A stretch of 23,820 bases of DNA from a virus, in the IMG/VR virus record IMGVR_UViG_3300022751_000039, positions 1-23,820 of that record; one strand, written 5' to 3'. The position numbers and the translations under genes were made by a program. This document shows, piece by piece, positions 1 through 23,820 of this stretch. Within the stretch, counting starts at the first letter, position 1. Every line of letters begins with the position of its first letter. Under the pieces are notes generated by a model that worked only from the letters and a program-made list of their open reading frames with translations, had not been told where the DNA came from and searched no databases.

Positions 1-148
1 GTTGGTTTATTTCTTCAACGGTGCCGAAGTCGTACCGGATAGCTACGATATTGCTGTCGTATGCCTGCAACTGCGCTATTAGCTTAGTGTTTACCCTTGA
101 AAATATCTCCGCAAATATATCAACAACGTTTTGAGGTATGATTGTCAT
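1..148 (-). CDS. Partial phage head/tail-module protein (N-terminal 49 residues)
   Basis: The ATG at 146-148 overlaps the stop of the preceding gene in an ATGA arrangement, and the frame stays open to base 1, so the gene continues beyond the window. The visible protein begins MTIIPQNVVDIFAEIF and has no motif I can assign. It lies downstream of the capsid and connector-candidate genes in the head operon, so a head-tail joining or tail role is likely by position only. The frame and the translational coupling are seen in the sequence; the function is inferred. Confidence 0.6.
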   Translation of the reverse strand, partial: MTIIPQNVVDIFAEIFSRVNTKLIAQLQAYDSNIVAIRYDFGTVEEINQ

Positions 149-654
149 ATGCCAAAACGGTTTTTAAGTTCAAATATCCACGGCGTTTTACCGCATAGTT
201 CACCAAATCCGTAGTGTGTGCCGCAATAAGCTATATAAGACGGATTATAATACTCGCCGTACAAATCAGTATTGGCATTGATAAACTCAACCACTTCCTG
301 ATTATTACAAACCATTTCGTTCCATCTGCTTACCATCTTGGTTACGGGGCTTACTATTGTAGCGTTCGCTGTATTAGCCTTACTTTCTCCGCTTCCTGTT
401 GTATCAGTTGCATTTTCGCTGGCATACCACCAATAGACATAACGTAAGCAACTCGGTTTTACCTTTGCCACCAACGCATCCCACGGCTCACCCGCTACTA
501 TTTCTCCTAATAGAACATCACCCAACAACTCCTTTAAGAGTTTTGGCTCGTACGTGTCAATATAGTGCTGAATGTTACCTGCAATTGGTTGCTGGCTCCT
601 ATTCGCTATATTAACCTCGTTTTGGTAGTCGCTGGGTGACGTTATTGATGCCAT
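145..654 (-). CDS. Putative head-tail connector / head completion protein
   Basis: This 169-residue protein is encoded third after the major capsid gene, the usual place for gp6-like head-tail connectors in HK97-type phages. Its N-terminal half is helical, with a leucine-rich segment around residues 38-52 (KLLKELLGDVLLGE) resembling the start of small connector proteins. The C-terminal third is rich in Tyr, Trp and Asn. There is no catalytic motif. It starts three bases after the stop of the signal-peptide gene and overlaps the next gene by ATGA. The connector assignment rests on gene order and general look; another minor head protein is possible. Confidence 0.5.
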   Translation of the reverse strand: MASITSPSDYQNEVNIANRSQQPIAGNIQHYIDTYEPKLLKELLGDVLLGEIVAGEPWDALVAKVKPSCLRYVYWWYASENATDTTGSGESKANTANATIVSPVTKMVSRWNEMVCNNQEVVEFINANTDLYGEYYNPSYIAYCGTHYGFGELCGKTPWIFELKNRFGI

Positions 655-657
655 TTT

Positions 658-1059
658 TTAGTACCCTCTATAAAGTAAATACTTCTTATGGGTGCTGTTT
701 TGCGTACCCGTTGGCGTGGTAATTATACGATAGTTCACATACTGATTAGATGTTAAAGCAACGCTATTTACTGCAGTTGCATCTGTCAATGTATATGAGT
801 TTAAAGTAGTCCACGCCTCGCTGCTTGATGCTGCTGTTATCTTGCCCTGCAAAACTATAGTGCCTGCAACCGTACCGCTATTTTTGATAATATCATATTT
901 AACGGTTATGCTCGGGCGTGCTTTAGTTATTGTAAAGCTGATAGTATCAGCGGTTGCGTTTGCCAACGTGCGGGTTGTGCCTATTTGACCTGCGTAATCC
1001 TGTGCATAGGTTACTGATCCTAATAAGCATAAAATTACGGCTATGATTAGCTTTTTCAT
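658..1059 (-). CDS. Secreted beta-rich protein within the head operon
   Basis: This 133-residue protein starts MKKLIIAVILCLLGSVTYAQ, a textbook Sec signal peptide: Lys-Lys n-region, hydrophobic core at residues 4-16 and likely cleavage after Ala19. The rest is Thr/Ser/Val-rich with alternating polar and hydrophobic residues, suggesting an Ig-like or other beta-sandwich domain. Its ATG overlaps the previous stop (ATGA) and is preceded by a strong AGGAGG seven bases upstream, unusual in this genome. Exported proteins are not expected between capsid and connector genes. It could be a surface-decorating protein, a host-envelope-targeted factor or a moron gene. Existence is well supported; role is unknown. 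Confidence 0.75.
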   Translation of the reverse strand: MKKLIIAVILCLLGSVTYAQDYAGQIGTTRTLANATADTISFTITKARPSITVKYDIIKNSGTVAGTIVLQGKITAASSSEAWTTLNSYTLTDATAVNSVALTSNQYVNYRIITTPTGTQNSTHKKYLLYRGY

Positions 1060-1274
1060 TTCTTTACCTCCTTGGCAATGCCTGCTTTTATTAAAGCTAA
1101 TCCCTTTACCTTATGTGGGCTTACAATTTTGCCCACCTTGTAGTGCTTGGTTGCCTTAACGATTTCAACGGTCAGCCTATCAGCATACTTAATTTTAGTT
1201 TTTGCTGTGGCGTTTGCTAATAGCATTGCTTTCGATGAGAAAGTTGCTACTTCTTTGGTTTCTTCTGTTGCCAT
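1056..1274 (-). CDS. Small basic head-operon protein, unknown function
   Basis: This protein has 72 residues and is Lys/Ala-rich. Residues 25-72 read like a small compact domain (IKYADRLTVEIVKATKHYKV, then KGLALIKAGIAKEVKK). The last segment resembles the 'G-x-A-x-x-L-I-x-x-G-x-A' pattern of short phage proteins encoded next to capsid genes that adopt SH3-like or winged folds. It lies 20 bases after the capsid stop and overlaps the following gene by ATGA. It may be a head decoration or completion protein, by position only. Confidence 0.6.
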   Translation of the reverse strand: MATEETKEVATFSSKAMLLANATAKTKIKYADRLTVEIVKATKHYKVGKIVSPHKVKGLALIKAGIAKEVKK

Positions 1275-1294
1275 TATTTTAATTTGTTAATTTA

Positions 1295-2545
1295 TTAAAC
1301 AATTGGTATCTCAATGTCAGTCAATACTGATGAGATTTGATCGTAAATGATTGAACCTGCATCGCTGGCCTTAATGTAAGTACCCATGAACGCCTCTAAT
1401 TTCTTAGAAACTAAGTTCTTTGAAAAGTCGTCGTTTTCGTAACCCTCAAAGTACTCAACGTTTTCAGCCATTACAAGGTTAAACTTCTTCAAATCACCTA
1501 CCAATATATCATCGGCATCCATTTTGTTAGTGAATTTAACCTCAACCTCGCCAACGTTTTTACCATCAGGTGTAACGAAAGGCGGAATTAAATAACGGCC
1601 TTCGTTGTCTTTAACGCCTGCCATTTTAGCCATCCATACCGTATTAAGAACGGCGGTAATTTTGCCTTTAAAGTTAGCTATACGAATTTGAGTAGCCATT
1701 GCCATGATAACATCATAGATGTTAGCAAAGGCATAGTATTCAGCAAGTCCGGCAGGCACAACAAACGCAGATGCTTTAGCAATAAGACCGTCAAACTCAT
1801 CGGCATCGGTAGTTTCGTTTCCTTCAAGAATTTTATCGTCAATCTTTTGCTCAACCAATTGGTTTGCGTGTTCTGCAAAATCGGTAACAACAGACGGCGC
1901 ATGGTTAATTAACCTACGGGTTTGTTTCCAACGCAATGCAACCTCTTTAGTGGTTTCCTTAGCGGTTACCCATTCGGCATCAGCAAGTGGTTTCAATGCC
2001 CCCTCTGCGATAAATTCAGCATCACCTTCCTCGTTTACCCGGTCAGAATACCATATATTCTCTGTTCCGGGTTGATTTTTAACTGTAATTAAATCCATGA
2101 AAATAGTATCGGGCTTTGGAACATGGCCGATTTCAGGGTCAATGTAGTTACCAAATAGCGGTGAAAAACCACCTGCAACGTTTGGTGTAACGTTAGCGGT
2201 TGTCATTAAAGCAGCGGCCTTAATAGTAGTTGTTTCGCTGAATGATGGCTCTTTGTACTTGTTTTCTGCAATACGTGCTTTTAACATAGTAACAACAGCC
2301 CCTTCTTTTGCCTGTCCATCTTTTTCTGACTTTTCCTTTAAGGAATTAAGCTGCTCAACTGCATCGTCGGCCTTCTTCTCTGCGGCTGTTACCTTTGTTT
2401 CAAGGTCGGTTTTAATTCCGATTACCGCTTCATCGATTTCTTTTTTGCGCTCGGCCTTTTCGTGTTCGGCTTTTGCTGTCATGTAAGCATCAACGGCATC
2501 GTCATCCATTTCGCTTAACTGTTTTTGTGTTTTGTACTTAAACAT
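1295..2545 (-). CDS. Major capsid protein, HK97 fold
   Basis: This 416-residue protein should form the icosahedral shell. Residues about 8-80 are charged and heptad-like (many Glu, Lys and Ala), matching the scaffolding delta domain of HK97-type capsids that the prohead protease removes. From about residue 115 the sequence has the family's N-arm and E-loop features (GGFSPLFGNYIDPEI, then a segment rich in charged and Gly residues) and a long P-domain region near 215-235 (FAEHANQLVEQKIDDKILEG). The adjacent upstream S78 protease gene and the portal and terminase genes confirm the context. The exact cleavage site cannot be fixed from sequence alone, but lies between the helical region and the arm, roughly residues 90-115. 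Confidence 0.9.
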   Translation of the reverse strand: MFKYKTQKQLSEMDDDAVDAYMTAKAEHEKAERKKEIDEAVIGIKTDLETKVTAAEKKADDAVEQLNSLKEKSEKDGQAKEGAVVTMLKARIAENKYKEPSFSETTTIKAAALMTTANVTPNVAGGFSPLFGNYIDPEIGHVPKPDTIFMDLITVKNQPGTENIWYSDRVNEEGDAEFIAEGALKPLADAEWVTAKETTKEVALRWKQTRRLINHAPSVVTDFAEHANQLVEQKIDDKILEGNETTDADEFDGLIAKASAFVVPAGLAEYYAFANIYDVIMAMATQIRIANFKGKITAVLNTVWMAKMAGVKDNEGRYLIPPFVTPDGKNVGEVEVKFTNKMDADDILVGDLKKFNLVMAENVEYFEGYENDDFSKNLVSKKLEAFMGTYIKASDAGSIIYDQISSVLTDIEIPIV

Positions 2546-2556
2546 TTGTTAAATGA

Positions 2557-3366
2557 TTAGTTGTAAATAATACGTTTCTTTCTCTCTGTAGGTGCTTCAT
2601 CAGCGGCCTTTTCCTCATTAAGTGCTTCATCAGCGGCTTTAGCTTCGGACGTGCTATATGTACCTGTATTTGGATTTGCGCCAAATAAAACGCAACTGTT
2701 TTCTAATATTTGTGATTCAACAACGGCAAAAAAGTATCCGTAAACATCAACTTTTTCTTTGTTTATAACGCTTGGATAATATTTATTCCAATTCTTTTTA
2801 TAGTCTTTATCTTCTTCTAACTCACTATCAAGGCAAAGAACAATAGTAATATATCGTAAACCTATAGAGTGCTGCTTAATCTGATTGTCTTTATAAAGCA
2901 GATATGTTTTTTTATCATACTCCTTTACGCAAATAAACCTCATCATTAAAGCCTGTGCTTTCTGAACATCGCTGGTAATGCCGAAATAAGATAAATCGAA
3001 ATTCTTTGTATAAAGTTCAGCGTTTTTTCCAATTATGCTATCAGTGGTATAAACATGGTTTTTTAATGGGTAAACGATTGATTTATCAGAAATTGTTTTA
3101 TTCCAATTATCCTTAATCATTACGTCCATGTAGCTATCGCACCAACCTGATAGATTAGCAATAGCATTTACCTCAATTTCGCCTTCAACAAGCGGCGATC
3201 CATCCTCTTTAACAGCCTGCTTTTCATTAACAGGCAAGCAACCCCAATCGTAAATGTCGCTCTCAATCGGCAATGACCTTTTTTGAGCAATGATTGTTTT
3301 TTCATTGCTTCGTAAATAAGCAAATGCCTCTGCTTTGGTGGCGTGTTTTGGGATTGCTACTCTCAT
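2557..3366 (-). CDS. Prohead maturation protease, S78 (HK97 gp4) type
   Basis: This 269-residue protein lies between portal and capsid genes. It shows the S78 signatures: the histidine motif YPLKNHVYTTDSIIG with candidate catalytic His104, the serine motif HSIGL with candidate Ser167, and the conserved end of the domain near 217-232 (ESQILENSCVLFGANPN). Its role would be to cut the capsid delta domain and itself during head maturation. After residue 235 comes an acidic/alanine-rich tail with a tandem near-repeat (KAADEALNE, KAADEAPTE), followed by a basic end. Its ATG overlaps the stop of the nested 32-residue ORF (ATGA). Confidence 0.85.
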   Translation of the reverse strand: MRVAIPKHATKAEAFAYLRSNEKTIIAQKRSLPIESDIYDWGCLPVNEKQAVKEDGSPLVEGEIEVNAIANLSGWCDSYMDVMIKDNWNKTISDKSIVYPLKNHVYTTDSIIGKNAELYTKNFDLSYFGITSDVQKAQALMMRFICVKEYDKKTYLLYKDNQIKQHSIGLRYITIVLCLDSELEEDKDYKKNWNKYYPSVINKEKVDVYGYFFAVVESQILENSCVLFGANPNTGTYSTSEAKAADEALNEEKAADEAPTERKKRIIYN

Positions 3367-3461
3367 TTTTTTACGATTTTACCCTGCTCTACAGCTTTTA
3401 TTTTAACCTCCAGTGCCTTTTTAGCTTCCTCAATGCACTTATCTTTGGCTTTTTTACTCAT
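3363..3461 (-). CDS. Nested 32-residue basic helical peptide between portal and protease
   Basis: This ORF starts at ATG 3459-3461, inside the last codons of the portal gene, and ends in TGA at 3363-3365, overlapping the protease ATG as ATGA. The peptide begins MSKKAKDKCIEEAKKALEV, is Lys-rich and looks like a single amphipathic helix. It bridges portal and protease with overlaps on both sides, as expected for translational coupling. It is either a genuine small protein or a coupling ORF that delivers ribosomes to the protease start. Confidence 0.55.
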   Translation of the reverse strand: MSKKAKDKCIEEAKKALEVKIKAVEQGKIVKK

Positions 3462-4632
3462 AATCGGCTAATTTAAGTTTATTTTCCTTTGCTAATATAG
3501 CGTTTTCTAATTTTAATTTAACAACGTTCTGCCGTTCGGTCTCAAAAACCTGATAGCATGCAAGGTGCTGCCACGTCATAAAGGTATCATCTATGTCTAA
3601 AACATTCTCAATAGCATCGGTTAAATCTTGTCCCTTAGGCTTCATACAGTACTCTATATGCCTAACTAAAGATTTTTCCTGATTCTCATAAGTACTGCCA
3701 CCTTTACCGCCAGTAACATAAGCCTCTAATATATCACGTGGTATGCCGTACATACTGCCAATGGCGTAATAGTCACTCCAGTAAGCCTCATCTAATTTAA
3801 GCGCAGCCATGTTGTCGGTGAAACGCTTAATGTCAATCATTGATTTATTGGCGTGTACTTGCTTACTCCCATTTACACTGCTTTCAATGGCAATCTTCTC
3901 GTCATCACCTAACGGCAATTCATTTACATTATTAGGGTCTTGCTTACCGCTAACCATCCATTTACCGCTGTAACGTACGTTAATATTTTTAGCGTCTAAG
4001 GCTTCCTCGCTATTAACGATAATCTTATATAGAGCATCAATCCTACTTATGCCTATATAGAAATTATCATTCATGCCGCTTGATAAATCATGCAGCGGAG
4101 TTATTTCTGATAGTGGAATATATTTAGCCTTGCCGTTTCCAAACTGATATTTAACAACCTCGCCCATAATATCCTTATAGGTAGCTTTTGTTAGTATCAA
4201 ATCCATCATTTTCTGAACGGTTGACGGCTTCCAATCAAGATTAGCAGGGTTTAGGAATTGCAATGTATTTTGATCATTAAACAAACGGCCACCAGTTTTC
4301 CATAGATAGGCAGTGCCCATCATATTCCAAAACATATAATCCCACTTAAATTGCGTCCAGTTTTGTTTGTAGTTAGGGGATTTGCGTAAGGTTTTTAGGT
4401 AATCTTCTTGGCTTTCTGTATTGATTTTACCTAAAGAAAAAAGGTCTGCATTGAGTGCAAACACCTTTAAACAGGCCGGGTTTGATAGGATAACTTTTAT
4501 TTTCTGCTGCGGTGTAAGCATAGTATTTTTAATACCTCTGCTGCTAAACATCCAATACATCCAGTCTTTGCCTGTATTATCGACGGATAAAGGTTGCGGA
4601 TTACCGAATGAAATATTAAAGTTAAATCCCAT
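3454..4632 (-). CDS. Phage portal protein, HK97/SPP1-like
   Basis: The 392-residue length fits the HK97-type portal family, and the gene sits between TerL and the protease gene. Its N-terminal region (WMYWMFSSRGIKN, then a helical segment near residues 40-65) and the central stretch with MMGTAYLWKTGGRLF and QFLNPANLDW fit the wing and clip regions of portals. The later IDIKRFTDNMAALKLDEAYW followed by GIPRDILEAYVTGG is the typical 'xxIAxxFGVPxxLL' block near the stem. The protein would form the dodecameric DNA entry ring at one capsid vertex and bind the terminase. Confidence 0.85.
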   Translation of the reverse strand: MGFNFNISFGNPQPLSVDNTGKDWMYWMFSSRGIKNTMLTPQQKIKVILSNPACLKVFALNADLFSLGKINTESQEDYLKTLRKSPNYKQNWTQFKWDYMFWNMMGTAYLWKTGGRLFNDQNTLQFLNPANLDWKPSTVQKMMDLILTKATYKDIMGEVVKYQFGNGKAKYIPLSEITPLHDLSSGMNDNFYIGISRIDALYKIIVNSEEALDAKNINVRYSGKWMVSGKQDPNNVNELPLGDDEKIAIESSVNGSKQVHANKSMIDIKRFTDNMAALKLDEAYWSDYYAIGSMYGIPRDILEAYVTGGKGGSTYENQEKSLVRHIEYCMKPKGQDLTDAIENVLDIDDTFMTWQHLACYQVFETERQNVVKLKLENAILAKENKLKLADYE

Positions 4633-4677
4633 ATTGAGGCTAAAAGTAATAATAATATTTCAAATCAAATATTTTTA

Positions 4678-4839
4678 TTAAAGGCTATCAGCCAACTCTA
4701 ATAAATATGATATTGTTTTTTCAGCATTTTTCTGAACTGGTAATTCGTCGATTGCTAAAAATTGTTCTGGTTTATCAATAGCTTCTTGATAATAAAGAGC
4801 CATAGCTTTTACTAATTGTTCTTTTGTGTAAGTTTTCAT
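4678..4839 (-). CDS. Small acidic helical protein (53 aa)
   Basis: The ATG at 4837-4839 opens a 53-residue frame, MKTYTKEQLVKAMALYYQEA onward, ending in a TAA at 4678-4680. It fills the gap between TerL and portal, in the same direction as both, 11 bases after the TerL stop. It is predicted helical, with two amphipathic helices separated by a Pro-containing turn, and has no recognised domain. The opening bases ATGAAAACTTA recur at two other gene starts in this window. It is likely real; function unknown. Confidence 0.6.
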   Translation of the reverse strand: MKTYTKEQLVKAMALYYQEAIDKPEQFLAIDELPVQKNAEKTISYLLELADSL

Positions 4840-4850
4840 AATTATTTAAT

Positions 4851-6218
4851 TTATATATTTTTTATGATGCCTTGCTGTCTTAAAAATTCCGCAACATAAC
4901 GTGCAGGGTCAATTAAGTGGTTAAAAGTATCTTCAGGTTCCTCTAAAACAACCCCATATCTATCCTCTTTACGGCTGTAGTTTTCTTGCTCCATTTCAAT
5001 ATTTAGGCTGCTTTCTGTGTAATAAACACGTAATGAGTTAAGCAAGTCTATGCCATCTATTATACTACCCGCTCCCTTAACGGCCGCAATGGCGTAATCA
5101 AAACCAGCAGAACGCAAAGCTAATATCTTTAGGGGTCTATTACTATCGCATACTGTAACCACATCCTTTGTTAAACCCAACTTATTGAAATACCACATTA
5201 TCAACCCCTCGTCAATCTTCATTATTTCAATAATTTGTGCAGGCGTTAGGCTACTCCTTATCTCATTCTCGCTTCTGTAATTCTTTTCATGTAAATATAA
5301 ACCTCCATCGTAATATTTAGCCTCTAACACGCCCATAGGGTCAACAGCCCCCCAGTCCACACCGTTGTACTTTTCAACATTCAGCGCATGGTAAACATGA
5401 TCAGGCACCTTAGTCCATTTAAATATTCTGTTAGGCTTTTCTGATTTAAGGCCGAGTCCATAGACTTGCCAATTGAATAGATTTGCGCTATTCTTAATCT
5501 CATTACTTATACAGCGTAATAATTCACGCTGTTGCTTATCGGTAAATTTTAACGGGTTGTTAGTAAAGTCGTATATCCTTGCTAAATCTTCGGTTATCAA
5601 ATTCGATTCAACTACCTGTGATGCCTTTATAGGTTGGTAGCTTAATATTTTTAACCGCTGTTCTTCAGGGCAAAATGGGTTGTCCCTGAAAGTGTTGTGC
5701 AATATTTTACAGCGTGGATCTTTCTTTATATCGTCTACCCAATGAGCCTGCTTGGGGTTCCAATCAATGAATACTATTTCTGTAGTACGCATATCAAGCT
5801 GGTCAAACGTTGCTCTACTGATATTATAAGGCTCGTTAAGCCATGTTATCTCACCCTGAAAACCATGAACTTTATTAGGCTCATCAGTTCCGCAAATTTC
5901 AATAGTGCATTTAGTAGGGAATGTAAATATTGAATCTGTTTTGTTTAATACTACCTCATTGAACCTTTTTAAATCAGGGTAGCATTTATTCATGTCATGC
6001 AATACAGTATCCTTGCAATCTTTTTTAGTGTCACGCCAAACAGATAGACGGCTGCGTGTATTTTCATACGCATAGTTATAAAACGCCTGTAGCAGCGACC
6101 TTGTTTTGCTTGATCTGCTGCTACCCTCTAAAACTATGTATTTGTATTTTTTTTTGCCGTCATCATCAACAGCATTCATTGCATCCCATATTTGCTCATA
6201 GACAATGGTAGCCTGCAT
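4851..6218 (-). CDS. terL: Terminase large subunit (TerL)
   Basis: This 455-residue packaging motor has an N-terminal ATPase with Walker A GSSRSSKT (residues 32-39), a Walker B-like strand with catalytic Glu (ITWLNE, about 124-129) and a coupling motif near residue 173 (LHNTFRDNP). The C-terminal RNase H-like nuclease has candidate metal ligands Asp288 (GVDWG), Asp358 (VCDSN) and Asp437 (HLIDPARY). It resembles the Terminase_3/PBSX group. The start codon overlaps the TerS stop by one base (TAATG). An A9 run on the coding strand (bases 6147-6155) near codons 22-24 is a possible slippage tract. Confidence 0.93.
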   Translation of the reverse strand: MQATIVYEQIWDAMNAVDDDGKKKYKYIVLEGSSRSSKTRSLLQAFYNYAYENTRSRLSVWRDTKKDCKDTVLHDMNKCYPDLKRFNEVVLNKTDSIFTFPTKCTIEICGTDEPNKVHGFQGEITWLNEPYNISRATFDQLDMRTTEIVFIDWNPKQAHWVDDIKKDPRCKILHNTFRDNPFCPEEQRLKILSYQPIKASQVVESNLITEDLARIYDFTNNPLKFTDKQQRELLRCISNEIKNSANLFNWQVYGLGLKSEKPNRIFKWTKVPDHVYHALNVEKYNGVDWGAVDPMGVLEAKYYDGGLYLHEKNYRSENEIRSSLTPAQIIEIMKIDEGLIMWYFNKLGLTKDVVTVCDSNRPLKILALRSAGFDYAIAAVKGAGSIIDGIDLLNSLRVYYTESSLNIEMEQENYSRKEDRYGVVLEEPEDTFNHLIDPARYVAEFLRQQGIIKNI

Positions 6219-6586
6219 TAGTCTTGTTCTTTAGGGCGAACGATTTCGACTTTCATGGTTTTATCGCTTGTGTCGGTGGTTTCTACCTGCTGCTTAGGCG
6301 CTCCGTAAGCAGAATTCATTAATGCTTCGTAAGATTTTACATCGCCTTTCATAGCCTGACCAGCTATCATTATTGTAGCAATTTCTTCCGTTGTTAACTT
6401 TTCTGCTATTTCAGGATGTGCAGCTTTTATATGTTCTACTGCTAAATCAGGCGCTATTGCAGTCATTTCCAACACTTTACGGGCAATAGTAGACCTACTG
6501 CGAGAACCTAAAGGCCTTCCGTTGCTATCTGGTTGATAATCAGACGAAAACCTCACTCCGAAACTGTGTCCTTCTTCAAATGGCAT
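6218..6586 (-). CDS. terS: Terminase small subunit (TerS) candidate
   Basis: This 122-residue protein lies directly upstream of TerL with a TAATG overlap. The N-terminal SNGRPLGSRSRSTIARKVLEM block (about residues 21-41) matches the basic leader seen in small terminase or terminase-associated proteins of Bacteroidota phages. The centre, TTEEIATIMIAGQAMKGDVKSYEALMNSAYG (split about residues 65-95), matches the helical repeat that follows. TerS recognises the packaging site and loads TerL. Assignment is by position and these blocks; no classical HTH is evident. Confidence 0.75.
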   Translation of the reverse strand: MPFEEGHSFGVRFSSDYQPDSNGRPLGSRSRSTIARKVLEMTAIAPDLAVEHIKAAHPEIAEKLTTEEIATIMIAGQAMKGDVKSYEALMNSAYGAPKQQVETTDTSDKTMKVEIVRPKEQD

Positions 6587-6627
6587 ATCGTTTTGCTATC
6601 GTTTTTACCCCAAACTTACACAAAATT

Positions 6628-6984
6628 TTATAAAGTCAAGGGGAAATTAAGGAATTCTTTTAATAAAGGTCGTATAAAGTCCTTAGCAGCTTCGCTACGA
6701 TCTTTTGGCACACGGAAGTTAATAGTTACCGTTTCAATCTTTTTAGTGGCGTAGGGAGCGCGTTTGGTACCGGGTTTGACGCCTCTGGGATTTCGTATAT
6801 AAGCAAACTTAAAATCATGTGCTTGTAAGTGGAAAACTAACGGCCTATTAAAAAAAGCTGTTTCCAAACATATAGCACCATTTTCAATATTTACAGTTCC
6901 ATTATAAACATTAGTGCCAACAATATCTATATTGTCACCTACCTTAATTACTTTGCCTAAACTGTCTTTAAATTCTGTTTTCAT
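6628..6984 (-). CDS. Hypothetical protein with N-terminal small beta-barrel-like region
   Basis: This 118-residue protein begins with FKDSLGKVIKVGDNIDI, a 'GxxIxxGDxV' pattern common to small SH3-like barrels such as those at the start of YopX-like phage proteins. A beta-rich stretch extends to about residue 66. A basic linker (GVKPGTKRAPYATKK) leads to a helical C-terminus. The ATG overlaps the upstream stop (ATGA). It belongs to the first genes after the promoter at 7493-7524. The YopX resemblance is weak and is offered only as a lead. Confidence 0.6.
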   Translation of the reverse strand: MKTEFKDSLGKVIKVGDNIDIVGTNVYNGTVNIENGAICLETAFFNRPLVFHLQAHDFKFAYIRNPRGVKPGTKRAPYATKKIETVTINFRVPKDRSEAAKDFIRPLLKEFLNFPLTL

Positions 6985-7229
6985 ACTGTTGGTAGTTTAA
7001 ATTTATGATCTCCTATTTTTAATAATTTATTAAACCCCCACTTATAGCAATCTCTATTATCTGCATCCTGAATTAAATCACGTTTGTCATGTTCCATTGA
7101 TTGCCATTTACTCCAACCCATTCCATAGCCATTAAAACCATAAACACGATAGAAATAATTAATGCCATTATTTGTGGCAACTTCGATGTGTTTACCGTAG
7201 GTATCTTCACCTGAATAATAAGTTTTCAT
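6981..7229 (-). CDS. Hypothetical Tyr/Trp-rich protein (82 aa)
   Basis: I chose the ATG at 7227-7229 (protein starting MKTYYSGEDTYGKH). It lies just after the upstream gene's stop, and its first bases, ATGAAAACTTA, match other starts here. A longer start at 7250 would add MAFGINY and overlap the upstream gene by 17 bases. The protein is aromatic and Gly-rich in the middle (FYRVYGFNGYGMGWSKW) with alternating strands, and ends in a basic segment. No family is recognised. It overlaps the next gene by ATGA. Confidence 0.6.
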   Translation of the reverse strand: MKTYYSGEDTYGKHIEVATNNGINYFYRVYGFNGYGMGWSKWQSMEHDKRDLIQDADNRDCYKWGFNKLLKIGDHKFKLPTV

Positions 7230-7233
7230 ATAA

Positions 7234-7461
7234 TTAATCCCAAAGGCCATTTTTAGCAGACCATAAATATTTAATTGATTTAACCTTAGTTTTTTTAGGT
7301 GTTAATTCTACTGCAAATACACCATTGTTATAAATAACAGTCCAGCAATCATTAACACAAACAACATCTTTAATGTCAGTTATAGAACATTTTTTTTGCT
7401 CCATAAATGCTAATTGAACCATTAACTCTAAACTTTCAAATTGTACTGCTTGGTTTTTCAT
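7234..7461 (-). CDS. Hypothetical protein, first gene of the packaging/head transcript (75 aa)
   Basis: This 75-residue protein is the first gene after the consensus promoter at 7493-7524, with a leader of roughly 25 bases. It has a helical N-terminus (residues 8-22) followed by beta-rich ITDIKDVVCVNDCWTVIYNNG and a basic KKTKVKS segment. No known domain is seen. First genes of late transcripts are often small regulators or virion accessory proteins, but nothing in the residues decides this. Confidence 0.6.
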   Translation of the reverse strand: MKNQAVQFESLELMVQLAFMEQKKCSITDIKDVVCVNDCWTVIYNNGVFAVELTPKKTKVKSIKYLWSAKNGLWD

Positions 7462-7492
7462 AATATTAATACCGTTTGTTTGTTTCGGTTAT

Positions 7493-7524
7493 CAAAGATA
7501 AAACATATATTTTAATTCTGCAAA
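7493..7524 (-). promoter_or_regulatory. Consensus Bacteroidota promoter for the packaging/head operon
   Basis: On the minus strand TTTG (7521-7524) is followed by a 20-base spacer and TATCTTTG (7493-7500). This matches the Bacteroides -33/-7 consensus TTTG-N19-21-TAnnTTTG exactly. It sits in the 90-bp gap between the VRR-NUC gene and the 75-residue gene, pointing towards TerS, TerL and the head genes. It is the only full match I found in this region, so it likely starts a separate late transcript. Confidence 0.75.
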
Positions 7525-7551
7525 TCTTTTTTAAAATAAATTCATCTTATC

Positions 7552-8022
7552 TCAAAAAGTTGTTGGGGGTGTGAAAAAATCGTGCAAATCCTTAATGGCC
7601 TGCTCTAATGTATTTACTTCAATAAACTTACCTCCTTGTAATTCGTTTGACTTTATGAAACGTATTTGTGCTTCACTTAATGAGTCGCCCGGTAATTTTA
7701 TATCTAACATCAATAACACGCCACGCCAGTACCCTGTTATATCTGTAACGCCTGCCAATACACCGATTGACTTTCGCTTTGATAGTGAAGATAAAAAATG
7801 TTTTTTATGCAGATCAAAAATCTGCACCAAGAAGTTAGGTATCTTATCCCCACAAACCCTCTTAACTTGGGCTTGTATAAAAGTATCTGGTATAAACTCA
7901 TTTGGTGTATGCCAAAAGTTACCACGGGTTTCAGGGTAGGTATTGTAAATATGTTGGAATACCTCTTGTTGGAGGCGGTCGTGGGTGTAATTTTCGCCTG
8001 TTTTTTGCTCTTTTTTATTCAT
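7552..8022 (-). CDS. VRR-NUC-like PD-(D/E)xK nuclease
   Basis: This 156-residue protein has the core of the VRR-NUC family: Glu20 in the first helix (RLQQEVFQHI), the WHTPNE segment (37-42), GVTDITGYWRGVLLMLDIK with Asp94 and Asp107-x-Lys109 as the metal-binding and catalytic set, and Q119 in the following helix (LSEAQIRFI). The family includes structure-selective nucleases and phage Holliday-junction-type resolvases. The stretch at about 44-88 is an insertion relative to the minimal domain. It closes the replication module and probably processes branched DNA before packaging. Confidence 0.8.
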   Translation of the reverse strand: MNKKEQKTGENYTHDRLQQEVFQHIYNTYPETRGNFWHTPNEFIPDTFIQAQVKRVCGDKIPNFLVQIFDLHKKHFLSSLSKRKSIGVLAGVTDITGYWRGVLLMLDIKLPGDSLSEAQIRFIKSNELQGGKFIEVNTLEQAIKDLHDFFTPPTTF

Positions 8023-8045
8023 TTTATTGATATTTTTTTAAAAGT

Positions 8046-8294
8046 GTGTAAACCTTCTTTTTCTTAACTAACTGATAATTTGTTATTTACGTTTTTGGTT
8101 TACAGAGTTTACGGTTTACACTACTATTTTTAAAAGTTTAAAACATTATACGCATATACAATACTCACATATATATCTTTCATTTTTAGTGTAAACTCTG
8201 TAAACTCTGTAAACTTTAGCTATAAAATGGCAAAAAAGGTTTACAGAGTTGCCCCAAAAGTTTACAGAGTTTGGGTAAAAGTTTACAGAGTTTT
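8046..8294. repeat. Iteron array with nine GTTTACA cores; candidate replication origin
   Basis: The core GTTTACA, or its complement TGTAAAC, occurs nine times: plus orientation at 8098, 8114, 8239, 8260 and 8281; minus at 8047, 8190, 8199 and 8208. The longer unit GTTTACAGAGTT is intact at 8098, 8239, 8260 and 8281; the last three are spaced exactly 21 bp. The minus-oriented trio forms 9-bp tandem repeats at 8191-8217. An AT-rich stretch (about 8121-8188) separates the groups. It lies between the VapE-like helicase and VRR-NUC genes. Iterons plus an AT-rich unwinding zone next to a replicative helicase suggest an origin; an operator or partition site is the alternative. Confidence 0.7.
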
Positions 8295-9527
8295 TCAAAA
8301 ATTAGCTTTCCTTTCTTCTGTTCCGGGCGTTACATATGGTGCGTATGGGTTTTTTTCATCTGCTAAATTCAATTTAACTATAACATACTTCCTAATAGTA
8401 GTTTTACCAAACTTAACATGATGCTGTTGCAAACCCATTTCTTTTAATATCATGCCTAATTTATTTTGAGATAGTAAAGTTTGGCTATGTATTTTAATAT
8501 AGCTTAATATTTCTGAATTAGTTAATTGGCAGGTTTCTCCAATACATTCCCCTGGCTTTCCAAAATATTTGGCAATCAATTCTTCTTCGGGGTTGCTCTG
8601 CTTAAAGTTAGATGTGCTTTCATTTAGTAGCTTGATTTCTTCTTTAGTTAATTGATACTCAAATCCCTGCTCATAAAGGCACCACGCCTCATAGAAAAGC
8701 AAATCCTTATTAATGGAATTATAATCATCATGGTGTATATCATTTACCAGTATAGGTAATATACGCCTGTTGCCTGTAGGATCGTTTAAAACCTCTTCTT
8801 CGTTGGTGGTGCCACATAACATAGCAATACGCAATAAGTCCTCGCTAACGCTGCCGTATGGCTTCCTGACGCTAAATGTTTCTTTAGATGTAATTGATTT
8901 AAGTTTCTTTTGCTCCGCTTTAGACTTGCCGCCCATCTCATCATCCATAATGATAATTTTCTTAGTCATAAGAATTTCATCATCTTTGCCAGCGTCTAAC
9001 TTACTCTCGGCATAATATTTTTTAAACTTTGCAGGAAGCAAGCGTCTAAACCACTCTGTTTTTCCGCTATTCTGGCCGCCACAAAGCACTAATAATAAAG
9101 GGCTGTGTTTATAGTGCATGGATGCAATCATACTCACATACCATTTTTTAATCCAAATATTAGCGTGTGGAGTATCGGTAGCTATAGACGCAATGAGTTT
9201 GTCAATATATCCAGTTTTAATAACAGGCTCGTTTTCCTTGTAGTAATTTGCTAATTCGTGGAATGGATTATACGTTTCTATAAAGTCGCTGAAAAGTATT
9301 GATTTAACAAGTTCTTTGCTGGATTTTGGATAGTTGGTTTTGATGTTAACATATATTGAATTTACAATACTATCATCAATTGGAGCCTCATTTAATTCTA
9401 AATTTCGGCTAATAGCGTTTAATCTTAAATTATAATTCTTGCTAAGAAAAAACTTAATATCTAATACGCAATTATTCGTTTTAGGCAACTCTTCACCCTC
9501 ATGGGCAATCTTTAATTTTTTAGCCAT
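8295..9527 (-). CDS. VapE-like SF3-type replicative helicase/ATPase
   Basis: This 410-residue protein has Walker A GGQNSGKT (150-157), Walker B KKIIIMDDE (about 189-197), the polar region SITSKETFSVRKPYG and the GTTNEEEVLNDPTGNRR block (239-255), all diagnostic of the virulence-associated E (VapE) family. A C-terminal tail after about residue 330 looks like a winged helix. It has no primase domain of its own; the primase is encoded separately at 12470-13447. It would unwind DNA at the phage origin, and the iteron array starts right at its stop codon. It begins one base after the Pif1-like gene's stop. Confidence 0.85.
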   Translation of the reverse strand: MAKKLKIAHEGEELPKTNNCVLDIKFFLSKNYNLRLNAISRNLELNEAPIDDSIVNSIYVNIKTNYPKSSKELVKSILFSDFIETYNPFHELANYYKENEPVIKTGYIDKLIASIATDTPHANIWIKKWYVSMIASMHYKHSPLLLVLCGGQNSGKTEWFRRLLPAKFKKYYAESKLDAGKDDEILMTKKIIIMDDEMGGKSKAEQKKLKSITSKETFSVRKPYGSVSEDLLRIAMLCGTTNEEEVLNDPTGNRRILPILVNDIHHDDYNSINKDLLFYEAWCLYEQGFEYQLTKEEIKLLNESTSNFKQSNPEEELIAKYFGKPGECIGETCQLTNSEILSYIKIHSQTLLSQNKLGMILKEMGLQQHHVKFGKTTIRKYVIVKLNLADEKNPYAPYVTPGTEERKANF

Positions 9528-9528
9528 G

Positions 9529-10710
9529 TTACCTATTAACTATAATATTTAAACCTTCGGGTGACTTTACACGGGATAACGCTACATATAATTGGCCTTT
9601 AGAAAAGCAGGGTAGTGACAGATCAATGTTTACCTTATCAAAAGTTAGCCCCTGACTTTTATGTATGCTTAATGCGTATGCTAATTTAATAGGGTATTGG
9701 GTTATGCTGCCAATTTCTTTAAGTTCTAATTTGCGCTTTTTTTCGTCTAAAACGTATTCGTATTTAGTAAATTCCATTGGCTCAATAGCATACTCAACAC
9801 CATTAACATCAATGAAATATTGACCTTTTTTATTTATGAATATGCCAAGCGTACCGTTTACTAAATCATTGTTTTTTGAATTAGCTAAGTACATAATTTT
9901 GCATCCGTGCTTAACAGTAATTAAATTTTCAATATTAAATTCGTCTGCTTTGGCGTTGCCTGTTACGGTTGCAGTAAAAACTAACTCCTCACCATCTAAT
10001 TTAGATAAGCCATTTTTATTATAAGTATGTACGGTGGAATTGTGAGGGGCTAATATAATACCTTCCTGATGTGTTTTAGTTAGAAACTTTTTAAAATAAT
10101 CACTTTTTCCGCCATCTCTGATAATATTTAGATGGGATATAAATTCTTCATTGCTTTGGCGCAATACTTCGTCTAATTCTATCTTTTCAGGTTTTAAATC
10201 TTCAAATATGCCAGCGTGGTAAAATTCTTCACCCTGATAAGTTTGATATAAAATACTTCGTGTATTATCGTTAAGCACCGCGGGTAATTGTTTTAGATCG
10301 CCTACAAAAATAATCTGCATAGCTTGTAGCCCTTTGCAGCCATTTTTTAATAAAGTCCAATTCATTGCATCCAGTATATCAGGGCGCAACATTGAAACCT
10401 CATCTATAAATATGCAATCAACCGCCTGTAATAGTTTTCGCTTTTCTGCCTTTATAAAATTGCAGGTTGAAAAATCTAACACACCATAAGGGCGCAAAGA
10501 AAACATAGAGTGTATAGTTTGCCCATTTATGTTAGTGGCTGCTATGCCTGTAGGTGCAATGGCTACTATATTTTTACCTTGCTGTTTTAGTAAGTCAATG
10601 GCCTTTTTAACTACAAAAGACTTACCAGTTCCGGCCTTCCCAGTAAGAAAGACGTTCTTGCCTTCCTGTATTTTATCTATGAATAACTGTTGTTTACTTG
10701 ATAGTTTCAT
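9529..10710 (-). CDS. Pif1/RecD-like SF1B DNA helicase
   Basis: This 393-residue protein has a complete SF1 motif set: Walker A GKAGTGKS (24-31), motif Ia APTGIAA (52-58), Walker B FIDEVSML (101-108), motif III FVGDLKQLP (135-143), motif V SIHKSQGLTFDKV (about 348-360) and motif VI YVALSRVKSPEGL near residues 375-387. These are the Pif1-like (AAA_30 plus UvrD_C_2) signatures. It probably moves 5'-3' and helps remove obstacles or structures during phage replication or recombination. It is encoded between the 51-residue HTH and VapE-like genes. Confidence 0.9.
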   Translation of the reverse strand: MKLSSKQQLFIDKIQEGKNVFLTGKAGTGKSFVVKKAIDLLKQQGKNIVAIAPTGIAATNINGQTIHSMFSLRPYGVLDFSTCNFIKAEKRKLLQAVDCIFIDEVSMLRPDILDAMNWTLLKNGCKGLQAMQIIFVGDLKQLPAVLNDNTRSILYQTYQGEEFYHAGIFEDLKPEKIELDEVLRQSNEEFISHLNIIRDGGKSDYFKKFLTKTHQEGIILAPHNSTVHTYNKNGLSKLDGEELVFTATVTGNAKADEFNIENLITVKHGCKIMYLANSKNNDLVNGTLGIFINKKGQYFIDVNGVEYAIEPMEFTKYEYVLDEKKRKLELKEIGSITQYPIKLAYALSIHKSQGLTFDKVNIDLSLPCFSKGQLYVALSRVKSPEGLNIIVNR

Positions 10711-10742
10711 TTTACTAATTGTAAAAGTTTTTAGGCGAAAAA

Positions 10743-10898
10743 TTAAGCTGCAATTATCAAAACTGCTCCTTTAATTTTGACCGATTTTAATTCCTTGGTT
10801 TGTATTTGTTTATTTATAGTCGGTCTGCTAACATTATATGCCTTTGAATATTCACTCTTAGTGTATACTTTTTCAGGCTCAATAACTATTTTTTGCAT
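10743..10898 (-). CDS. Small helix-turn-helix DNA-binding protein (51 aa)
   Basis: The ATG at 10896-10898 gives a 51-residue protein starting MQKIVIEPEKVYTKSEYSKA. Residues 13-42 form a likely HTH: YTKSEYSKAYNVSRPTINKQI followed by a short strand pair, like excisionase/MerR-type minimal HTH domains. It lies in the 221-bp gap between the SF2 and Pif1-like helicase genes, same strand. It could be an Xis-like architectural factor, an initiator accessory protein or a regulator. The repeat TGCAATATACTAAT lies just upstream of its start. Confidence 0.65.
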   Translation of the reverse strand: MQKIVIEPEKVYTKSEYSKAYNVSRPTINKQIQTKELKSVKIKGAVLIIAA

Positions 10899-10931
10899 GG
10901 TGCAATATACTAATATTTTACAATATGTAAA

Positions 10932-12473
10932 CTATTTAAGTACAAAATCCGTATAAAATATTTTACCTTTTTCTTTTTTCAACATAGTTGATTGCACGTT
11001 ATACCACTTATCAGAATAGCCCATACAGGTGCCAAAGTCACGTAAGAAATTATCGCTATCATTATTTTCTATTTGCTTTTGCCTATTCGACTTAGCCACT
11101 CTGATAGCGAATTGTAATTTTTGTTTTATTTTAGCGTATACAGATAATTCCTGCGCATTGAGTGATGACAATCTGCGCCCTACTAATTGCTCATACTTTG
11201 CTGTAATATCAATTAATACCCCTTGCTTTAACTCCGCTTCGTCTAAAGGCTGTTCATGTTGGCAGTATTCGCAAACCCTCGCCATTAACGATATAATGCT
11301 GCCACAATTAAAGCACTCCTTAATAGTGTACGTTCCGAGCGCATCGGTTTCTTTTTTCTTATCCTCTTGCGCTTTCCATAATTCGCTCCAATTCCTGTCA
11401 AAATAATAAAGTCCATGCCTGCGCCAGTTATCGCCGTAATCATAGCTTTTAAATTTCATAGGCATAGGATGTGGCTTTTTTCTGTTTGCCCTAAACATAC
11501 TTTGCATATAAAGTATAAAGCTACCAAACGCCCTGTATAACATTAATAAATCAACTTCTGGAAAATCGAAGCCAGTTGTGTAACTTGAAACGGAAACTAA
11601 AATATCGCACCCACTTTTTAAATCCTTAAATTTACTTATTTCTTTTTCTTCTGTTGTGCCAATAGACTTTAACAATTCCGTTTTACTATGCCCAATAGCG
11701 CAATTAAAACCGGCTTCCATAAGTTTATTGTAGGTATCATGTGCATTCTTTATAGACGCACAAAAAACCATACACTTAGTAAACTTACCCTGTTCATTAC
11801 GCAAATCTTCAATTAACCCATCATATAATCCAGATTGCGAAAACCATTCGTTTTGGGATGTTTCGGTATACTCACCGCTTGCATTTTTAGTAAGGTGGTT
11901 TTCCATTTCCTTTTTACCCCGTGCGATATGCTGATTAGTACAAATCCAATCGTTTTGAATAAACCAGTCTATCTGCTCACTTGGGATGCAGTCTTTATAA
12001 TATATCGGTAAATGTTTGGCATACTTATAATGCGGGGTTGCTGTGAAGCCTGCCGTTAACCTATTATGCAGGTAGTCAAGTATTTTATTAAAAATACCGC
12101 TGTGGCATTCATCAACTAATGTAATTACTTTTTTAGGCAAGTTATTGAATTGATCTAAAAGATATATTCTGCTAATCAGCGTTTGCGCCATTGCCACATA
12201 AACTTTGCCACACTCCACTTGCAAATTATCGGGTGTATTTGGGTTAATACCGATTGCCTTTGCTTCCTTTATATTTTGTACGTAAATGTTTATTCGGTCT
12301 GTTAAAATCAATACGGGACTACCTTTAGCGGCAGCATTCCACGCAATAGTAACAAACTGCTTAGTTTTGCCAGTCCCGCCCGGTGCCTGTACTATTATAT
12401 GCTCTTTGTCACGCATAGCAATAGCAGCTAATTTATTATGGTTTATTTGATAATCACGTAATTGAAAACTCAT
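10932..12473 (-). CDS. SF2 DEAD/DEAH-family (DECH) helicase with zinc ribbon
   Basis: This 513-residue protein shows Walker A APGGTGKT (30-37), motif Ia LILTDR (55-60), DECH box (121-124), motif III FTATPH (143-148), and a C-terminal RecA domain with MVFCASIKNAHDTY, VSSYTTGFDFPEV and arginine finger QSMFRANR. After the helicase core come four Cys, CxxC and CxxC (about 387/390 and 401/404), forming a zinc ribbon. It resembles UvsW or type III restriction-like SF2 helicases found in phage replication modules. Its start overlaps the primase stop (ATGA). No nuclease domain is present. Confidence 0.85.
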   Translation of the reverse strand: MSFQLRDYQINHNKLAAIAMRDKEHIIVQAPGGTGKTKQFVTIAWNAAAKGSPVLILTDRINIYVQNIKEAKAIGINPNTPDNLQVECGKVYVAMAQTLISRIYLLDQFNNLPKKVITLVDECHSGIFNKILDYLHNRLTAGFTATPHYKYAKHLPIYYKDCIPSEQIDWFIQNDWICTNQHIARGKKEMENHLTKNASGEYTETSQNEWFSQSGLYDGLIEDLRNEQGKFTKCMVFCASIKNAHDTYNKLMEAGFNCAIGHSKTELLKSIGTTEEKEISKFKDLKSGCDILVSVSSYTTGFDFPEVDLLMLYRAFGSFILYMQSMFRANRKKPHPMPMKFKSYDYGDNWRRHGLYYFDRNWSELWKAQEDKKKETDALGTYTIKECFNCGSIISLMARVCEYCQHEQPLDEAELKQGVLIDITAKYEQLVGRRLSSLNAQELSVYAKIKQKLQFAIRVAKSNRQKQIENNDSDNFLRDFGTCMGYSDKWYNVQSTMLKKEKGKIFYTDFVLK

Positions 12474-13447
12474 ATCAAATTATCTAAAATGTAATCACAT
12501 AAATCATAACCTTTTGGGTTGTTACCCGGTATGCAATCAACACACCAATCGGCGGTAATAAGATTTCGGAGTTGTGTGCATTTATCTAACCATGCTTGCT
12601 CTGCTCCACAATCCGGAATTAGGCTTATCGTTCGGCCTTTCAATACTTGGCAACGTTGCGCTGATAAGTTGGTTAATGATCCGCTTGCAAGCCAAATAAA
12701 ATCGGGATAAATAACGGATGCAACAATGGCCGTCTTTTCTGATTCAACTATTTTAATAGCAGCATCTGGTCGTTTGGTAAGTAGATGTTCACCAAACAAA
12801 CATTGCGATAAAACATAGTCTTTCATTCTTGCGGCCTGATGTACCCATGTTATTAATGGCTTTGGCTCTTTTATTCGCTTGCCAGTTTCTGGATTGTACA
12901 CCATTATTTTACCGCCTCTGATTCTGCCATCTACATCAAACTGCCAAAAGATATTAGCCCCGTGCCAATGCTTAGACGTGCCAAGATTATACTTTAGAAT
13001 TAATGCGTTTGCAGTAGCTTCATCAAATATTTTCACAAGCCAATTAGTAAAGTAATTTACCGTCCCGTTTGGCGGTTCTAATCTAATCGTTGATATTGCA
13101 AGGTTATTATCGGTGTACGATGTCGGCAAATCAACGGCAGCGACAAACTTCCAGTTATTATCTTCGGGGGGCATATTGCAGAAATTAACCAACCACAACA
13201 AAGCGTCCGTATATCCGAAGCCCTGCACCGCCATCACAAAATCAATAACATCACCGCTTTTACCACTAGAAAAGCATTTGAATATATTTTTTGTCGGGTG
13301 AACTGTAAACGATGGTGTACGCTCGTTGCTAAACGGTGACGCTCCCTTATACCCGCTACCGTCACGTTTTAGCTGTACAAAATGGCCTATAACATCGACT
13401 ATGTTGGCCTTTTCTTTTACGTACTTTATTTGTTCGAGTTTGGTCAT
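12470..13447 (-). CDS. DnaG-like primase fragment: degenerate CHC2 domain plus Toprim-like (DUF6371-type) region
   Basis: This 325-residue protein begins with a CHC2-type primase zinc-binding fold (YKGASPFSNERTPSFTVHP, then KNIFKCFSSGKSGDVIDFV). However, the zinc ligands expected as C, H, C, C are Ser37, Ser40, Cys58 and Ser61, so zinc binding is doubtful. The C-terminal half has the Toprim-like glutamate VESEKTA (near 232-238), the IWLASGSLTNL block and LIPDCGAEQAW (near 275-285), as in Bacteroidota mobile-element primases. It would synthesise RNA primers for phage replication together with the separately encoded VapE helicase. It overlaps both neighbours by ATGA. Confidence 0.8.
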   Translation of the reverse strand: MTKLEQIKYVKEKANIVDVIGHFVQLKRDGSGYKGASPFSNERTPSFTVHPTKNIFKCFSSGKSGDVIDFVMAVQGFGYTDALLWLVNFCNMPPEDNNWKFVAAVDLPTSYTDNNLAISTIRLEPPNGTVNYFTNWLVKIFDEATANALILKYNLGTSKHWHGANIFWQFDVDGRIRGGKIMVYNPETGKRIKEPKPLITWVHQAARMKDYVLSQCLFGEHLLTKRPDAAIKIVESEKTAIVASVIYPDFIWLASGSLTNLSAQRCQVLKGRTISLIPDCGAEQAWLDKCTQLRNLITADWCVDCIPGNNPKGYDLCDYILDNLI

Positions 13448-14094
13448 GCCTCGACCTCCATATTTAAGTCGTGCAAAGTTTCTTTGTATTTGAAATTTCT
13501 AACAACCAATAAGCATCTTTTATAGAATTGCTCGCCTATCATATTAGACTTCATTAAATTACATGTCTTACAAGCAGGCACTAAATTGGCAATAACGTTT
13601 GTTCCGCCTTTTGAAATAGGGTAATAGTGGTCGAGGTGCCAAGTTCTTCCATCTAAGTTTCTTGAACAATAGATGCATTTAAATTCATTTACTTTTAAAA
13701 CTGATAGAATTTGATAAGGTGTTATTTTTAATTCACACCTATTATTTGCGCCAGCCGCCTTTTCCTTACACTTAAAGGCAAGCATTGTAGAATATTCTTT
13801 TTCAGAAATATTATCTACAACCTTTCTAATATGTATTGAATAAAGTGGTATATGTAATTCCTCTGTTATGTGAAACTTTATATTTTGTGTCGGGTCTAAC
13901 TTTAAATTAAAGTACTCAATCATTAAATATAAAAGGTTCATTTCTCTGCCATCTATATTTACATAAACGTCTTTAGAGTTTGGCGGTCTAAACGCCTTGC
14001 ATTTTATATCTTTTTTGCCCCTAATAAAAAATGCGTATCCGTCTGTATGAATAAAATAGTTTTTTGACGATCTGATTTTTACAAATTTTTCCAT
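13444..14094 (-). CDS. HNH endonuclease, probably a free-standing homing endonuclease
   Basis: This 216-residue protein has a C-terminal HNH domain with zinc knuckles C140-x2-C143 and C175-x2-C178, the ββα catalytic core HLDHYYP with His153, Asp155 and His156, and Asn170 in NVIANLVPACKTC. The N-terminal half (KNYFIHTDGYAFFIRG, then YVNIDGREMNLLYLMIEYF) resembles NUMOD4-type DNA-recognition regions of phage homing enzymes. It is inserted between a regulator gene and the primase gene, overlapping the primase start by ATGA. A terminator-like hairpin precedes its ATG. A packaging HNH role is unlikely, because the terminase region is elsewhere. Confidence 0.8.
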   Translation of the reverse strand: MEKFVKIRSSKNYFIHTDGYAFFIRGKKDIKCKAFRPPNSKDVYVNIDGREMNLLYLMIEYFNLKLDPTQNIKFHITEELHIPLYSIHIRKVVDNISEKEYSTMLAFKCKEKAAGANNRCELKITPYQILSVLKVNEFKCIYCSRNLDGRTWHLDHYYPISKGGTNVIANLVPACKTCNLMKSNMIGEQFYKRCLLVVRNFKYKETLHDLNMEVEA

Positions 14095-14097
14095 AAT

Positions 14098-14147
14098 AAA
14101 AAATCCTTATCGGGTTCAAGGTGTGCATACCCATCCCCCAATAAGGA
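14098..14147 (-). terminator. Hairpin plus T-tract: intrinsic terminator or attenuator before the HNH gene
   Basis: Read on the minus strand, TCCTTATTGGG (14137-14147) can pair with CCCGATAAGGA (14104-14114) to form an 11-bp stem with one G-U pair and a 22-base loop, followed at once by six T (14098-14103). The wobble pair is good only in the minus-strand RNA, consistent with the direction of transcription. The T-run ends three bases before the HNH ATG. It may stop or attenuate read-through from the early genes into the HNH/primase part. Confidence 0.6.
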
Positions 14148-14201
14148 CTAAAAATTCTTTGTTAGGCAAATGCACTTGCCGTTTTAATACCCTGCAATAT
14201 A

Positions 14202-14531
14202 CTAATTTTCTTTCAAAATTACTACCCCATGCCCTTTTCTTTTCAACCCATTATCGTATAATACAGCTAATTTATGATGTATTGCTTGCTCCGATTTGCC
14301 TATCTTTTTACCAACTTCCCTATAAGACATGCGCATATAATTTCTCCGCAAAAATCTAACTTCTGCTTGCGTCCAGTAAACATTTTTACCGTCAATAAAT
14401 GACTTTGCAGCCTCGGATTCTATATCATTGGCTAATCTTTCAGCACCTCCATACTTATTAATAAGTCCGTTAAAGATAGCCAGCAACTCCCTGCCGCCAT
14501 CACTCCATTCCTGCATTTCGTGTTGGTTCAT
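14202..14531 (-). CDS. Myb/GcrA-like helix-turn-helix protein
   Basis: In this 109-residue protein the C-terminal region (about 53-99) reads WTQAEVRFLRRNYMRMSYRE then VGKKIGKSEQAIHHKLAVL. This pattern of Trp, three helices and a recognition helix is typical of SANT/GcrA-like DNA-binding domains common in phages. The N-terminal 45 residues are helical and may mediate dimerisation. It probably regulates phage transcription; target unknown. Its ATG overlaps the stop of the methyltransferase gene by one base (TAATG). The terminator-like hairpin follows its stop by about 55 bases. Confidence 0.7.
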   Translation of the reverse strand: MNQHEMQEWSDGGRELLAIFNGLINKYGGAERLANDIESEAAKSFIDGKNVYWTQAEVRFLRRNYMRMSYREVGKKIGKSEQAIHHKLAVLYDNGLKRKGHGVVILKEN

Positions 14532-15472
14532 TAGAAAAGGTTGGTTTGGTTTAAAATTGTTTTACATCGTTTATTCCCCATGTCAACATATTTTTTTTCT
14601 ATATCAAAACCAATAAAATTACGGCTTTCTTTTGCTGACATGGCGCATTCGGTTCCGCTACCAGAAAAAGGAACTATTACTAAATCAGATTTTCTGCTGC
14701 AAGTATTTATTAAATATCTTGTTAGCTTTTCAGGTTTTACGGTATCATGTTCATATAAACCTGTTACATGGCCTTCTTGGCTAAATTTCAAAACATCCAT
14801 TTTATATTGCTCAATAGGTGTAAATGGCCTTCTATTTAAATCATACGATCTTCTTAGCTCCACATATGGCTTTGTTAAAAAAGGGTGGCACCACGACTGT
14901 AGCTTTTTATATAAATCTTCAGTTATAAACATGGGTTCTGTTTTGTCTAAACTTAGACATGCAGATGCAACGCCACCTCCATTACATGCTGTACCTAAGG
15001 CTTGGTTAATGTCTTTAAGTACAAGCCGTCCTTTAGATTTAATAATCTCAGATCTTATGTAATCTCGTTCAATAAAATTTAAATGTTCATCTTTACTTGA
15101 ATACAACAACAATCGCTCTGTAGTATTTATAAATCCTCTGGCATCCTCAGGTTTAATCTTGTTTGTTTGCCTATCATAAATATGTATACATACATTGCTA
15201 ACTATATTGAAAAGTTTATCTAATAATATTTGTGAATAAGCTATTTTTTTTCCGTCGCCGTACCAAATCAAATTCCCGTTGTCAGCAAGAATCCTTTTAC
15301 ACTCAATAGCCCATTTTTCAACATCTTTTAAATAATGCTCAAATGATTTCCATATAAAATCAAAATCTCCCTTTACTTCAAAATAAGGTGGGTCAGCTAT
15401 AATAAGTTGGGCACATTTATCTGGTAAAGAATTATTTAAAAAATCAAGGTGGTATATTTTGTTTAATTCCAT
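14531..15472 (-). CDS. Orphan beta-class DNA methyltransferase (DPPY)
   Basis: This 313-residue protein has catalytic motif IV DPPY (27-30) near the N-terminus and the SAM-binding motif I FSGSGTE (about 269-275) near the C-terminus, the circular order of beta-class N6-adenine or N4-cytosine methyltransferases. The 130-240 region between them would hold the target-recognition segment. No restriction endonuclease is adjacent, so its likely use is to modify phage DNA against host restriction or for regulation. It lies one base after the 74-residue gene's stop and overlaps the HTH gene start. Confidence 0.85.
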   Translation of the reverse strand: MELNKIYHLDFLNNSLPDKCAQLIIADPPYFEVKGDFDFIWKSFEHYLKDVEKWAIECKRILADNGNLIWYGDGKKIAYSQILLDKLFNIVSNVCIHIYDRQTNKIKPEDARGFINTTERLLLYSSKDEHLNFIERDYIRSEIIKSKGRLVLKDINQALGTACNGGGVASACLSLDKTEPMFITEDLYKKLQSWCHPFLTKPYVELRRSYDLNRRPFTPIEQYKMDVLKFSQEGHVTGLYEHDTVKPEKLTRYLINTCSRKSDLVIVPFSGSGTECAMSAKESRNFIGFDIEKKYVDMGNKRCKTILNQTNLF

Positions 15473-15473
15473 T

Positions 15474-15698
15474 TTATAATTTAATTATTAATGAATCCCA
15501 CGCCCAATCCCCCTCACAAACCGTCACCAACCATCCGTCATGCCTTTTAATGGTAATGGATGTGTCGTCGCGTTTTACAATGGCAGACACGTTGCCAGTT
15601 ACAGTATGTTTAAATTTACCATGCGTTAAAGTATTAAAAGGAACTGTTGGCTCTGTTTCTGATTGGGTTGTTTGGAAGGGGCGGTTGTGGAGGGACAT
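15474..15698 (-). CDS. Hypothetical beta-rich protein (74 aa)
   Basis: This 74-residue protein lies between the YqaJ exonuclease and methyltransferase genes, same strand. The first 20 residues look disordered (Thr, Gln and Pro); the rest alternates strands (KHTVTGNVSAIVKRDDTSIT, then IKRHDGWLVTVCEGDWAWDS). An AAAGAGAG purine run precedes the ATG. No family is recognised. Conserved small proteins at this place often assist recombination or anti-nuclease functions, but nothing in the sequence shows that. Confidence 0.55.
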   Translation of the reverse strand: MSLHNRPFQTTQSETEPTVPFNTLTHGKFKHTVTGNVSAIVKRDDTSITIKRHDGWLVTVCEGDWAWDSLIIKL

Positions 15699-15728
15699 CT
15701 CTCTTTTATCTTATTTGTTGGTAGGGGG

Positions 15729-16634
15729 TTAAGCAGCAAACTTTAGCGTGAATTCATTGTCTAGCCAATTCAGGTACTCACGTGCTGCAATAATTTTGCG
15801 TTTTAATAAATCAATGTCGGCCTCGTTTCGCTCAATGGTATATTCTAAAACACGCTCCTTTAAAGGTATATCGTCATATATCATATTACGCTCAATAGCC
15901 GCCTGTGCATCAAGCCAGTTGCCATCATCATCTGTAGGCTGTCCTAACTTATACCATAATTGGCGCTTTTCGGCCTCTATAAGCGACGTGGGCGTATTTA
16001 CAAGGCAATATACCAAATCAAAATATTTTGCGCCTGTAAGCCACATATACCCCACGCCTTGCCAATAATACAAATCGTTCATTTTCTTTACAAACGTGCG
16101 GTAAAATGTGTTGGCATTCCATGAACATTTAGTATCAGGGATGCGCTCGGCTTCGTGGATTGATTTTCCCACAAACATATCGGGTGTGCCATGTATAAAC
16201 AGGTTTTTCAGATACGTTTCATTTTTCTTAAAGAACGTTTTTTTAATGCGGCTATATAGCGTTATAGCATCCTCTTCCATAGCCAAACCCTTTTCAATAT
16301 ACTTGCTGTTTATATCTGCTTTTCGGCGTTTGGTTTCGCTTATCCAAATATCAGTTAGGTGAGTTTTTGCGCCATCGGATAATTGAACATCGTCTTTAAT
16401 TTTCGACAGTTCTTCAACTATTTTAGTCTGCTCAACACATTTTTCTAACCACTTATCATATAGTTTAGATTGAGTAACACCATCTTTATTATATCGTGTA
16501 GGTGCGTTTGCAATCATATCTGAATGTTTCTGCGCAGCCTTTTGCCACTTAACCAAATTACTATCACCTAAAGGCTCACTCATCAAGTGTCCCAAAGCGG
16601 AACACCTGAATAAATATTTATCAAACTTACCCAT
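15729..16634 (-). CDS. YqaJ/lambda-Exo-like recombination exonuclease
   Basis: This 301-residue protein contains the YqaJ-type PD-(D/E)xK core: YIEKGLAMEEDAITLY (112-127) with the conserved Glu, GTPDMFV (149-155) with Asp152, IPDTKCSW (165-172) with Asp167-x-Lys169, and the motif with Gln YYWQGVGYMWLTG (189-201). It is expected to resect double-stranded DNA 5'-3' to load the RecT annealase encoded just upstream; the two genes overlap by TAATG. The pair makes a Red/RecET-like recombination system for repair and genome concatemer formation. Confidence 0.85.
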   Translation of the reverse strand: MGKFDKYLFRCSALGHLMSEPLGDSNLVKWQKAAQKHSDMIANAPTRYNKDGVTQSKLYDKWLEKCVEQTKIVEELSKIKDDVQLSDGAKTHLTDIWISETKRRKADINSKYIEKGLAMEEDAITLYSRIKKTFFKKNETYLKNLFIHGTPDMFVGKSIHEAERIPDTKCSWNANTFYRTFVKKMNDLYYWQGVGYMWLTGAKYFDLVYCLVNTPTSLIEAEKRQLWYKLGQPTDDDGNWLDAQAAIERNMIYDDIPLKERVLEYTIERNEADIDLLKRKIIAAREYLNWLDNEFTLKFAA

Positions 16635-17437
16635 TATTGCAAAGCGTTAAGTTGTTGGTTGTACAAATCCGCTTTAACATCATTGTCGATATGCGGCTGT
16701 AGCTTTTCTAACTCGGCAACAGATTTGCAATCTTCAACCAATAGGGCGAAGCGTTCGTTTTCTTTGTTGGTTTCATCCGTATTAGGATTTAAATTGAAAG
16801 TTGGTCTTTGCGGAGTTTCAGGATCGAAAGCGTCCCCCTCTGGAATTTCTGAACCTGTAATAGTATCGTATAGCCATTTACGGGCTTTCCGTTGCGCCTT
16901 TCCTATAACGGCATCAGTACCCATATACGAGTTCATTTTAACAGGTATCTCAAGGCTTTTAATTTTCTTAACGCCGTTCAATGTCCAATCAACAATAGCG
17001 GTAATAGCCGCACCGTCTTTTGCTGCGTTTACCCTCGGTAATTCAAAGGTTATATCATAGCTAAGTGACGGTATTTTTTTAAGCAGGTAGCCTAAACCCT
17101 CTTTAGTTAAGTAGCAATTATCTGCTATGATATTAAACTGATTTCCGCAAGGCTGAACGCCCATTAAAACCGCCTCAATAAGACAATTTTTAACTATCTC
17201 TAAACTATACCCGCCTGTTTTGTCTTTGTCAGTTTTGAAGCCTAATCGATTACCCTGCAAAGCCATAATCGGTTTCATGTATTCGTCTGTTAATAGCTTC
17301 TTTAATTCACCTGCTGCGCTTGCAACAAGATAGGCTCTTTCAAAGCCCATAAGCTGCTCGGCCAAAACTACAGATGAAACACTTTCCTGTAGTTGGGTTA
17401 TTACTTTGTTATTCGTTATTTTTTCAAGATTGCTCAT
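16634..17437 (-). CDS. recT: RecT-like single-strand annealing protein
   Basis: I chose the ATG at 17435-17437 (MSNLEKITNNKVITQ), giving 267 residues. A longer frame from 17488 would overlap the GIY-YIG gene by 65 bases. RecT landmarks are the MGVQPCGNQFNIIADNCYLT segment (about 94-113 from this start), the following lysine-rich helix, and DAVIGKAQRKARKWLY near residues 180-195. The C-terminal tail is acidic and variable. It anneals complementary strands and works with the downstream YqaJ exonuclease. The start overlaps the end of the homing endonuclease gene by 14 bases. Confidence 0.8.
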   Translation of the reverse strand: MSNLEKITNNKVITQLQESVSSVVLAEQLMGFERAYLVASAAGELKKLLTDEYMKPIMALQGNRLGFKTDKDKTGGYSLEIVKNCLIEAVLMGVQPCGNQFNIIADNCYLTKEGLGYLLKKIPSLSYDITFELPRVNAAKDGAAITAIVDWTLNGVKKIKSLEIPVKMNSYMGTDAVIGKAQRKARKWLYDTITGSEIPEGDAFDPETPQRPTFNLNPNTDETNKENERFALLVEDCKSVAELEKLQPHIDNDVKADLYNQQLNALQ

Positions 17438-18134
17438 TGTTTTTGTTTTTAAATTGCCAGTTAAATCCACCTGCGCTTTTTTGAACACCTTTAATAGATT
17501 TGGTTATATTAGACGGATGGATTTTTATTTCATCAGCCGCAACCTTTGCGCTAATGTATTCTTTAATTATTTTGCCATTTTGCAAAGCAATGACGGGCTT
17601 GTTTCCGTTTGAATTACCTATTTGATTTATCTTTGCCTTTTGCCTCCTTTTTTCGTTTGCTTCATTAGTTTGCTTTCTGCCTTTATTTATAAGGCTTATT
17701 TTTTTACGGGTTTCTTCTGAAACCACATGTGTAGTTTTTGGGCCAGTTAGATTAGCTATTATTTTAGACTTTTCTTCAATGGTTTTAGCCGCCCATATTT
17801 CTTTTGATTTTGCTGAAAGTCTGCTTTTTAAATCGTCCGATAAGCATCTCCCGCCATTCCCCTTACCGCCCTCATTCATGTTATAAGACGGGCTAAGTTC
17901 TTTAATGAATCGCTTTTCTTCTAAATGCAAGTCCTGCCCATTGTCGCAGCATAATAAAACCTCAAAAGTAAAATTTGATATACCGTGTTTTCTGAAAGCC
18001 CTTGCAAGGGCAGTTGTTTTATTTTTTACGTTTTTAGGAGTTAAGTGCTCTTGTTTTCTGCGTTCAAAATTATTGGTTAACCCTATATAGAAATTGCCAT
18101 TAACCTTATTTGTTATTTTATAAATACACCTCAT
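17424..18134 (-). CDS. GIY-YIG homing endonuclease with NUMOD tail
   Basis: From ATG 18132-18134 the protein has 236 residues. The N-terminal GIY-YIG nuclease domain shows CIYKITN (3-9), FYIGLT (15-20), RRKQEH (25-30) and a later catalytic Glu in HLEEKRFIKE. The middle is a basic NUMOD3-like segment (SEETRKKISLINKGRKQ). The C-terminus, KPVIALQNGKIIKEYISAKV onward, ends GGFNWQFK, a NUMOD1-type DNA-binding repeat. It is a free-standing phage homing enzyme of the Seg type. It overlaps recT by 14 bases and has its own promoter-like sequence just upstream. Confidence 0.88.
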   Translation of the reverse strand: MRCIYKITNKVNGNFYIGLTNNFERRKQEHLTPKNVKNKTTALARAFRKHGISNFTFEVLLCCDNGQDLHLEEKRFIKELSPSYNMNEGGKGNGGRCLSDDLKSRLSAKSKEIWAAKTIEEKSKIIANLTGPKTTHVVSEETRKKISLINKGRKQTNEANEKRRQKAKINQIGNSNGNKPVIALQNGKIIKEYISAKVAADEIKIHPSNITKSIKGVQKSAGGFNWQFKNKNNEQS

Positions 18135-18138
18135 TAAA

Positions 18139-18170
18139 CAAATATACAAAAAATTTCCGTGTTCTTGAAA
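18139..18170 (-). promoter_or_regulatory. Promoter-like site directly upstream of the GIY-YIG gene
   Basis: On the minus strand TATATTTG (18139-18146) matches the -7 consensus TAnnTTTG. TTTC (18167-18170) lies 20 bases upstream, one base off the -33 TTTG. The ATG follows TATATTTG by four bases, so the transcript would be leaderless or nearly so. It suggests the homing endonuclease gene carries its own promoter. Confidence 0.5.
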
Positions 18171-18213
18171 TTGTGTTTTATTGTACCGCTGGTTTCTGTT
18201 TTTCCATATTAAT

Positions 18214-18438
18214 TTATTTAGTTGTTAGTTTAAAAGTGCCGAGCGAGTTATCCTCTTGCTTGCCAGTTCTACCGTATGGGTCATTTTTCTTTTCTAAAGG
18301 TAAATAGCCATCCATAATATCTAATTGGCATGAACCGCAAATAAAGTCGCTTTCATCCTCTATATAATATCTTTCCCAATCGTCACGGTCTATCATTTTT
18401 TGTTTGCCACATTGTGAGCATGTCATTGGTACATTCAT
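18214..18438 (-). CDS. Small zinc-ribbon protein (74 aa)
   Basis: This protein has two CxxC pairs, C7-x2-C10 and C34-x2-C37, with Trp/Tyr and acidic residues between them, forming a likely zinc ribbon. The remainder is short and polar. A purine-rich AAAGGAGAAAAGGAAAG leader precedes the ATG. It sits between two hypothetical or homing genes in the early minus-strand unit. It could be a transcription or host-RNA-polymerase interacting factor, but no residue pattern points to a specific partner. Confidence 0.6.
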   Translation of the reverse strand: MNVPMTCSQCGKQKMIDRDDWERYYIEDESDFICGSCQLDIMDGYLPLEKKNDPYGRTGKQEDNSLGTFKLTTK

Positions 18439-18485
18439 CTTTCCTTTTCTCCTTTAATACTGTCTTTGCTGGTGGGGGTTAAAAG

Positions 18486-18701
18486 TTAATCTGTTGTGCA
18501 AAAGTCAATATAAACATCTTTTGCCGTTTGCCCCTCAAACATTTCAAGCCATTCACTATCCGAACAAGTACTTGAATAGTTTACTAATTTTAAACGTTTC
18601 AGCATGTAATAGTCCAATAGATCCTTCCATCTTTCAATATTGTCTTCTGCCAATTCAATCGGCCTAAATGTTTTGGCACTTTTTTCTATTTCTTTTTTCA
18701 T
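18486..18701 (-). CDS. Hypothetical helical protein (71 aa)
   Basis: I selected the ATG at 18699-18701 (MKKEIEKSAKTFRPIEL), which is preceded by an AAAGGAAAAT leader. A longer frame from 18773 would overlap the upstream 56-residue gene and adds an unlikely His-rich lead. The protein is helical and acidic, with NIERWKDLLDYYMLKRLKL as its central helix and an EWLEMFEGQTAKDVYIDF second half. No family is recognised. Confidence 0.55.
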   Translation of the reverse strand: MKKEIEKSAKTFRPIELAEDNIERWKDLLDYYMLKRLKLVNYSSTCSDSEWLEMFEGQTAKDVYIDFCTTD

Positions 18702-18742
18702 ATTTTCCTTTATTTTTGAAGTGTGTGTGGCGGGGTGGTTAT

Positions 18743-18913
18743 TTACATGCAGTCGTCTTGAATAGGTTGCCAATCCTCACCGTTGGTAGTATAGACATGT
18801 AAAAGCAAGTCAAATACAATCATACCTTCTATGTAGTTATTTTCTTTGTCATACCAGTTAGTATAAAAGTTGGTATAAATTCCCTTGTCTTTGTATAATA
18901 TTAAATATTTCAT
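18743..18913 (-). CDS. Hypothetical aromatic-rich small protein (56 aa)
   Basis: The ATG at 18911-18913, four bases after the methyltransferase stop, opens a 56-residue frame MKYLILYKDKGIYTNFYTNW onward, ending ...IQDDCM. It is Tyr, Asp and Asn-rich, with alternating strands. It fills an otherwise unexplained gap in a dense same-strand run, which is the main evidence that it is a gene. Function is unknown. Confidence 0.5.
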   Translation of the reverse strand: MKYLILYKDKGIYTNFYTNWYDKENNYIEGMIVFDLLLHVYTTNGEDWQPIQDDCM

Positions 18914-18917
18914 ATTA

Positions 18918-19643
18918 CTATTTTAAGCCTATAATTCTATTTACTATAATGTTAATGTATTTTTCCTCTTTCTCTATACAGATATATTTTCGATTAGTAT
19001 TTAAACAAGCTATAGCTGTCGTTCCACTCCCCGCACAATTATCCAAAACTATATCCCCCTCATTGGTATAGGTTTTTATAAGATATTCAAACAGAGCCAC
19101 AGGTTTTTGAGTGGGGTGCAAGCCCATTTGCCTACTTATTTTTATAACAGAAGATGGATGTTTTAAATCGCTTACTGTATCAATCTTATTAATTATTGCG
19201 CCACCTAATATTTCAGGTCTTGAAAATATATCGGTTACTAACTTTCGCTTATCAGCTTCTAACCTTTTAGTTTTTTGAGAATTGAATGTTGGTTGCTTTT
19301 TATAAAATATCAAAACACTTTCATGAAATGACATATATCGTTTAGATGCCAATAGCGGATTTGATGGATTAGGTTTTTCCCATATCAATTCATATTTAAA
19401 CATCTTAGGGTTACTCATCACCAATGCACTTGTAAACGGCTGCGAGGCTGTTAAAACTATTGCGCCATTATCTTTAATAATACGTTCGTATTGCGCCCAA
19501 AGTTTATCAAATGGGATTATAGTATCCCATTTGCAAGCGGTAGTTCCATATGGCAAATCACATAATATCATATCTATTGATTTATCGGGTATGGATTGCA
19601 TTTTATCTAAGCAATCTCCGTGTATTACTTCGTTAATAAACAT
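18918..19643 (-). CDS. Orphan beta-class DNA methyltransferase (DLPYG)
   Basis: I chose the ATG at 19641-19643 (MFINEVIHGDCLDKMQSIPD), giving 241 residues; a longer frame from 19703 would overlap the 81-residue gene by 71 bases. Motif IV is DLPYGTTACKWD (29-40) and motif I is NCAGSGTT (about 202-209), with HPTQKPVALFEYLI between them. This order and the DLPYGTT form are typical of phage adenine-N6 methyltransferases. No partner nuclease is adjacent, so a protective or regulatory role is likely. Confidence 0.87.
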   Translation of the reverse strand: MFINEVIHGDCLDKMQSIPDKSIDMILCDLPYGTTACKWDTIIPFDKLWAQYERIIKDNGAIVLTASQPFTSALVMSNPKMFKYELIWEKPNPSNPLLASKRYMSFHESVLIFYKKQPTFNSQKTKRLEADKRKLVTDIFSRPEILGGAIINKIDTVSDLKHPSSVIKISRQMGLHPTQKPVALFEYLIKTYTNEGDIVLDNCAGSGTTAIACLNTNRKYICIEKEEKYINIIVNRIIGLK

Positions 19644-19878
19644 AGTCAAAGTATTCGCTCGCTTGTTCAGCCGATATACTGAATTTATACCTACCACTTT
19701 CAAACTGTTTATTTTCTTTATCTGACATCCAATCGAAATCGGAATTATCAGCGTTACGGCTCATAGTGTGTTTTAATACACCATTAATTGAACGCCAAAC
19801 GGTATAACCGTTACATCCTGAACCTTCATTACTATGTATTTCAATAGCTAATCTTTTATTTGGGTTGTAAGTTTTCAT
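19633..19878 (-). CDS. Hypothetical protein (81 aa), early minus-strand unit
   Basis: This 81-residue protein is MKTYNPNKRLAIEIHSNEGS onward, with Asn, Asp and Ser-rich loops and a C-terminal helix SAEQASEYFDYVY. It overlaps the methyltransferase start by 11 bases. A purine-rich AGGAAGAT leader precedes its ATG. No recognised domain. It is the second gene after the divergent control region, a usual place for host-takeover proteins, but its job cannot be read from the residues. Confidence 0.6.
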   Translation of the reverse strand: MKTYNPNKRLAIEIHSNEGSGCNGYTVWRSINGVLKHTMSRNADNSDFDWMSDKENKQFESGRYKFSISAEQASEYFDYVY

Positions 19879-19912
19879 ATCTTCCTGTGTTTAATGTTTG
19901 GAAAGGGTGGGG

Positions 19913-20197
19913 TTAAATGGCAATTTTATATTTTGAAAGTAGTGCTTCACGGTTAATATTAAGCCATGTTTTAGCATCGTCAAACGAAGCATTTTCTTTT
20001 TTAAGTGTTATCCACCGCCAAGAACAGTTAGGGTTGCCGTCTTCGTTTATATCATCTTTTGTAACACGCAACCTTATTTTATAATCGTTAGTTATTTGAC
20101 CAATAGACATGCCATTAAGTTTTATATCAATCGTTTTCTTATATGTAACCATTGCTAATCCAGTTGGCTTTTCGGAGTTCTTAAACGTGAATTTCAT
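19913..20197 (-). CDS. Hypothetical protein (94 aa), first gene of the minus-strand early unit
   Basis: This 94-residue protein is mostly beta (KKTIDIKLNGMSIGQITNDY, then IRLRVTKDD...WRWITLKKE) with a C-terminal helix. It is the first gene downstream of the minus-side promoter in the divergent region, with an A-rich leader (AAAAGGAAAAGAGAAAA). Unrecognised family. Its first position suggests an early-expressed gene. Confidence 0.6.
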   Translation of the reverse strand: MKFTFKNSEKPTGLAMVTYKKTIDIKLNGMSIGQITNDYKIRLRVTKDDINEDGNPNCSWRWITLKKENASFDDAKTWLNINREALLSKYKIAI

Positions 20198-20312
20198 TTT
20201 TCTCTTTTCCTTTTAGTTCGGTACAAATATACATATTAAATCGGTATTAAAAAATATATTTTAAAATAAATAAAAATTCTTTGGTATTAAATAAAAAGTG
20301 TATATTTGTAGT
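20198..20312. promoter_or_regulatory. Divergent early promoter/operator region
   Basis: This is the only head-to-head gene boundary in the window. On the plus strand TTG (20281-20283), a 17-base spacer and TATATTTG (20301-20308) match Flavobacterium-type promoters, with the ATG at 20313. On the minus strand TATATTTG (20224-20231) faces the other way; its -33 is weak. The two -7 elements lie in a perfect 11-base inverted repeat, TACAAATATAC (20222-20232) and GTATATTTGTA (20300-20310). The interval is very AT-rich. It probably drives both units, and the symmetry leaves room for a regulator. Confidence 0.7.
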
Positions 20313-20501
20313 ATGAAAACATACATTGTTACTTCGGTAAACCAATTAGGGGATAAACAATATTTCTACCCTAAAGCAAAAAACGGGGAGGATGCCCTAT
20401 CTAAAGGCACTCAAAAAGCAATTACTACTTCTAATTATTGGAATACTTGGGTTGTTGTTGACGCTGAAATCTTTAATATAAAAGAACATGCAAGAGATTA
20501 A
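20313..20501 (+). CDS. Hypothetical protein (62 aa), first plus-strand gene
   Basis: The start is the ATG at 20313 (MKTYIVTSVNQLGDKQYFYP); the GTG at 20298 lies inside the promoter's -7 region and is not a plausible start. The protein is small, with two beta strands, a KNGEDALSKGTQKAI helix and a closing strand WNTWVVVDAEIFNI. Nearly leaderless expression is expected. No recognised family. It overlaps the next gene by 14 bases. Confidence 0.6.
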   Translation: MKTYIVTSVNQLGDKQYFYPKAKNGEDALSKGTQKAITTSNYWNTWVVVDAEIFNIKEHARD

Positions 20502-20823
20502 ATTAAAAATTGCGGTAAAAAACATAGTTGATTATTTAAATAGTAATCCAACGCATAGAATTTACCCTAATACACCTCTGCATATAGAAGCCATGCAGGC
20601 ATTGTCTGATAACGAAACTATTAATCAGCAATATCTAACTTTCAAAGTTGCGGCTTCATTTGAGCAGGGTATTGATTGCCGCTATGCGAATACCGATATA
20701 TTAATCAATGCTTACGAAATTGAAAGTTGGTTACACACGGCAATAGAGGCCAACGGCTTAAAATTAGTTATTGCTGATTTAGAAAAATACAAAAGCACAT
20801 TAGGTAAACCATTTGAAATATAA
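20488..20823 (+). CDS. Hypothetical protein (111 aa)
   Basis: This 111-residue protein is helical and acidic to neutral, starting MQEIKLKIAVKNIVDYLNSN, with a possible all-helical core (residues 30-70) and a second helical stretch near WLHTAIEANGLKLVIADLEK. It overlaps the upstream gene by 14 bases. No family is recognised and no motif is visible. Confidence 0.55.
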   Translation: MQEIKLKIAVKNIVDYLNSNPTHRIYPNTPLHIEAMQALSDNETINQQYLTFKVAASFEQGIDCRYANTDILINAYEIESWLHTAIEANGLKLVIADLEKYKSTLGKPFEI

Positions 20824-20826
20824 AAC

Positions 20827-21018
20827 ATGAAAAAACAAAAACAAGGCCGTCCAAAAAAGACAGGTAATTCCGTAATTAAACAGCGTAACGTTGGCGTACC
20901 TGAATACATGTATGAGCAATTGACTGATAGCGGAAAAATTAATCAGATTAGTTTTTCGGGATATGTTAGGACTCTTATTGAAAACGATCTAAAATCTGTG
21001 CCTGTTCTTAGCTCTTAA
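20827..21018 (+). CDS. Ribbon-helix-helix-like DNA-binding protein
   Basis: This 63-residue protein starts with a basic AT-hook-like arm (KKQKQGRPKKTG). It then has a short strand KQRNVGVPEYMYEQL and two helices (DSGKINQISFSGYVRTLIEN), as in Arc/MetJ/CopG-type repressors. It would bind DNA as a dimer through the strand. As the third gene of the plus unit it is a reasonable candidate for an early regulator of the nearby divergent promoters. The fold is inferred from pattern, not shown. Confidence 0.65.
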   Translation: MKKQKQGRPKKTGNSVIKQRNVGVPEYMYEQLTDSGKINQISFSGYVRTLIENDLKSVPVLSS

Positions 21019-21022
21019 TCAA

Positions 21023-21082
21023 ATGACCACTAACCAACTCAACCGCCTGTCATGTGCGCTTAAACTAGGAGGGGGTGTATAA
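21023..21082 (+). CDS. Possible 19-residue coupled leader ORF
   Basis: The ATG at 21023-21025 opens a 19-residue frame (MTTNQLNRLSCALKLGGGV) ending in TAA that overlaps the next ATG as TAATG. Its final Gly codons contain the strong AGGAGG motif of the following gene. It could be a small protein or a leader that couples translation to the next gene. Very short frames arise by chance, so support is only from the overlap. Confidence 0.35.
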   Translation: MTTNQLNRLSCALKLGGGV

Positions 21083-21279
21083 TGAAAGATATGAAACCTG
21101 AATTGAAAGAAGCGTTGCGCAACATTTGGCGTGACAATAACGCCAACCCTGAAAAATCCATGCAAGCAGCCTACGCACTCGGTAGTGAGGCCGCAAACAA
21201 TCGCATAGCAGAGTTAGAAGCGGAATTATTTGAAGCCGCTAATAACCCCAATTATGTGTATAAGCCCCAATCTAAATAA
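21082..21279 (+). CDS. Hypothetical helical protein (65 aa)
   Basis: This 65-residue protein is largely helical, MKDMKPELKEALRNIWRDNN followed by AAYALGSEAANNRIAELEAE, with a coiled-coil-like acidic stretch. AGGAGG lies nine bases before the ATG, one of the few strong Shine-Dalgarno motifs here. It may oligomerise through the C-terminal helix. Function unknown. Confidence 0.55.
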   Translation: MKDMKPELKEALRNIWRDNNANPEKSMQAAYALGSEAANNRIAELEAELFEAANNPNYVYKPQSK

Positions 21280-21280
21280 C

Positions 21281-21559
21281 ATGGAAAAGCATAAACACCA
21301 ATGGATATTATTAATGCCATTAGCGCAAACTTTGAATATAACAGATAAGGTTTTGTATTCGGTTGATATGGCTATAAGAAAGACTGTTAGTACTGCATTT
21401 TATTGTCCAGTATGTTTTGCCGTTGCCTACAAGATTAAAAGCCATCGTTCGGGAATGAGATTAGCTAATCAGCCCCAATATTTAATTGCAAGGGCTAACG
21501 AAATGAGGCAACAATACGGAATAGAAGTTTTAACCCCCACCACTCCTAAAGGGGTGTAA
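21281..21559 (+). CDS. Hypothetical protein with CPVC knuckle (92 aa)
   Basis: I chose the ATG at 21281 (MEKHKHQWILLMPLAQTLNI), one base after the previous stop; an earlier in-frame ATG at 21230 would overlap the preceding gene by 50 bases. A single YCPVCF motif and His3/His5 could supply metal ligands. The C-terminal half is basic and helical. No known family. Confidence 0.55.
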   Translation: MEKHKHQWILLMPLAQTLNITDKVLYSVDMAIRKTVSTAFYCPVCFAVAYKIKSHRSGMRLANQPQYLIARANEMRQQYGIEVLTPTTPKGV

Positions 21560-21571
21560 AAGATTAGAAAT

Positions 21572-21754
21572 ATGAAAAAGATAGAAATAACGCAATGGTG
21601 CCCAATAGATAAATGTTTGGCAATCCCATATCCTGCTAAAGTCGGAAACGTACAACATGTATTCTGCTGTCAAAAAGGATTTGAGAAGTCATTAGAAGAT
21701 TTTTCAAAATACATAGAAGAGCAAGATAAATTCCTTAAAGGCAATCAAAACTAA
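21572..21754 (+). CDS. Small Cys-containing protein (60 aa)
   Basis: This 60-residue protein starts MKKIEITQWCPIDKCLAIPY and has Cys at about 10, 15, 32 and 33; these could bind a metal ion or form disulphides. A helical acidic second half follows (FEKSLEDFSKYIEEQDKFLK). An A-rich leader precedes it. No recognised family. Confidence 0.5.
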   Translation: MKKIEITQWCPIDKCLAIPYPAKVGNVQHVFCCQKGFEKSLEDFSKYIEEQDKFLKGNQN

Positions 21755-21760
21755 CCCACC

Positions 21761-21835
21761 ATGACTAACCCAATAAAAGCTCCCGAAAATAACCAACCCC
21801 CGCTATATAGGCGGTTTGAAAAAAGAAAAAGATGA
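21761..21835 (+). CDS. Possible 24-residue coupled ORF
   Basis: The ATG at 21761 opens a 24-residue frame (MTNPIKAPENNQPPLYRRFE, ending basic) whose TGA overlaps the next ATG as ATGA. It fills the only gap between two genes and may couple their translation. A short CCGC/GCGG hairpin lies within it. Frames this short have weak support. Confidence 0.35.
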   Translation: MTNPIKAPENNQPPLYRRFEKRKR

Positions 21836-22200
21836 TTAAATCAGAAGATATCAGAATTGGCAACTACATAGATGTTAACGGCATAGCACAAGTGAGAGGC
21901 GTAACAAATGGCGGTGTTTGGATAAGAAACAAGGCGTTTGTTATTATGGATTTTAAAGGCATCCCCTTAACACCTGAAATATTGGAGAATTGCGGGTACA
22001 AATACCGTGAACATTTAAGGGACTTCTATTTTAAACCCGAAGGGACGGGAACAATATTTATAATAAGCATAGTACATGGAACTTTCGCAATATGCGCAAG
22101 CAATGAAAAGCCTTGTTTGTATGTTCATTTAGAGGACTTGCATAAGCTGCAAAACTTGCACTATAGTCTGCTTAACACCGAACTAACCATAACCATTTAA
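21832..22200 (+). CDS. Conserved Bacteroidota phage hypothetical protein
   Basis: This 122-residue protein begins IRIGNYIDVNGIAQVRGV (about 7-24), continues with IPLTPEILENCGYKY in the middle and ends LHKLQNLHYSLLNTELTI. I recognise this as a common pattern in Bacteroidota phages (R-I-GN-Y at the start, P-L-T-x-E, then L-H-x-L-Q-N-L-x-x-x-L). The function is unknown; I recall no reaction for this group. It is mostly beta with a helical end. Confidence 0.75.
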   Translation: MIKSEDIRIGNYIDVNGIAQVRGVTNGGVWIRNKAFVIMDFKGIPLTPEILENCGYKYREHLRDFYFKPEGTGTIFIISIVHGTFAICASNEKPCLYVHLEDLHKLQNLHYSLLNTELTITI

Positions 22201-22214
22201 CCCGAAAAGAAAAG

Positions 22215-22379
22215 ATGAAGTCGAAATACAAAATTGTTTACGGTAGAAATTCAACGGGGTGTTACTGTAATTTGTATGCAAAGGTGCTTTGGTTTTATTT
22301 ACTTGATACATATTTCGGCTCGTCTCACGGTAACGTTTTAAGAGCCAAGTATCAAGCCGACGAATGGCAAGAACAATAA
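22215..22379 (+). CDS. Hypothetical Tyr/Cys-rich small protein (54 aa)
   Basis: This 54-residue frame (MKSKYKIVYGRNSTGCYCNL onward, ending ADEWQEQ) fills the gap before the 91-residue gene. It follows a GAAAAGAAAAG leader like other gene starts in this unit. It contains an aromatic VLWFYLLDTYFG stretch, a possible membrane-interacting helix. Function unknown. Confidence 0.5.
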   Translation: MKSKYKIVYGRNSTGCYCNLYAKVLWFYLLDTYFGSSHGNVLRAKYQADEWQEQ

Positions 22380-22461
22380 GACATACCTAATGAACTGATT
22401 ATAAGAAAAGATATTTAGCCTCTCACCCAATTATGCGGGTGGGGGAAAGAAAAAAAAGAAT

Positions 22462-22737
22462 ATGAAATTATATAAAGACCCCATAAGAGAAAAAGTCTAT
22501 AACTGGCTAATATCTATTTTTGATAAAAGCGATGTTACCCTGCTTAATAATGGTGCCTCGGCCCCGTTTGTAACAATTCTAATCAGCAATGATAAAGAGA
22601 CAATTGAAATAACATCGTTTAGCGAAAGCGGGAAGCAATACAGTGGATGGTATTTTGTACCAAGTAGCTTTGAGGCATTTTCAAACCGATTAAACTTTAA
22701 CAAATCAAAACTATGCGGAACCCAACCATCCACCTAA
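22462..22737 (+). CDS. Hypothetical protein (91 aa)
   Basis: This 91-residue protein has a helical start (DPIREKVYNWLISIFD) and a beta-rich centre (PFVTILISNDKETIEITSFS, then GWYFVPS). It follows a purine leader (GGGGGAAAGAAAAAAAAG) and overlaps the lipoprotein gene by 25 bases. No recognised domain. Confidence 0.55.
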   Translation: MKLYKDPIREKVYNWLISIFDKSDVTLLNNGASAPFVTILISNDKETIEITSFSESGKQYSGWYFVPSSFEAFSNRLNFNKSKLCGTQPST

Positions 22738-22910
22738 CCCTACTATGCCTTATGCTTGTGGGGTGTGAAAGCAAGCAGAATGTTGAAAAACAGCCTATAG
22801 CAATTACCGATACAAATGGAGTTGCAACAATGTCATTTGTGGATGAACCTTGCAAATCAGACACCATTTACTTTAACCCTATAATAAATCATTCGGAGAT
22901 AAAACCATGA
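22713..22910 (+). CDS. Small lipoprotein (65 aa)
   Basis: This protein begins MRNPTIHLTLLCLMLVGC, with a hydrophobic core and lipobox LVGC, so Cys18 is the likely lipidation site. The residues after Cys (ESKQNVEKQPIAITDTNGV) are short and polar, typical of a surface or outer-membrane lipoprotein. It could act in superinfection exclusion or envelope modification, as small phage lipoproteins do; this is inference. It overlaps the next gene start by four bases (ATGA). Confidence 0.7.
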   Translation: MRNPTIHLTLLCLMLVGCESKQNVEKQPIAITDTNGVATMSFVDEPCKSDTIYFNPIINHSEIKP

Positions 22911-23335
22911 AACCAATCTTAACAACACTAACAGCATTATTATTTGCGGTGACTTGCTTGGGGCAGCACACTAAAAAGGAAGATGCAGAAGCAAAAAAGC
23001 ACCTGCGCATAGCAAAACACACAACTGTAAGGGATAGTGAATATTACGCACCCGATACCATCCCTGTTATTTTCAGGGAATTGGTAGTTAAGCCCGATAC
23101 TGTTTTTGAGAAATGGAATAAAGGCTTTGTAGTTTGGCAAACATATAGTAAGCCAAACTACAGCAGGATATCCACAGCCAGTTGGTCAATAAGTACTGGC
23201 GGCGAGATGATAATTAATCAACCTGACTATTGGATAAATGAATATGTATCAGACGAACCTACACGAGGTCGGTTCCTTTATTCAGACCGCAAAACCAAAG
23301 TAACCAACAGAGTAATATATTCAGTAAAACAATAA
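22907..23335 (+). CDS. Exported protein of unknown function (142 aa)
   Basis: The N-terminus MKPILTTLTALLFAVTCLGQ is a Sec signal peptide with likely cleavage after Gly19; AVTC does not make a good lipobox. The mature part is beta-rich (PVIFRELVVKPDTVFEKWNK, then GFVVWQTYS) and ends basic. Translationally coupled to the lipoprotein. No enzymatic motif is visible. It may act in the periplasm or outer membrane. Confidence 0.65.
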   Translation: MKPILTTLTALLFAVTCLGQHTKKEDAEAKKHLRIAKHTTVRDSEYYAPDTIPVIFRELVVKPDTVFEKWNKGFVVWQTYSKPNYSRISTASWSISTGGEMIINQPDYWINEYVSDEPTRGRFLYSDRKTKVTNRVIYSVKQ

Positions 23336-23339
23336 CAAA

Positions 23340-23615
23340 ATGAAACGATTAACACTATTAACATCCGCACTCCTATTAATTACCGCAGCTTCTTTTGCGC
23401 AGACGAAAACAGAGCCTAAGTTCACGCTCCCGAAAACCGTAACAGTAACATTAACCCAACAACAGTTTTTAAGGCTCGATAGCGCCGTTACAAGCACCGC
23501 TAACAGCTTAGACAGTAAAAGCTATAGCAAATGGTTTGCGCTGTCATTTAGCCCTATATACGAGGCTTTAAATAAACAACTTGTGCCAGTTGATACAAGT
23601 AAGGTTAAGAAATGA
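23340..23615 (+). CDS. Small exported protein (91 aa)
   Basis: MKRLTLLTSALLLITAASFA is a clear Sec signal peptide, cleaved probably after Ala20. The mature segment (TKTEPKFTLPKTVTVTLTQQ, then FLRLDSAVTSTANSL) includes a helical region and ends basic. It follows the 142-residue exported gene by four bases and overlaps the next gene by ATGA. Function unknown. Confidence 0.65.
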   Translation: MKRLTLLTSALLLITAASFAQTKTEPKFTLPKTVTVTLTQQQFLRLDSAVTSTANSLDSKSYSKWFALSFSPIYEALNKQLVPVDTSKVKK

Positions 23616-23752
23616 CCCGCCCCCTAATTTCATTACTTGTACCATTAATACTACTTTTATATTTATTAATCATTGATAAACATGAGCAAGTTATTAACCC
23701 TAATAGCAATCATATTTTTACCTGTAATGGTAGTGGCTGCTCTTTTAAATGA
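23612..23752 (+). CDS. Single-TM small membrane protein (46 aa)
   Basis: The ATG at 23612-23614 overlaps the upstream TGA (ATGA). The peptide starts MTRPLISLLVPLILLLYLLI, a single membrane segment at residues 4-21, then has a polar tail with two Cys. It overlaps a second frame encoding another membrane peptide by 71 bases. The overlap, the TM start and the exported neighbours give moderate support. Confidence 0.5.
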   Translation: MTRPLISLLVPLILLLYLLIIDKHEQVINPNSNHIFTCNGSGCSFK

Positions 23753-23786
23753 ACGCAGAATTAGAAAACAATTTAAAAACAATTAA
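23682..23786 (+). CDS. Overlapping single-TM peptide (34 aa)
   Basis: This frame, in another register inside the tail of the preceding gene, begins MSKLLTLIAIIFLPVMVVAA and ends in a basic segment. One membrane helix is followed by a positively charged tail. Two overlapping membrane frames recall nested spanin or holin-type gene pairs, but neither has the residues that would prove this. Confidence 0.45.
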   Translation: MSKLLTLIAIIFLPVMVVAALLNERRIRKQFKNN

Positions 23787-23787
23787 C

Positions 23788-23820
23788 ATGAGCATTTTCA
23801 AAACACTATTAGGCATACTC
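23788..23820 (+). CDS. Partial membrane-type ORF at the right edge
   Basis: The ATG at 23788 follows the preceding TAA by one base and reads MSIFKTLLGIL before the window ends. The visible 11 residues look like the start of a membrane segment or signal. Only the start is visible, so the product is unknown. Confidence 0.4.
   Translation, partial: MSIFKTLLGIL

Follow-up and report, generated by a model that had tools for sequence, protein, structure and literature searches.

The stretch of DNA analyzed here, referred to as the window, consists of 23,820 nucleotides of phage DNA in which a dense array of short repeats follows the vapE gene. It is very likely that this array (8047-8292) is the replication origin of the phage, organized as in the rep-ori regions of SaPI/PICI elements and read by the C-terminal winged helix of VapE. 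This reading, which derives from sequence comparison, is based on the position of the array 3′ of vapE, kept in most relatives, the constraint on the core sites, the location of an AT-rich gap between groups of sites that are mostly inverted, the covariation of the core word with the winged helix of VapE, and the match between this layout and the functionally proven SaPI/PICI origins (PMC6092414, PMC7581432). An earlier note on the same DNA had proposed that the iteron array beside vapE was a likely phage origin, and the comparative evidence supports that proposal. The replication origin of an uncultured phage would then be placed to about 250 bp, with independent comparative support.

The repeat array and its genomic setting

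The window comes from a tailed phage. The genes for the capsid (PF05065) and the large terminase (PF04466) are found on one side of the array, and a replication block on the vapE strand is found on the other, comprising VapE, a PIF1/Dda-like helicase, a ResIII helicase, a CHC2/DUF6371 primase, an HNH nuclease, and a YqaJ-like exonuclease (phrog_5715). Neither a DNA polymerase, among the genes identified in the window, nor any tRNA was found. A host in the Bacteroidota is probable, as relatives sit in Mucilaginibacter, Pedobacter, Pontibacter, and Chitinophaga genomes. The features under consideration are listed below, where L089 is the closest relative of the window.

7552-8022, minus strand: VRR-NUC-like endonuclease, 156 aa, weak family evidence; the next gene after the array, a neighbor outside the origin
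8047-8053, minus strand: single outlying iteron, kept in L089, which has one more site beyond it
8098-8120, plus strand: iteron group 3, GTTTACA at 8098, degenerate GTTTACG at 8107, GTTTACA at 8114; the middle site is a perfect core in L089
8121-8189, no strand: AT-rich gap of 69 bp between the inverted groups 2 and 3, 80% A+T compared with 64% for the window
8190-8214, minus strand: iteron group 2, tandem trio of GTTTACAGA at 9-bp spacing (8190, 8199, 8208), kept in L089
8239-8292, plus strand: iteron group 1, three copies of GTTTACAGAGTT at exact 21-bp spacing (8239, 8260, 8281), adjoining the vapE stop codon; order and spacing kept in L089
8047-, 8098+, 8114+, 8190-, 8199-, 8208-, 8239+, 8260+, 8281+: start and strand of each exact core
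8295-9527, minus strand: vapE, VapE-like SF3 helicase and predicted replication initiator, 410 aa, without a primase domain of its own
8364-8540, minus strand: predicted winged-helix DNA-reading domain of VapE (residues 330-388), from the secondary structure of the model and the covariation of the word
10743-10898: HTH_17 protein, 51 aa
12470-13447: CHC2-type primase
14202-14531: HTH protein, 109 aa

The nine exact copies of the core GTTTACA/TGTAAAC span 8047-8287, all of them inside the 272-bp intergenic gap at 8023-8294, beyond both vapE and the next gene and outside coding sequence. The number of cores in 241 bp, the three copies at exactly 21-bp spacing, the 9-bp tandem trio in the opposite orientation, and the AT-rich stretch between the groups, here placed between inverted trios, all agree with the earlier description; the four extended copies reported there became six copies of the 12-mer GTTTACAGAGTT once both strands were counted. 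The first extended site ends 2 bp past the vapE stop codon. Along the direction of vapE, the sites are ordered as three TGTAAAC (21-bp spacing), three GTTTACA in the other orientation (9-bp spacing), the 69-bp AT-rich gap, then TGTAAAC, the degenerate CGTAAAC, and TGTAAAC, and last an outlying GTTTACA. The degenerate tenth site (8107-8113) makes 8098-8120 a tandem trio as well, with steps of 9 and 7 bp.

Only three more copies of the core are present in the other 23.5 kb. The count of this 7-mer in the whole window, 12 compared with 5.5 expected, is a modest enrichment, and the significant part is the local clustering: nine copies of any 7-mer within the 350 bp after the vapE stop codon were obtained in none of 100 Markov shuffles. 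The GC skew, proposed earlier as a check, was uninformative, as it is negative to about 20 kb with a sign that follows the coding strand, shifts only at the gene strand switch, and does not change at the array.

Comparison with L089, whose VapE is 76% identical, showed that every site of the array is kept in the same order and orientation and at nearly equal spacing. The core bases are identical at 63 of 63 positions compared with 140 of 188 for the other bases of the gap, which shows constraint on the core sites (Fisher p 2e-7). Loss of the repeats in relatives with the same replication genes had been named as evidence that would speak against an origin; since the repeats are kept in the vapE-bearing L089, no such loss is seen there. 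A search of viral contigs for GTTTACAGAGTTTACA returned 82 stretches, mostly single matches lacking the array layout, and only one of them, from the close relative 3300044832_000025, was truly related. Joining of the ends of the L089 contig was tried in order to read upstream of its vapE, and no overlap was found.

Other accumulations of short repeats were seen in the fetched DNA. In L089, a predicted ORF overlaps with dense AGGCGGCG repeats at 4101-4450, which reach 13 copies per 350 bp. In the unrelated contig L018, a predicted ORF contains seven GTTTACA cores, one every 9 bp (4006-4066), so that it shares the 9-bp word of the window, apparently by chance or slippage, and a 73-kb phage contig, L085, has eleven GTTTACA sites with 9-bp tandem trios at 937-1258, possibly another origin with the same word. 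Despite their many GTTTACA sites, L018 and L085 were not taken as relatives of the array, as these sites are not beside a vapE gene within the fetched DNA.

Arrays downstream of vapE in other phages and prophages

Loci with vapE were collected from two sources, viral contigs and bacterial genomes, the latter limited to one per species. Dereplication at 85% identity left 51 loci, and scoring was possible for 50 of these. An array was defined as at least five copies of one 7-mer within the 350 bp after the vapE stop codon. Such arrays were present in 39 of the 50 loci (78%) compared with 3 of 830 other windows (0.4%) of the same loci; these background windows are mostly coding, and shuffles of the gaps themselves agree with the result. 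Two Streptococcus satellite phages and the S. thermophilus phage SW30, used as positive controls, also have an array 3′ of rep. In the remaining 11 loci, fewer than five sites were found right after vapE: three have an array 0.4-1.1 kb farther, behind inserted genes, one of which encodes a GIY-YIG nuclease, several have four sites, and the rest have none. In Bacteroides SJC25, Leuconostoc phiLNTR3, and Xanthomonas FoX5, which are more distant phages with VapE, no array follows the helicase gene, and the rule therefore has exceptions.

The word varies by lineage (TGTAAAC, GGTAGTAA, CTGTAAC, GGTAACA, GTTGCAA, GTGTACA, TGTCGCA, CTGTGCC, and others), and the layout is constant, with tandem groups of 8-12-bp period, mostly inverted, around an AT-rich gap. 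Despite the differing words, the spacing between sites in the same orientation is concentrated at 8-12 bp. The sites flanking the largest gap are inverted in 33 of 39 arrays; the median length of this gap is 91 bp, and its A+T content exceeds that of its own locus in 35 of 39 (Wilcoxon p 7e-9). The gene after the array varies by locus and can encode VRR-NUC, as in several relatives, a ResIII helicase, a DNA methylase, DUF5681, a MazG-type hydrolase, or a Toprim protein. The array is linked to vapE and not to the next gene. In the window, the product of that gene matched phrog_824 (8e-9) and the endonuclease family phrog_93 (3e-4), and it was also found by a profile built from the post-array genes of relatives.

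Covariation of the core word with VapE

The vapE product matched Pfam PF05272 (2e-32) and PHROG primase/helicase families. The best PDB match of its AF2 model (mean pLDDT 85.9) was 7pds, PriRep1 with dsDNA (Z 24.5, model residues 10-391, 370 aligned), and the next family in the structure comparison had a Z of 14.0. The sequence of 7pds was also matched at the profile level (4e-16). PriRep1 is a SaPI initiator, and the neighboring PDB entry 7ola carries the name SaPI5 primase-helicase. The C-terminal region of the model consists of a strand (330-335), two helices (337-348 and 354-363), and a hairpin (368-386). This fold is consistent with a winged helix in which the predicted recognition helix (354-363) and wing strands (368-373 and 376-386) coincide with the segment that covaries with the word.

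The covariation was analyzed in 39 arrays by Mantel tests, which can be anticonservative on related sequences: the partial correlation of the word with the C-terminal domain given the helicase core was 0.30 (p 0.0005), compared with 0.02 (p 0.34) for the helicase core given the C-terminal domain. In sliding windows of 16 residues, the highest values (0.29-0.38) are reached at residues 353-392, and only 0.03 remains at 385-400. As the latter residues are encoded nearer the array, the signal is not accounted for by simple linkage. The correlation of the VRR-NUC protein with the word was 0.17 (p 0.03), dropping to 0.14 (p 0.05) when the recognition region was controlled for, and that of the recognition region with the word remained 0.41 when the downstream VRR-NUC protein was controlled for.

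Certain residues are associated with particular words. Pro377, in the wing, is present in 9 of 9 loci with GTAGT words and in 1 of 30 others (Fisher p 5e-8), and His370 is present in 5 of 5 loci with TGTAAA words and in 2 of 34 others (p 4e-5); both tests ignore phylogeny and use positions picked post hoc. Two loci, L156 and L171, share 90% of the helicase core and have words that are one base apart (GGTAGTAA and GGTTGTAA), with Pro and Thr, respectively, at residue 377, among other differences in the domain. The core word appears to change together with the DNA-reading tip of VapE, and the VapE C-terminus is most likely the binder of the array. We consider it rather probable that a broad clade of Bacteroidota phages and prophages has PICI-type origins in which repeated diversification of the words went along with that of the VapE recognition helix and wing, leaving a partly readable code; the Pro377/GTAGT and His370/TGTAAA associations and the Pro to Thr difference at 377 would be examples of it.

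These comparisons bear on other functions that the array could have. One of them is an operator or promoter-control array, where a phage regulator binds the repeats and controls the downstream VRR-NUC, terminase, and capsid block. The gap is indeed at the junction of the replication and the packaging and structural blocks, upstream of a gene start, tandem sites can act as operators, and an origin may regulate transcription too. However, the word covaries with the VapE winged helix, and an operator dedicated to the post-array gene would hardly be expected to remain beside vapE in relatives where that gene is a different one. Promoter-like matches in the gap were at chance level (2 compared with 2.0 expected) in a scan that omits Bacteroidota promoters. 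Operator function is therefore unlikely. It is quite improbable that the array is an origin bound chiefly by another protein that recruits VapE, such as the HTH_17 protein of 51 residues, which the earlier note had named as a possible binder, or the 109-aa HTH protein. Both are small, predicted to bind DNA, and encoded within the replication block, but the covariation peak is inside VapE. In the fetched loci, most of which reach 3 kb upstream only, relatives of the 51-aa protein were found in just three, all of them with other words, and the search for relatives of the 109-aa protein gave none.

A packaging (pac/cos) or terminase recognition site would be in keeping with the terminase genes located about 1.5-2 kb downstream in the window. 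It is a very improbable function for an array that is unchanged in L089, where the post-array proteins look different by eye, whose word follows VapE, and that has counterparts at the same place in satellite phages with a PICI-type rep. The array can hardly be credited as the product of a neutral expansion of tandem repeats or as a non-coding RNA element without a part in initiation: slippage can make 9-bp tandem units like those in L018, but the sites of the array, in two orientations and at several spacings, are unchanged at every base in L089, the position of the array is conserved over many lineages, and it has no Rfam match.

Relation to known origins and proposed initiation

The interpretation of the array as an origin read by VapE agrees with the properties of PICI origins, which are located immediately 3′ of rep and have two sets of iterons flanking an AT-rich region; a pri-rep-ori segment replicates (PMC6092414). 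The SaPI Rep reads the iterons directly downstream through its C-terminal domain (PMC7581432). At the sequence level, the window has the same features: a VapE/D5-class helicase, a putative origin immediately 3′ of the initiator gene, and an AT-rich gap (8121-8189) flanked by inverted iteron groups (8190-8214, minus strand, and 8098-8120, plus strand). With SaPIbov1, SaPI1, and the E. coli PICI EcCICFT073 (PMC6092414, PMC7581432), it would share a self-loading initiator helicase with the origin immediately 3′ of its gene, the fold of PriRep1 (7pds) as matched by the VapE model, and the C-terminal domain as origin reader, a role shown for SaPI Rep and supported for the VapE of the window by covariation. 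It differs in the iteron words, in having the primase as a separate protein of the CHC2 type, and in being part of a tailed phage with its own capsid and large terminase and a probable Bacteroidota host. By analogy, the origin layout is very probably of a known kind, that of the SaPI/PICI origins shown to replicate, found here in such a phage. This layout has been called unique to PICIs (PMC6092414); the PICI-like layout is common in phages of this VapE group, so it is not restricted to PICIs.

Other assignments were considered and rejected. The window is not a PICI, that is, a helper-dependent satellite, as it encodes a capsid (PF05065) and a large terminase (PF04466) itself. An iteron-plasmid replicon of the Rep_3/RepA type was discarded because no match to such a Rep family was obtained for either of the two genes beside the array; a weak RepL match (0.0095), below the cut-off, was to the distant protein encoded at 14202-14531. 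In a lambda-type origin, the iterons lie within the gene for an O-like initiator, whereas the array is located in the intergenic gap at 8023-8294.

Other parallels exist. In the putative SCCmec origin, the initiator helicase Cch2 binds direct repeats just downstream of its operon through its isolated C-terminal domain (PMC7581432), but Cch2 belongs to the D5/SaPI5 branch and has only three short iterons, compared with nine to ten sites and a VapE-type helicase in the window. In phage SW30, a gene for a VapE-like helicase is followed by 6-9 copies of (C)GGTAAC; the word is different, the host belongs to the Firmicutes, and the sequence is distant. Origins of phages related to SW30 are already known in S. 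thermophilus. The Flavobacterium phages vB_FspM_pippi8-1 and vB_FspS_mymlan6-1 share with the window the order VapE-type helicase, iteron array, VRR-NUC gene, and differ in their words, TGGAACA and AGGTAAC, and in the GIY-YIG nuclease gene inside the mymlan6-1 array. None of the papers searched joins VapE, phage, replication origin, and iteron, and published work beyond these papers may already cover some of these origins.

We infer the following course of initiation. VapE, the product of the gene immediately upstream, would read the GTTTACA cores via its C-terminal winged helix, and VapE molecules would line up on the tandem groups facing opposite ways across the AT-rich gap. Two helicase rings would presumably assemble at this gap, melt it (8121-8189), and start forks. 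Primers would come from the separate CHC2-type primase of the phage (12470-13447), and the synthesis would be carried out by a host polymerase.

The survey provides a simple rule by which the origins of many other phages could be located: the DNA 3′ of vapE is searched for two groups of short tandem repeats, inverted relative to each other, with an AT-rich gap between them. The naturally occurring variants of word and winged helix make up an unusually good data set for an origin-recognition code of SaPI-type initiators; if such a code holds, the origin specificity of uncultured phages would be predictable from sequence. The suggested sharing of one origin design by phages and satellites bears on origin competition and incompatibility between them.

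Genes for nucleases and methyltransferases were noted as well. GIY-YIG genes are located inside or just before the post-vapE array in mymlan6-1 (L095:7134-8042), with two AGGTAAC sites before the nuclease gene and the rest after it, and in L129 (2994-3898); origins may be homing targets of these nucleases. In the window, a GIY-YIG nuclease with a NUMOD-like domain (17424-18149, minus strand) overlaps the start of a 284-aa gene with a GTG start codon (16634-17488), and the HNH nuclease gene (13444-14094, minus strand) abuts the primase gene; both are likely mobile nucleases of the phage. Two N6/N4 DNA methyltransferase genes (PF01555; 14531-15472 and 18918-19703, both on the minus strand) are present in this one small phage genome.
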